A stretch of DNA of 48,223 bases from Marinitoga litoralis. Lineage in GTDB: Bacteria > Thermotogota > Thermotogae > Petrotogales > Petrotogaceae. Positions 1-48,223 of this stretch are shown here, one piece after another. A program made the position numbers and the translations under genes. The first letter of the stretch is position 1. Each line of letters begins with the position of its first letter. The notes under the pieces were generated by a model. It worked only from the letters and a program-made list of their open reading frames with translations. It was not told the DNA's origin and did no database searches. The stretch covers positions 1-48,223 of the forward strand of contig NZ_JAFBDI010000017.1 in NCBI RefSeq assembly GCF_016908145.1. Reading direction: 5' to 3'.

Positions 1-23
1 CCGACGCTTTCTCCCGCGTCCGA
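1..23 (-). ncRNA. 5' end of an unidentified, probably structured RNA (cut by window edge)
   Basis: The 23 bases downstream of the promoter at 30-58 are very GC-rich in a genome that is otherwise about 70-75% AT. They can form a hairpin with arms GACGC and GCGTC around GGGAGAAA. In AT-rich thermophiles a sudden GC-rich transcript start behind a near-consensus promoter usually marks a stable RNA such as an rRNA leader, tRNA, RNase P RNA or SRP RNA. Too little is visible to say which one; I could not match it to a family by eye. Confidence 0.35.
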
Positions 24-29
24 GTATAT

Positions 30-58
30 ATATTACCACCATTTTTTACTTTTGTCAA
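30..58 (-). promoter_or_regulatory. Strong sigma-70 promoter firing out of the left edge
   Basis: Read on the minus strand, a perfect TTGACA (positions 58-53) is followed after exactly 17 bases by TAATAT (35-30). Transcription should begin near position 23. The -35 is a full consensus match and the spacing is optimal, so this is one of the best promoters in the window. It lies about 40 bases past the stop of the K+ channel gene on the same strand, and no reading frame follows it inside the window. Confidence 0.75.
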
Positions 59-99
59 CTTACATCTTCGTTAATTTTGTTAATCTGTTGTGAATTGGT

Positions 100-1128
100 T
101 TATATCTCCGGAAGAATTACAAATCTCTTTAATTTTTCTATATCTTCTTGCTCTCCAATAACCATCAAAGAATCTCTTGGTTCAATTTTAAAATCAGCTT
201 TAGGATTATAATGAGCTTTTTTATTCCTTCGTATAGCCATAACTATTACATTTAATGTTTTTGATATTTCAAGTTCCCCAAAATCCTTACCTACCATCCA
301 ACTCTTTTCTGGAATTCTAATTTCTGCAAATCCAAACGTTTCTCCAAAATCAGTTTGTGTTGTTTCAATAAATGACAATACATTTGGTTTAGAAATCATA
401 AGCGCCATTCTTTTCCCAGTAATTTCAGGTGGTAATATAACATTATCTACCCCTGCATATAATAGCTTTCTTAACTCTTCATTACTAGTAGCATTTGATA
501 CTATATACAAAGAAGGATTGAGAGTTTTTGCAGTCAAAGATATATATAAATTATCAACATCATTTGGTAATGTTAATAATACTCCTTTTGCATCAAATAT
601 CTTTGCTTTAATTAATGTATCTTCCTCTTTCGCATCACCTATGATATAGTTTATATTTTGATATTCTTCTTTTTCCAATAATTTATTTATAATATTCTCA
701 TCTTTTTCTAAAATTATATATGGGATATTTTCTTTTTCAAACTCTTCTATTATATATTTACCTATCTTTCCTCCACCTACAATTATATAATGATTCTTTA
801 AATTTTCTATTCTTTTTAACATTTTCAAAATTCCCCCAATCTTTTTAAAGTCCCCTTCTACAAACAAAGCAGTTAAAGATGAAATCAAATACAAGACAAC
901 TGAAATCCCAGAAAATATTAATATTGAATCAAATATTATCGTTGCATGAGAAATGTTTTCTGGCATTCCATAACCAACAGTGGATATTGTAATTGCGGTT
1001 ATATAGAAGGCTGTATAAAAATCCCACCCTTCTAAAATCATAAACCCAATTACACCAACAACAAAAATCGATAAAATTATTAAAATAGAAACTGTTATTT
1101 GTCTGAAAATTCTTCTATATTCTTCCAT
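100..1128 (-). CDS. Two-helix K+ channel with cytoplasmic RCK (TrkA-N/TrkA-C) domain
   Basis: The 342-residue protein has two membrane helices (about residues 9-32 and 64-90) flanking a pore loop with the K+ selectivity signature TVGYG (50-54). It continues into a cytoplasmic Rossmann-like RCK domain starting near residue 112, with the nucleotide-binding glycine motif GGGKIG (118-123) and an acidic residue at the end of strand 2. A TrkA-C-like domain covers roughly 255-342. This is the layout of MthK-type ligand-gated K+ channels. The predicted role is potassium flux across the inner membrane, gated by a ligand bound to the RCK ring. It is the last gene of the nadE operon, 4 bases after the methyltransferase gene. 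Confident in family; ligand unknown. Confidence 0.9.
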   Translation of the reverse strand: MEEYRRIFRQITVSILIILSIFVVGVIGFMILEGWDFYTAFYITAITISTVGYGMPENISHATIIFDSILIFSGISVVLYLISSLTALFVEGDFKKIGGILKMLKRIENLKNHYIIVGGGKIGKYIIEEFEKENIPYIILEKDENIINKLLEKEEYQNINYIIGDAKEEDTLIKAKIFDAKGVLLTLPNDVDNLYISLTAKTLNPSLYIVSNATSNEELRKLLYAGVDNVILPPEITGKRMALMISKPNVLSFIETTQTDFGETFGFAEIRIPEKSWMVGKDFGELEISKTLNVIVMAIRRNKKAHYNPKADFKIEPRDSLMVIGEQEDIEKLKRFVILPEI

Positions 1129-1132
1129 ATTA

Positions 1133-4084
1133 TCACTTCCAATAAACAGGTAAAGTTTTCTTATAATAATTATATTGTACGTCTTTTATTTTACTTTCAA
1201 TATAATCCTTCAAATTTTTTCTTAAATACTTTCTTATAGTCTCTTCTGAAATACCTAAATTTTCTAGTGATTCTTTTATCTTATTGTAATCTCCATTATT
1301 TTTTAAATATTCTTCATTAATAGCTAAAAACATCATTTCCTTGATTCTATAATGTCTATAACTAATATTATCATAATTCAATAAATTAATTACAGATATT
1401 GGATTTAACTCTAAATTTAATGATATTCTTTCAATAGCATTATCATACTCATATCTATCCCTTTTATCATAATACGCTTTTAATTCTTCTAAATCTACTT
1501 TCTCAGATTTATTATCTAAATATTTTAAAAATTTGTATATTTCATTTTCTACTTCTTTTAAATCTTTTAAATCAAATTCTTTTAAATAAACATCTTTTAT
1601 CAATTCTTCTAAATCTGGTAATTTAATAAATTCAGTTAATTTATTCCATCCAGCTGGTACCTTTTCTTTCTTAAAAATTTCTTGTATAGTTTTCTTTTTT
1701 AAATTATATATTTGAAAAATTATTTTCTCCACAAGTGCTTCTAGTAATAATATGTAAGTATCTAAAATATCTTTTGTTTTTATTATATTTATGATTCTTT
1801 CTTCTAAATTCCCTTCATTAAATTGATGCAATGGAGATCCTATATAATGTAATTCCAAAGGCGACATATCTGTATTTTGTTTTTTGATAGCAATAATTAT
1901 CTTTACTATTTTAATTAACAATTCTCTTTTCTTATTATTGTTTAACAATCCATTGGCTATTGGTATATACTTCAAATCGCCAACTTCTAAATCTACACTT
2001 CCAGCTATAAACTTATACAAATAAAAAGCTAATTTACTATTTAAAAAAGCCATTAAAACATATTTAAAATCTTCATCATCTGTAAAAATACTACTACCTT
2101 TACAATCAAATAAAAAGTTTTCTGGAAGTATTCTAAATGTTGGTCCCTTAGATGTTGTCATAGAATAAGTTATTCCTGGTTTAAAATAATATTGTTTATT
2201 TGGTAAATGATTTCCCATATTTTTTAAGGTGTTATAGCTTTCTTCGTCAAAAGCTATAACCCACCAAAGATTACCAAACCATTTATTATATGGTCCTCCT
2301 TTTACATAAGGAACCCATTTCTTATTATCAATTTTATGATTAAAACTAATTTCATTTCTCGGAACTTGCCAATGATATCTCAAAAATCTTTTATTATCTC
2401 CTGTAGCTATACCTTGTCTAACATCTGCAAATTTAATCAATTTTTCATAATTAAATATCTTTTTTATTTCGTCATTTATCCAATATACAAAAGGGTATCT
2501 TGGAATTTTTTTAAATTCATCTTGATTTTCATAAAAAACATTATTAGATATTTTCCCGTTATATAATTGATTTTCTATCCTTTTTAATTCTAATTTCTTT
2601 TCTTCATATGGTACATCATTCAAATTTATATATAACCCTTTTTTTTCATTCTTTTTACTTTTTCTAAATACATACATTGCTGTATCCACTAAAACATCTT
2701 CGAATACCCCACCCAACCCAAAATGCACCAAATTTTCTATATACATATTTTTGATTATAAACTCTCTTAATTCCTTATAACTACTTATAAACATAAAGGT
2801 TTGAGGAGTTATCATACCCAATAATCCATCTTCTATTAAAAACTCATAATTTCTTTTAATAAAACAACCATATAGATTTTTTCTAAAATCAAAATATTTT
2901 TCTCTTATATGTTTTCTCAAATTAGGAGTATAATCATGAGAGTCAGTATATGGTGGATTAGACACAACTATATCATAATTTAATATCAGTATTTTAAAAA
3001 ACTTTTTTATTTTATCTACATAATATTTTTCTAATTTCGTTTTTTCCTCAAATAATGGAATTATTTTTCTTTTTTGTAATTCAAATATTTTATTTTTAGC
3101 TTTGTTACTTAATATAACCAACGCACCCAAATCTTCATATCCATCTAATTCGCTTTTTACTGATAAATATACATTTCTTAATTCAAGATCTTCTATATCC
3201 TCTGGTTCAACTAATTTAAAATCAGTAGATATTAAATTAAAATCCAATTCCCCATTATAGCCATCAATTATTGCTTTAATTTTTAAAATCATTTTTGCAA
3301 TTTCTATTGATCGCTCGTCTATATCCATACCATATATATTCTTTTCTATTATATTTTTAATATAATTATTATATCCTTGTCTTTCATAAAATTCTTTTAA
3401 TCTATCATATACCTTTATTAAAAAATGTCCACTACCACAAGTTGGATCTAAAATCTTAATATCTTCAAGTCTCTTATTAACATTTTTTTTATCGTATTTT
3501 ATTTTATACTTTTCTGCTATATATTTATCATCATATATTTCACAGTAATACCTTGTAAGCGTATTATCCACAAGATATTCTACTACCCATTCAGGAGTAT
3601 AAAACTGTGATTGTTCAAATAATTTTGATCTATTTTCATCTAAATTATAATATTGATACGCCCAACCTAAAATATCTTCCTTATGCCAGTCTTTCACATT
3701 TTCTATTTCATTTAAAATTTCTGATATTGATGTCAAATTTATTTCATATATTTCATCAAATAACTCAGGAATAAAATCTTTTAATTTTTCAAAAGACATT
3801 TCTTCTATAATATTCTTTTCTTTTAACATTTTCAAAGCAATAATTTTATTTAAATAATTAAATGTATAGTTTTCAATATACTCATTTCTGCTATTCGCAT
3901 AATCATTCAATAACATTTCTTTAATCATTTCAAATGTTGATTTATTTATAATATCCTTATCGTATTTCGGATAATATTCATTTTCATAAAAACCTAGAAG
4001 GGATAATTTCTCATTTATATCCCTTCTGATAATTTTTTTTATATTTTGAATAGTGTTTTTTAAATTTTCATACATTCCACTCAC
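1133..4084 (-). CDS. PglX-like N6-adenine DNA methyltransferase (no BREX partners nearby)
   Basis: A 983-residue class I DNA methyltransferase. SAM-binding motif I is DPTCGSGHF (213-221) and the catalytic motif IV is NPPY (376-379), both typical of N6-adenine enzymes. A QFYTPEWVVEYLV segment (160-172) precedes motif I, as in type I/IIG and BREX PglX enzymes. The region with PGITYSMTTSKG and LFDCKGSSIF, followed by FLNSKLAFYL, resembles the target-recognition part of PglX. I see no PD-(D/E)XK nuclease motif in the N-terminal 150 residues, so a modification-only role is more likely than a type IIG nuclease. No BREX genes (brxL, pglZ, brxC) lie in the window. It sits 4 bases downstream of the membrane protein gene and 4 bases upstream of the K+ channel gene. 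Slightly shorter than typical PglX (about 1,200 residues). Confidence 0.85.
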   Translation of the reverse strand: MSGMYENLKNTIQNIKKIIRRDINEKLSLLGFYENEYYPKYDKDIINKSTFEMIKEMLLNDYANSRNEYIENYTFNYLNKIIALKMLKEKNIIEEMSFEKLKDFIPELFDEIYEINLTSISEILNEIENVKDWHKEDILGWAYQYYNLDENRSKLFEQSQFYTPEWVVEYLVDNTLTRYYCEIYDDKYIAEKYKIKYDKKNVNKRLEDIKILDPTCGSGHFLIKVYDRLKEFYERQGYNNYIKNIIEKNIYGMDIDERSIEIAKMILKIKAIIDGYNGELDFNLISTDFKLVEPEDIEDLELRNVYLSVKSELDGYEDLGALVILSNKAKNKIFELQKRKIIPLFEEKTKLEKYYVDKIKKFFKILILNYDIVVSNPPYTDSHDYTPNLRKHIREKYFDFRKNLYGCFIKRNYEFLIEDGLLGMITPQTFMFISSYKELREFIIKNMYIENLVHFGLGGVFEDVLVDTAMYVFRKSKKNEKKGLYINLNDVPYEEKKLELKRIENQLYNGKISNNVFYENQDEFKKIPRYPFVYWINDEIKKIFNYEKLIKFADVRQGIATGDNKRFLRYHWQVPRNEISFNHKIDNKKWVPYVKGGPYNKWFGNLWWVIAFDEESYNTLKNMGNHLPNKQYYFKPGITYSMTTSKGPTFRILPENFLFDCKGSSIFTDDEDFKYVLMAFLNSKLAFYLYKFIAGSVDLEVGDLKYIPIANGLLNNNKKRELLIKIVKIIIAIKKQNTDMSPLELHYIGSPLHQFNEGNLEERIINIIKTKDILDTYILLLEALVEKIIFQIYNLKKKTIQEIFKKEKVPAGWNKLTEFIKLPDLEELIKDVYLKEFDLKDLKEVENEIYKFLKYLDNKSEKVDLEELKAYYDKRDRYEYDNAIERISLNLELNPISVINLLNYDNISYRHYRIKEMMFLAINEEYLKNNGDYNKIKESLENLGISEETIRKYLRKNLKDYIESKIKDVQYNYYKKTLPVYWK

Positions 4085-4088
4085 CCAT

Positions 4089-4793
4089 TTATTTTTTCTC
4101 TACTAAAAAAATTCTTAGTATAAACTTATCATCTTCTTCACTTTTAATCATATAATATTCATTAAAATTATCTGATTCCTTTAAAAATACATATTCTTCA
4201 TCTGATAATTTATACACTCTCTCTATATTATCTAAAACAAAACTTACAAATTTAGATCTAACTATTATCTTATTATCAACTAATTCATTTTTAATTTCTT
4301 GAGGTAATTGTGATATATTTATTTCTTCATATTTACCTAAAAGAAATTCAGAAAAATAGATATCGTATTCATCTTGCAAATCTATAGGCACCTTATAAAA
4401 TTCATAATATTCATTATCTGTTATTAATATATTTTTTATACCTCTAATATAAAATGATGGAAAGGATATTAATATATTATCTTCTACATTTCTAACGTTA
4501 AAATACCTAAATGCTTTTTCCTTGAAAACTTTATCTTTGTATTTAATAATATAATTTGTTTCATCAATCTTATTAACTTCAACATTACCTTTATCCGTTT
4601 CAAAAATCTCTGTATCGGTGTAAATATTTACCCAATCTGCTTTTTCTATTTGTAAAGTAGGTAAAACTTTAAATTCATTTAAAACATTTTCATATTTTGA
4701 CCATGCAAACCATACAATTAAATAAGTGAAAAACATTATTGCAAAAATTATTATTAAGGACTTAGCACTTTTTTTTCTTTCGTCTATATCCAT
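4089..4793 (-). CDS. Membrane-anchored protein of unknown function
   Basis: About 234 residues with one clear transmembrane helix near the N-terminus (about residues 11-29), preceded by a charged stretch, then a mostly beta-predicted, acidic and hydrophilic domain that should face outwards. I do not recognise a family. The frame is open up to 4820, but the ATG at 4793 is chosen because GGAGG lies 7 bases upstream (4805-4801). That Shine-Dalgarno overlaps the last codons of nadE, so the two genes are translationally coupled. It sits between nadE and the PglX-like methyltransferase; nothing in the sequence ties it to either function. Confidence 0.8.
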   Translation of the reverse strand: MDIDERKKSAKSLIIIFAIMFFTYLIVWFAWSKYENVLNEFKVLPTLQIEKADWVNIYTDTEIFETDKGNVEVNKIDETNYIIKYKDKVFKEKAFRYFNVRNVEDNILISFPSFYIRGIKNILITDNEYYEFYKVPIDLQDEYDIYFSEFLLGKYEEINISQLPQEIKNELVDNKIIVRSKFVSFVLDNIERVYKLSDEEYVFLKESDNFNEYYMIKSEEDDKFILRIFLVEKK

Positions 4794-4797
4794 ATTA

Positions 4798-6531
4798 TTA
4801 CCTCCAAACCTTATATCCATTTGTTATAGGCATTCTCCTATCTTTTCCAAAGGCTCTTTGTGTAATCTTTATAACTGGAGCACCTTGTCGTCTCTTATAT
4901 TCATTTAAATCAACAAGTTTTATTACATATTTTACTGTTTCTAAATCAAATCCGTCTTCAGCAATTTCATCTATACTCATTTCATATTCTATATATCTTT
5001 CTAATATTGCATCTAATATTTCATATGGAGGCAATTTATCTTGATCAGTTTGAGCTGGCCTTAATTCTGCAGAAGGTGCTTTGGTGAATATATTTTCTGG
5101 TATTATCCATCCGCCTTTTAAATCATTAAAATATTTAGCCAATGCATATACTTCTGTTTTGTATATATCTTTTATTGGCGATAAACCTCCTGCCATATCT
5201 CCATATAATGTTGCATACCCTGTAGCAACTTCACTTTTATTACCTGTTGCCAAAGCTATATATCCAAATTTATTAGAAAAACTCATAACTATAGTTCCTC
5301 TTATTCTAGCTTGTATATTCTCTTCAGCTACATCCATTGGTAAATTATTAAAAGCTACTTTTAATTCTTTCAATAAGCTTTCAAATGTTCTACGAATAGG
5401 AATTGTATGAGTTTTCATACCTAAATTATTAGCTAATTGTATAGAATCTTCTATACTGCCTCTAGAAGAATATTGTGATGGCATTAATATTCCTAAGACA
5501 TTTTCCGGACCAAAAACATCAACAGCTAATGCAGCAACAAATGCTGAATCCATTCCCCCACTTAATCCCAAAACGACTTTTGAAAATCCATTTTTATATA
5601 TATAATCTCTAAGTCCAACTTTTAAAGCATTATACATTTCTTCGTATTTTTCCATTAATAATATTTTTTTATTAGGCTTTTTAATATCTTTTTTCATATC
5701 TATTTCTTTATTTATCTTTACAATATCAACATCATTATTTTCGTATATTAAATGTCTTCGTTTTCCTTCTCTTAAGTTAGCTCTTGTTGAAGATATTGGA
5801 TCTATATCTATAAAATCTATTTTTTCTTCAAATAACGGTAATGAATGAACAACTTCTCCAAATGGATTTATTACTACACTTCCTCCATCAAAAACAATTT
5901 CATCCTGACCTCCTACGAGATTTACATATACCAACCATGTAGAAAGTTCAGATGCTCTTGTCTTCAACATTTCTAATCTACTTTTTGGTTTTTCTTTAGT
6001 ATATGGTGATGCAGAGATATTTACTATAACATGAGCTCCCATTTCCGCTAAATCAACAGCTGGACCATTTGGTACCCAAATATCTTCACATACAGTAATT
6101 CCTATTTTTAACCCATTTTTTAATTCAATCATTAAAGGATTTTTCCCTGGTGAAAAATATCTTTTCTCATCAAAAACAGAATAATTTGGCAAATAAATCT
6201 TATGATATTTTGCCTCTTCTTTTCCATTATATATTACATATGCAGAATTATATGCATCCACTTCAAAATCTAAATTTCCAATAATAGAAATTGGTTTTTT
6301 ATTTTTTGAATATTCAATATAATCATTCAAACTTTCTCTAGAATCGCTTAAAAATCCAGTTTTTAAAACCAAATCTTCTGGTGGATAACCTACAAGAAAT
6401 AACTCTGGAAATATTAATATATCTGCATTTTCTTTTTCTGCTAAATCCAATGCTTTTTTTGATTTATCTAAATTATATTTCAAATTACCAACATGTGAAT
6501 TTAATTGTGCGAGACCTATTCTTAACCTCAT
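4798..6531 (-). CDS. nadE: Glutamine-dependent NAD+ synthetase
   Basis: The 577-residue two-domain enzyme makes NAD+ from nicotinic acid adenine dinucleotide, ATP and glutamine in the cytoplasm. The N-terminal nitrilase-type glutaminase domain carries the Glu-Lys-Cys triad at E43 (FPELF), K111 (KIYLPNY) and C148 (TVCEDIW). The C-terminal synthetase domain has the PP-loop SGGMDS (324-329) and the later motif GNKSEVATGYATLYGD. Length and domain order match bacterial glutamine-dependent NadE. The start ATG at 6531 has an AAGGAGTG Shine-Dalgarno 5-6 bases upstream. It is the first gene of a four-gene minus-strand operon. Confidence 0.96.
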   Translation of the reverse strand: MRLRIGLAQLNSHVGNLKYNLDKSKKALDLAEKENADILIFPELFLVGYPPEDLVLKTGFLSDSRESLNDYIEYSKNKKPISIIGNLDFEVDAYNSAYVIYNGKEEAKYHKIYLPNYSVFDEKRYFSPGKNPLMIELKNGLKIGITVCEDIWVPNGPAVDLAEMGAHVIVNISASPYTKEKPKSRLEMLKTRASELSTWLVYVNLVGGQDEIVFDGGSVVINPFGEVVHSLPLFEEKIDFIDIDPISSTRANLREGKRRHLIYENNDVDIVKINKEIDMKKDIKKPNKKILLMEKYEEMYNALKVGLRDYIYKNGFSKVVLGLSGGMDSAFVAALAVDVFGPENVLGILMPSQYSSRGSIEDSIQLANNLGMKTHTIPIRRTFESLLKELKVAFNNLPMDVAEENIQARIRGTIVMSFSNKFGYIALATGNKSEVATGYATLYGDMAGGLSPIKDIYKTEVYALAKYFNDLKGGWIIPENIFTKAPSAELRPAQTDQDKLPPYEILDAILERYIEYEMSIDEIAEDGFDLETVKYVIKLVDLNEYKRRQGAPVIKITQRAFGKDRRMPITNGYKVWR

Positions 6532-6558
6532 ATAATCACTCCTTTTTCTTTTTTAAAT

Positions 6559-6567
6559 ATTATAACA
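6559..6567 (-). promoter_or_regulatory. Extended -10 promoter of nadE operon
   Basis: On the minus strand the sequence reads TGTTATAAT, a perfect -10 hexamer with an upstream TG (extended -10). It lies about 28 bases before the nadE start codon. No good -35 is visible, which extended -10 promoters do not need. Confidence 0.55.
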
Positions 6568-6632
6568 TAAAATCTTATGAAAAATCGATGATAATAAAAT
6601 TTACCTTTAAGATTATTTTAAGGATTATATGA

Positions 6633-6638
6633 TATAAT
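6633..6638 (+). promoter_or_regulatory. -10 element of the metallopeptidase gene
   Basis: TATAAT at 6633-6638, about 64 bases upstream of the ATG at 6702, in the divergent spacer with nadE. The -35 region is poor. A good GGAGGTG Shine-Dalgarno sits before the start codon. Confidence 0.4.
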
Positions 6639-6701
6639 AATTTGAACAAAATAAGTGATTTTTTGTCTAAAATTTAGGAAAATTATGGAGGTGGTATATA
6701 G

Positions 6702-7397
6702 ATGTTCTATCCATTCTGGTTTGATCCTACATTCATTATATTAATACCAGGATTAATACTTTCTTTAATAGCTCAAGCATCTGTTCAAGGAACTTTTTCA
6801 AAATATTCTAAGGTTATTTCTTCAACCGGGGAAACTGGTGCGGAATTTGCTAGAAGAATGTTAAGTTCATTAGGATTATATGATGTAAGAGTAGAGGCTG
6901 TATCTGGTTTTTTAACAGATCATTATGACCCTAGAAATAAGGTTTTAAGATTATCAGCCGCAACCTATTCAAGCAGATCAGTAGCTGCATTAGGCGTTGT
7001 AGCTCATGAAGTTGGGCATGCTATGCAACATCAAGAAAATTATTTACCTTTAGTATTAAGGAACTTTTCTGTACCTTTTGCTGCTATAGGCTCTAACTTA
7101 TCTTGGATTATATTTATAATAGGTTTCTTATTCTATAGTCAACCATTAATTCAATTGGGTATATTATTATTCTCTTTTGCAGTATTATTTACATTAATTA
7201 CATTACCTGTAGAATTTAATGCTAGTTCAAGAGCTATTAAAACTTTACCTTTAATGGGTATGCCAACATCAGAGGTTGCTCATGTTAAAAAGGTTTTAGG
7301 TGCTGCTGCAATGACTTATGTTGCTTCTGCAGCTATGGCTATTTTACAATTATTAAGAATGGTAATGATTGCTGGAATGTTTGGAGATAGAGATTAA
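6702..7397 (+). CDS. Membrane zinc metallopeptidase, YugP family
   Basis: The 231-residue integral membrane protein belongs to the neutral zinc metallopeptidase family of YugP. The zinc site HEVGH is at 102-106 (HExxH), followed by AMQHQE. One N-terminal hydrophobic segment (about 10-26) and two or three C-terminal helices (about 125-175 and 205-228) flank the catalytic region, as in the family. The start is supported by a GGAGGTG ribosome-binding site. It is a single-gene unit closed by the hairpin at 7396-7427. The substrate is not known; a role in membrane-protein turnover is inferred from the family. Confidence 0.9.
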   Translation: MFYPFWFDPTFIILIPGLILSLIAQASVQGTFSKYSKVISSTGETGAEFARRMLSSLGLYDVRVEAVSGFLTDHYDPRNKVLRLSAATYSSRSVAALGVVAHEVGHAMQHQENYLPLVLRNFSVPFAAIGSNLSWIIFIIGFLFYSQPLIQLGILLFSFAVLFTLITLPVEFNASSRAIKTLPLMGMPTSEVAHVKKVLGAAAMTYVASAAMAILQLLRMVMIAGMFGDRD

Positions 7398-7427
7398 AAA
7401 AAAGAGGTGTTCACACCTCTTTTTTTT
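7396..7427. terminator. Bidirectional intrinsic terminator
   Basis: GAGGTG (7404-7409), loop TTCA, CACCTC (7414-7419), flanked by an A8 tract on the left and a T8 tract on the right. It therefore works for the metallopeptidase gene on the plus strand and for the convergent envelope-protein gene on the minus strand. It overlaps the ends of both genes. Confidence 0.9.
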
Positions 7428-7908
7428 AATAAATTATTATGTCAAACCCAAAAATCCATTTAAAATCCATATTCATAATTTTATTAAATTCATTATATAT
7501 ACCTATTTCAAAATTAAAATTTCTTCCAAAATTAATTCCACTTTCAAGCGTTAACAAATAATTATTATAATTCGATAAATCTGGGATTTTGCTTTCTACT
7601 GATAATCTTAAAGGGAAAATACCAATATTTCTTTTAATAATATTTATACCAACATACATATCATCAAAACTAAATTCTTTATTTGGATTAATAACTATTT
7701 GACTAAAATCATTTAAATAGTAATTATTTGATGCAAACGGAACATTTACATAAAAAATAAATAAATCGAGTCTGCCATATACATCAAAATAACTTCTGTC
7801 ATCAGGGAGTATATTATATACTTCCTTTTCTTTGAATTCCAATGTCAAACCCATAGAAAAAATTGTAGTTAATGATAAAAGCATTACTATTATGAATAAT
7901 TTTTTCAT
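7426..7908 (-). CDS. Small secreted or outer-envelope protein, unknown
   Basis: 160 residues. A clear signal peptide (MKKLFIIVMLLSLTTIFS, cleavage around 18-22) is followed by alternating hydrophobic/polar stretches and a C-terminal run of aromatic-hydrophobic strands ending in IIIY. This looks like a small beta-barrel or beta-sandwich of the outer sheath. No recognisable domain. The start has a GGAGGTG ribosome-binding site. It follows the solute-binding protein gene by 33 bases and is probably the last gene of the kinase-regulator operon, so it could be part of the same sugar-response module (inference). Confidence 0.75.
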   Translation of the reverse strand: MKKLFIIVMLLSLTTIFSMGLTLEFKEKEVYNILPDDRSYFDVYGRLDLFIFYVNVPFASNNYYLNDFSQIVINPNKEFSFDDMYVGINIIKRNIGIFPLRLSVESKIPDLSNYNNYLLTLESGINFGRNFNFEIGIYNEFNKIMNMDFKWIFGFDIIIY

Positions 7909-7941
7909 ATTTTCACCTCCAAAAACTTAGACTAAAAATTA

Positions 7942-9165
7942 TTAAAAGTTGTTCATTATTTTTTCTATTTCTTTCTGAGCTTTATCTAAGGCTTCTTTTG
8001 GAGGTAAAAGACCTTTTAATGCCATAGTTATATATCTTCTTACTATTTCAGAAAATTTATTATATTCAATTAATGAAGGTCTATTTAATACATTTTCTAA
8101 TTCTATTAATTTTTTCTTATTATATTCTTTTTCTTTTTCATATTCTTTATGCATATTCTTATATATTGGAATTTCATTATCAAATTGATGAAAAAATTCA
8201 GATCTTGTTAATACCTTTAATGCTTGAATTGAGTCTTCTATATTTTTTGTATTTTTCAAAATAGCCAATCCCTGAAACCCACTAACCGAAACTGTTCTTT
8301 TTTTATCTTTTATTGATTCTGATACTGGTATCAACTCCAAACTACCTTTTTTCAATATTTTTGAATACCTAGGATCTTCCATATATCTCGATTGATATGT
8401 CCAATTAGTTGTAAATGCAGCATCTCCGTTAATAAATACATCTAAAATATCATCTTCTTTAAACTCTAAAGATAATGGGTTTATTAAACCTTCATCTAAT
8501 AATTTTTTCATAAACGATAATGCTTTAACCGCTTCTTTAGTGTTTATTTTAATTGTATTACCTTGATAATAATCACCACCAAAAGCACCTAATAACCATG
8601 TAAACTCACACATCAAAACTTCTTCATTTACCCAAGAATCAACAATAGGATATTCTAATATTCCTTTTTCCTTAATAATTTTTGCCTGATATACCATCTC
8701 TTCTAAGGTTTTAGGTGGATGATCAAATCCTGCTTTTCTTAAAATTTCATTATTTACATAAAAATGTTGTATATTAACTAAATAAGGCAATGCATATATT
8801 TTACCATTGTATTTAAATTGTTCTAATACATAATCTGGAATATTATCAAAATAATCATTTAAATCATCTAATGGCAATATCATATTATTACTAGCTAGTT
8901 CTGGTATCCAAATTAAGTCAACCAATGCAATATCATAAAATGGCTCTTTGGAATTTACAGAAACTGTAATATTTTCATACATATCTTCATAAAATTTGAA
9001 AGTAACAAAAATATTTTCAACATTCTGTGAATTTATATATTTTATTAAATCTTCTGGCTGATAACCAGCTTGGTACATATATAAGAAATTAACACCAAAC
9101 ATTAATGAATAAAATAGAATAAAGAATAGTAATAAGTATTTTTTTAATAAATGCTTTTTTATCAT
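7942..9165 (-). CDS. Family 1 extracellular solute-binding protein in a two-component operon
   Basis: 407 residues with an N-terminal hydrophobic signal/anchor (about 8-26) and a family 1 (maltose/glycerol-phosphate type) binding-protein fold. Typical landmarks include DIALVDLIWIPELASNNMILPLDDL, YALPYLVNIQHFYVNNEILRKAGFDHPPKTLEEM and GDAAFTTNW. It lacks adjacent permease genes. Instead its ATG directly abuts the stop codon of the NtrC-type regulator, with a GGTGGG ribosome-binding site inside that gene's end. A binding protein co-transcribed with a kinase and regulator suggests it presents a ligand to the kinase's extracellular domain, although it could also feed a transporter encoded elsewhere. 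Confidence 0.85.
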   Translation of the reverse strand: MIKKHLLKKYLLLFFILFYSLMFGVNFLYMYQAGYQPEDLIKYINSQNVENIFVTFKFYEDMYENITVSVNSKEPFYDIALVDLIWIPELASNNMILPLDDLNDYFDNIPDYVLEQFKYNGKIYALPYLVNIQHFYVNNEILRKAGFDHPPKTLEEMVYQAKIIKEKGILEYPIVDSWVNEEVLMCEFTWLLGAFGGDYYQGNTIKINTKEAVKALSFMKKLLDEGLINPLSLEFKEDDILDVFINGDAAFTTNWTYQSRYMEDPRYSKILKKGSLELIPVSESIKDKKRTVSVSGFQGLAILKNTKNIEDSIQALKVLTRSEFFHQFDNEIPIYKNMHKEYEKEKEYNKKKLIELENVLNRPSLIEYNKFSEIVRRYITMALKGLLPPKEALDKAQKEIEKIMNNF

Positions 9166-10518
9166 TTAAATCCCACCATTTTCATATTTTTTTAGCTTAT
9201 ATTGTAATGTTCTTAAACTTATTCCTAAAGCTTTTGCTGTTTTTGTTTTGTTTCCAGAATATTTTTCTAATGTTTTTAATATTAATTCCTTTTCCATTTC
9301 TTCTAATGTCATATTTGAAAAATTATCTGTTTCAATTGTTTTATCATTTTTCATGTTTAATAAAAATTCAATATCAGATTTTTTTATAGAATTTTTTGTA
9401 TCAAATATTATAAACAGTCTTTCAACAAAATTTCTTATTTCTCTTATATTCCCTGGCCAATCATATGAAATTAAAATGTCATATGCATCTTTTGAAAAAT
9501 TAATTTTTGGTTTATTATATTTTGCTGAATATCTCTTATTAAAAAATTCAATAAATATTGGTATATCCTCTTTTCTTTCCCTTATAGGAGGAATATTAAT
9601 ATTTATAACATTTAACCTATAAAATAAATCCATTCTAAAATTACCTTTTTTAACTTCTTCTTCCAAATTCCTATTAGTTGCAGCTATAACCCTTACATCA
9701 ACATTTATTTCTTTTGTTCCACCTACCCTTTCTATAGTTCCGCTTTCTAAAACTCTTAACAATTTACTTTGAATTTCCAATGGTAATTCTCCAACTTCAT
9801 CTAAAAAAATTGTACCTTTATCGGCCAATTCAAATTTACCAGGTTTTGCTTTATCTGCACCAGTAAATGCTCCTTTTTCATATCCAAATAATTCTGATTC
9901 AACCAAATCTTTTGGTATTGCTGCACAATTCACAATAATAAATGGATTATCCTTTCTTTTACTAAATCTTTGAATATATCTTGTAAATACTTCTTTACCT
10001 ACACCAGTTTCACCAGTAATTAATATATTAGCATCTGTTTCAATTACTTTATTGACTATATATATTATATTTTTCATAATTTCAGATTGACCTATAACAA
10101 AATCTTCTTTAATAGTCTCTTGCACTATATACTTTAATTTTTCATTTTCTTTTTCCAAATCTATTTCTTCAAATGCTTTTTCAATTAAAAACATTAACCT
10201 TTTTAAATCTATTGGCTTTTTAATAAAATCAAAAGCTCCGCTTTTCATGGAATAAACAGCATCTTGCACATCACCATATCCAGTCATAATGATTACTTTA
10301 AGATATGGATTTAATGCTATATATTCCTTAATCTTTTCAGTACCTTTACCATCAGGTAATATCATATCTAATAATACAATACTATAATCATTCAAATCCA
10401 AATTATTAACGCTATTTAAGTCATTACATACATCAACGTTATATCCTTTTTTTTCTAAAAATTGATTTAATATTTTTGCGCTATTTTTATCGTCTTCAAC
10501 TATTAAAATTTTTTCCAT
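9166..10518 (-). CDS. NtrC-family sigma-54-dependent response regulator
   Basis: The 450-residue protein has three domains. A receiver domain (1-120) has acidic pocket D9/D10, phospho-acceptor D51, T79 and K101. The AAA+ domain (about 138-370) has Walker A GETGVGKE (169-176), the sigma-54-contacting loop GAFTGA (216-221) and Walker B GTIFLDE (235-241). A Fis-type helix-turn-helix lies at about 405-446 (KTKTAKALGISLRTLQYKLKKY). All features needed to activate sigma-54 RNA polymerase are intact. The start codon overlaps the kinase stop by one base. Predicted to be phosphorylated by the adjacent kinase and to activate a sigma-54 promoter, perhaps that of the divergent sugar transporter. Confidence 0.95.
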   Translation of the reverse strand: MEKILIVEDDKNSAKILNQFLEKKGYNVDVCNDLNSVNNLDLNDYSIVLLDMILPDGKGTEKIKEYIALNPYLKVIIMTGYGDVQDAVYSMKSGAFDFIKKPIDLKRLMFLIEKAFEEIDLEKENEKLKYIVQETIKEDFVIGQSEIMKNIIYIVNKVIETDANILITGETGVGKEVFTRYIQRFSKRKDNPFIIVNCAAIPKDLVESELFGYEKGAFTGADKAKPGKFELADKGTIFLDEVGELPLEIQSKLLRVLESGTIERVGGTKEINVDVRVIAATNRNLEEEVKKGNFRMDLFYRLNVININIPPIRERKEDIPIFIEFFNKRYSAKYNKPKINFSKDAYDILISYDWPGNIREIRNFVERLFIIFDTKNSIKKSDIEFLLNMKNDKTIETDNFSNMTLEEMEKELILKTLEKYSGNKTKTAKALGISLRTLQYKLKKYENGGI

Positions 10519-12488
10519 TATATCTCTCCTTCTCTAAATTCCAAAATTACTTTTGTTCCACTATTAGAACTAAATATTTTTATATCTCCATTTAATTCTT
10601 TTACTATAGAATGAACAATAAATAATCCAATACCATTACCATATTTTTTGGTCGTAAATGGTTTATTAAATATGCTTTCTTTATATTCTTCGGGAATTCC
10701 ACGTCCATTATCTTCAATAATAATATTAATTATTTTATTATTTTTTGATACATCGATTCTAATTTTTCTATTATCTTCTTTATTTTCTAATTCCTCTATT
10801 GCGTTATTAATGATGTTATAAAAAAGTTGATTTAATCTTTGAGGATTTGCGTTTAAATATATATTTTCATTTGATTTGTTAAATTCTACATCTATTGAAT
10901 TTTCTAATAATTTATATTTTAAGAGATTCAATATTTGTGATATAACACTATTTATATTTACCTTCTTTTCATCTGATTCTATAATTGCTCTTGAAGACAA
11001 TTCGCCAACTATTGAATCTATAGTCTTTATTTGTTCAATAATTAAATCGCTAATTTCTTCAATTTTTTGATTTCCTTCAAATTCCATTTTCAAATATTGC
11101 AAATTAAGATACATTGAATTTAAAGGATTTCTTATTTCATGTGCAGCAATACGACCAAACTTTTCTTTTTCTACTAATTTTTCATTTAATGAGTATAAGT
11201 CATTCATTTCTTTTTCTAAAGATATATCTCTTATTAATACTAATAATGAATTTTCTAAATAATTTCTACTAACTTCTATCAATTTTTGTTCATCATTAAT
11301 CTTTAAAGAATAAATTTTACTTTTTGAATCTTTAAGTTCTTTTTCACCAATTTCTTTCAATACCTCTTTACCAAAATCATTTTCTACTTTTATACTTCCA
11401 TCTAAATCAAAAAATATTATTCCTTCATATAAATTATTTACTAAGTATTTCAAAGTATTTTTTTCATTTTCAAGTGTTTCAATATTTTTATCTATTTCTT
11501 TACGCATATTACGCAAATTTTCTGATAATACATTTATAGAATCAATCAAATCCTTATACCTATTATTCTCTTTATTTTCAACGTCAATATTAACATCGAA
11601 ATTCCCTTTAGCTATTTCTTTTATGGATTTAATTGACAATTCTAAAGTTTCTATATTTTTCCCAAAATAAAATAAAGCAAAATAAATTAAGAAAGGAGAA
11701 ATAAATATCCATATAAACAATGAAATGTTTAAATTTGACGATATATTTTCAAAAAATACATCTTTTATCTTATTCTGAATTGAACTTAATTGAGAAATAT
11801 CAAATGAAATAATAAAAACTATATTATCTGATAATTTTTCAACTTTTGATGGATACTTATAATCATTTGATATTACATAATTATCTTCAATATTAAAATC
11901 AACATAATAATCATTTCTTTGGTAAATCTTATGTTTTTTTCCAATTATAGAAATTAATGATATTGAAGATAAATTTAGAGAATCTAAGAAATATCTATCA
12001 ATTTTCTTTGAAGCAAATACTTGAACATTTTCCTTTTTTGAACCAGTTACCATATATATTCCATTTTCATTCTCAAAATACCCATTTTTTATATCTTCTA
12101 TAACAGGAAAATCTCCTGTTTTAATTTTTATTTCATTTTCTACAATTATTATTACTCCATCTATAGACGATGAATTCAGCAATTCTTCTAAATACGTTTT
12201 AACGGTATTAATTAGTCCATATTTTGCATAATCTATTATTCTTTGATTATCTAAAATATTTATTGAAAAGTTTTTTAAATAATTATTATATTCAAAAAAA
12301 TTGTTCAAAGCAGTAGGATATATCTTATTAACCACTTCAAATCCAAAATCGTCAATTGTAGTTTCTGTATAGCTAGATAATTCCTTAAATATGTATTTGG
12401 TAATATATGTTTCATTAAAAATAATTAACATCGTCGGAAGAAGAACAAATATTAATATAATGAAAATAAATCTTCTTTTTAATGTCAT
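10518..12488 (-). CDS. Membrane sensor histidine kinase
   Basis: About 656 residues from the ATG at 12488, chosen because GGAGG (12498-12494) sits 5 bases upstream; the frame runs open to 12563 but without a ribosome-binding site. Transmembrane helices at about 5-25 and 253-275 enclose a roughly 225-residue extracytoplasmic sensor region of no recognised family. Then come a HAMP-like linker, a coiled coil, a PAS-like segment (about 345-425), the H-box AAHEIRNPLN with phospho-acceptor H450, and an HATPase domain with N-box NIINNAIEEL and G-boxes DNGRGIP and GNGIGLF. It heads the kinase-regulator-binding protein operon. Ligand unknown; sugar sensing is inferred from the neighbours. Confidence 0.92.
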   Translation of the reverse strand: MTLKRRFIFIILIFVLLPTMLIIFNETYITKYIFKELSSYTETTIDDFGFEVVNKIYPTALNNFFEYNNYLKNFSINILDNQRIIDYAKYGLINTVKTYLEELLNSSSIDGVIIIVENEIKIKTGDFPVIEDIKNGYFENENGIYMVTGSKKENVQVFASKKIDRYFLDSLNLSSISLISIIGKKHKIYQRNDYYVDFNIEDNYVISNDYKYPSKVEKLSDNIVFIISFDISQLSSIQNKIKDVFFENISSNLNISLFIWIFISPFLIYFALFYFGKNIETLELSIKSIKEIAKGNFDVNIDVENKENNRYKDLIDSINVLSENLRNMRKEIDKNIETLENEKNTLKYLVNNLYEGIIFFDLDGSIKVENDFGKEVLKEIGEKELKDSKSKIYSLKINDEQKLIEVSRNYLENSLLVLIRDISLEKEMNDLYSLNEKLVEKEKFGRIAAHEIRNPLNSMYLNLQYLKMEFEGNQKIEEISDLIIEQIKTIDSIVGELSSRAIIESDEKKVNINSVISQILNLLKYKLLENSIDVEFNKSNENIYLNANPQRLNQLFYNIINNAIEELENKEDNRKIRIDVSKNNKIINIIIEDNGRGIPEEYKESIFNKPFTTKKYGNGIGLFIVHSIVKELNGDIKIFSSNSGTKVILEFREGEI

Positions 12489-12503
12489 GATTACCTCCAA
12501 TTT

Positions 12504-12520
12504 TTGCATACCATATGCAA
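12504..12520. promoter_or_regulatory. Inverted repeat TTGCATA-N3-TATGCAA (regulator site candidate)
   Basis: A perfect 7-base inverted repeat spaced by three bases (17 bases overall) lies just upstream of the kinase ribosome-binding site. The form TTGCA-N7-TGCAA resembles the enhancer sites of NtrC-class activators in size and symmetry. It lies about 160 bases upstream of the sigma-54-like element before the sugar-transport operon and also inside the kinase gene leader, so it could serve remote activation, autoregulation, or both. Confidence 0.5.
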
Positions 12521-12523
12521 TTT

Positions 12524-12563
12524 TTGCATAGTAATTATATAATTTTTTTATTTTAATATGCAA
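12524..12563. promoter_or_regulatory. Second, wider-spaced TTGCATA / TATGCAA pair
   Basis: A further TTGCATA (12524-12530) and TATGCAA (12557-12563) lie next to the tight repeat, giving four half-sites in 60 bases. The right half-site overlaps the -35 of the kinase promoter and the left one its likely start of transcription, which would suit autoregulation. Confidence 0.4.
12534..12563 (-). promoter_or_regulatory. Promoter of the histidine kinase operon
   Basis: On the minus strand TTGCAT (12563-12558) is followed after 18 bases by TATAAT (12539-12534). Transcription should begin near 12527, giving a leader of about 40 bases that contains the tight inverted repeat at 12504-12520. Confidence 0.6.
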
Positions 12564-12661
12564 TTTATTCGTAGTTGTTTAAGTCTATATTTCATTTAAT
12601 TAAATACAATGAAAGCAATAAATCTTCCTTTTACTTAATTTTAAGAATTTTTTTATAAAAC

Positions 12662-12676
12662 TGGCACGCTGTTGCT
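12662..12676 (+). promoter_or_regulatory. Sigma-54-like element upstream of the sugar ABC operon
   Basis: TGGCACG-CTG-TTGCT at 12662-12676 matches both conserved blocks of the -24/-12 promoter (TGGCACG and TTGC). However, the GG and GC doublets are separated by 9 bases instead of the nearly invariant 10. It stands out in a stretch that is otherwise A/T. The ATG is at 12720, leaving room for a short leader. An alternative sigma-70 reading exists (TAATAT at 12676-12681 with TTATAA at 12653-12658), so the class of promoter is undecided. Confidence 0.4.
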
Positions 12677-12719
12677 AATATATAGAGTGGAGAAACTTAT
12701 ATAATTTGGAGGTGGAGTT

Positions 12720-13781
12720 ATGAAAAAGGTTTTATTGGCATTATTAGTTATTTTTACTATTACTATTTACGCAGTTGACGTAGGTATTGTTCTTCCTACA
12801 AAGGATGAACCAAGATGGGTACAAGACGAAACAAGATTTAGAGATGCATTAAAAGACACAAATGTATCTGTAGAAGTTTTATTCAGTCAAGGTAATCCTG
12901 CAAAAGAAAGACAAAACGTTGAAGCATTACTTTCAAAAGGTATTAAAGTTTTAATTATATGTCCTCATGATGCTGTTGCAGCAGCTGGTACTGTTGATTT
13001 AGCTAAAAAAGCTGGCGTTACAGTTATTTCATATGATAGATTAGTAACTAATACTGAATCAGTAGATTATTATGTAACTTTTGATAGTGTAGAAGTTGGT
13101 AGAGCACAAGGTCAATTCTTAGTTGATAATGCAACAGGAAAAAATAATCCATTATACTTATATGCTGGCGCATTATCAGATAATAATGCATTTTTATTCT
13201 TCCAAGGTGCTTGGGAAGTATTACAACCAAAAATTGCTGATGGTACATTCAGAATTGTTAACTCTTCAGAAGCTGTTAAATTACAAAACAAAAAAGAATT
13301 AACAAGAGAAGAAATGGCTAGAATAATTAACCAAATTACAACAGATTGGTCATTTACAGTAGCTAGAAGAAAAGCAGAAGATAACTTAACAAGAGCAAAG
13401 AAAACAGATAAAGGTACAGTATTTATTTTAGCTCCAAATGACGGTACTGCTAGAGCTATAGCAGATGCTTTCAGACAAGACAGAGATGTAAAAATGTATT
13501 ATGTAACAGGACAAGATGCTGAAAAAGCTTCAATTCAATACATAATAGATGGAAAACAATCAATGACAGTATTTAAAGACGTAAGATTATTAGTTAAAGA
13601 TGCTATCAGCTTAGCACAATTCGTATTAAAAGGCGTAAAATTAATTACTCCTCAATCATATGACAATGGTGCAAAAATGGTTCCTGCAATTCAATCAAAC
13701 ATCGCTGTTGTTACAAAGGACAACGTAAAGAAAGTTTTAATTGATTCAGGATATTATAAAGAATCAGATTTTAGATGGTAA
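12720..13781 (+). CDS. Periplasmic sugar-binding protein of xylose/ChvE type
   Basis: 353 residues. A signal peptide (about 1-18) precedes a periplasmic-binding-protein (LacI-like) fold with landmarks such as VEALLSKGIKVLIICPHDA, VISYDRLV and ILAPNDGTARAIADAF. It resembles XylF and ChvE, and the glucose/xylose-binding proteins of Thermotoga. It should deliver a monosaccharide such as xylose or glucose to the permease encoded downstream. The start has GGAGGTGG. A hairpin follows its stop before the ATPase gene. Codon use is enriched for a few preferred codons, as expected of an abundant protein. Confidence 0.9.
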   Translation: MKKVLLALLVIFTITIYAVDVGIVLPTKDEPRWVQDETRFRDALKDTNVSVEVLFSQGNPAKERQNVEALLSKGIKVLIICPHDAVAAAGTVDLAKKAGVTVISYDRLVTNTESVDYYVTFDSVEVGRAQGQFLVDNATGKNNPLYLYAGALSDNNAFLFFQGAWEVLQPKIADGTFRIVNSSEAVKLQNKKELTREEMARIINQITTDWSFTVARRKAEDNLTRAKKTDKGTVFILAPNDGTARAIADAFRQDRDVKMYYVTGQDAEKASIQYIIDGKQSMTVFKDVRLLVKDAISLAQFVLKGVKLITPQSYDNGAKMVPAIQSNIAVVTKDNVKKVLIDSGYYKESDFRW

Positions 13782-13798
13782 TTTAAAATGTAACTAAA

Positions 13799-13825
13799 GG
13801 GGTAGTGGGAACCGCTACCCTTTTT
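13799..13825 (+). terminator. Intra-operon hairpin (partial terminator or mRNA stabiliser)
   Basis: GGGTAGTGG (13800-13808), loop GAA, CCGCTACCC (13812-13820), then T5. It lies between the binding-protein gene and the ATPase gene of one transport operon. Such hairpins usually lower downstream expression so that the binding protein is made in excess. Confidence 0.75.
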
Positions 13826-13844
13826 CAAATAAGGGGTGATCTTT

Positions 13845-15362
13845 TTGAGCGAATATATTCTTGAAATGAAAAATATTACGAAAGAATTTCCTGGTGTAAA
13901 GGCTTTGGATAACGTAAATTTTAAAGTAAAAAAAGGCGAGATTCACTGTCTTATTGGTGAAAATGGTTCTGGAAAATCTACATTGATGAAGGTACTTAGT
14001 GGATATCATAAATATGGGACATATGATGGTCAAATAATATTTGAAGGTAAAGAACAAAGGTTTAATACTATATATGATAGTGAAAAGGTTGGTATAGTTA
14101 CAATCTACCAAGAATTAGCATTAATACCAGAATTAACCGTGTATGAGAATATCTTTTTAGGACATGAAATCAAAAACAGAGGAATGATAGATTGGAACGA
14201 AACTATTACTGAATCAAAAAAGGTACTTAAAAAATTAGGGTATGAAAATTTAGATACTTCAAAAAAAGTTAAGGATTTTGGTGTTGGGATTCAACAAATT
14301 ATCGAAATTGCAAAGGCTATTAGTAAGAATGTAAAATTATTAATTTTAGATGAGCCAACATCTGCTTTAAATGAAGCTGATAGTGAAAACTTATTGCGTA
14401 TAGTAAAAGACTTAAAAAATCATGGCATTACTTCAATTTTAATATCTCATAAACTTAATGAGGTATTAGAAGTAGCTGACACCATCACTGTATTAAGGGA
14501 TGGTCTAACTATAACAACAATTGAGAATAAGAATATATCGGAAAATGATATCATTAAACATATGGTAGGTAGGGAAATTAATGATATTTATCCAAAAAGA
14601 AATCATGAAATTGGAGAAAAAATATTTGAAATAAAAGATTGGAAAGCCTACGATAAGAAGAATGAAAGATTTGTAGTTAAATCAGCTAATTTCCATGTAA
14701 AAAAAGGAGAAATAGTTGGAATTGCTGGACTTATTGGTGCAGGAAGAACAGAACTTGCACATAGTATTTTTGGTAATCCTGATGATTATAATGTAAGTGG
14801 TGAATTATATTTCGAAGGAGAAAAGAGAGTATTTAAAACGCCTTCAGATGCTATAAAAGCTGGAATTGCTTATGTTTCTGAAGATAGAAAAGGTAATGGA
14901 TTAATATTAGACTTTGATATTAAAACTAATATCACTATTGCAAATTTAAAAGAAATATCTAAAGGTATATTTGTTAATGAAAATGAAGAAGTAATTATTT
15001 CAGAAGAATATAGAAATTCATTAAAAATAAAATCTCATAGCATAGAACAAAAAGTATTAAATCTTAGTGGTGGTAATCAACAAAAAGTATCTCTTGCAAA
15101 ATGGTTATTTGTTAAACCAAAATTATTAATTTTGGATGAACCTACAAGAGGTATAGACGTTGGAGCAAAACATGAAATTTATACTATTATGAACAAATTG
15201 GTTGAAGAAGGTATGAGTATTATTATGATTTCTTCTGAATTACCTGAAGTTTTAGGAATGAGTGACAGAATATATGTTATGTCTGGTGGAAAAATCACTG
15301 GAGAATTAAGTGGCGAAGAAGCAACACAAGAAAAAATTATGGCAATGGCTGTAGATTATTAG
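13845..15362 (+). CDS. Sugar ABC transporter ATPase with two nucleotide-binding domains (XylG/MglA type)
   Basis: About 505 residues. The first ABC domain has Walker A GENGSGKST and Walker B LLILDEPTSAL, with a degenerate signature FGVGIQQ. The second has the degenerate Walker A GLIGAGRTE typical of this family, signature LSGGNQQK and Walker B LLILDEPTRG. This fused-domain ATPase is the hallmark of ribose/xylose/galactose importers. I place the start at TTG 13845 because AAGGGGTGAT just upstream is the ribosome-binding site; the in-frame GTG at 13836 lies inside that site. It is 12 bases upstream of the permease gene. Confidence 0.93.
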   Translation: MSEYILEMKNITKEFPGVKALDNVNFKVKKGEIHCLIGENGSGKSTLMKVLSGYHKYGTYDGQIIFEGKEQRFNTIYDSEKVGIVTIYQELALIPELTVYENIFLGHEIKNRGMIDWNETITESKKVLKKLGYENLDTSKKVKDFGVGIQQIIEIAKAISKNVKLLILDEPTSALNEADSENLLRIVKDLKNHGITSILISHKLNEVLEVADTITVLRDGLTITTIENKNISENDIIKHMVGREINDIYPKRNHEIGEKIFEIKDWKAYDKKNERFVVKSANFHVKKGEIVGIAGLIGAGRTELAHSIFGNPDDYNVSGELYFEGEKRVFKTPSDAIKAGIAYVSEDRKGNGLILDFDIKTNITIANLKEISKGIFVNENEEVIISEEYRNSLKIKSHSIEQKVLNLSGGNQQKVSLAKWLFVKPKLLILDEPTRGIDVGAKHEIYTIMNKLVEEGMSIIMISSELPEVLGMSDRIYVMSGGKITGELSGEEATQEKIMAMAVDY

Positions 15363-15374
15363 GGAGGCTAGAGT

Positions 15375-16544
15375 ATGTTAAATGAATTAATTACCCTACT
15401 TAAAAAGAATATAAGAGAATATGGTATGTATATTGCTCTTGTAATTATTATGTTAATATTCTCATTTTTAACAGATGGACTTTTTCTTTCATCAAGAAAC
15501 ATTAGTAATTTATTCAACCAAATGGGTTATATTGCTGTATTAGCTGTTGGTATGACATTAGTTATTGTTATTAGACATATTGACCTTTCTGTTGGTTTTG
15601 GAGCTGGTTTTTTAGGTGCTATTGCTGCATTATTAATGATGCAATATAATATGCCGACTTTACCTACAGTTATATTAGTATTAATTTTAGGAATGATTTT
15701 CGGTTTAATTATTGGTTTCTTAGTTTCATTCATTGGCATTCCTTCATTTGTGGCCACTTTGGCTGGTATGATGATTTTTAGAGGTGCATTATTAGTTTCA
15801 ACACAAGATACTGGTACAATTATTGTAATGAACGATACATTTAATAACATTGGAAATGGATATATTCCTGATATATTTAATAATGAAAATATTCATTTAA
15901 CTACATTATTAATTGGATTAATAATTATATTATTATATGTTTATTTTGAAATCAAAAAAAGAAATAATAAAATAAAATATAATTTTGAAGTATTATCAAT
16001 CCCTGTTTTCACTTTAAAATTATTATTAATTTCATCAATAATTGGATACATTTTCTGGATTTTAGCAAATTATAATGGTTTATCATGGACATTTGTTATT
16101 GTTTTAATAGTTACTTTTATATATCATATTTTAACTACAAAAACTGCTTTAGGTCGTCATATATATGCTGTTGGTGGTAATCCAGAAGCTGCTAAATTAA
16201 GCGGTATTAGTTTAAATAAAATTACTTTATTTGTTTTTGGATCTATGGGATTATTAACTGCACTATCTGGTATTTTATATACTTCAAGATTCCAATCTGC
16301 TACACCTACAGCTGGTACATTGTTTGAGCTTGATGCTATTGCTGCTGCATATGTTGGTGGTGTTTCTGCAGCTGGTGGTGTTGGTAAGGTTACAAATTCT
16401 ATTGTCGGTGCATTAGTTATGGCTTCTCTTATAAACGGTATGAACTTAATTGGTGTAGGTATTTCATATCAATACATTATTAGAGGTGCTGTTTTAGTTG
16501 CTGCTGTTATATTTGATATTAAAACTAGAAGTAAAGCTTCTTAA
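15375..16544 (+). CDS. Sugar ABC transporter permease (XylH/GguB type)
   Basis: 389 residues, very hydrophobic, with about ten transmembrane segments and the family motif MTLVIVIRHIDLSVGFGAG; a later GGVSAAGGVGKV loop also fits. It belongs to the branched-chain/ribose type permease family and forms the membrane channel for the operon's sugar importer. It follows the ATPase gene after 12 bases with a GGGAGGC ribosome-binding site. The gene ends before a strong hairpin at 16563-16586, which closes the operon. Confidence 0.92.
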   Translation: MLNELITLLKKNIREYGMYIALVIIMLIFSFLTDGLFLSSRNISNLFNQMGYIAVLAVGMTLVIVIRHIDLSVGFGAGFLGAIAALLMMQYNMPTLPTVILVLILGMIFGLIIGFLVSFIGIPSFVATLAGMMIFRGALLVSTQDTGTIIVMNDTFNNIGNGYIPDIFNNENIHLTTLLIGLIIILLYVYFEIKKRNNKIKYNFEVLSIPVFTLKLLLISSIIGYIFWILANYNGLSWTFVIVLIVTFIYHILTTKTALGRHIYAVGGNPEAAKLSGISLNKITLFVFGSMGLLTALSGILYTSRFQSATPTAGTLFELDAIAAAYVGGVSAAGGVGKVTNSIVGALVMASLINGMNLIGVGISYQYIIRGAVLVAAVIFDIKTRSKAS

Positions 16545-16562
16545 TAATATAATACCGTTATT

Positions 16563-16586
16563 AATAACCCCCTTTCGGGGGTTATT
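16563..16586 (+). terminator. Intrinsic terminator of the sugar ABC operon
   Basis: AATAACCCCC, loop TTTC, GGGGGTTATT: a perfect 10-base stem. The following sequence is T-rich but has no long T run. Confidence 0.8.
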
Positions 16587-16600
16587 ATTATTTCAAAATA

Positions 16601-16609
16601 TGTTATAAT
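16601..16609 (+). promoter_or_regulatory. Extended -10 promoter of the c-di-GMP operon
   Basis: TGTTATAAT, 14 bases after the terminator stem and 48 bases before the ATG at 16657. Same motif as before nadE and before the sensor/cyclase pair at 38853. Confidence 0.55.
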
Positions 16610-16656
16610 AATGATATATTATTAATGATTATTATTTTTAAACTGGAAGTGAAAAT

Positions 16657-18021
16657 ATGAAAATTAATTTTGATGAATTTGGTTTTTTGTATGTTTTTCT
16701 AGATGAAAATGGAATAATATTGGATATAAATGCTTTTGGATGTAAATTAATAGGGCTTCCAAAAGAAGATATTATAGGAAAAAATGTTTTTACTAATTTC
16801 ATCCCTGAAGAAGATAGGGATAACAGGTTTTTAAATTTCAAAACATTTTTAAATGATACTAATAATACTTTCAGAAAAAGTTCATATATGAGATTTATTA
16901 CCTCTAAAAAAAAGGAAGTTTTTTTAGAATTATATAGTTCAATAGCATATAATGATAATAATGAAAAAATCGGATTTATAAGTTTTGGTTTTGATGTTAC
17001 TGAAAAAATACTATATGAAAATTTGATTAATAAAATTAATGAAATTAATATGTTAATCATTAAAGCCTTTTCTATAGACGAAAATGATATTTTTGATTTT
17101 TTCTTAGATGAAGCTATAAAAATTATAGATGGAGCTGATGCTGGAAGTATATTAATGAAAAAAGATGATGGCCTTTTTCATTTTGTAGCTGCAAAAAACT
17201 TTGATTTTGAAAAAATAAAAAATGTGAAATTAACAAAAGATATGTTGTTTCCACAAAAAGAGGTTACTATACGAAGATATATAAAAAACGAATATGGTTC
17301 AGAAAAAGATTTAGAAGCGATGAAAGAATATGGCAAAATAGAAAAAATAAAATCAACTTTAGTAATACCTATTAATATAGATAATAAATTAGAAGGATCA
17401 ATAAATTTAGATTCATTCAAAAGCGAGAATGCTTTCAATGAAAATGATATTAAATTAGGAGAAATTGTTTCTAATGAATTATCCCAAGTTATAAAAAGAA
17501 AAAAGCTAGAGAAAAAACTTAAATATATGGCTTTACACGATCAATTAACTACTTTACCAAATAGAGCATTTTTTATTGAATATTCAGAGAGTTTTATAAA
17601 TTATGCAAATCGAAATAATATTGAATTTGCTATTGCTTATTTTGATTTAAAAAAATTTAAATCTATTAATGATAAATATGGTCATGATGCCGGAGATTAT
17701 TTTTTATACCAATTTGCAGATACTTTAAAAAATTCTATTAGAAATAGCGACTTCCCCGCTAGAATTGGTGGAGATGAATTTGTTGTATTATTTCCAAATA
17801 TAACTAAAAATACTATAATTGAGGTTATAAATAGATTAAATGAGAATTTGAGTAAACCATTTAACTATAACAATCATTTATTTAAAATAGAATTTAATTG
17901 TGGAATCAGTTTATATCCAAAAGACAGCAGCAAATTAGAAGAATTAATAACTTATGCAGATAAAGCTATGTACAAAGCAAAAACAAATGATAAATTATTC
18001 GAATTTTATGAAGGAGTTTAA
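16657..18021 (+). CDS. PAS-GAF-GGDEF diguanylate cyclase
   Basis: 454 residues, no membrane segment, so cytoplasmic. A PAS domain (about 8-118) is followed by a GAF domain (about 125-280) and a GGDEF domain (about 290-450). The active-site motif GGDEF is intact at 371-375, and the product-inhibition I-site RNSD lies at 362-365 with the canonical five-residue spacing. The C-terminal GISLYP and ADKAMYKAK motifs are present. It should make c-di-GMP from GTP with feedback control, under a signal read by PAS/GAF. It is the first gene of a unit that ends with an HD-GYP phosphodiesterase. Confidence 0.93.
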   Translation: MKINFDEFGFLYVFLDENGIILDINAFGCKLIGLPKEDIIGKNVFTNFIPEEDRDNRFLNFKTFLNDTNNTFRKSSYMRFITSKKKEVFLELYSSIAYNDNNEKIGFISFGFDVTEKILYENLINKINEINMLIIKAFSIDENDIFDFFLDEAIKIIDGADAGSILMKKDDGLFHFVAAKNFDFEKIKNVKLTKDMLFPQKEVTIRRYIKNEYGSEKDLEAMKEYGKIEKIKSTLVIPINIDNKLEGSINLDSFKSENAFNENDIKLGEIVSNELSQVIKRKKLEKKLKYMALHDQLTTLPNRAFFIEYSESFINYANRNNIEFAIAYFDLKKFKSINDKYGHDAGDYFLYQFADTLKNSIRNSDFPARIGGDEFVVLFPNITKNTIIEVINRLNENLSKPFNYNNHLFKIEFNCGISLYPKDSSKLEELITYADKAMYKAKTNDKLFEFYEGV

Positions 18022-18022
18022 T

Positions 18023-19621
18023 ATGAAAAGTAATGTATATAGAATAAATAATATAAAATTACCTATAGATCATGATTTTGAGGATATTAAATCAAAAATT
18101 GCTAAAATGGTTAATATTAAATCATCTGATATAAAAAATATAGAAATAGTAAAACAATCGATTGATGCAAGAAAAAAGCATCAAATGATATATTTTATAT
18201 ATAATATAGATTTTGAAGTCGATAATGTATTAAATAATCCAAATATATCACTCGCTCCGAAAAAGGAGTACATATTACCCAAACATGGTGATATACCTTT
18301 AAATAGTAGACCTTTAATTATTGGTACAGGACCTGCAGGATTATTTGCTGGCTTGATTTTAGCAGAGGCTGGATTTGAACCAATTATTTTAGAAAGAGGC
18401 AAAAACGTAGAAGATAGAAAAAAAGACGTTAATAATTTTTGGAACAATGGAATTTTAAATACTGAAAGCAATGTACAGTTTGGAGAAGGTGGAGCTGGAA
18501 CCTTTTCTGACGGAAAATTAAATACACTCATAAAAGATAAAAATAACAGAATTAAAAAGATGTTAGAGGAATTTGTTGAAGCCGGAGCACCTGAAGAAAT
18601 ATTATATATTAACAAACCGCATATTGGGACAGATAAATTAGAAATAGCAGTAAAAAACATAAGAAAAAAAATAGAAAGATTAGGTGGAAATATTTACTTT
18701 AATTCCAAAGTTACCGATTTTATTATTGAAAATAATAAAATTAAAGGAGTTATTGTAAATGATTCAGATAAGATATATTCTGATATAGTTATTTTAGCTA
18801 TCGGACATAGTGCTAGAGATACTTTTAAAAAATTATTTGAAAAAGGAGTTAAAATAACTCAGAAACCTTTTTCAATTGGCGTTAGAATAGAACACTTAAA
18901 AGAAACCATTGACAAAAGTCAATACGGTAAGTTTTATAATCATCCGAAATTAAAAGCAGCTGATTATAAACTATCTCATAGAGCGAAAAATGGAAGAGCT
19001 GTATATACTTTTTGTATGTGCCCTGGTGGATATGTTGTTGCTTCTGCTTCAGAAGAAAATATGGTTGTTACTAATGGAATGAGTGAGTTTTCTAGAGATA
19101 ATATTAATTCAAATAGTGCTATATTAGTAAGTGTTTCTCCAGAAGATTTCCCTTCTAATCACCCTTTATCTGGTATAGAATTTCAAAGAATATATGAAAG
19201 AAAAGCTTTTGAAATTAGTAAAAATTATTTTGCCCCCGTGCAATTATTTGGAGATTTTTTAAAAAATAAAAAATCTACTAAATTTGGAAATATTTTACCT
19301 ACATATAAACCTGGAACTATATTTAGCGACTTAAATACTATTTTCCCAGAATACATAATTTCATCTTTAAAAGAAGGAATTATAGCTATGGGTGAAAAAT
19401 TAAAGGGCTTTTCTGATTATGATGCCGTTTTAACTGGTGTTGAAACACGTAGTTCATCACCTATACGAATTGAAAGAAATGAAAACTACGAGAGTGTTAA
19501 TACTAAAGGATTATATCCAATAGGTGAGGGAGCTGGTTATGCTGGGGGAATTACATCTTCAGCTGTAGATGGGATAAGAATTGCTGAAAGTATTATAAGT
19601 AAATATAAAAAGGGATGGTGA
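18023..19621 (+). CDS. FAD-dependent dehydrogenase (uncharacterised COG2509-type)
   Basis: About 532 residues. The start at ATG 18023 has GAAGGAG upstream and lies one base after the preceding stop; the frame is open further upstream but inside the cyclase gene. An N-terminal 90-residue domain precedes a flavoprotein core with dinucleotide-binding motif IIGTGPAGLFAGL, a NVQFGEGGAGTFSDGKL motif and a C-terminal GEGAGYAGGITSSAVDG motif that closes the FAD site. This composition matches a widely distributed dehydrogenase family of unknown substrate. Its place between two c-di-GMP enzymes gives no clear functional clue. Confidence 0.88.
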   Translation: MKSNVYRINNIKLPIDHDFEDIKSKIAKMVNIKSSDIKNIEIVKQSIDARKKHQMIYFIYNIDFEVDNVLNNPNISLAPKKEYILPKHGDIPLNSRPLIIGTGPAGLFAGLILAEAGFEPIILERGKNVEDRKKDVNNFWNNGILNTESNVQFGEGGAGTFSDGKLNTLIKDKNNRIKKMLEEFVEAGAPEEILYINKPHIGTDKLEIAVKNIRKKIERLGGNIYFNSKVTDFIIENNKIKGVIVNDSDKIYSDIVILAIGHSARDTFKKLFEKGVKITQKPFSIGVRIEHLKETIDKSQYGKFYNHPKLKAADYKLSHRAKNGRAVYTFCMCPGGYVVASASEENMVVTNGMSEFSRDNINSNSAILVSVSPEDFPSNHPLSGIEFQRIYERKAFEISKNYFAPVQLFGDFLKNKKSTKFGNILPTYKPGTIFSDLNTIFPEYIISSLKEGIIAMGEKLKGFSDYDAVLTGVETRSSSPIRIERNENYESVNTKGLYPIGEGAGYAGGITSSAVDGIRIAESIISKYKKGW

Positions 19622-19646
19622 GAATATTAAAAGTATATTTATATTT

Positions 19647-20969
19647 ATGGATTATCAAAATCAACCTGTTGATCCTGAATTGATAATTGAAAAAATCAAA
19701 GAGTGGGGTAAAATTGTTGGGGGAAAGGCATATGCTCATTGGTCAAAATATCCTGCAACAATGTTTTCTTTTTCAAGACATGGTATTGAATTAATCGAAA
19801 TGCCTGAAGATGGTTTTGAAAACAAGAAAGGTAATGATATAAAACTTGCAATTGATGCTATTGAAACTATGTTTTCTTTACCACATATTGATGTTTTTGT
19901 ATTAGTTACAGGAGATGCTGATTTTGTTCCATTAGTAAAAAAATTAAGAATATATGGAAAAGAAGTTATCGTGGTAAGTAGAAGTAAAAATACTTCTAAG
20001 GAAATGGAATTATCTGCTGATGTTTTTATACCATATGAAGATATAGTAAAATCAGAAAAAATAGAAGATAAGGATTCAATTGAAGATGTTGTTGATGAAA
20101 TTATTAGAATAATAGAAGAACATCAGTATAACGATGTAAATGAAAGTATTATAAAAAGAATAGTTACTGGAATGAAAATAGATTATAGAGATTTTGGATT
20201 TAATTCATACAATGATTTTATTGATCATTTAATAAAAGAAATCAGAAATGAGTTATATTCCAAAAATGGTGAATATAGCGAATATGAAGAAAATTATATG
20301 AGATATATTGAAAGACTTCTTGCTACAAGTTTGATTCCATTAAAATTGGAACAACTTGTTGAAAAGGCACATGAAAAAAATCCTTGGATTTCAAAAAATT
20401 CTAAATATTCACTTAAAGAATTAATATTAAAAATGATAGAAGAAAAGAGATTATGGAAAAATTCTAAAGGTTATATTTTAGTACCAATTCCAAGAAGATG
20501 GGAAATTAAACATGAAAAAATTTTACCTTATCCAGAGCATAGAGATAAGTTTATAGAATATGTATATAATATTTTCAAAGAACAAAAAGTCAATTCTATA
20601 ATTGAAGCAATACATAAAGCTAAAAAAGAGTTGAATCTAACTAATAAAGTGGTTGGTTCTTTCGGTATTGCGTTAAAGTTTTCTGGTAAGTTTATTGGAA
20701 AAGATGGTAGTGACTATGTAAGTATGAAAACTCCTGTATATTTAAATGCTGATTTTAATGAATTTAAATTAGCTGTAGAATCTTTTTATTTAAAAAGCAT
20801 TTTAAAAGATGAAGATATTCATGAAAAAAACTTACCAATAGTTTCTAAATATATTTATAATTCAGAAAACACAAAAAGGCTTGAAGAAATTCTTTCTTAT
20901 TTGATGAATTTACAAGAAGTGTTTCACGTAAAACCGTATTATAAGTATTATAAAAATCTAAATAAATGA
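19647..20969 (+). CDS. NYN-domain (PIN-like) putative ribonuclease with C-terminal helical domains
   Basis: 440 residues from the first ATG. The NYN/LabA-like nuclease fold has its acidic residues in DYQN (D2), GNDIKLAID and VTGDADFVPLV. After it come helical segments, two of which (about 145-200 and 285-345) look like OST-HTH/LOTUS-type RNA-binding modules. The ATG at 19647 leaves the first beta strand outside the protein: the in-frame codons just upstream read NIKSIFIF, the expected strand 1, but no ATG, GTG or TTG exists back to the in-frame stop at 19596. An ATT at 19626, preceded by GGTGAG, may be the real start. The end overlaps the next gene's region. Predicted metal-dependent RNase; target unknown. 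Confidence 0.8.
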   Translation: MDYQNQPVDPELIIEKIKEWGKIVGGKAYAHWSKYPATMFSFSRHGIELIEMPEDGFENKKGNDIKLAIDAIETMFSLPHIDVFVLVTGDADFVPLVKKLRIYGKEVIVVSRSKNTSKEMELSADVFIPYEDIVKSEKIEDKDSIEDVVDEIIRIIEEHQYNDVNESIIKRIVTGMKIDYRDFGFNSYNDFIDHLIKEIRNELYSKNGEYSEYEENYMRYIERLLATSLIPLKLEQLVEKAHEKNPWISKNSKYSLKELILKMIEEKRLWKNSKGYILVPIPRRWEIKHEKILPYPEHRDKFIEYVYNIFKEQKVNSIIEAIHKAKKELNLTNKVVGSFGIALKFSGKFIGKDGSDYVSMKTPVYLNADFNEFKLAVESFYLKSILKDEDIHEKNLPIVSKYIYNSENTKRLEEILSYLMNLQEVFHVKPYYKYYKNLNK

Positions 20970-20977
20970 GGGTAAAT

Positions 20978-23002
20978 ATGAAAAAAACTTTATTGATTTT
21001 AATTATATTTATTTTATCGTTTTCATCCTATGCTGAAAAATTAATTGTTGGAGTATATGATAACAAACCTCTAACGTATATTGAGGATAATCAATATACT
21101 GGTTTTGCCGTTGATTTATTAAAAGAAATTGCAAAAAGAGAAAAATGGGAATTAGATTTCAAATATGATTCTTTCAGTAATCTATTAAGCGATATTTATG
21201 CTAATAATATTGATTTAATAATTGCAATGGGTAAAAATGAAGAAAGAGAAAATTTTGTTATATTCCCACAAGAACATTTTTTTACTAATTGGGGTATAGT
21301 ATATTCTAATAAAAAAATAGATTCTATACTTGGTTTAAATAATACAAAAATAGCTGTTTTAAAAGGCGACATTTATTATAATAAATTTGAGAATCTGAGT
21401 AAAGAATTTGAAGTAAGTATTGAATTTTTAGAGTTTGATTCATATGATGATGTATTAAAAAGCGTTAAAAATAATATATCTGATGCAGGCATTGTTAATA
21501 GAATTTATTCTGGCAATACTTATAAATTATATAAAACTCCAATCGTTTTTAGCCCTTTAGAAGTATATTATGGTTTTTCTAAAAATACTAAAAAGGAGAT
21601 AATAGATAAAGTTGACAATTATTTAAACACTTGGAAATATGACGAAAAATCACCTTATAATACCCTTTTTAATAAATATATTTTAGAAAGTACAATACCA
21701 AATTGGATAAGGGATTTGTTAGTATTTCTTCCTATTATATCGATAACATTTTTTGTCACTGCACTAATATACTATTTATTATTCAAAAAAACTCTTTCTA
21801 ATTTATTTAAGAAAAATAATGAATTAGATGCATATGTGAATGAATTAAACGCTGTAAATGAGGAATTAGAAGAAAATTACCATGAAATAGAAAATTTGAA
21901 TTTTAAAATAATTCATTTAATTAAAATGATTTCTAACTTGAAAATTTCAAGTCCTTTAGATGTTTTCTATAATGACCTATTAAAAACTGCAATTAATTTA
22001 ATTCCTGAGGCAGATTATGGAAGTATTATATATATTAACTCAAAAAATAACACCTGGAAATTTTTAAGTGCATATGGACATGATTTTGAATTACTGAAAA
22101 ATATTGAATATGCTGCAGGACATATTCCTGTTAAAGAAAAAATAAGGATAGTTGATAATAATATTGTTGAAAACGAAAAGATAGAAATGGATGATAAATC
22201 ATATGAAATATTAAAAAAAGCTTCTAAACCTATTAAAAAAACAATTATATATGAAATACAGTTAAATGAAGAGGAATGGATTAATTTCTGTTTAGATATT
22301 GATGCTAATAGTGATAAATCATTTTCTAATGAGTCAAAAGAATTATTAGAAATATTTGGAAATTTAGCAAAAGCTTTTTGGATAGAAAAATTATCGTATG
22401 AACATATTAAAAAATCTTATACTAACCTATCTAATAAACTTGCTTTAATTGTCGAAGAATATGATGATATAACTGGAGGACATATATATAGAGTTGCAAA
22501 ATATTCTAAATTTATTGCTGAAAAATTGGAATTAGAACCTAATTTAATAAATGAAATTGAAACTTATGCTCCTTTACACGATATTGGAAAAATACTTATT
22601 GATAAATCTATATTATTAAAAAATAGCAAACTTACTGATGAAGAATGGGAAGAAATGAAAAAACATACAATATATGGAGCAAAAATTCTAGAAGAAGAGT
22701 ACTTTAAAACAGCTAGAAACATTGCATTATACCATCATGAAAAATATGATGGTACTGGATATCCATATGGTTTAAAAGGAGATGAAATTCCTATAGAAGC
22801 ACAAATTGTAGCTTTTGCAGATGTTTATGACGCTCTACGCAGCGATCGACCATATAAAAAAGGGTATTCTCATGAAAAGGTTGTTGAAATTATTTTAAAT
22901 GGAGATAACCGAACAAGACCAGAACATTTTAATCCTAAAATATTAGAGATTTTCAACAATTATCATGAAACATTCAAAAATATATTTGAATCTTTTTTGT
23001 AA
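20978..23002 (+). CDS. Periplasmic binding domain - GAF - HD-GYP c-di-GMP phosphodiesterase
   Basis: About 674 residues from ATG 20978, picked because GAGGG lies 5 bases upstream; an earlier ATG at 20966 overlaps the previous stop but lacks a ribosome-binding site. Order: signal peptide (1-19), family 3 solute-binding domain (about 20-235), one transmembrane helix (about 247-270), coiled coil (about 278-320), GAF-like domain (about 325-470), HD-GYP domain (about 485-660). Catalytic HD is H534-D535 and the GYP motif is in DGTGYP (591-596), with HHE at 586-588. It should hydrolyse c-di-GMP in response to an amino-acid-like or other small ligand outside the cell. Confidence 0.93.
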   Translation: MKKTLLILIIFILSFSSYAEKLIVGVYDNKPLTYIEDNQYTGFAVDLLKEIAKREKWELDFKYDSFSNLLSDIYANNIDLIIAMGKNEERENFVIFPQEHFFTNWGIVYSNKKIDSILGLNNTKIAVLKGDIYYNKFENLSKEFEVSIEFLEFDSYDDVLKSVKNNISDAGIVNRIYSGNTYKLYKTPIVFSPLEVYYGFSKNTKKEIIDKVDNYLNTWKYDEKSPYNTLFNKYILESTIPNWIRDLLVFLPIISITFFVTALIYYLLFKKTLSNLFKKNNELDAYVNELNAVNEELEENYHEIENLNFKIIHLIKMISNLKISSPLDVFYNDLLKTAINLIPEADYGSIIYINSKNNTWKFLSAYGHDFELLKNIEYAAGHIPVKEKIRIVDNNIVENEKIEMDDKSYEILKKASKPIKKTIIYEIQLNEEEWINFCLDIDANSDKSFSNESKELLEIFGNLAKAFWIEKLSYEHIKKSYTNLSNKLALIVEEYDDITGGHIYRVAKYSKFIAEKLELEPNLINEIETYAPLHDIGKILIDKSILLKNSKLTDEEWEEMKKHTIYGAKILEEEYFKTARNIALYHHEKYDGTGYPYGLKGDEIPIEAQIVAFADVYDALRSDRPYKKGYSHEKVVEIILNGDNRTRPEHFNPKILEIFNNYHETFKNIFESFL

Positions 23003-23008
23003 TCTTCG

Positions 23009-23037
23009 TTGCAAAAAATTTAAAAAAGTTGTATAAT
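23009..23037 (+). promoter_or_regulatory. Sigma-70 promoter of the ugpBAE-like operon
   Basis: TTGCAA (23009-23014), 17 bases, TATAAT (23032-23037). Near-consensus. Start of transcription expected near 23044, leader about 58 bases. Confidence 0.8.
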
Positions 23038-23049
23038 ATTAATACCGAT

Positions 23050-23063
23050 AACTTATATAAGTT
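23050..23063. promoter_or_regulatory. Perfect palindrome AACTTATATAAGTT, operator candidate
   Basis: A 14-base perfect palindrome located just downstream of the expected transcription start of the ugpB-like gene, where a bound repressor would block transcription. Eleven of its bases (AACTTATATAA) recur at 12694-12704, just upstream of the other binding-protein gene. Confidence 0.4.
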
Positions 23064-23101
23064 TTCTTATATTTATCTACTATACTTAAGGGGGGAATCA
23101 T

Positions 23102-24415
23102 ATGAAAAAGTTACTCGTTTTATTGGTAGTTGTTTTAAGTATTTCTATGTTTGCACAAGTAACTATTGAATTTTGGCATGCTATGAGTGGTTGGAGAATT
23201 GAATTATTACAAAGCATGGCTGAAGATTTCATGAAAACACATCCAGACATTAAGGTAAATGTTCAATACACTGGTTCTTACAGAGACACATTTAACAAGG
23301 CTATAGCTGGTGTAAAAGCTGGTACCGCACCACATATTGTTCAAATTTATGATATTGGTACTCAAGCAATGATTGATGGTGGAGTAGCTGTTCCTATTGG
23401 CGATTTAATTGAAGAAGACCCAAGCATTGATCAAGGAGCTTTCTTAGAACAAGTTACTAATTATTACACAGTTGACGGAAAAATGTATTCTATGCCATTT
23501 AATTCATCAACAGCTATTTTATTCTATAACAAAACTATGTTTAAAGAAGTTGGTTTAGATCCTAACAAACCTCCAAGAACATACGATGAATTAATTGAAT
23601 ATGCAAGAAAATTACAAAAGAAAGATGCTAATGGAAATGTTATTAGATATGGTTTAACTTGGCCAACACATTCATGGTTCTTTGAACAAATGATGGCAGT
23701 TCAAAATGCTCCATTAGTAAATAACGGAAATGGTAGAGTTGGAATTAGACCTACAGAAGCAGTATTTAATAGTCAAGAAGGTAAAAATATTTTCAATTTA
23801 TTCAAAAAAATGACAGATGAAGGATTATTATTAAACACAAAAAGAGAAGATTGGTCAGGAGCAAGACAAATATTTATTTCTCAAAAAGCTGGAATGGTAT
23901 TATATTCAACATCTGATGTTAAATTCTTTGTTGAAACTGGAAAAGAAAATGGATTTGAAGTTGGTACAGCATTTTTACCAAAACCTGATTTAAGTGTTCA
24001 AGGTGGAACAGTTATTGGTGGAGGTTCATTATGGATTCTTAAGGGTCATCCAAAAGAAGAAATTGATGCTGCATGGGAATTTGTAAAATGGATGACAGAA
24101 CCTGCACAACAAATTAGATGGCATATGGAAACAGGTTATTTCCCTGTAAGAAAAGATGCTATAGAACAATTATTAGCTGAAGGTTTCTATTCAGAAAGAC
24201 CAAATTACTTAACAGCTATTATGGAATTATTATTATCAAAACAAACAGTTAATACAAATGGCGCTGTAATGGGTGTATTCCCTGAAACAAGAGAAATAAT
24301 TGAAACAGAATACGAAAATGTTATAAATGGCAAAAAAACTGTTGATAAAGCTTTAGATGATGCTGTTAAATCTGTAAATGATGCTCTAAAGAGATATAAC
24401 AGAGTATTTAAATAA
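23102..24415 (+). CDS. ugpB: UgpB-like solute-binding protein (glycerol-3-phosphate / sugar type)
   Basis: 437 residues with signal peptide (1-18) and mature start near QVTIEFWHAMSG. Several stretches follow E. coli UgpB closely, e.g. QIYDIGTQAM, MPFNSSTAILFYNKTMF, GLDPNKPPRTYDEL and GGGSLWIL...WHMETGYFPV. The natural ligand in E. coli is sn-glycerol-3-phosphate or glycerophosphodiesters. In Thermotogota relatives may take up other substrates, so the ligand remains an inference. Start has GGGGGG upstream. Strongly expressed gene by promoter and codon choice; an intra-operon hairpin follows. Confidence 0.88.
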   Translation: MKKLLVLLVVVLSISMFAQVTIEFWHAMSGWRIELLQSMAEDFMKTHPDIKVNVQYTGSYRDTFNKAIAGVKAGTAPHIVQIYDIGTQAMIDGGVAVPIGDLIEEDPSIDQGAFLEQVTNYYTVDGKMYSMPFNSSTAILFYNKTMFKEVGLDPNKPPRTYDELIEYARKLQKKDANGNVIRYGLTWPTHSWFFEQMMAVQNAPLVNNGNGRVGIRPTEAVFNSQEGKNIFNLFKKMTDEGLLLNTKREDWSGARQIFISQKAGMVLYSTSDVKFFVETGKENGFEVGTAFLPKPDLSVQGGTVIGGGSLWILKGHPKEEIDAAWEFVKWMTEPAQQIRWHMETGYFPVRKDAIEQLLAEGFYSERPNYLTAIMELLLSKQTVNTNGAVMGVFPETREIIETEYENVINGKKTVDKALDDAVKSVNDALKRYNRVFK

Positions 24416-24427
24416 TAATTAATAATC

Positions 24428-24451
24428 GGGCGGAGAAATCCGCCCTTTTTT
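24428..24451 (+). terminator. Intra-operon hairpin after ugpB
   Basis: GGGCGGA (24428-24434), GNRA-type loop GAAA, TCCGCCC (24439-24445), then T6. Placed between the binding-protein gene and the first permease gene, as in the other sugar operon. Likely partial termination. Confidence 0.8.
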
Positions 24452-24469
24452 AAAAAAGGAGGAATGCAC

Positions 24470-25345
24470 ATGTCCTGGAAAAGTAAGTTGACACCATATT
24501 TATTACTTATTCCTACATTTATTATAATTGTCATTTTTATTTATTGGCCTGCTGCGTATTCATTCAAACTAAGTTTTTACCAAGAATCTTTCTTTGGTAA
24601 TAGAAGTGTTTTTGTTGGATTTGAAAATTTTATTGATTTATTTACTGACCCTGATTATTATACTGTTATTTTAACTTCTTTTTTATACTCATTTTCATCA
24701 GTTTTTATTACTATTTTTATTGCTTTTTTAATTTCACAACTTTTAGTACAAAATATACCTGGAACAAGACTTTTTAGATTATTTATTTTCGCTCCATACG
24801 CTATATCACCTGCTATTGCTGGTACATTATGGTCATTTTTATTAACACCTACTGTGGGATATTTAAATTATCTTTTTTTAGAACTTTTTGGTATTGATAC
24901 TGACTGGCTTACAACAACTCCTTATGCTTTTATAGCTGTTATGTTAGCTACAATTTGGAAAATGTTACCATTTGATTTGATTTTTTATATAGCTGGACTA
25001 CAATCGATTCCTGATTCTTTGTTGGAATCTTCAATGATAGATGGTGCCAATTTATGGCAAAGAATGTGGAAAATTAAATTCCCATTATTATCTCCAATAA
25101 CTTTTTATTTATTTATTATGAATTTTACTACTACCATGTTTGCATCTTTTGGTATTATAGATATAATGACAAAAGGTGGACCTCTCGGTACAACAACAAC
25201 TATGATATATAAATTATATTTAGATGCCTTTGCATTCCAAAATAACGGTTCTGCAGCAGCACAATCAATTGTTATGTTTGCAATAATGGGTATTATTACT
25301 GTTATTTATTTCAAAGGTGTCGAAAAATCTGTTCATTATCAGTGA
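24470..25345 (+). CDS. ugpA: UgpA-like ABC permease
   Basis: 291 residues from ATG 24470, which has AGGAGG 7 bases upstream; the in-frame ATG at 24464 is only one base from that site. Six transmembrane helices with the inner-membrane EAA-type loop LLESSMIDGANLWQRMWKIKFPLLSP. The C-terminus AAAQSIVMFAIMGIITVIYFKGVEKSVHYQ resembles that of E. coli UgpA. It pairs with the UgpE-like permease encoded 11 bases downstream. Confidence 0.9.
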   Translation: MSWKSKLTPYLLLIPTFIIIVIFIYWPAAYSFKLSFYQESFFGNRSVFVGFENFIDLFTDPDYYTVILTSFLYSFSSVFITIFIAFLISQLLVQNIPGTRLFRLFIFAPYAISPAIAGTLWSFLLTPTVGYLNYLFLELFGIDTDWLTTTPYAFIAVMLATIWKMLPFDLIFYIAGLQSIPDSLLESSMIDGANLWQRMWKIKFPLLSPITFYLFIMNFTTTMFASFGIIDIMTKGGPLGTTTTMIYKLYLDAFAFQNNGSAAAQSIVMFAIMGIITVIYFKGVEKSVHYQ

Positions 25346-25356
25346 GGTGATTTACT

Positions 25357-26202
25357 ATGGCTTCAAGTATTTCAAGACGTAATAAAAGGAATTTAATCCT
25401 TTCTGAAATTACATTAATAATAGTATCTTTAATTATAATGGCTCCAGTTTTATTAGCTTTAAGTATGAGTTTTATGAATCCTAATGAAGTATATACATTT
25501 CCACCTAAATTACTTCCTAGCTCAATTCAATGGGGGAATTATAAAGAGGCATTGCAATTGGTTGATTTAGGAAGAATGTTAATAAATTCTGCTATTGTTG
25601 CATTTTTTATTACTTTTGGAAAGTTAATTACTGGTACATTAGCAGGTTATGCTTTTGCTAATTTTCAGTTTAAAGGAAAAAATCTTTCTTTTATGTTATT
25701 ATTTATAACTTTATTTTTACCAGCTGAAACTGTTATGATTTTGCCATTATTTTTGATTATGAAACAATTTGGATGGATAAATACATATTATGCTTTAATA
25801 ATACCTTTTACAGCAAGTGCGACTAATGCATTTTTAATGAGACAACATTTTATGACTATTCCAAATGAATTAAGTGATGCTGCAAAAATTGATGGCGCTA
25901 CATCAATGCAATATTTTTGGAGAATATTATTACCATTATCAAAATCTATGTTAGGTGGAGCCGCATTAATTAATTTTGTGTATGCTTGGAACTTATACTT
26001 ATGGCCATTAATTGTAACTATGGATGATAAGATGAAAACTGTTCAAATTGGTGTTAAGATGTTAATTGATGCAGAATCAGCTAATAATTGGGGAACTATT
26101 ATGGCTGGTACAATGATAGCCTTAGTACCTACATTAATTATTTTCTTTGCAATTCAAAATTTATTTGTTAAGAGTCTTGTTAGTTCTGGGCTTAAGGGTT
26201 AA
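25357..26202 (+). CDS. ugpE: UgpE-like ABC permease
   Basis: 281 residues, six predicted transmembrane helices, EAA loop ELSDAAKIDGATSMQYFWRILLPLSK. Motifs such as FLPAETVMILPLFLI and NFVYAWNLYLWPLIVT match the UgpE subgroup of carbohydrate permeases. No ATPase gene follows; the operon ends at the hairpin 26207-26237. Importers of this type often share one MsmK/UgpC-like ATPase encoded elsewhere, which is the likely solution here. Confidence 0.9.
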   Translation: MASSISRRNKRNLILSEITLIIVSLIIMAPVLLALSMSFMNPNEVYTFPPKLLPSSIQWGNYKEALQLVDLGRMLINSAIVAFFITFGKLITGTLAGYAFANFQFKGKNLSFMLLFITLFLPAETVMILPLFLIMKQFGWINTYYALIIPFTASATNAFLMRQHFMTIPNELSDAAKIDGATSMQYFWRILLPLSKSMLGGAALINFVYAWNLYLWPLIVTMDDKMKTVQIGVKMLIDAESANNWGTIMAGTMIALVPTLIIFFAIQNLFVKSLVSSGLKG

Positions 26203-26237
26203 AAAAATTGTGCTGCAAACGCAGCACAATTTTTTTA
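26201..26237. terminator. Bidirectional terminator between ugpE and the convergent envelope gene
   Basis: ATTGTGCTGC (26207-26216), loop AAAC, GCAGCACAAT (26221-26230), with A6 on the left and T6 on the right. Serves both converging genes. Confidence 0.9.
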
Positions 26238-26247
26238 ATAATAATCA

Positions 26248-27453
26248 TTAGAACAAAATATCAATACCTAGTCTTATAAACGGAGAATTTGATTCTTCAA
26301 AGTTGCCTTCTATAGTGCTTTCAAACTTATATCCACCATTTAATGTAATTCCAAAATTATCGGTAATTAAAAATTCAAATCCTATATTTGGGCTTATACC
26401 TAATGCAATATTTGTAGCATATTCGGTATCATATTCTAAAGAAGAACTCATATATAAATCTACTCCTAATTGTGGCATTATAATACCAAAATCCTTCATA
26501 TAATACAACGAAAAGCCTGTAGAAAAGTTTGCTTTATTTCCAAAAATAAAATCAATAAACGTACCAAATCCAAATCCCTTATAATTATCACCTATAAAAT
26601 CCATTCTAAATATATAGTTATCATCCAACATATATCCTCCACTTAATACTAAATGAGCTCTTATTGGTGATAAATCAGGATTTTCAATTACTTTTAAATC
26701 TTCAGAAAGTTCAAACTTTGGTTTTACTAAAATTTCTAGTACCGCAGAATTTTGAGATAATTCTCTTACTATTAGTTTTCCATCTTTTTTTCTATATACA
26801 TCATCGTTTATCTTATACACTTTAGCAAATGAAAACATCATACCCTTATAAATTCCAACATTTCTTCCAGCATCTATTAATACCATATTATTTTCTATGT
26901 TTATTATATTTGCTGATATTAAAAACAATTTATTCATTCTATATACTAATGAACTTACTAAATAATCTATTGCTAAATCTTTAGCATTTTCTCTTGCTTC
27001 ATCTTCACTAATAAACTTTGTCACATTATAACTTCCATATGCATCAATTGTTTTTACTTCTAATATTTGGCTAGTTTCAACATCTATTAGTCTATATGCT
27101 CCTTCTATTTCATATTCATACCAAACATTATCTTCATCATCTGTTTTTCTTCTAGAATTTGCGTCAATAACTTCTACATATACTATGTAATCTGCAGCTA
27201 ATTGATTTAAATTAAAATCTTTTTTATTTGCTACCCCACTTAAAATTCTTTCAACTTCATTCATTACATTCAAATTTCTTTCAATTAGCCTATACTTACC
27301 CATTTCTATTATTCTTTCCTTTAACTTATGTTCAACCTTATTAGATATCATAGAATAACCTTTAGTATAAATTAACAAGGTTTTTCTACTGTCTTCTGAA
27401 AAAACTAATAGCGATACCAATACAAATAATAAAATTAATATTTTCTTTCCCAT
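26248..27453 (-). CDS. Secreted protein with CsgG/LpoB-like domain and C-terminal beta-barrel-like region
   Basis: About 401 residues from ATG 27453, chosen for the GGAGGGG site just upstream; a longer frame to 27489 lacks one. A signal peptide (about 1-19) is followed by a domain of about 150 residues like CsgG/LpoB/TolB-N proteins (KYRLIERNLNVMNEVERILSG, AADYIVYVEVIDAN, YRLIDVETSQILEVKTI), a middle beta domain (DAGRNVGIYKGMMFSFAKVY) as seen in FlgT-like proteins, then repeated amphipathic strands ending in FIRLGIDILF with a terminal Phe. The last feature suggests an outer-membrane barrel. Function not known. Confidence 0.7.
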   Translation of the reverse strand: MGKKILILLFVLVSLLVFSEDSRKTLLIYTKGYSMISNKVEHKLKERIIEMGKYRLIERNLNVMNEVERILSGVANKKDFNLNQLAADYIVYVEVIDANSRRKTDDEDNVWYEYEIEGAYRLIDVETSQILEVKTIDAYGSYNVTKFISEDEARENAKDLAIDYLVSSLVYRMNKLFLISANIINIENNMVLIDAGRNVGIYKGMMFSFAKVYKINDDVYRKKDGKLIVRELSQNSAVLEILVKPKFELSEDLKVIENPDLSPIRAHLVLSGGYMLDDNYIFRMDFIGDNYKGFGFGTFIDFIFGNKANFSTGFSLYYMKDFGIIMPQLGVDLYMSSSLEYDTEYATNIALGISPNIGFEFLITDNFGITLNGGYKFESTIEGNFEESNSPFIRLGIDILF

Positions 27454-27641
27454 AATTTCCCCTCCAATTTTAAGTCTTATGCTATTCACTATAATTATAC
27501 CAAATTTTTTATCATAATTCTCTTTTTATTTAATACTAGAATTATTTATAAAAATAATATTTAATATCTAATAATCCTATCACATTAGAACATATTAACA
27601 ATAATTAAATTTTTAATAATATTAAAAATATGATATGATAT

Positions 27642-27655
27642 CGGTAACGTTACCG
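27642..27655. promoter_or_regulatory. Perfect LacI-family operator CGGTAACGTTACCG
   Basis: A 14-base perfect palindrome with central CG, the classic shape of LacI/GalR-family operators, standing out in an A/T background. It lies directly after the candidate -10 region (TATGAT at 27629-27634) and 30 bases before the symporter ATG, so a bound repressor would block transcription. No LacI-type regulator gene is in the window. Confidence 0.75.
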
Positions 27656-27684
27656 GAAAGTATAAAGTTTGAGGGGGGAGATAA

Positions 27685-29043
27685 ATGGTAGAACGATTAC
27701 CTATGTGGAAAAAATGGATGTATGCTTTAGGGCAATTAGGATGGTCATTAGCTAGTTTTGCTATTGGAAATGCTCTTGTTTACTTTTTTATGCCACCTGA
27801 GGGTGTAAATATGCAACAATTTATTCCTAGAGGAACAGTTTTTCTTGGGTTAACCATTGTTGGTTTAGCATTAGGAGTTTCAAGATTATTTGATGCAATT
27901 ACCGATCCATTAGTTGCAACTTTATCCGATAGAAGTAATTTGAAATTAGGAAAAAGAAGAGGATTTTTAGCTATAAGTGTTTTACCTTTTGCTATATTTT
28001 CTTTTCTTCCTTTTTTACCACCATCAAATAATTATACATTAAATACAATTTGGTTATTTGGTACTGTTATTATTTTCTATTGGTTAATGACTATGTATGT
28101 TACTCCATTTTTTGCTTGGATGAGCGAACTTGGTCATGATCCGGATGAAAGATTGACTCTAAGTACTATGATATCTATTACTTGGGCTATTGGATATGTT
28201 TTGGGAACACAAATATATCTATTCCAATCTATACTAGAAAATGCAGGATTTGAACCAACTAAAGCCTTCCAAATAGTTGTTATTATATATGGAATTATAA
28301 GTTTTATCTTTATGTTATTACCTGTAATATTTATTGATGAAAAAAAATATTGTGAAGAAAGAACACTAAATGAAGGTAGTTTGGAATCTATAATTAATGC
28401 ATTTAAAGAAAAGAATTTCAAAATTTTTGTTCTACAAGATTTATTATATTGGTTTGGTTTAACTGGTATTAGTCTTGGTTTAGTATATTATGTTGTAATA
28501 CTATTAGGATTACCAAAAGAACAAGCATCACAAGTTCAATTAATTATGTTCTTACTTTCATTTATTTTTTATGTTCCAGTTAATTTTATCGCCAAAAAAA
28601 CTGGAAAAAAGAAATTATTAATGGCCGGATTTATTATATTTGCTATTAATTTTGCGTTTTTAGCATTCTTAGGGAAAGTCCCGTTATCTCCATATGTTCA
28701 AAGTTATATAGTTGCTATATTATCAGCTATTCCTTTAGCAATTTTTGGTATTTTACCAAACGCAATGATAGCAGATATAGCAGAAGCACATGGGAGAGAA
28801 ACTGGAAATTATAAAGCGGCAGTATTTTTCGGAGCAAGAACATTTATGCAAAAATTAGGTCAAACTATTGCAGGATTAGTATTTCCTTCAATTTTTATTT
28901 GGGGATCAGACCAAGTAAATGCGGTTGGTTTAAGAATAAGTTCTATAATATCTATGACGTTTATGATTTTAGGTTTTATATTATTAATATTATATAATGA
29001 AAAAAGAATATTGAAAATATTAAATGCAGAATCAAATATATAA
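27685..29043 (+). CDS. GPH-family (MelB-like) sugar:cation symporter
   Basis: 452 residues, about 12 transmembrane helices. The motif ITDPLVATLSDRSNLKLGKRRGF after helix 2 and a later GRETGNYKAAVFFGARTFMQKLGQT segment identify the glycoside-pentoside-hexuronide symporter family. It should import a glycoside or oligosaccharide with Na+ or H+. The ATG is preceded by a strong GAGGGGGGAG site. It is a single-gene unit under a LacI-type operator and is closed by the hairpin at 29042-29067. Substrate not predictable from sequence. Confidence 0.88.
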   Translation: MVERLPMWKKWMYALGQLGWSLASFAIGNALVYFFMPPEGVNMQQFIPRGTVFLGLTIVGLALGVSRLFDAITDPLVATLSDRSNLKLGKRRGFLAISVLPFAIFSFLPFLPPSNNYTLNTIWLFGTVIIFYWLMTMYVTPFFAWMSELGHDPDERLTLSTMISITWAIGYVLGTQIYLFQSILENAGFEPTKAFQIVVIIYGIISFIFMLLPVIFIDEKKYCEERTLNEGSLESIINAFKEKNFKIFVLQDLLYWFGLTGISLGLVYYVVILLGLPKEQASQVQLIMFLLSFIFYVPVNFIAKKTGKKKLLMAGFIIFAINFAFLAFLGKVPLSPYVQSYIVAILSAIPLAIFGILPNAMIADIAEAHGRETGNYKAAVFFGARTFMQKLGQTIAGLVFPSIFIWGSDQVNAVGLRISSIISMTFMILGFILLILYNEKRILKILNAESNI

Positions 29044-29067
29044 AGGGTTGGAACTTTCCAACCCTTT
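29042..29067. terminator. Bidirectional terminator between symporter and fliS
   Basis: AAAGGGTTGGAA and TTCCAACCCTTT face each other over a two-base centre (in practice a small loop). It starts inside the symporter stop codon region and ends 4 bases before the fliS stop. Confidence 0.85.
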
Positions 29068-29071
29068 ATTT

Positions 29072-29518
29072 TTATGTAGATATATCAAATCCTTTTCTTT
29101 CTGGTCCATTAACTTGTTGCTTAATCACATCGCCAGCTTGTTTCATTGCTTCACGCCATGCCTCTAATAGTGTATTTAATAATGATTTTACTTCTTCTAA
29201 TATTTCTACATTCTTATTCAAATTAGCTTCTAATAATCTTCTATACATGTATGCATATAATGATCTTAAATTTTTCGATATTTCTCCACCTTTTTCCATA
29301 TCAAGTGAAAGATTCAATTCCATAATTATATCTTCTACCCGTATTATTTGTGTATTAGCATCCGCAAATTTCTTTTCTTCAATATACTTTCTTGCTCTAT
29401 TTAATCTTTCTATTGAATTAAGATACAATAATTCTACAAGTTTTGCAGGACTAGCTGTCTTTACCATACTTTCTATATATTTATTATTAGCATTTTGAAA
29501 GTTATTTGGTTGATACAT
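29072..29518 (-). CDS. fliS: Flagellar export chaperone FliS
   Basis: 148 residues, all-helical. The N-terminal YQPNNFQNANNKYIESMVKTASPAKLVELLY and the later LRSLYAYMYRRLLEAN match FliS, the chaperone that keeps flagellin unfolded for export. Normal length for the family, with a slightly long C-terminal tail (from about 130). It lies 9 bases downstream of the 201-residue gene and has a GAGGTG ribosome-binding site. Flagellin and FliD genes are not in the window. Confidence 0.93.
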   Translation of the reverse strand: MYQPNNFQNANNKYIESMVKTASPAKLVELLYLNSIERLNRARKYIEEKKFADANTQIIRVEDIIMELNLSLDMEKGGEISKNLRSLYAYMYRRLLEANLNKNVEILEEVKSLLNTLLEAWREAMKQAGDVIKQQVNGPERKGFDIST

Positions 29519-29527
29519 TTAATCACC

Positions 29528-30133
29528 TCACTCAATTTCGTTAATAGCATTTTTAAAAGCATTTTTGAATATATTTAATATTTCAGAAAATTCATAATCT
29601 AAAATATCAGAAATTTCTATATTATCTGAAATATTTTGCGAATCTATAATTTTCTCTAATATCTCTTTTTGTCTATTCATTTCTTCTTCAGAAATAAATT
29701 CTTTATTTAATACTTTAGATGCTTGAGAAAGAATAGTATTCATTGCTTGTAATCCTTCAGCTAACGCTGCAATCATTTTATGCCCCTCATCACTATTTAA
29801 CATAACTTCTTTTGATATAGAACTTATTGAACTCTCTATTTTATCTATATATTGTTCTCCTTCTAATAATAACTTTTTAACTAAACCATATAAATCATCA
29901 AATACTAATTCTATTTCCTCTCCACCTTCAAAAAAAGCTCCTTTTATTTCATCATAATATTTCATTGGAATTTCTTTTCCATTTATTTTCATACCTGTAA
30001 GAACAGAATTCATTTTTTCTGTTTGAAAGAAATTAACCAATTCACTAAAACTTTTAAATTGTTCTTTCGAAAATTCTCTTTCAAAAAGCTGATTATCAGA
30101 TTCATAAGTAACCTTAACTTTAATTTTATCCAT
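29528..30133 (-). CDS. Unknown protein co-transcribed with fliS
   Basis: 201 residues, cytoplasmic. The N-terminal 75 residues look like a small beta-rich domain (KIKVKVTYESDNQLFEREFS) that ends in EEIELVFDD; the rest is strongly helical and acidic, with possible coiled coil (about 85-150). I do not recognise a family. The start has GGAGGTAAA. Its position directly before fliS suggests a flagellar role, for example as an export or assembly factor, but no motif proves it. Confidence 0.75.
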   Translation of the reverse strand: MDKIKVKVTYESDNQLFEREFSKEQFKSFSELVNFFQTEKMNSVLTGMKINGKEIPMKYYDEIKGAFFEGGEEIELVFDDLYGLVKKLLLEGEQYIDKIESSISSISKEVMLNSDEGHKMIAALAEGLQAMNTILSQASKVLNKEFISEEEMNRQKEILEKIIDSQNISDNIEISDILDYEFSEILNIFKNAFKNAINEIE

Positions 30134-30261
30134 TATATTTACCTCCTACAAATTTCATATCATATATCGTCTGATTTAATTATATCATTAATTCTAATAA
30201 AACCAAAGATAATGTGTAAAAAAAAATTAATCTTAACAACATGGTTTTGATAAAAAATATG

Positions 30262-30290
30262 TTGACTTTAAAGAAAAAAAAGATTATAAT
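30262..30290 (+). promoter_or_regulatory. Promoter of the XRE-speD-speE operon
   Basis: TTGACT (30262-30267), 17 bases, TATAAT (30285-30290). Start of transcription near 30297, about 150 bases before the first start codon. Confidence 0.8.
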
Positions 30291-30377
30291 AATAAACGTA
30301 TTGTTTATTTAACTGTTCATAAAAAATATAAAAACACTACTTTTTTAGTTGTTATTCTGCATTAAATGTTCTAAAAT

Positions 30378-30397
30378 ACCCTTAAAAAAGGGTTTTT
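30378..30397 (+). promoter_or_regulatory. Terminator-like hairpin in the spe operon leader
   Basis: ACCCTT (30378-30383), loop AAAA, AAGGGT (30388-30393), followed by TTTT. It lies about 80 bases into the leader and about 50 bases before the first gene. It could act as an attenuator or end a short RNA of about 100 bases. The stem is short, so its strength is uncertain. Confidence 0.45.
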
Positions 30398-30449
30398 AAA
30401 TGTTTATTAAAAAATACACAAAAGACACTTTAAAAATACAGGTGATATT

Positions 30450-30983
30450 ATGAAAATTGGCGAGAAGTTAAAAAAACTAAGACTTTCTCGAGGTTTAACT
30501 CAGGAGGAATTGGCTATAAGAGCTGATCTTACAAGAGGATTTATTTCTCAACTTGAAAGAGATTTAACTTCTCCAACTCTTGAAAGTTTAGAAATGATTT
30601 TAAGAGCATTAGGAACTAATTTAAAGGAATTTTTCTCTGATTTTGAAGAGAAAAAGATTATATATAAAAAATCTGATAGAGTACCTATGTATGATACTCC
30701 TGAAGGTGTAAAAGAAGAATTACTAATGACCGATACCGAAGTAAAAAAAATCGAACCTATGATAGTTGAATTAGAACCAATGGCTCAAACCGAAGAAGAA
30801 AATTATCACGAAGGTTCAGAATTTGGATATGTATTAGAAGGAAATATAGAACTTTGGTTAGATGATGTGAAACATAAAGCTAAAGCTGGTGATTCATTTT
30901 ATTTTAAATCAGACAAAATACACTACATAAAAAATGCTAGTAAAAAGAAAAAAGCAAAAATATTATGGATAGAAATTCAATAA
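30450..30983 (+). CDS. XRE-family regulator with cupin domain
   Basis: 177 residues. N-terminal helix-turn-helix (about 5-60; LRLSRGLTQEELAIRADLTRGFISQLERD), then a C-terminal cupin_2 beta-barrel (about 100-177; HEGSEFGYVLEGNIELWLD, AGDSFYFKSDKIHYIKN). This architecture is that of PuuR-like regulators, in which the cupin senses a small molecule. Being first in an operon with speD and speE, it is likely the polyamine-responsive regulator of that operon, probably acting on its own promoter. The ribosome-binding site is AGGTGAT. Confidence 0.9.
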   Translation: MKIGEKLKKLRLSRGLTQEELAIRADLTRGFISQLERDLTSPTLESLEMILRALGTNLKEFFSDFEEKKIIYKKSDRVPMYDTPEGVKEELLMTDTEVKKIEPMIVELEPMAQTEEENYHEGSEFGYVLEGNIELWLDDVKHKAKAGDSFYFKSDKIHYIKNASKKKKAKILWIEIQ

Positions 30984-31003
30984 TACCATGGGGAGGGTTG
31001 CAT

Positions 31004-31399
31004 ATGGCTAAATCATTAGGAAGACATATTATTGCTGAATTTTATGAATGCGACAAAGACATTTTAGACGATGTTGATAAAATTGAAGAATTAATGAAAA
31101 AAGCATCAATAGAATCAGGTGCAACTATTGTAACTTCAACTTTCCACAGATTTTTGCCCCATGGGGTAAGTGGAGCTGTAATTGTTTCTGAATCACATTT
31201 TGCTATACATACATGGCCAGAATATGGTTATGCTTCAGTAGATATTTATACTTGTGGCGATCATGTTGATCCATGGAAAAGTTTTGAATTCTTAAAAAAA
31301 GAATTTAATTCTCAAAGAGCACAAACAATAGAACATTTAAGAGGTATTTATGAAGAAATCGGAATAGATGAAAATTCCCCACATAAAGTGGAAGCTTAG
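31004..31399 (+). CDS. speD: S-adenosylmethionine decarboxylase proenzyme
   Basis: 131 residues from ATG 31004, supported by GGGAGGG; a longer frame from 30965 overlaps the regulator gene. The class 1B bacterial enzyme cleaves itself between E63 and S64 (VSESHFAIHTWPE), the serine becoming the pyruvoyl cofactor; H69 and C84 are the processing and catalytic residues. The spacing equals that of the Thermotoga maritima enzyme (S63, H68, C83). It makes decarboxylated SAM, the aminopropyl donor for spermidine synthase encoded 11 bases downstream. Confidence 0.97.
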   Translation: MAKSLGRHIIAEFYECDKDILDDVDKIEELMKKASIESGATIVTSTFHRFLPHGVSGAVIVSESHFAIHTWPEYGYASVDIYTCGDHVDPWKSFEFLKKEFNSQRAQTIEHLRGIYEEIGIDENSPHKVEA

Positions 31400-31410
31400 G
31401 AGGGAAAGAA

Positions 31411-32292
31411 ATGGATAATAAATTAGAAGCAGGAAGACACTTATTATACATGGAGTGGTATACAGGCGGCGATGTTGGATTATTCATGAAAATGAATAGA
31501 GTATTATTCTCAGGTCAAAGTGAATTTCAAAGAGTAGATGTTTTTGAAAACCCAGAATTAGGAAGAGTTTTTTCATTAGATGGAATAACTATGACAACAG
31601 AAGTAGATGAATTTATGTATCATGAAATGCTTACACATGTTCCTATGTTTATTCATCCAAACCCAAAAAGAGTATTAGTTATTGGTGGTGGTGATGGAGG
31701 AACAACTAGAGAAGTTTTAAAACACCCATCAGTTGAAGAAGTAATTTTATGTGAAATTGATCCATTAGTTATTGAAGCTGCTAGAAAATATTTACCAACA
31801 ACAAGTGTTGAATTTGATAATCCTAAATTAAAAATAGTTAATGAAAATGGTGCAGAATACATAAAACAATTTGAAAATTATTTTGATGTTATTATAATTG
31901 ATTCAACAGATCCTACAGCCGGAGAAGGTGGACATTTATTCACAGAAGATTTCTACAAATCTTGTTATAACGCTTTAACAGAAAATGGTGTATTCTCAGC
32001 TGAAACTGAAGATCCATTCTATGATAGAGCTTGGGTTGGAATTGCATATAACAGAATTAAAAATGTTTTCCCAGTTGCAAAAGTATACTTAGGCTTTATG
32101 ACAACATACCCATCTGGAATGTGGTCATATACATTTGCTTCAAAAGGTTTAGATCCTTTAAAAGACTTTGATCCAGAAAAAATAAGAAATTTCGAAAAGA
32201 AAAATACTTTAAAATATTATAACGAGGAAATTCACGTAGCAAGTTTTGCTCTTCCAAATTTCGTTAAAAAACTTATAGGTTTAGAAAAATAA
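31411..32292 (+). CDS. speE: Spermidine synthase (polyamine aminopropyltransferase)
   Basis: 293 residues. It transfers the aminopropyl group of decarboxylated SAM to putrescine or a related amine. Motif I GGGDGG lies at 92-97 and the catalytic DSTDP loop has D164 and D167. The approximately 295-residue length with an N-terminal extension (LEAGRHLLYMEWYTGGDVGLFMKMN) fits the thermophile type. Ribosome-binding site GGAGGG. Last gene of the operon; hairpin at 32296-32317 follows. Confidence 0.96.
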   Translation: MDNKLEAGRHLLYMEWYTGGDVGLFMKMNRVLFSGQSEFQRVDVFENPELGRVFSLDGITMTTEVDEFMYHEMLTHVPMFIHPNPKRVLVIGGGDGGTTREVLKHPSVEEVILCEIDPLVIEAARKYLPTTSVEFDNPKLKIVNENGAEYIKQFENYFDVIIIDSTDPTAGEGGHLFTEDFYKSCYNALTENGVFSAETEDPFYDRAWVGIAYNRIKNVFPVAKVYLGFMTTYPSGMWSYTFASKGLDPLKDFDPEKIRNFEKKNTLKYYNEEIHVASFALPNFVKKLIGLEK

Positions 32293-32295
32293 TAT

Positions 32296-32317
32296 ACCGG
32301 TGGGTTTTCCCGCCGGT
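32296..32317 (+). terminator. Hairpin after speE
   Basis: ACCGGTGGG, loop TTTT, CCCGCCGGT, then TTAATTTTT. A GC-rich stem with one G-T pair; the T tract is interrupted, so read-through into the radical SAM gene is possible. Confidence 0.7.
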
Positions 32318-32338
32318 TAATTTTTATAGAGGTGATCT

Positions 32339-33343
32339 ATGTCAAGAGAATATATTATTCCTATATTTATACCTCATGCGGGATGTAAAAAAATCTGCGT
32401 ATTTTGTAATGAATACTCTGCTACAGGAGTTAGATTGAAACCTAATACTGAAACTTTAGATATTATTTTTAATAAGTATATTGACTATTTTCCAAAAAAT
32501 ATAATTCCATACATTGCGTTTTACGGTTCAACTTTTACCGGAATGGATAGTGAATTAATGAAATTTTACTTAGACTGGTCACAAGACAAAGTAAATAAAG
32601 GGTTATCTAACGGCATTAGATTCTCAACTTCTCCTGAAGAAATATCTGAAGAAAAAATTATAATATTAAATAATTACAGTATAAATTTCATAGAAATAGG
32701 TATTCAATCATTTTTTAATGATATTCTTATTGCTTCAAACAGGCCACATGATATTAATGATGTTTGGAATGCTATAGAATTACTTGAAAAATACAATATA
32801 CCTTACGGAATTCATTTAATGACTGGATTACCTAATAGTTCATATAATAAAGATATTGATTCTGCATTAATAACAACATTAATAAAAGCAAAAAGCGTTA
32901 GAATACATCCAACTGTAATATTAAAAAATTCTACTTTAGAAACAATGTACAAAAACCATGAATTCATACCTGAAACATTAGATGAAGCTATAGAGAAGGT
33001 TGCAAAAATGACTATAATTATTGAATCTTCTAATAAAAAGGTTATTAGATTAGGTATCTGTCTATATGGTAAAGAAAAAGAAAACGTTGTAGCAGGTCCA
33101 TATCATGATTCTTTTGGAGACTTAGTAAGAACAAAAATAGCAGAATATATAATAAATAAATTTCCAAATTTAGTTGTACCAATGAATTTTAAATCTAATT
33201 TTATTGGTTTTAAAAAGAAAAATTTAGACATTCTAGAAAAGTCAAATATAACTTTCCACAATGAAAATTATTTTATATTAAACAATAATAAAATTGATTA
33301 TATAACGCTATTAAATCATCTTTTAAATGAGGAATTCTTTTGA
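32339..33343 (+). CDS. Radical SAM protein
   Basis: 334 residues. The 4Fe-4S/SAM motif is C16-x3-C20-x2-C23 (HAGCKKICVFCNEY). The next elements (YGSTFTGM, EIGIQSFFNDIL, HLMTGLPNSS) match the Elp3/coproporphyrinogen-oxidase-like branch of the superfamily. It ends soon after the radical SAM core and has no acetyltransferase domain. Product and substrate cannot be named; a role in tRNA or cofactor modification is a guess from the branch. Ribosome-binding site GAGGTGAT. Its last codons lie inside a terminator hairpin. Confidence 0.85.
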   Translation: MSREYIIPIFIPHAGCKKICVFCNEYSATGVRLKPNTETLDIIFNKYIDYFPKNIIPYIAFYGSTFTGMDSELMKFYLDWSQDKVNKGLSNGIRFSTSPEEISEEKIIILNNYSINFIEIGIQSFFNDILIASNRPHDINDVWNAIELLEKYNIPYGIHLMTGLPNSSYNKDIDSALITTLIKAKSVRIHPTVILKNSTLETMYKNHEFIPETLDEAIEKVAKMTIIIESSNKKVIRLGICLYGKEKENVVAGPYHDSFGDLVRTKIAEYIINKFPNLVVPMNFKSNFIGFKKKNLDILEKSNITFHNENYFILNNNKIDYITLLNHLLNEEFF

Positions 33344-33359
33344 ATTCCTCATTTTTTTT
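33327..33359 (+). terminator. Terminator overlapping the end of the radical SAM gene
   Basis: ATGAGGAATTC (33327-33337), loop TTTT, GAATTCCTCAT (33342-33352), then T7. The left arm encodes the last residues NEEF of the radical SAM protein and the stop codon lies in the loop and right arm. Confidence 0.9.
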
Positions 33360-33363
33360 AAGT

Positions 33364-33388
33364 ATTTTCTAAGAAAATAGTGTATAAT
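33364..33388 (+). promoter_or_regulatory. Promoter region of the alcohol dehydrogenase unit with inverted repeat
   Basis: TATAAT at 33383-33388 is preceded by ATTTTC-TAA-GAAAAT (33364-33378), an inverted repeat in the -35/-10 spacer where a regulator would bind. The -35 itself is poor. Confidence 0.45.
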
Positions 33389-33390
33389 AT

Positions 33391-33422
33391 AATTAATAAT
33401 ACTTACAATTAATAATATTTAC
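33391..33422 (+). repeat. Tandem 16-base direct repeat in the leader
   Basis: Two adjacent copies, AATTAATAATACTTAC (33391-33406) and AATTAATAATATTTAC (33407-33422), differ at one base. They fill the leader between the -10 and the ribosome-binding site GGAGGTG of the alcohol dehydrogenase gene. Confidence 0.7.
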
Positions 33423-33435
33423 TTGGAGGTGTGCT

Positions 33436-34527
33436 ATGTTATTTTACATGCCAACAAAATTATATTATGGTAAAGATATAATTTTTGATCATAAGGAAGA
33501 AATAATACTAGGCGAAAAAGCTATTATTGTTACTGGAAGGAATTCTGCAAAAATAACAGGTGCATTAGATGATGTAATAACTATTCTTAATGAATATAAT
33601 ATTTCATATATACATTACAATGAAATTGGAGAAAATCCTACATATGAAATGGTAATAAAAGGGAAAAATATAGCAATAGAGAATGAATGCGACTTTGTTA
33701 TAGCTATTGGTGGCGGAAGCCCAATGGATGCAGGAAAAGCTATTGCAGTATTAGCTGCTAATCCAGAATTAAACCCTGATGATTTGTTTGACATGAATAA
33801 TTATGATGTAGCTTTACCAATAGTTACAATCCCAACAACATCAGGAACAGGAAGCGAAGTTACTGAATATGCTGTATTAACTAAACCTAATGGAAGAAAG
33901 AGTGGATTTAAAAGTAATTTAATTTTTCCAGATGTGTCTTATTTAGATCCAAGATACATGGCTAAAATGAATAAAGAATTAACACTTACAACAGCAGTTG
34001 ATGCCTTATCTCATGCAGTTGAAGGAATACTTTCCAAAAAGGCCACAATTATGTCTGATATGCTTGCAAGGGAATCAATTTCTCTAATTCATGAATACTT
34101 ACCAAAATCTTTAAATGATTTAGAAAATTTGGAATATAGGGAAAAATTAGCTATTGCATCCTCTTTAGCAGGTATAGTTATAGCTCAAACAGGAACTATT
34201 TTACCTCATTCATTAGGATATAGAATTACTATTCACAAAGGAATCAGGCATGGACAAGCAACTGCTATTTTCCTTCCTTTTGTTGCCGAAGAAATTGATA
34301 AAGTAGCTCCAGAAAAAACAAAAATTTTAAAGGATATTTTCGGTTCATTAGATAATTTCTATTCATTCTTAAAAGAACTTGGTGTATATGACTTTAATAT
34401 CAATTTCAGTAATGAGGAATTGGATTTATTCTCACAAGAAGTTCTTAATTCCTCTCATGTTATTAATACTCCAGGTACATACGACAAAGAAAAAATACTT
34501 GAATTCTATAATAATTTAATTAAATAA
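33436..34527 (+). CDS. Iron-containing alcohol dehydrogenase
   Basis: 363 residues. NAD(P)-binding motif GGGSPMD (92-98) and metal ligands D189, H193 (DALSHAVE), H258 (LPHSLGY) and H272 (GIRHGQA) are all present. This is the group III, Fe2+-dependent ADH family, which reduces aldehydes to alcohols (or the reverse) in fermentation. Cytoplasmic. Starts the downstream series of closely spaced plus-strand genes; gap of 33 bases to the phosphatase gene. Exact substrate not known. Confidence 0.94.
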   Translation: MLFYMPTKLYYGKDIIFDHKEEIILGEKAIIVTGRNSAKITGALDDVITILNEYNISYIHYNEIGENPTYEMVIKGKNIAIENECDFVIAIGGGSPMDAGKAIAVLAANPELNPDDLFDMNNYDVALPIVTIPTTSGTGSEVTEYAVLTKPNGRKSGFKSNLIFPDVSYLDPRYMAKMNKELTLTTAVDALSHAVEGILSKKATIMSDMLARESISLIHEYLPKSLNDLENLEYREKLAIASSLAGIVIAQTGTILPHSLGYRITIHKGIRHGQATAIFLPFVAEEIDKVAPEKTKILKDIFGSLDNFYSFLKELGVYDFNINFSNEELDLFSQEVLNSSHVINTPGTYDKEKILEFYNNLIK

Positions 34528-34560
34528 TAATAATAATAATTTATATTTGGAGGTAATATT

Positions 34561-35211
34561 TTGAAAGTTTTTCTAATACGACATGGATTAACTCAATGGA
34601 ATATAGATAAGAAATGGCAAGGCAATGTAGATATAGAACTTAGCGAAATAGGCTTAATACAAGCAGAAAATTTAGCAAAAAGGTTTAAAAATGAAAAATA
34701 TGCTAAGGTCTATTCGTCTAAATTAAAAAGAGCTTATCAAACCGCTTTACCTATTGCCCAAAATATAAATTCAAACCCTATAATCATTGAAGGATTAGAA
34801 GAAGCTAATGTTCCACTTTGGAATGGATATAATATTAATGATGTAAAAACAAAATTCCCAAATGAATTTCAAATATGGTCATCTGACCCTTGGGCATATG
34901 TAGACGGTGTTGAATCATTAGGTGAAGTTCAAAAAAGAGGAATTTATGCTTTAAAGAGTATATTAAACAATAATGAAAATAACATAAATGATAATAACAT
35001 AGTTATTGTTTCTCATGGATTATTAATAAGGACAATAGTATGTTGGATATTGAATTTACCTTTAAATCAACATAGAAATTTCATGTTAGATAATGGTTCA
35101 GTTACAACTTTTGAATATGAAAATGGTAAAAAAAGATTATTAAATTTAAATGAAACTTGGCATTTAGATTTGGATAATATTATCCATCCAAAAACCGTGG
35201 AGGAAGAATAA
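34561..35211 (+). CDS. Histidine phosphatase (phosphoglycerate mutase-like)
   Basis: 216 residues starting at TTG 34561, with GGAGGTAAT just upstream. The phospho-acceptor motif RHG is at 7-9, followed by LTQWN and QGNVDIELSEIG, and the second catalytic His is in VIVSHG. The family contains cofactor-dependent phosphoglycerate mutases and broad phosphatases such as alpha-ribazole phosphatase (CobC); the sequence does not decide between them. Its stop overlaps the next start by one base (TAATG), so it is coupled to the ComB-like gene. Confidence 0.88.
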   Translation: MKVFLIRHGLTQWNIDKKWQGNVDIELSEIGLIQAENLAKRFKNEKYAKVYSSKLKRAYQTALPIAQNINSNPIIIEGLEEANVPLWNGYNINDVKTKFPNEFQIWSSDPWAYVDGVESLGEVQKRGIYALKSILNNNENNINDNNIVIVSHGLLIRTIVCWILNLPLNQHRNFMLDNGSVTTFEYENGKKRLLNLNETWHLDLDNIIHPKTVEEE

Positions 35212-35921
35212 TGAGATTATATACATATTTTTTACCTAACGAAAAAATTGAATCCCATAAATATTATATTGTAATCGACACTTTAAGAGCCACTTCAACT
35301 ATGGCTACATTGTTATCTGTAGGAGTTTCACAAATTACTGTTGTAGATGATTATAAAAAGGCTATAGATAAAAAAGATAATAATACTTTCCTTGTGGGAG
35401 AGAGAAATGCTGTAAAAATAAAAGATTTTGATTATTCAAACTCACCATCAGAAATTTTAAAAAATGCTATGAATTTCAAATCAAAAAAAATCATATTATC
35501 TACTACTAATGGCGCTAAAGCTATTTTAACTGCTAATTCAAAAGGAATTACAATCGCCGCATCGTTAATAAACTTAAAAGCAGTTATTCAATATGTTATT
35601 AGCAAAAAAATAGATGATATTGGTATTATTTGTAGCGGTTCAAATGGAAATATAGCTTTAGAAGACGTTTTTACAGCGGGAAGAATTTTAAGTATTTTGT
35701 CAAAACAAGATATTACATATTTAAACGATGATTCGTATATAGCTTTAAATATGGCAAATTTACCTCACACTAGAGTATTACAATATTCTACTCATGCACA
35801 AAAATTAAAAAAATTAGGTCTCGAAAAAGATTTAACTATATGTTTTAATGAAAATTTGTTAAATGTTGTTCCTATTTCTAAAATGAATGAAAATAACTTT
35901 AAATCAAAAATAGATATTTAA
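35211..35921 (+). CDS. ComB-like 2-phosphosulfolactate phosphatase family protein
   Basis: 236 residues. Motifs IDTLRATST, VGERN, FDYSNSPSEI and LSTTNGAKA are those of the ComB family, whose founding member dephosphorylates 2-phosphosulfolactate in coenzyme M synthesis. All the expected acidic and Asn motifs appear intact. No other coenzyme M genes are nearby, so the physiological substrate here may differ. Coupled to the upstream histidine phosphatase gene by a one-base overlap; the foldase gene follows after 14 bases. Confidence 0.88.
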   Translation: MRLYTYFLPNEKIESHKYYIVIDTLRATSTMATLLSVGVSQITVVDDYKKAIDKKDNNTFLVGERNAVKIKDFDYSNSPSEILKNAMNFKSKKIILSTTNGAKAILTANSKGITIAASLINLKAVIQYVISKKIDDIGIICSGSNGNIALEDVFTAGRILSILSKQDITYLNDDSYIALNMANLPHTRVLQYSTHAQKLKKLGLEKDLTICFNENLLNVVPISKMNENNFKSKIDI

Positions 35922-35935
35922 TACGGAGGTGTAGT

Positions 35936-37582
35936 ATGAAAAAGGCAGTTTTAGTTTTATTATTAGTTGTATTCAGTGTTTTTGCATTTTCTGATGTTAT
36001 TGGTTACTTAACGAAAAACGGTAAAGTTTTAGAAGATTACTCTTTAGATGAAAAAACTTTTGAAATTGAATTTCTTAATAGGATGAACTCTTTACAACAA
36101 AGTGGTCAGTATGATAAATTCCAAGAACCATATTATATGTTATCAACAATAAAAGATTTGATAAATTATATGATTCTTGAGTATTATGCTAAAGAAAATG
36201 GATATGAACCAGATATGGAAAAAGTAAACCAACAAATTGAAGATATTATCGCACAATATTTTACCAATCCTCAAACTAAAGAACAAGTTATTGATTATTT
36301 TGGTTCTGAAGAAAGTTTTAAAAATTATTTGAAAAATAATATTTTAATGAATGAATATTATTCATACGTTGACCAAAATATTGGTAATGTATCAAATGAT
36401 GATATTGATAATTATTTAAAAGAAAACTTTGAAACTCTTAAATTAAATAATGAAAAAGTTCTTACTAAACATATTTTAGTTACTGATGAAGCTTCTGCTA
36501 ATACAATATTAAATGAAATAAAAAACGGAAATATTTCATTTGAAGATGCAGCAAGAAAATATTCTATCGATACTCAATCTGGTCAAAACGGTGGAAACAT
36601 CGATTGGGTTGCAAAAAATCAAGTTGTGCCCGAATACTTCGATGCTGCTTTTAATGCAAAAGTGGGACAAATTGTTGGTCCAATAAAATCTGATTATGGA
36701 TATCATATTATTAAATTAGAAGGCAAAAAATCATATAATTCTATTGAAGATATGAAATCTGATAATGAATTTATGAATAAAGTTATTAGTGATTTAAAAA
36801 ATGAAAAATTATACAATTGGTATATGGATTATTCAAAAGATTTTAGTTATGCTTTAAAATATGAACCTCTAATATACGAAGAAAAAATAGAAAAAGCCGA
36901 AACTTTAAATGAAAAAATGGATATTGAAAGAAAATTATATGACGCAATAAGAGCAAATGAAAATGCTCCAGCATCTTGGAAATTAAGTTATTTGAACCTA
37001 TTAAAAGAATTAAACCAAACTTTACCTGAAGCAATTGAATTAGAAAATATTATTTCTAAATATAAAAATTCAGAATATATAAATATGACAGAAGATGAAC
37101 TTGGAAATCAAATAGATTCTTTAGAAAATAAATTAAATGATATTAAAGATGAAAATGAAAAGACAAAAATCACTGAATTAAAAAAGGATTTAGAAGGTTT
37201 ATATTATGCTAAAGTTATGTATCCTGAATTATTCGAAAGCACTATAGAAAATGCTCAAAATTATTTAGAAGGTTTAAAAATTAAAGAATTTAATATACTT
37301 AAAGGTTTTTATTTACAAGAAAAAGATATGGAAACATTAATTAGATTATATGAATTAAATCCGGATGATCCAGAAATATCTTTTGAATATAACTATACAT
37401 ATTATCAATACATTAAACAATATATTACTTCTCAACCAAAAGATGTTATTCAACCTGAACTAGAAAAAATATTAAAAGCATTTGAAAATGTTGTTGCTAA
37501 TACAGATAACGAAGAAATAAAAACAGAATCCCAAAAAATAATTGAAGAAATTAAAGCAACATTAAAAAATATGATGGAATAG
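35936..37582 (+). CDS. Secreted PpiC-type peptidyl-prolyl isomerase / foldase
   Basis: 548 residues. Signal peptide (1-19), then an N-terminal helical SurA-N-like chaperone region (to about 175) and a parvulin domain (about 177-285) with KHILVTDE, FEDAARKYSIDTQSGQNGGNIDW and VGPIKSDYGYHIIKLEGK. The last 260 residues are helical, rich in Glu/Lys/Asn, and TPR-like in spacing, which is longer than usual PrsA or SurA. It should assist folding of secreted or outer-envelope proteins. Ribosome-binding site CGGAGGTG. Confidence 0.9.
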   Translation: MKKAVLVLLLVVFSVFAFSDVIGYLTKNGKVLEDYSLDEKTFEIEFLNRMNSLQQSGQYDKFQEPYYMLSTIKDLINYMILEYYAKENGYEPDMEKVNQQIEDIIAQYFTNPQTKEQVIDYFGSEESFKNYLKNNILMNEYYSYVDQNIGNVSNDDIDNYLKENFETLKLNNEKVLTKHILVTDEASANTILNEIKNGNISFEDAARKYSIDTQSGQNGGNIDWVAKNQVVPEYFDAAFNAKVGQIVGPIKSDYGYHIIKLEGKKSYNSIEDMKSDNEFMNKVISDLKNEKLYNWYMDYSKDFSYALKYEPLIYEEKIEKAETLNEKMDIERKLYDAIRANENAPASWKLSYLNLLKELNQTLPEAIELENIISKYKNSEYINMTEDELGNQIDSLENKLNDIKDENEKTKITELKKDLEGLYYAKVMYPELFESTIENAQNYLEGLKIKEFNILKGFYLQEKDMETLIRLYELNPDDPEISFEYNYTYYQYIKQYITSQPKDVIQPELEKILKAFENVVANTDNEEIKTESQKIIEEIKATLKNMME

Positions 37583-37590
37583 GTGATATT

Positions 37591-38040
37591 ATGGATGCTT
37601 TAGGAAAAATATATAATGTAGCATCTATAGTTACTATGAATTCTAATAATAAATTAAATGGGATTACAGTTGCTTGGATTACCAGAGTATCAATAAAGCC
37701 TCCAATGATTGCTATTTCAATTGGCAAAAAACGTTATTCATATACTTTATTAGAAGAAACTGATAAATTTGGAGTTTGTATATTATCAAAAGAACAAAAA
37801 GAATTAGCCAAATTTTTTGGGAGTAAAAGTGGGAGAAATACTAACAAATTTGAAAACATTGATTATGAATTAACTAAAAATGGAATCCCAAAAATTAACG
37901 GTTCAGTTGCATTTTTTGAGTGTAAAATTGTTAATAAAGCAGATGCTGGCGATCATGTAATTTATATTGGAGAGGTTATCAATGAAGAATTATTAAAAAT
38001 CGAACAACCCTTATTATATGGAGAACATCAGTTATTATAA
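37591..38040 (+). CDS. Flavin reductase-like FMN-binding protein
   Basis: 149 residues. NGITVAWITRVSIKPPMIAISIGKKRYSY and a later GDHVIYIGEV match the flavin reductase-like domain family (FMN-binding split barrel). Typical role: NAD(P)H-dependent reduction of FMN or electron transfer to a partner. It follows the foldase gene by 8 bases with an AGGTGAT ribosome-binding site; the terminator at 38062-38096 closes the unit. On the short side (family 150-190). Confidence 0.88.
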   Translation: MDALGKIYNVASIVTMNSNNKLNGITVAWITRVSIKPPMIAISIGKKRYSYTLLEETDKFGVCILSKEQKELAKFFGSKSGRNTNKFENIDYELTKNGIPKINGSVAFFECKIVNKADAGDHVIYIGEVINEELLKIEQPLLYGEHQLL

Positions 38041-38061
38041 TTTAACTAAATAATATTTAGA

Positions 38062-38096
38062 AATAAACTGGGGTGTGTAATACACTCCAGTTTATT
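38062..38096 (+). terminator. Long terminator after the flavin reductase gene
   Basis: AATAAACTGGGGTGT pairs with ACACTCCAGTTTATT (one G-T pair) over loop GTAAT, then TTTT. Its outer arm AATAAACT...AGTTTATT recurs in the terminator after hsp20 (38761-38792). Confidence 0.9.
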
Positions 38097-38102
38097 TTTA
38101 TT

Positions 38103-38111
38103 TGTTATAAT
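38103..38111 (+). promoter_or_regulatory. Extended -10 promoter, possibly of hsp20
   Basis: TGTTATAAT seven bases after the terminator. If it drives hsp20 the leader would be about 190 bases, AU-rich and without an obvious reading frame. A nearer promoter cannot be excluded. Confidence 0.4.
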
Positions 38112-38244
38112 TTATCAGTTCAGAGTAAAGATTGCTATACAAATTAGTAAAAAATATATTTAGTATATTTATAATTATTATTTTTAAATTAATATAAAAC
38201 TTTTGTATATTGGAATAAAAATTTGAACCTAGAAAAAATTTTTT

Positions 38245-38258
38245 CGTCATAATTGACG
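38245..38258. promoter_or_regulatory. Inverted repeat CGTCA-TAAT-TGACG upstream of hsp20
   Basis: Perfect 5-base arms around TAAT, about 50 bases before the hsp20 ATG and next to an AAAAAATTTTTT palindrome (38233-38244). It is not CIRCE. Possible heat-shock operator. Confidence 0.35.
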
Positions 38259-38306
38259 GAAGCTGATGAAAAAGAAAAATTAAAAAATTTGAAAGGAGGG
38301 GATATC

Positions 38307-38762
38307 ATGAGCGAAATCAAAAGATATGAAAGAGGAGGAAATTTCTTCGAACCATTTGAAACATTAAAAAGGGAGATAGAAAGATTATTTGATGACTTTG
38401 GTGCTCTTGATATCTTCGAAAATCCTAAAGCTTATACTATGCCAAGTATAGATATATATGAAACAGATAAAGACATTGTTATCGAAGCCGATGTTCCAGG
38501 ATATAACAAAAAAGATATTAATATAAGATTAGATGATGATATTTTAACTATATCTGCTGAAAAGAAAGATGATAAAGAAGAAAAAGGAAGAAATTATATT
38601 AAAAGAGAAAGATATTTCGGAAAATTTGAAAGATCAATTAGATTACCTGACTATATAGATTTTGATAAAATCAAAGCAAAATTCAATGAAGGTGTTCTAA
38701 AAATAGAAATACCAAAATTACCAGAAAAAGCAAAGAAATTCAAACAAATTAATATTGACTAA
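38307..38762 (+). CDS. Hsp20 / alpha-crystallin family small heat-shock protein
   Basis: 151 residues from ATG 38307, which has AAAGGAGGGG upstream; the frame is open further but without a ribosome-binding site. The alpha-crystallin domain covers about 38-135 (PSIDIYETDKDIVIEADVPG through FNEGVLKIEIPK), and the conserved GVLKIEIPK motif is present. ATP-independent holdase that forms oligomers and protects unfolding proteins. Single-gene unit between two strong terminators. Confidence 0.95.
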   Translation: MSEIKRYERGGNFFEPFETLKREIERLFDDFGALDIFENPKAYTMPSIDIYETDKDIVIEADVPGYNKKDINIRLDDDILTISAEKKDDKEEKGRNYIKRERYFGKFERSIRLPDYIDFDKIKAKFNEGVLKIEIPKLPEKAKKFKQINID

Positions 38763-38792
38763 TAAACTCCAGGAGTTTTCCTGGAGTTTATT
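38761..38792 (+). terminator. Terminator of hsp20
   Basis: AATAAACTCCAGGA, loop GTTT, TCCTGGAGTTTATT: a perfect 14-base stem starting inside the stop codon, followed by a T-rich tail. Confidence 0.92.
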
Positions 38793-38799
38793 ATTTTTA

Positions 38800-38826
38800 T
38801 GTTATAATATCTATGTTTGTTATAAT
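38800..38826 (+). promoter_or_regulatory. Two tandem extended -10 elements before the sensor/cyclase pair
   Basis: TGTTATAAT occurs at 38800-38808 and again at 38818-38826, 18 bases apart. The second gives a leader of only about 20 bases to the ATG at 38853, which has a weak ribosome-binding site (GTGAAAAC). Confidence 0.55.
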
Positions 38827-38852
38827 ATCATATTAACAAAGTATGTGAAAAC

Positions 38853-39806
38853 ATGAAAAAATTATTATTAATAAAAATATTATTAATTTTGATTATTCTT
38901 ATTATCAATACACTTAATGCTCGTACATTAAACAAAATTCTTGATTCAGGATATTTAATAATTGGAATAAGAAATATACCAAGCGAGATAATATATCAAC
39001 CTGACAGCAACGAAAAAAAAGGATTTTGTTATGAATTAGCAGAAAGTTTCGCAGATTATCTTGATGTTAATTTAAAAATAAAAATTGTAGATTTTTTCGA
39101 AGATTATTGGTCTAAAGATGGAATTAATGTTTTAAAAAATAATGTTCTAGAAACACCTGATATTTATAATGATATAGATATTGTCGCTGATATAATAACT
39201 GTCACAGAAGAAAGAATGAAAATTGTTAATATGGTTCCTTTTATAGAAAACGCTGAATTATTTTTCACTAGAATAAATGAAAAAATAAATTCTCCTAAAG
39301 ATTTTATAGGAAAAAGAATTATCACAGCTGAAACTTTTAATTATTATAATACAGTTATAAATTTTTTAGAGACTAATAATCTTGATTATGTGATAAATAA
39401 AATCAAAATAGATGAAGTTGGTAATTTGAAATATATTAATAAATATACAGAGCCATCAAAAAATCAAGTTGAATTACTTATTTTTCCAAATAATTCAAAA
39501 TTTGATAGATATTCTTTTTATTTTCAGGTTATGTTAAATAATGCAGATATTAGTATACTTGACTCATTTTCTTTCTTTTCAAAAATATATAATACTCTAT
39601 CTATAAAAAATAATATAAAACCATTATTTATAGCTAATAACACGGGGTATTTATCTTTTTGTACTTCGTACGATACTCCAGAATTAAATAAATCCTTAGA
39701 AGAATTTATTACACATTTTAAAAACTCAAAAAGATTCGATTTATTATTTAAAAAATATACTGGCTTTGAATATAATGAATATTTAAAGCTATTAATGGTG
39801 AAATAA
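38853..39806 (+). CDS. Family 3 solute-binding-like protein paired with a diguanylate cyclase
   Basis: 317 residues. Signal peptide (about 1-23), then a family 3 (amino-acid type) periplasmic binding fold: [80 protein letters not shown]. No permease genes are nearby; the next gene, starting one base after its stop, encodes a membrane diguanylate cyclase. It therefore more likely presents a signal to that cyclase than feeds a transporter (inference from context). Confidence 0.82.
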
Positions 39807-39807
39807 T

Positions 39808-41315
39808 ATGAAATTGGAAAAAATACTACTAAAAAATATATTAATACTAAATTTAATAGTAGTTTTTCTTACTTTTCTTATTTCATTAGGATTAAGAATA
39901 AACTTATTAATAAAAGATGAAAATAATAATATTTATTTAACATCAAAAATGTTTGAAAAACACTTAAATGATGTGTTATCTAAAACAAATTCTTACAAAG
40001 AATACATTTTAAGTAAAAATGATATTATTTTTATTTTTGATAAAAATCCATTAATAAGAAAATTTTCTTTAAACGCCTTAGAAGAAGAGTTAAACAAAAT
40101 TATTAAAGATAATTCATTTATTAAATCTATAACAATAAAAAATAATAATGATATTGTATTAAAAGTAGGCTCTAATGAAAATATTGATATGCAGAATTCA
40201 TTTTCTCTATCAAATGACTGTTTTTGTATTAATATTATAAATAATATTAGCGATAATAAAATTCTTACCTTTACTTTAAACTTAAATAATATTTTTAGTG
40301 ATTTTATAAATTCAATATCCAGTTCTGTAGGGTTATTATTAAAATATAATAATAATTTTTATTCTTTAAAACCTAATACTATAGATTTAATAGAAAATAC
40401 AAATAAATATTTTATATCTAAACCACTAATATTTGATAATACAAATTTGTACATTTTCCGTAATAAAAGCATTATATATAATGCCATATTAAATTATTTA
40501 TTCTTTTTCCTTATAATTTTTTCTATTTCATTTATTATTGTATTTTTCATTTCTAAAAAAATCGCAAATAAAATTACTACACCAATAAATAATATCACCG
40601 ATACAATTAGTGATTATAAAAATTTTAAAAACTTTATTCCTATTGATATAAATAAATTTTCAGAGTATGAAGTTATAACCTTAGCAGAAAAATTTAATAA
40701 AATGGGGTTAGAATTAAAAAATTATATTCAAAATATGGAAGATTTAGTTTTAAAAAGAACTCAAAAAATTGAAGAACAAAATTTGAATTTAGAATTATTA
40801 AATAAAAAACTTAGGAAAATATCTATAACAGATGAATTAACTTCATTGTATAATAGACATTTTTTCAATGAAATGTTTATAAAAGCTTATAAATTAGCCT
40901 ATAGAGAAAAATTATATATTAATTTTGCAATACTTGATATTGATCATTTTAAAAATATTAATGATACATACGGGCATTTAGCTGGTGATTATTGTTTAAA
41001 AGAATTAGGAAAAATTACCAAAAATCATTTTAACAGAGAAAATGATATGATATTTAGATATGGTGGAGAAGAATTTGTTATATATTATCTTTCAAAAGAA
41101 TCAACTAATTTCGATAAAAGTCTTGATCTTTAAGAATAGATATCCAAAATAATTTATTTAATTATGATGGTTTTGATATTAAATTTACTGTTAGTATAGG
41201 TGCAATTTCAAAAATACCTGATACAAATAAATATGAAAAATTCATTATGCTTGCAGACAACAACTTATATAAATCTAAAAATTCTGGAAGAAATAAATTA
41301 ACAATATCATATTAA
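39808..41315 (+). pseudogene. Membrane diguanylate cyclase with a frame break in the GGDEF domain
   Basis: The first 441 codons encode a transmembrane helix (about 9-32), an extracytoplasmic region (about 33-225), a second helix (about 226-250), a HAMP-like linker, a coiled coil and a GGDEF domain with GGEEF at 419-423 and I-site REND (410-413). Translation then stops at 41131. The missing end of the domain (FTVSIGA and ADNNLYKSKNSGRNKL) is encoded in the -1 frame from about 41130 to the stop at 41313-41315. One extra T in CTTTAAG, or a -1 shift there, would restore a protein of about 502 residues. Mutation, sequence error and programmed frameshift are all possible. Confidence 0.75.
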
Positions 41316-41339
41316 AAAAAGCTCCCAAACGGGAGCTTT
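41316..41339. terminator. Terminator between the cyclase and rpsO
   Basis: AAAGCTCCC (41318-41326), loop AAAC, GGGAGCTTT (41331-41339). The A7 run on its left gives a T7 tail on the minus strand, so it is chiefly the rpsO terminator; on the plus strand the tail is weak. Confidence 0.85.
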
Positions 41340-41342
41340 GAA

Positions 41343-41618
41343 TTATCCTCTTATTCCTAATTTTGCAATTAATTCTTTATATACTTCTGGTCTTTCTTTT
41401 CTTAAGTATTTTAACATTTTTCTTCTTTTACCAACCATTTTCATTAATCCTCTTCTAGAGTGGAAATCTTTTGGATGTGTTTTTAAGTGTTCTGTTAAAT
41501 GTCTAATTCTTGCTGTTAATAATGCGATTTGAACTTCTACAGAACCTGTGTCTTTTTCATTAATTTTAAATTCTTCAATAACTTTGTTTTTAATTTCTGG
41601 ATCTAATCCTCTTGACAT
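41343..41618 (-). CDS. rpsO: Ribosomal protein S15
   Basis: 91 residues, full length for the family. [49 protein letters not shown] is the S15 signature region. S15 binds 16S rRNA early in assembly of the small subunit. The start has GGAGG (41632-41628). It is a single-gene unit with its own promoter and a long hairpin in the leader, and lies next to a hairpin terminator. Confidence 0.98.
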
Positions 41619-41643
41619 ATTTCTCTACCTCCGTATTCATATT

Positions 41644-41685
41644 CCTTTAGCCAAGATAAGGTCTTTGCCATTATCTGAGCTAAGG
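41644..41685 (-). promoter_or_regulatory. Hairpin leader of rpsO, candidate S15 autoregulatory element
   Basis: On the minus strand CCTTAGC (41685-41679) pairs with GCTAAAGG (41651-41644, one bulged A), and AGATAA pairs with TTATCT further in, around a loop with another GG/CC pair. The element starts at the predicted 5' end of the mRNA and ends 11 bases before the Shine-Dalgarno. In several phyla S15 represses its own mRNA through such structures. Confidence 0.5.
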
Positions 41686-41692
41686 TGTTTAT

Positions 41693-41720
41693 ATTATAAT
41701 ATATTTTTGTTAAAAATCAA
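41693..41720 (-). promoter_or_regulatory. Promoter of rpsO
   Basis: On the minus strand TTGATT (41720-41715), 16 bases, TATAAT (41698-41693). Start of transcription near 41686. Confidence 0.7.
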
Positions 41721-41731
41721 TTTATATTTGT

Positions 41732-42610
41732 TTAAACCTCAACTTCCCCGTCAAATTCTGGGTCTAATGCATATTTTAAAGAAATTATTGCTACTTCTAA
41801 TTGTTCTTCATCAGGCTCTGAAGTAGTTATTTTTTGTAAAGCTAATCCTGGCCAAGCTAATATTTTCCCAATCCATGTATCAATAATTTTTGCTGTAAAT
41901 CTTTGAAATTCATATGCAACTCCAGCAACTAAAGGTAATAATATTATTCTTGTAACTATCTTTTGCATTAATGATGTGTAACCTAGTGCACCTGTTATAG
42001 AAAATACTATAATTGATGCAAAAACAGTTATAATTAAAAAACTAGTACCACATCTCGGATGAAGAGTTGTATATGTTTTTGCGTTGTTAACATTCAATTC
42101 TTTTCCATCTTCATAGTTGTATACCGTCTTATGCTCCGCACCGTGATATTCAAATACTCTTTTTATATCTTTAAAAAATGAAATAACCCAAATATATAAT
42201 ATAACAAATATAGCTCTTATTACACCCTCGGTAAAAGAAAACCAAAACTCACTTTGTATAGGAAACAATTTAGTTAAAAACATTGGCCCTAATCCAAATC
42301 CACCTATAGCAAATAAAAACGCTAATAATATTGATATTACCATATCTTTTTTTGTTATTTCTTCTTCACCAGAAACATTTGCGGAATATGATAATGCTTC
42401 CATACCTATTATCATTGCTTTTAATAATACAAAAAAACCTCTAATAAATGGTATTTTTTCTAAAAATCCAAATGTTCTTTCCTTTAATCTTTTTATCTGT
42501 ATTTTCTTATCAGGCCTTCTTACAGCTACAACTGTATTTATACCTTTCATCATTACTCCTTCAATAACAGCCTGACCGCCTACATATTTAGGCATTTTCT
42601 CGTTTTTCAT
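41732..42610 (-). CDS. DUF1385 membrane protein (YqhQ-like)
   Basis: 292 residues. N-terminal YVGGQAVIEGVMMKG, the middle EYHGAEHKTVYNYEDGKELNVNNAKTYTTLHPRCGTSFL and about four transmembrane helices are typical of the DUF1385 family (B. subtilis YqhQ). The His/Cys-containing central motifs suggest metal binding, but no function is established. The start ATG at 42610 has GGAGG 7 bases upstream and overlaps the end of the 84-residue gene by 23 bases, so translation is coupled. Confidence 0.9.
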   Translation of the reverse strand: MKNEKMPKYVGGQAVIEGVMMKGINTVVAVRRPDKKIQIKRLKERTFGFLEKIPFIRGFFVLLKAMIIGMEALSYSANVSGEEEITKKDMVISILLAFLFAIGGFGLGPMFLTKLFPIQSEFWFSFTEGVIRAIFVILYIWVISFFKDIKRVFEYHGAEHKTVYNYEDGKELNVNNAKTYTTLHPRCGTSFLIITVFASIIVFSITGALGYTSLMQKIVTRIILLPLVAGVAYEFQRFTAKIIDTWIGKILAWPGLALQKITTSEPDEEQLEVAIISLKYALDPEFDGEVEV

Positions 42611-42842
42611 TACTTATCCTCCTCAATATCTCTTCAGCAATATTTTCCTCAGTTATTACAAAATAGAAAGTCAAAGCTTCTTTGTCAACTGATTTTTCTT
42701 TTTTTAATACAAAAGAAGCTTTTTTTCTAATATTCATTCTTTCTTCCATATTTAATTTAGAGATTTCCTGAACTATAGAAAAAAGCCGCGCGTCTTTCAT
42801 ACACGCGGTAACTATTTCATTAATAACTTTATCATCAATCAC
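42588..42842 (-). CDS. 84-residue protein of unknown function
   Basis: Starts with GTG at 42842 with AGGAG 6 bases upstream, just after spoVS. Helical, charged, cytoplasmic; no family recognised (MEERMNIRKKASFVLKKEK in the middle, EENIAEEILRRI near the end). Codons 12-20 are unusually GC-rich because the DNA there forms a terminator-like hairpin (42786-42808). It overlaps the DUF1385 gene and forms a unit with it and spoVS. Confidence 0.7.
   Translation of the reverse strand: MIDDKVINEIVTACMKDARLFSIVQEISKLNMEERMNIRKKASFVLKKEKSVDKEALTFYFVITEENIAEEILRRISNEKRENA
42779..42808 (-). promoter_or_regulatory. Terminator-like hairpin inside the 84-residue gene
   Basis: On the minus strand CCGCGTGT (42808-42801), loop ATGAAAG, ACGCGCGG (42793-42786), then C and T6. 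An 8-base GC-rich stem with one G-T pair followed by a T run is an intrinsic terminator by any criterion, yet it lies about 35-60 bases inside a coding region. Confidence 0.6.
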
Positions 42843-42851
42843 TATAGTCTC

Positions 42852-43136
42852 CTATGCTTCTGTTTCTTCTTCAGTAACTTCTGCAAATACTCTAAATTTA
42901 ATTCCTGTTCTTTTTTCATCCCCTACATTTACTTCAACAAATCCAGGTACTACAAATAGTTTTTTACCACGAGTTTCTACAAATCTTCTTGCAATTGCAA
43001 TTGCTTTAACAGCTTGATTAACTGCTCCCGCCCCTATTGCTTGAATTTCCACTTCATCTGTTTTACTTAATACTCCTGCAATTGCTCCAGCTACTTTGTT
43101 TGGTGATGAAGAATGTCCAACTTTTAAAACTTCCAT
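42852..43136 (-). CDS. spoVS: SpoVS family protein
   Basis: 94 residues starting at MEVLKVGHSSSPNKV, the usual start of the family; the frame is open to 43202 but the upstream part contains the promoter (43174-43202). VAGAIAGVLSKTDEVEIQAIGAGAVNQAVKAIAIAR is the family core. SpoVS is a small Alba-like fold protein, probably nucleic-acid-binding; in Bacillus it affects sporulation, but it is conserved in non-sporulating Thermotogota, where its role is unknown. Downstream lies the 84-residue gene after 9 bases. The ribosome-binding site (AAGGGGG) is rather far, 11 bases. Confidence 0.93.
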   Translation of the reverse strand: MEVLKVGHSSSPNKVAGAIAGVLSKTDEVEIQAIGAGAVNQAVKAIAIARRFVETRGKKLFVVPGFVEVNVGDEKRTGIKFRVFAEVTEEETEA

Positions 43137-43173
43137 GGATTGTTCAGCCCCCTTTATAACAATTTCTAAGTCT

Positions 43174-43202
43174 ATTTTACCATAATTTTTAACTTTTTTC
43201 AA
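43174..43202 (-). promoter_or_regulatory. Promoter of spoVS
   Basis: On the minus strand TTGAAA (43202-43197), 17 bases, TAAAAT (43179-43174). Start near 43167, i.e. inside the open frame before MEVLKV, which supports the shorter start. Confidence 0.65.
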
Positions 43203-43210
43203 ATTATATA

Positions 43211-43241
43211 AATAATTAGCCAGAAAAACTGGCTAATTATT
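43211..43241 (-). terminator. Hairpin after korA
   Basis: AATAATTAGCCAG and CTGGCTAATTATT form a perfect 13-base stem over loop AAAAA. It closes the oadB-ferredoxin-korA operon just after the korA stop; the T tail on the minus strand is mixed A/T. Confidence 0.8.
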
Positions 43242-43254
43242 TAAGACTAATTAC

Positions 43255-44415
43255 TTAAAATTCTATTATTCTTCTCCATACAGATGTAATTGCATCCAAA
43301 ATTTCTTTAGGAGTTATTAAATCTCCATCTACTTTATTTACCAATTCTATATGCTTTCCAAACTTATTAATTCTTGATATTTCTAAAGCCATTTGCCCTA
43401 AGTTCATTTCTGCTACTATTACTGATTGAGATTTTCTTAAAATATTCTTCATTTTTGATACAGGGAAAGGCCAAATTGTTATTGGTTTAAATAATCCCAC
43501 TGGAATTCTATCTTCTCTAGCCATTTTAACTGCTTTCATAGCACTTCTTGCAACTGTTCCATACGCTACAACAATAATTTCAGCATCATCTGTCATGTAT
43601 TCATCATATATTGCAATTTCTTCTGTGTATAATCTTATTTTTGAATCTAAATGTTTAATAACTTTATCTGCTACATCTGTAGAACCTACAGGGAACCCTG
43701 TTTCATCATGAACTAATCCTGAGACGTGGAATCTAGCTTTCCCCATTTCAATTAATGGATTAACAGGATAATTTTCTTCTTGGAAACCAAAAGGATGAAA
43801 TAACTCTTCATCTTCAATTTCTGAATCACTTAATCTTTGTATAATTTCTGGATTCTCATATTCATCACTTAAGTAAAAACTTTCTCTCATATGACCTAAT
43901 GTTTCATCCATAACTAAAACAACAGGTGTTCTATATTTTTCTGCATAATTAAATGCTTTAATAGTATATTTATATGCTTCTTCAACTGTTGAGGGATATA
44001 ATGCTATTATTTGTTGATCTCCGTGTCTTCCCCATCTAATTTGCATAATATCGCCTTGAGAAGGTTTAGTTGGGAGTCCTGTACTTGGACCACCCCTCAT
44101 AACATCAACGAAAACACATGGTGTTTCTGTCATAATTGCATATCCTAAAGCCTCTTGCATTAAACTAAAACCAGGGCCACTTGTAGCTGTCATAGATTTT
44201 ACACCCGCTAATGATGCTCCTATTATTGCTGCCGCACTTGCTATTTCATCTTCCATTTGAATAAATCTTCCACCAACTTTAGGTAATTCTCTAGCCATTA
44301 CTTCAGCTACTTCGGTAGAAGGAGTAATTGGGTATCCAGCATAAAATCTACATCCAGCTTTTATAGCTGCTAATGCTACTGCTTCATTTCCTTGCATAAA
44401 TACAATTCTACCCAT
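43255..44415 (-). CDS. korA: 2-oxoacid:ferredoxin oxidoreductase alpha subunit (KorA-like)
   Basis: About 386 residues from ATG 44415, which has AAGGTGG 9 bases upstream; a TTG at 44424 lies directly on that site. GNEAVALAAIKAGCRFYAGYPITPSTEVAE, the TSGPGFSLMQEALGYA motif and RGGPSTGLPTKPSQGD are diagnostic of the alpha subunit of ferredoxin-dependent 2-oxoglutarate/2-oxoacid oxidoreductases, which convert 2-oxoacids and CoA to acyl-CoA with reduced ferredoxin. The TPP-binding beta subunit (GDGD motif) is not in the window: a hairpin follows at once. It overlaps the ferredoxin gene by 8 bases. Confidence 0.92.
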   Translation of the reverse strand: MGRIVFMQGNEAVALAAIKAGCRFYAGYPITPSTEVAEVMARELPKVGGRFIQMEDEIASAAAIIGASLAGVKSMTATSGPGFSLMQEALGYAIMTETPCVFVDVMRGGPSTGLPTKPSQGDIMQIRWGRHGDQQIIALYPSTVEEAYKYTIKAFNYAEKYRTPVVLVMDETLGHMRESFYLSDEYENPEIIQRLSDSEIEDEELFHPFGFQEENYPVNPLIEMGKARFHVSGLVHDETGFPVGSTDVADKVIKHLDSKIRLYTEEIAIYDEYMTDDAEIIVVAYGTVARSAMKAVKMAREDRIPVGLFKPITIWPFPVSKMKNILRKSQSVIVAEMNLGQMALEISRINKFGKHIELVNKVDGDLITPKEILDAITSVWRRIIEF

Positions 44416-44626
44416 TATTTTCAACCACCTTTTCCATTACATTAATAGCAATATCTGGGCACAATCTTTCACACATTAAACAACCAATACATTTATCTAT
44501 ATCTTGTACAATTGGTTTTCCTAATTCTGCTGACCCTAATGTTTGGGTAGGACACACATTATAACAAATACCACATTTTTTACATAATGTATAGTTAATT
44601 TCAACAGTATAGCTTTTTTTCGCCAT
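44408..44626 (-). CDS. korD: 2[4Fe-4S] ferredoxin-type delta subunit
   Basis: 72 residues with two cluster motifs: CKKCGICYNVCP (15-26) and CIGCLMCERLCP (46-57). This is the small ferredoxin-like subunit of oxoacid:ferredoxin oxidoreductases, passing electrons from the TPP site to soluble ferredoxin. The gene lies directly before korA and 11 bases after the Na+ pump gene; ribosome-binding site GAGGTGAG. Confidence 0.93.
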   Translation of the reverse strand: MAKKSYTVEINYTLCKKCGICYNVCPTQTLGSAELGKPIVQDIDKCIGCLMCERLCPDIAINVMEKVVENNG

Positions 44627-44637
44627 TTTCTCACCTC

Positions 44638-45777
44638 TTAAGATAAAATTGATAAAAATACACCAGCTGCAACTGCTGAACCTATAACTCCAGCAACATT
44701 AGGTCCCATAGCATGCATTAATATAAAATTACTTGGATCTTCTGATTGAGCTACAGTTTGCGCAACTCTTGCTGAATCAGGAACAGCAGAAACACCTGCA
44801 GCTCCTATTAAAGGATTAATTTTATTTTTAGTAAATAAATTCATTAATTTAGCAAAGAATATACCAGAAATCATAGCAATAATAAAGGCTACTGCTCCCA
44901 ATAAAAATATTTTTAAACTAGTTGGTTTTAAAAACACATCTGCTCTTGCTGTACTACCAACAGATAACATCAATAATATAGTAACTGAATCTAAAATAAA
45001 TCTTGATGCAGCTTCTGCTAATCTTTTTGTAACTCCAGATTCTTTAAGTAAATTTCCTAACATTAAAAGTCCCACTAAAGATAATGCTTTTGGAACTAAT
45101 AATGCAACAACAATAGTTGTAGCGATTGGGAAAATAATTTTTTCTTTTTGACTAACTTGCCTCATTCTTTTCATTCTTATTTTTCTTTCTTCTTTAGTTG
45201 TTAATAGTTTTGACACTGGTGGTTGTAAAATTGGAATTAAAGCAATATATGAATAAGCTGCTATTGCTATTATAGCTAATAATTCTGGTGCAAACTTTGA
45301 TGCTAAATATATTGATGTAGGACCATCCGCACCACCAATAATAGCTATAGAAGCTGCACTGTGTATATCAAAACCTAATAAATTAGCAACAATAAATGTT
45401 CCAAAAATACCCACTTGAGCTGCTGCGCCTAAAAATATTAAACGTGGATCAGCTATTAAATAAGAAAAATCAGTTAATGCACCTATTCCTAAAAATATTA
45501 AAGGAGGATAAATACCTAAAAACATTCCTCTTTGGATATACCATAATAAACCACCAACTTGATCTCCAGTAGGAGGATTTAATAATCCAGTTATTTCTGG
45601 TGGGATATTTGCTAATATAATACCAAAACCAATTGGTATTAAAAGCAAGGGCTCTGCATGTTTTACAATTGCTACATAAATAAGCAATGATCCTATAAAT
45701 AACATTAATATGTGTTGCCAAGTAAAGTATGCAAATCCACTATTAGAAAAAAATGCTATAAAATTTGATAAATCCAT
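44638..45777 (-). CDS. Na+-translocating decarboxylase beta subunit (OadB/GcdB/MmdB type)
   Basis: 379 residues, about 10 transmembrane helices. GGADGPTSIYLASKFAPELL with the conserved Asp, LMLGNLLKESGVTKRLAEAA, LSVGSTARADVFL and GAAGVSAVPDSARVAQ are family signatures. The beta subunit decarboxylates the biotin-bound carboxyl group and pumps Na+ out of the cell. The partner alpha (carboxyltransferase), biotin carrier and gamma subunits are not nearby. First gene of the operon with ferredoxin and korA. Which acid is decarboxylated cannot be told from this subunit. Confidence 0.94.
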   Translation of the reverse strand: MDLSNFIAFFSNSGFAYFTWQHILMLFIGSLLIYVAIVKHAEPLLLIPIGFGIILANIPPEITGLLNPPTGDQVGGLLWYIQRGMFLGIYPPLIFLGIGALTDFSYLIADPRLIFLGAAAQVGIFGTFIVANLLGFDIHSAASIAIIGGADGPTSIYLASKFAPELLAIIAIAAYSYIALIPILQPPVSKLLTTKEERKIRMKRMRQVSQKEKIIFPIATTIVVALLVPKALSLVGLLMLGNLLKESGVTKRLAEAASRFILDSVTILLMLSVGSTARADVFLKPTSLKIFLLGAVAFIIAMISGIFFAKLMNLFTKNKINPLIGAAGVSAVPDSARVAQTVAQSEDPSNFILMHAMGPNVAGVIGSAVAAGVFLSILS

Positions 45778-45809
45778 AATATTTCCTCCTTGAATTATTT
45801 TTCATAGTA

Positions 45810-45838
45810 ATTATAATACTTTATTTCACATAATTCAA
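45810..45838 (-). promoter_or_regulatory. Promoter of the oadB-ferredoxin-korA operon
   Basis: On the minus strand TTGAAT (45838-45833), 17 bases, TATAAT (45815-45810). Start near 45803; leader about 26 bases with AAGGAGGA before the ATG. Confidence 0.8.
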
Positions 45839-45873
45839 GACACATTCTTAATAGTTATACTTAAATAAAGTAT

Positions 45874-45904
45874 AAAAAGAAGGGCTTCAACGCCCTACTT
45901 TTTA
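45874..45904. terminator. Terminator after manA
   Basis: AGGGC (45881-45885) and GCCCT (45892-45896) over a 6-base loop, extended by AAAAAG/CTTTTT arms around an A-A mismatch. Gives a T5 tail on the minus strand. Confidence 0.8.
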
Positions 45905-45935
45905 TCTAATCGTGTTTATTTAAATATTTTAACTT

Positions 45936-46736
45936 TTAAAGAAAAAATAACATTCCTTCTTCTGATATATTATATTCTACATTATGAGGAATTATTATTG
46001 TTCTATAATCTTTTAATGAAACATATATTGCAAACCCTTTAATAATAACTTCTTTTACTTTTCTTATATTAAAATACTGAGTTTTAAATTCTATAGGAGA
46101 ATTAACTATTACATATGGACTATCTTTTAGTACTTTTTTCCCTTTTTCTACATGAATTTCTCTTGGTCTTCCCCAATCATATAATCTATATGTTAAGTCA
46201 GATGTTTGTTGTATTTCAAGCAACATAGAGTTAGGCCCCAATGTATGCACTACTCCTGCTGGAATAAATAACAAATCTTCTTTTTTTAATTTCATTGGTT
46301 TAAAAAACTCGTCCCAATTTTGAGTTTCTATTGCTTTTCTATTATTTTCAATATCATTGGAAATAAATATCTCATTTGATTCATTCAAAAAATACCATGC
46401 TTCAGTTTTCCCCCATGGTTCATTTTCTAATTCTTTTGCATATTTATCATCTGGATGTACTTGAATTGAAAGCCATTGTGTTGTAGATATTAATTTTAAT
46501 AATAATGGAATTCTTGGAATATCTTTCCCTATTAATTCTTTTATTATTCCCGATGGTTTTCCATATTTTTTTCCACTTTCTAATCCTATTAATTCTGTTT
46601 CATTACCTTGAACACCAGAAAACAACCATACTTCACCTATTTTATCCATATCTTTTTTATTAAATATATTATTTAATCTTTCATCTCCCCATACTTTTTC
46701 TACAAAAATTGGTTTAGATAGTAATGCTTCTTTCAT
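45936..46736 (-). CDS. manA: Mannose-6-phosphate isomerase, class I
   Basis: 266 residues. Zinc ligands Q92 and H94 (QVHPDD), E112 (KTEAWY) and H164 (VVHTLG) are in place, and KPIFVEKVWGDERL opens the protein as in the short class I enzymes. It interconverts mannose-6-phosphate and fructose-6-phosphate. Shorter than the eukaryote-like forms, normal for the bacterial short type. It lies 45 bases downstream of the MFS gene on the same strand; ribosome-binding site GAGGTGAT. The upstream IS insertion may affect its transcription. Confidence 0.94.
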   Translation of the reverse strand: MKEALLSKPIFVEKVWGDERLNNIFNKKDMDKIGEVWLFSGVQGNETELIGLESGKKYGKPSGIIKELIGKDIPRIPLLLKLISTTQWLSIQVHPDDKYAKELENEPWGKTEAWYFLNESNEIFISNDIENNRKAIETQNWDEFFKPMKLKKEDLLFIPAGVVHTLGPNSMLLEIQQTSDLTYRLYDWGRPREIHVEKGKKVLKDSPYVIVNSPIEFKTQYFNIRKVKEVIIKGFAIYVSLKDYRTIIIPHNVEYNISEEGMLFFL

Positions 46737-46781
46737 TGTATCACCTCACATTTTTATATTTATTTCATATGCATATAATAA

Positions 46782-47912
46782 TCATTTTAACTTTTTTTGT
46801 TTTTTCCTTAAATTAAAAAGTATGAAAAATCCAATAATTGATATAACGCTCAATGTTAGATATGTTGTAATTGTTCCTTTTTCGTCCAATAATAATCCTA
46901 TTAATGGTGATAATAATGCAAAACTTAAATTAGCTACTAAACTTACCATAGAAATAACGGTAGCTCTATATTTATCCTCTACTTGATGATTAATATAGAA
47001 ATTCATAGTTGGTCTATCCATAGCTCTAACTATTTGTTGCAAAGCTAAAAAAAATATTGCCCATTTTGATACAAATATCGCCGGTAATATAAAACTCAAA
47101 AACATTAAAAAAATCAATGACAATAAAATTTTCCGTGGCCTTATCTCACTAAAAAGAGAAACCAAATACTTTGATGATATTGCAGCTATAATATTAAAAA
47201 TAAAAAATATAATACCAAAATATTGAATATCTATATCAACATGGGAAAAATATGGTTGATATAACCAAAACCCTGTTTTAAATAATAATCCCATGACCAA
47301 CGAATATATAATAGCCCATAATATTCTCGGTTTTTTTAATACTATATTAAAACTTTTAAACACATGGATAATATACTTATGCTCACTTTTTTCCCTATCT
47401 GTTTCAATAAACCCTAATGCTATTATTGATGCGATAATTACATTTAAAACACTAATCCAAAAAGGTAAAAAGGGATTATATTTATAAAGAAAACCACTTA
47501 AGATAGAACCAAAAGCTTGTGAAATAAATACATAAGAATTACTTATCCCTTCAATTTTTTGAAAATCTTTTTTTCTTCCTAATCCATTTAAACTTTCGTA
47601 TAATAATGCCGTATCAGCTCCACTTGATAATGTAATACCTATCCCAAAAATAATTTCTGCTATTGCAAATACAAAAAAGTTTTTAAAAACTATATATAAT
47701 ATCAATCCCAATGCAAAAAATATTCCTGATAAAAACAATGAAACTTTTCTAGAAAGTTTATCTGCTAAAGTACCTGTTGGAATTTCGAACAAGAATACAG
47801 AAATAGAAAATATTGATTGAAGCAACATAATTTCAGAATAATTTAGCCCTTTAAGTAGCATAAACGGTATTAAAATGGGACCAATTATTCTTAAATTTAA
47901 AAATAATCTATA
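46782..47912 (-). pseudogene. MFS transporter, 5' end removed by an IS21-family insertion
   Basis: The first ATG (47861) gives 359 residues with about 11 helices and the MFS loop motif GTLADKLSRK. However, the frame stays open upstream for 17 more codons up to the insertion-sequence edge at 47914, reading YRLFLNLRIIGPILIPF, a good first transmembrane helix. Only a few codons and the start are missing, so the gene was whole before the insertion. A shortened protein starting at 47861 would lack helix 1, and no good ribosome-binding site precedes that ATG. Probable drug or sugar efflux/uptake protein of unknown substrate. Confidence 0.75.
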
Positions 47913-47913
47913 T

Positions 47914-48223
<310 letters not shown>

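What the first reader, a model, noticed from the sequence alone, without database searches (positions are those of the whole stretch)
12504..12563. Four TTGCATA half-sites between a bacterial enhancer-binding protein operon and a divergent sugar transporter
TTGCATA-N3-TATGCAA plus a wider-spaced pair lie in 60 bases. The 17-base site has the size and dyad symmetry of NtrC-class enhancers. It overlaps the kinase promoter and lies about 160 bases from a sigma-54-like element, the typical geometry for looping activation and autoregulation.
Basis: partly seen in the sequence, partly recalled or inferred. Interest (0 to 1): 0.6.

Follow-up and report, generated by a model that had tools for sequence, protein, structure and literature searches.

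The report
Paired sigma-54 enhancers controlling sugar transporter
The repeated TTGCATA/TATGCAA letters are almost certainly the landing sites of a signal-activated gene activator that switches on a sugar importer in a heat-loving marine bacterium (Marinitoga) and probably limits its own production; this is a well-built, conserved example of a known kind of switch rather than a new kind.

Summary
The four half-sites are real, clustered beyond chance (0 of 20,000 shuffles) and conserved in seven Marinitoga-group genomes. They lie between a histidine kinase / NtrC-type regulator / binding-protein operon and a divergent ChvE/XylF-type sugar ABC transporter with a consensus sigma-54 promoter (TGGCACGCTGTTGCT, 12662). 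rpoN is present. The regulator's site is more likely TATGCAA-TTT-TTGCATA (12514-12530), with a second copy 43 bp away (12557-12573). That copy is complete in four relatives, one with matched changes on both arms. The only other sigma-54 promoter found in these genomes (fabF) has the same layout with different letters: two AGTATAA-WWW-TTATACT dyads, 41-43 bp apart. The genome encodes just two complete sigma-54 activators, with different recognition helices, so each promoter probably has its own. The site pair was found nowhere else, so this regulator appears to serve one divergent promoter region. The second dyad overlaps the kinase promoter's presumed -35, which predicts autorepression rather than autoactivation. 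No binding or expression data exist. New member of a known kind; the two-promoter sigma-54 regulon and the binding-protein/kinase/activator trio are the interesting parts.

The parts
12504..12510 (+).
   Evidence: Exact; conserved in 6 of 7 orthologous regions, lost in G003
12514..12530 (.). Dyad D1, TATGCAA-TTT-TTGCATA: proposed promoter-distal enhancer (UAS) of the NtrC-type regulator
   Evidence: Core TGCAAWTTTTGCA in 7 of 7 orthologues; same geometry as fabF enhancers
12557..12573 (.). Dyad D2, TATGCAA-TTT-ATTCGTA: proposed second enhancer; right half degenerate in this genome, complete in G002-G005
   Evidence: Centre 43 bp from D1 (42 in the six relatives); TGCGCAA-TTT-TTGCGCA in G002
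12534..12539 (-). Presumed -10 hexamer (TATAAT) of the kinase operon promoter
   Evidence: Invariant ATTATA on the + strand in 7 of 7
12558..12563 (-). Presumed -35 hexamer (TTGCAT) of the kinase operon promoter, inside D2
   Evidence: 17-18 bp from the -10 in 7 of 7; weak, 3 of 6 to consensus and not flagged by the consensus scan
12662..12676 (+). Sigma-54 promoter (-24/-12), TGGCACGCTGTTGCT
   Evidence: One of three TGGCAY-N4-TTGCW matches in the genome; TGGCAC-N4-TTGCT in 7 of 7 orthologues
10518..12488 (-). Membrane histidine kinase (ATG at 12488)
   Evidence: HisKA + HATPase_c; orthologues 69-87% identical in six relatives
9166..10518 (-). NtrC-class response regulator / enhancer-binding protein
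   Evidence: Receiver + Sigma54_activat + Fis-type HTH; GAFTGA and Walker A intact
7942..9165 (-). Extracellular binding protein (SBP_bac_1), proposed signal-sensing partner of the kinase
   Evidence: Pfam; maltose/trehalose-binding relatives in PDB; no permease beside it; follows kinase and regulator in G006 and G007, precedes them in G048
12720..13781 (+). Monosaccharide-binding protein of ChvE/XylF type
13836..15362 (+). Sugar ABC transporter ATPase (GguA/XylG type)
15375..16544 (+). Sugar ABC transporter permease (GguB type)

Best explanation
The repeats are a tandem pair of 17-bp enhancer sites (D1 12514-12530, D2 12557-12573, plus flanking half-site 12504-12510) for the NtrC-class response regulator encoded at 9166-10518. 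Proposed steps: an extracellular sugar or oligosaccharide binds the SBP (7942-9165) and/or the kinase (10518-12488); the kinase phosphorylates the regulator; regulator dimers bind D1 and D2, about four DNA turns apart, oligomerise and loop to RNA polymerase-sigma-54 at 12662-12676 to switch on the ChvE/XylF-type importer (12720-16544). Bound regulator also covers the sigma-70-type promoter of its own operon, so it should repress itself. Shown: sequence features, conservation, rpoN, intact activator motifs, paralogous layout. Inferred: binding, phosphorylation, looping, the direction of autoregulation, and the signal.
For: rpoN present. Regulator has receiver, GAFTGA-bearing AAA+ and HTH. Sigma-54 promoter and dyad core kept in 7 of 7 orthologous regions. 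D1-D2 spacing 42-43 bp in all seven, with matched changes on both arms in G002. Same-genus G001 lacks the kinase and the transporter and shows no such region. The only other sigma-54 promoter, fabF, has a like-built pair (AGTATAA-WWW-TTATACT, 41-43 bp apart in G000, G002-G006), and the genome has one other complete activator, with a different recognition helix. The other seven TGCAAWWWTTGCA 13-mers in the genome lie inside open reading frames.
Against: No binding or expression data. In this genome the right half of D2 is degenerate (TTTATTCGTA), also in G006 and G007. A lone TGCAAWWWTTGCA is not specific: about 8 per genome, also 8 in G001. Conservation of the left half of D2 may reflect the -35. 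The distant relative G048 keeps the trio but shows no site on its 9.8-kb contig, whose operon promoter may lie off the contig.
Confidence: 0.82

Rival explanations
1. Same regulator, but the operative dyad is the reader's TTGCATA-N3-TATGCAA (12504-12520), with 12524 and 12557 as accessory half-sites.
For: Perfect 7+7 dyad in G000, G002, G004, G005, G006 and 6 of 7 pairs in G007; 7-3-7 layout like the NtrC consensus TGCACCAnnnTGGTGCA (PMC8743547).
Against: Half-site A is damaged in G003 and this register does not recur at the second copy; D2 where complete has the TGCAA-WWW-TTGCA register; fabF enhancers share inner AA-WWW-TT, not this layout.
Confidence: 0.12
2. Both registers are used: overlapping half-sites A-B-C let dimers bind either A+B (nearer the kinase start) or B+C, shifting between repression of the kinase operon and activation of the transporter.
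For: A, B and C overlap and A is kept in 6 of 7 with fixed spacing.
Against: No direct evidence; fabF enhancers, which lack an equivalent third half-site, presumably work without it.
Confidence: 0.12
3. The palindromes are operators of a different sugar-responsive regulator (LacI or ROK type), not of the adjacent enhancer-binding protein.
For: Thermotoga xylose genes use ROK-type XylR and other local repressors (PMC3750489); short palindromes suit such proteins.
Against: No such gene adjoins; the sites lie upstream of a sigma-54 promoter and share spacing and inner letters with the second sigma-54 promoter, which a LacI/ROK operator would not explain.
Confidence: 0.06
4. The repeat acts as an RNA hairpin in the kinase mRNA leader.
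For: The leader can form a 7-bp hairpin.
Against: Fold not better than chance (z -1.57, 12 of 200 shuffles as good); one pair lost in G003; a short hairpin would be weak at the high growth temperature of Marinitoga (own knowledge); D2 lies upstream of the presumed start.
Confidence: 0.03

Closest known systems
NtrC enhancers at Escherichia coli glnALG (glnAp1/glnAp2)
   Same: 17-bp 7-3-7 dyads in tandem upstream of a sigma-54 promoter; one regulator activates the sigma-54 promoter and represses sigma-70 promoters of its own operon (PMC3870243; consensus PMC8743547).
   Different: Different letters, divergent genes, a sugar importer as target, no nitrogen genes; autorepression here is only inferred.
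LuxO enhancers of Vibrio qrr promoters (TTGCAWWWTGCAA)
   Same: TGCA-containing dyads around W3, two per sigma-54 promoter (PMC10162802).
PgtC-PgtB-PgtA / PgtP of Salmonella
   Same: A separate sensing protein, kinase and PgtA-type regulator control one transporter (PMC11077982); the kinase and regulator here score against the PgtB and PgtA models, well below cut-off.
   Different: Phosphoglycerate transporter, not a sugar ABC importer; low similarity.
AatJ-AauS-AauR of Pseudomonas
   Same: Binding protein, sensor kinase and sigma-54 activator controlling an ABC importer (PMC7386598, PMC7962211).
   Different: AatJ is the importer's own binding protein; here the SBP is of another family from the importer's own.
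XylFII-LytS and CuaD-CuaS-CuaR three-component systems of clostridia
   Same: A second, dedicated sugar-binding protein signals through the kinase to control a sugar ABC importer (PMC10384115).
   Different: Here the regulator is a sigma-54 enhancer-binding protein (the clostridial regulators are AraC-type from own knowledge).

Membership tests
Sigma-54 promoter | TGGCAC-N4/5-TTGC at -24/-12 | tested here: met
   12662-12676, in 7 of 7 orthologues
Sigma-54 promoter | Sigma-54 encoded in the genome | tested here: met
   Sigma54_DBD hit in a 364-aa ORF, E 4.9e-19
Sigma-54 promoter | Transcription requires rpoN | not testable with these tools
   No expression data
NtrC-class enhancer-binding protein | Receiver domain, AAA+ with GAFTGA and Walker A, Fis-type HTH | tested here: met
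NtrC orthologue (nitrogen regulation) | Score above the NCBIfam NtrC cut-off | tested here: not met
   398.2 bits against 558.6 for TIGR01818: same class, not NtrC itself
Enhancer (UAS) of an enhancer-binding protein | Dyad sites about 100-200 bp upstream of a sigma-54 promoter, usually paired | tested here: met
   Centres 141 and 98 bp from the -24 GG; conserved pair
Enhancer (UAS) of an enhancer-binding protein | Bound by the regulator | not testable with these tools
   Needs footprinting or EMSA
Three-component (SBP-kinase-regulator) signalling system | SBP gene linked to kinase and regulator across lineages | tested here: met
   G000, G006, G007, and the distant G048 with a different gene order
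Three-component (SBP-kinase-regulator) signalling system | SBP binds the kinase's periplasmic domain | not testable with these tools
   No interaction data
ChvE-GguAB multiple-monosaccharide importer | Scores above the NCBIfam equivalog cut-offs | tested here: not met
   Best-scoring models for all three genes but below cut-off: 257.8/460, 735.3/810, 416.6/450; substrate not established

The most novel reading that the evidence does not exclude
Marinitoga keeps sigma-54 for only two promoters, each with its own activator and its own pair of dyads on a common layout (a natural orthogonal pair), and at the sugar promoter three overlapping half-sites give two alternative dimer registers that set activation of the importer against repression of the regulator's own operon.
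Probability: 0.1. Interest if true: 0.6.

Novelty: new member of a known kind. Interest (0 to 1): 0.42.

Why it matters
Sigma-54 was reported in only some Thermotogae (PMC3162934), the 2025 survey of sigma-54 regulons does not mention the phylum (PMC12316311), and I found no paper describing its targets there. Here a whole sigma-54 regulon can nearly be read off: two activators, two promoters, two like-built enhancer pairs that differ in their outer letters. This allows activator specificity to be tied to a recognition helix (ISLRTLQYKLKKY against ITKMTLFSKLKKW). It also adds a sugar importer under a sigma-54 activator with what looks like a dedicated extracellular sensor protein, whereas sugar genes described in Thermotoga are under local repressors such as ROK-type XylR (PMC3750489).

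Tried and rejected
Scan for TATGCAATTTTTGCATA with 2 mismatches and for TGCAAWWWTTGCA: scattered single hits, including in G001 which lacks the system, so a single dyad is not diagnostic; the seven other 13-mers in this genome lie within ORFs. Relaxed sigma-54 scan: extra hits lie within reading frames. RNA hairpin in the kinase leader: not better than shuffles. C14 and C24 activator-like genes as further sigma-54 activators: rejected, GAFTDA without HTH and loop missing. Looking for the same enhancers in the distant G048: none on its contig. ChvE relatives in other phyla were not used further: the neighbouring regulators there were not examined. An upstream sigma-70 consensus scan did not flag the kinase promoter, so its -35 rests on position and conservation only.

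Full report
What is there. The intergenic region 12489-12719 separates two divergent operons. Leftward (-): a membrane histidine kinase (10518-12488, true start ATG at 12488 behind GGAGG rather than the TTG at 12563 listed mechanically), an NtrC-class response regulator (9166-10518) and an extracellular binding protein of family SBP_bac_1 (7942-9165), with genes touching or overlapping. Rightward (+): a ChvE/XylF-type sugar-binding protein, an ATPase and a permease (12720-16544), whose best NCBIfam models are ChvE, GguA and GguB although each scores below the curated cut-off. The genome belongs to the same genus as Marinitoga lauensis: the same-genus genome G002 has contigs of the same lengths and matches as the M. 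lauensis records.

Observation. The four half-sites are exact. Clustering of four in 60 bp was not seen in 20,000 shuffles of the intergenic region. The sigma-54 element TGGCACGCTGTTGCT (12662-12676) is one of only three TGGCAY-N4-TTGCW matches in 2.29 Mb, and one of the other two lies inside a reading frame. rpoN is present as a short 364-aa form.

Conservation. The kinase was found in six of seven sampled relatives of its genus and nearest genus, and not in 95 other genomes of the class except one distant case. In all seven genomes with the operon the intergenic region keeps, in order from the kinase start: half-sites A, B, C; a minus-strand TATAAT; a second B'(C') dyad; a long AT-rich stretch; the sigma-54 promoter. 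Core D1 (TGCAAWTTTTGCA) is kept in 7 of 7. The second dyad lies 42 bp away in six genomes and 43 in this one. It is complete in four relatives and only half kept in this genome, G006 and G007. Same-genus G001 has no kinase and no ChvE-type protein by the searches used, and no matching site near such a region.

Register. Three facts favour B+C. First, the second copy has the B+C register where complete (TGTGCAA-TTT-TTGCATA; ACTGCAA-TTT-TTGCATG; TGCGCAA-TTT-TTGCGCA), and in G002 both arms changed together. Second, half-site A is damaged in G003 while B+C stays. Third, the fabF sigma-54 promoter carries two AGTATAA-WWW-TTATACT dyads with the same inner AA-WWW-TT and the same 41-43 bp spacing in G000 and G002-G006 (the second dyad of G000 has a worn right arm). 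G001 and G007 have less clear fabF dyads, so the fabF comparison rests on six genomes. Caution: TGCA is itself palindromic, so sequence alone cannot settle the register.

Who binds. Sigma-54 activators in this genome: PF00158 finds several AAA+ proteins, but only C17 (this regulator) and C6 have GAFTGA and a Fis-type HTH; C14 has GAFTDA and no HTH and C24 lacks the loop. The two complete activators have different recognition helices, each conserved within its group: ISLRTLQYKLKKY and ITKMTLFSKLKKW. Two activators, two sigma-54 promoters and two enhancer types make the assignment of D1/D2 to the adjacent regulator the simplest reading; the assignment of the fabF enhancers to C6 is by elimination.

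Number of targets. TGCAAWWWTTGCA occurs eight times in this genome; the other seven lie in reading frames. Nowhere else in the genomes scanned do two such 13-mers lie within 100 bp of one another apart from this region in G003, G004 and G005.

Kinase promoter. The minus-strand TATAAT (12539-12534) is invariant in seven genomes; 17-18 bp upstream sits TTGC(A/G)N, the left arm of D2. The -35 matches consensus at only three positions and a consensus scan did not flag it, so the promoter is inferred from conservation. If it is right, regulator on D2 covers the -35 and on D1 the start region, which predicts autorepression as for NtrC at glnAp1 (PMC3870243). Which comes first, the -35 or the enhancer, cannot be told for the left arm of D2.

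Signal. The SBP has no permease beside it in the window, resembles maltose/trehalose-binding proteins, follows kinase and regulator in G006 and G007 and precedes them in the distant G048. This conserved linkage suggests a sensor role, as in PgtC, AatJ, XylFII and CuaD systems. Ligand and contact with the kinase are unknown.

Verdict. A conserved, well-formed enhancer pair of a dedicated NtrC-class regulator for a sugar importer. The class of mechanism is known; the site sequence, the phylum and the near-minimal regulon are new as far as the held literature shows.

Noticed in passing
window 12613-12622: A block AAATCTT/AAAATCT is kept in all seven orthologous intergenic regions between the enhancers and the sigma-54 promoter; it may be a further protein site or a bending element.
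   Followed up: no
L104 1400-1515; L180, L181, L186, L224, L231 (fabF promoters): The fabF gene of Marinitoga has a sigma-54 promoter with its own enhancer pair; in several genomes a further palindrome (TAGAACATATGTTCTA or similar) sits directly upstream of the -24 element, a likely second regulator's site.
   Followed up: partly
L199 (G000 C24): A PAS-AAA+-HTH protein of sigma-54-activator type without the GAFTGA loop; similar hits persist in sister genera where sigma-54 itself was not clearly found, which suggests a sigma-54-independent role.
   Followed up: partly
L018, L020-L025 (Marinitoga lauensis, G002): Three copies of the ChvE/kinase locus, some with stops in the kinase and ChvE reading frames, suggesting recent duplication and decay or assembly artefact.
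   Followed up: no
same-family genomes G008-G020: Sigma-54 (PF04552) is strong in the Marinitoga group but weak or absent in most other sampled genera of the family, pointing to loss of sigma-54 there.
   Followed up: partly
L194 (G048 C18:1757-6418): A distant Thermotogota genome has the same SBP, kinase and regulator as neighbours in another order (SBP first), with an identical recognition-helix core, but no matching enhancer on the 9.8-kb contig.
   Followed up: yes

Follow-up and report, generated by a model that had tools for sequence, protein, structure and literature searches.

Most genomes of Petrotogaceae (Thermotogota) carry a terminator-like hairpin inside the codons of orf84, a small gene located between spoVS and a gene coding for a DUF1385 protein. 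The hairpin is found at codons 12–19 in 18 of the 21 genomes analyzed, belonging to 6 of 8 genera, and it is kept there by the choice of rare synonymous codons. We consider it likely that the hairpin and the T tract behind it form a partial intrinsic (Rho-independent) terminator overprinted on codons 12–22 of orf84, which would end most spoVS transcripts while letting some polymerases through.

A Terminator-Like Hairpin in the Reading Frame of orf84

The reference locus is that of Marinitoga litoralis, which belongs to a heat-loving genus, and "the window" is the whole stretch of DNA analyzed, the 48,223 nucleotides of contig NZ_JAFBDI010000017.1 (Table 1). Genera are designated g1 (Marinitoga) to g8. 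The first-pass annotation, made from the letters of the window, had pointed to an 8-base GC-rich stem followed by T6 early in a gene of 84 codons, and this is confirmed, the stem-loop occupying nucleotides 35–57 of orf84. On the minus strand, the 5′ arm CCGCGTGT (42808–42801) is followed by the loop ATGAAAG (42800–42794), the 3′ arm ACGCGCGG (42793–42786), a single C, and T6. Six of the stem pairs are G-C, one is A-U, and one is G-U.

Table 1. Position of the hairpin and of the neighboring features in the window
Feature	Position	Strand	Remarks
Hairpin	42786..42808	(-)	8-pair stem and 7-nt loop; orf84 codons 12–19
T6 tract	42779..42784	(-)	one base past the stem; codons Leu20-Phe21-Ser22
orf84	42588..42842	(-)	host of the hairpin; 84 codons, GTG start; between spoVS and DUF1385
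spoVS	42852..43136	(-)	5′ neighbor of orf84; PF04232, E = 8.3e-36
DUF1385 gene	41732..42610	(-)	PF07136, E = 1.1e-82; overlaps the end of orf84
Putative spoVS promoter	43174..43202	(-)	TTGAAA-17-TAAAAT, with TG ahead of the second hexamer
Terminator-like hairpin 3′ of the 2-oxoacid oxidoreductase gene	43209..43243	(-)	sets spoVS apart from the oxidoreductase gene
Terminator-like hairpin 3′ of rpsO	41318..41339	(-)	from scanner and folding
AGGAGG in orf84	42618..42623	(-)	likely Shine-Dalgarno sequence of DUF1385, from its position

The minus-strand RNA of this region (42850–42775, 76 nt) folds with −21.9 kcal/mol, versus −11.6 ± 2.5 for shuffled sequences (z = −4.1, none of 200 as good), and a 41-nt piece carrying the hairpin folds with −13.2 kcal/mol (z = −2.2, 6 of 200 shuffles as good). 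A terminator scanner applied to positions 38000–48223 lists the orf84 hairpin first among 9 sites, whereas shuffled sequences give 2.6 sites on average. At 65 °C the stem of the window retains −6.2 kcal/mol, which is near the −7.3 kcal/mol of the rpsO terminator. A GC-rich stem (at least 5 pairs with a short loop) is thus present in the window, with 8 pairs, 6 of them G-C, and a loop of 7, and all 18 genomes with the hairpin have stems of 6–9 pairs. The T tract is likewise present, as T6 in the window and as at least 5 T among 8 positions in 18 of 18 genomes, including two genera in which this tail is weak (TTAATTTC in L011, CTTATTGT in L021). No Rfam covariance model (riboswitch, protein leader) matches the window at its gathering score.

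Gene Order and the orf84 Protein

On the minus strand, the genes follow each other in the order 2-oxoacid oxidoreductase, hairpin, spoVS, orf84, DUF1385, rpsO, hairpin. The order spoVS-orf84-DUF1385 is found in all 21 Petrotogaceae loci, always with spoVS immediately 5′ of orf84, and in the 7 genomes of Marinitoga the interval between the oxidoreductase gene and spoVS systematically holds a terminator-like hairpin. A promoter-like site (TTGAAA or similar, 16–17 nucleotides, TAAAAT or similar) precedes spoVS in each of the 19 family loci surveyed, which are all but L009 and L019. By eye, a TG stands ahead of the spoVS −10 hexamer in the same 19 loci, with the form TATGGTAAAAT in 11 of them. The hairpin thus lies between co-oriented genes with a promoter-like site 5′ of spoVS, an arrangement in which spoVS, orf84, and DUF1385 would be carried by one shared transcript. 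The stop codon of spoVS and the start codon of orf84 overlap as ATGA in L010, L011, and L021, which represent three genera, and orf84 starts with GTG in all 7 Marinitoga genomes. The group carrying this spoVS is not known to sporulate.

Matches of orf84 occur in 40 of 61 genomes: in 21 of 21 Petrotogaceae, in none of 17 genomes from a second family in this order, and in 19 of 23 genomes from further families of the class. The window protein has no match in Pfam or NCBIfam at E = 0.001, and no PDB sequence family was found for it. Its AF2 model consists of five helices (pLDDT 88.7) and gives no Foldseek match to PDB at E ≤ 0.001; orf84 is hence predicted to be an all-helical protein. In each of the 30 loci read (L001–L030), a small orf84-like protein is encoded next to spoVS, DUF1385, or both.

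Distribution of the Hairpin

Within the family, the hairpin is present in every genome of six genera, that is in 7/7 Marinitoga, 2/2 g8, 1/1 g2, 1/1 g6, 1/1 g5, and 6/6 g3, and it is absent from g4 (0/2) and g7 (0/1). These three stemless genomes have no replacement terminator between the start of spoVS and DUF1385, and therefore the function of the hairpin is dispensable. Outside the family, none of the 19 matches of orf84 has a stem at the same codons. On the tree of DUF1385, this distribution requires three changes, which may correspond to one gain and two losses.

The hairpin is not equally strong everywhere. The g3 genomes have a shorter stem (−8 to −10 kcal/mol at 37 °C, and just −2.6 to −3.5 kcal/mol at 65 °C), with the T run placed 2–3 nt further from it. 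The arm sequences CCGCGTG and CGCGG do not vary among the 12 long-stem genomes. T6 is found in 7 of 7 Marinitoga, including L007, where it persists despite the replacement of Leu20 by Ile (ATT), and it is kept in L018 through Phe-Phe. With one genome taken per genus, Leu20 is CTT in 5 of 6, for which codon usage gives P = 0.0025.

Selection on Synonymous Codons

The first-pass annotation proposed checking relatives for a stem preserved at synonymous positions, and such preservation is strong as judged by codon rarity, synonymous recoding, codon identity, and the absence of the stem from the 19 outside matches. The window, or else one stretch per genome, supplied the codon usage (two stretches for the genome of L003; L009 was given that of L008). 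Among the Arg codons of the 12 long-stem genomes, CGG accounts for 0.3–1.9%, yet all 12 use it in the stem, and GCG, which makes up 1–12% of the Ala codons, codes for Ala13 in 18 of 18 genomes. The product of the frequencies of the stem codons ranges from 3e-10 to 2e-6 in the 12 genomes; in g3 (six genomes) it is higher, about 2e-4 to 2e-3. When the nine codons 12–20 are redrawn 5000 times from each genome's own usage, none of the recodings folds as well in the window, and 0–1 of 5000 do so across the 12 genomes with the CCGCG stem. The corresponding counts are 3, 7, 9, 20, 27, and 28 of 5000 for the six g3 genomes, and 282, 2495, and 5000 of 5000 for the three stemless ones.

Comparisons between genera, using one genome for each of six genera, give a similar picture. 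Stem codons are identical in 49 of 61 comparisons, versus 33.6 expected, whereas outside codons 12–22 of orf84 the figures are 323 of 541 codons and 294.9 expected, and third positions there are 36–64% identical. The longest identical run of orf84 in the six genera (L001, L008, L010, L011, L012, and L021) is the 6-nt AGGAGG, which serves as a positive control for selection at the DNA level. GCGTG of the stem ties for second with two other runs of 5 nt; without g3, the longest identical run is CCGCGTG. On this codon evidence, the hairpin is not a by-product of the orf84 protein.

Covariation adds less. Across the alignment 91.4% of the cells are paired, a value that none of 500 shuffles reaches, and the covariation score is matched by 3 of 500. 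The pairs changed on both sides number just one, which 265 of 500 shuffles equal, so that covariation is weak by this count. Formal covariation is thin because the core of the stem does not vary, and it is on codon choice that the case for the hairpin rests.

Alternative Explanations

That the stem merely follows from the amino-acid sequence has next to no probability. The peptide is partly shared outside the family, [AS]C..D being found in 18 of the 19 outside relatives and the fuller [AS]C..D.RL in 8, which would speak for coincidence; but none of the 19, the 8 with the fuller peptide included, has the stem, and the synonymous recodings contradict it as well. We regard this explanation as refuted. 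An inverted repeat acting as a DNA operator for a repressor is also very improbable. The arms are near-perfect palindromes in g5, g6, and g8, as one would expect of an operator. Against this, codon 18 is GCG (Ala) in Marinitoga, giving a G-U pair that in 7 of 7 genomes breaks the palindrome of the DNA and leaves the RNA stem intact; the codon is ACG (Thr), giving A-U, in g8, g6, g5, and g3. Moreover, each of the 7 Marinitoga genomes has a single copy of the core motif, and in each of the 6 g3 genomes the motif is limited to one place (where both strands match); the g5, g6, and g8 genomes have one or two further places. The genome of the window contains the 23-base hairpin sequence a single time, up to 3 mismatches being allowed, and a dispersed repeat or operator was rejected on this ground. 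A third possibility is that the stem serves protein binding, processing, or stability of the spoVS-orf84-DUF1385 mRNA and that the T run simply reflects the Leu-Phe residues. The invariance of the arm sequences in the 12 long-stem genomes, and the better preservation of the stem than of the tail in L011 and L021, agree with such an mRNA element. The tail itself makes it improbable, given its T content in all 18 genomes, the CTT at Leu20, and the persistence of T6 through the amino-acid changes of L007 and L018.

The remaining alternative is a translation-controlled attenuator, in which a ribosome on orf84 would open the hairpin and allow readthrough, and poor translation would stop transcription. 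The hairpin lies in the reading frame, and the GTG start of Marinitoga and the ATGA overlap in three other genera would suit such a control. So would a hairpin at codons 2–8 (GATGAT/ATCATC), which could hinder initiation and exceeds the codon null in 3 of 7 Marinitoga genomes (3, 15, and 7 of 3000 draws as good in L003, L004, and L005). This second hairpin is marginal in L011 (57 of 3000) and no better than the null in the other six genomes tested, among them the remaining four Marinitoga; with most of the tested genomes lacking the signal, it was rejected as a shared part of the system. There is, furthermore, no common partner upstream: the strongest upstream pairings available to the 5′ arm in 7 genomes (−6.2 to −11.9 kcal/mol) involve segments between −96 and −207, at no shared place, and an antiterminator or switch was rejected for this reason. 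According to PMC4824070, the terminator tR2 remained largely efficient in E. coli when placed 30 bp inside a second ORF, translation costing it only about 10%; the authors' explanation is that the ribosome does not catch up within the first 100 bp. The geometry is nearly that of orf84, the terminator or terminator-like hairpin standing in both about 30–35 nt past the start codon of the second cistron, with the difference that tR2 belongs to an artificial plasmid construct and the orf84 hairpin is natural and conserved across genera. PMC13323073 classes Thermotogota, at the level of the phylum, as runaway transcribers. Finally, terminator-like hairpins at these loci often lie very near stop codons: in 27 of 62, the first G or C is at most 12 nt from the stop, in a set for which ORFs were called mechanically and to which Marinitoga contributes 41, partly the same sites. 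The masking of the hairpin by ribosomes, put forward in the first-pass annotation, is therefore doubtful, an attenuator of this kind seems unlikely, and the hairpin probably works largely regardless of translation.

A Probable Partial Terminator behind spoVS

The partial terminator is the explanation we favor. RNA polymerase would initiate at the conserved spoVS promoter and transcribe spoVS, most polymerases would be released at the orf84 hairpin to leave a short and abundant spoVS mRNA with the hairpin as its 3′ end, and the fraction reading through would account for a lesser output of orf84 and DUF1385. The hairpin would stand early enough in orf84 for little interference by ribosomes. The element, its conservation, the order of the genes, and selection acting on the stem codons are all observed, and from them we infer termination, its efficiency, and a benefit through the ratio of spoVS to DUF1385. 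The hairpin is probably retained because it lets the cell make more of spoVS than of the genes that follow. The terminator would be inside orf84 because there is scant room between spoVS and orf84, as the ATGA overlap of three genera illustrates. The earlier suggestion of a control point, or of a normal end of the spoVS transcript, gains support from the way the stem is preserved at synonymous positions. Weighing against a terminator are the weak tails of L011 and L021, the shorter stem and more distant T run of g3, the stemless genera g4 and g7, and the thin covariation.

As DUF1385 overlaps the end of orf84, its expression would need readthrough unless it had its own promoter. A promoter-like site occurs inside orf84 near +150 in 18 of 19 loci, and it could serve DUF1385 separately, which would count against readthrough. 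Its −35 hexamer drifts, it is missing in L007, and codons 52–54 are less conserved than expected in Marinitoga; a separate promoter in orf84 was rejected on these grounds.

Release within orf84 has a further consequence. The released transcript would comprise the full spoVS and the first 20 or so codons of orf84, the latter lacking a stop, and every ribosome passing from spoVS into orf84 would run off its end, leading to ribosome rescue and mRNA decay. Translation of orf84, rather than readthrough of transcription, would then set how long the spoVS message lasts, and the GTG start of the 7 Marinitoga genomes would be a brake on run-off. Such a non-stop switch strikes us as a rather improbable account of the element.

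Comparison with Known Systems

Terminators inside genes are usually regarded as noise or as undesirable. The orf84 hairpin, maintained in six genera via some of the rarest codons, suggests that selection can act over long periods to keep one within a coding sequence. With it, one could ask in a natural setting if ribosomes protect early terminators in a phylum classified as uncoupled, and what becomes of the mRNAs without a stop codon to which such a terminator necessarily gives rise. A search of open-access papers gave no title that deals with this hairpin. In the pyrBI attenuator, which the translation-controlled alternative would resemble, the ORF runs through the terminator, and control uses a leader peptide and pausing. 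Both systems have a terminator or terminator-like hairpin within a translated frame, but orf84 is a conserved gene and not a leader peptide of the trp or pyrBI kind, since it codes for a protein of 84 residues with the wide distribution described above.

Natural parallels are the internal intrinsic terminators that set the stoichiometry of ABC-importer operons in cellulolytic Clostridia, as described in PMC9045158. There too a stem-loop follows the promoter-proximal gene, the first gene being expected high and those downstream low, folding is below −10 kcal/mol, and the U tract is weaker in some members. The Clostridia terminators lie in long intergenic regions, whereas the hairpin studied here is within orf84, on the codons of the next gene, and is kept by rare synonymous codons. 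Transcripts ending in coding regions are also reported for E. coli in PMC7815308; those ORF-internal 3′ ends were found by RNA mapping, and the orf84 case comes from conservation alone.

Terminator-Like Sites Inside Other ORFs

The first-pass annotation held GC-rich stems to be confined to terminators. As a minor correction, both strands of 420 kb from 20 family genomes contain 34 ORF-internal terminator-like sites, compared with 105 elsewhere; GC-rich stems are therefore not restricted altogether to gene ends. Ten of the 34 are the orf84 hairpin itself, in a count that left out the g3 stems (by the energy cut), the L011 ORF of 79 codons (by the length cut), and L009. An ORF of 440–452 codons in three Marinitoga genomes (L035, L038, and L039) contains, some 1010–1040 nt from its start, the antisense terminator-like hairpin CTTCACCTTTTACAGGGTGAAG. 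Two g3 genomes (L044 and L046) have in common an ORF-internal hairpin, TCAGCATTAC...GTGGTGCTGA, with the tail AAATTTTT.
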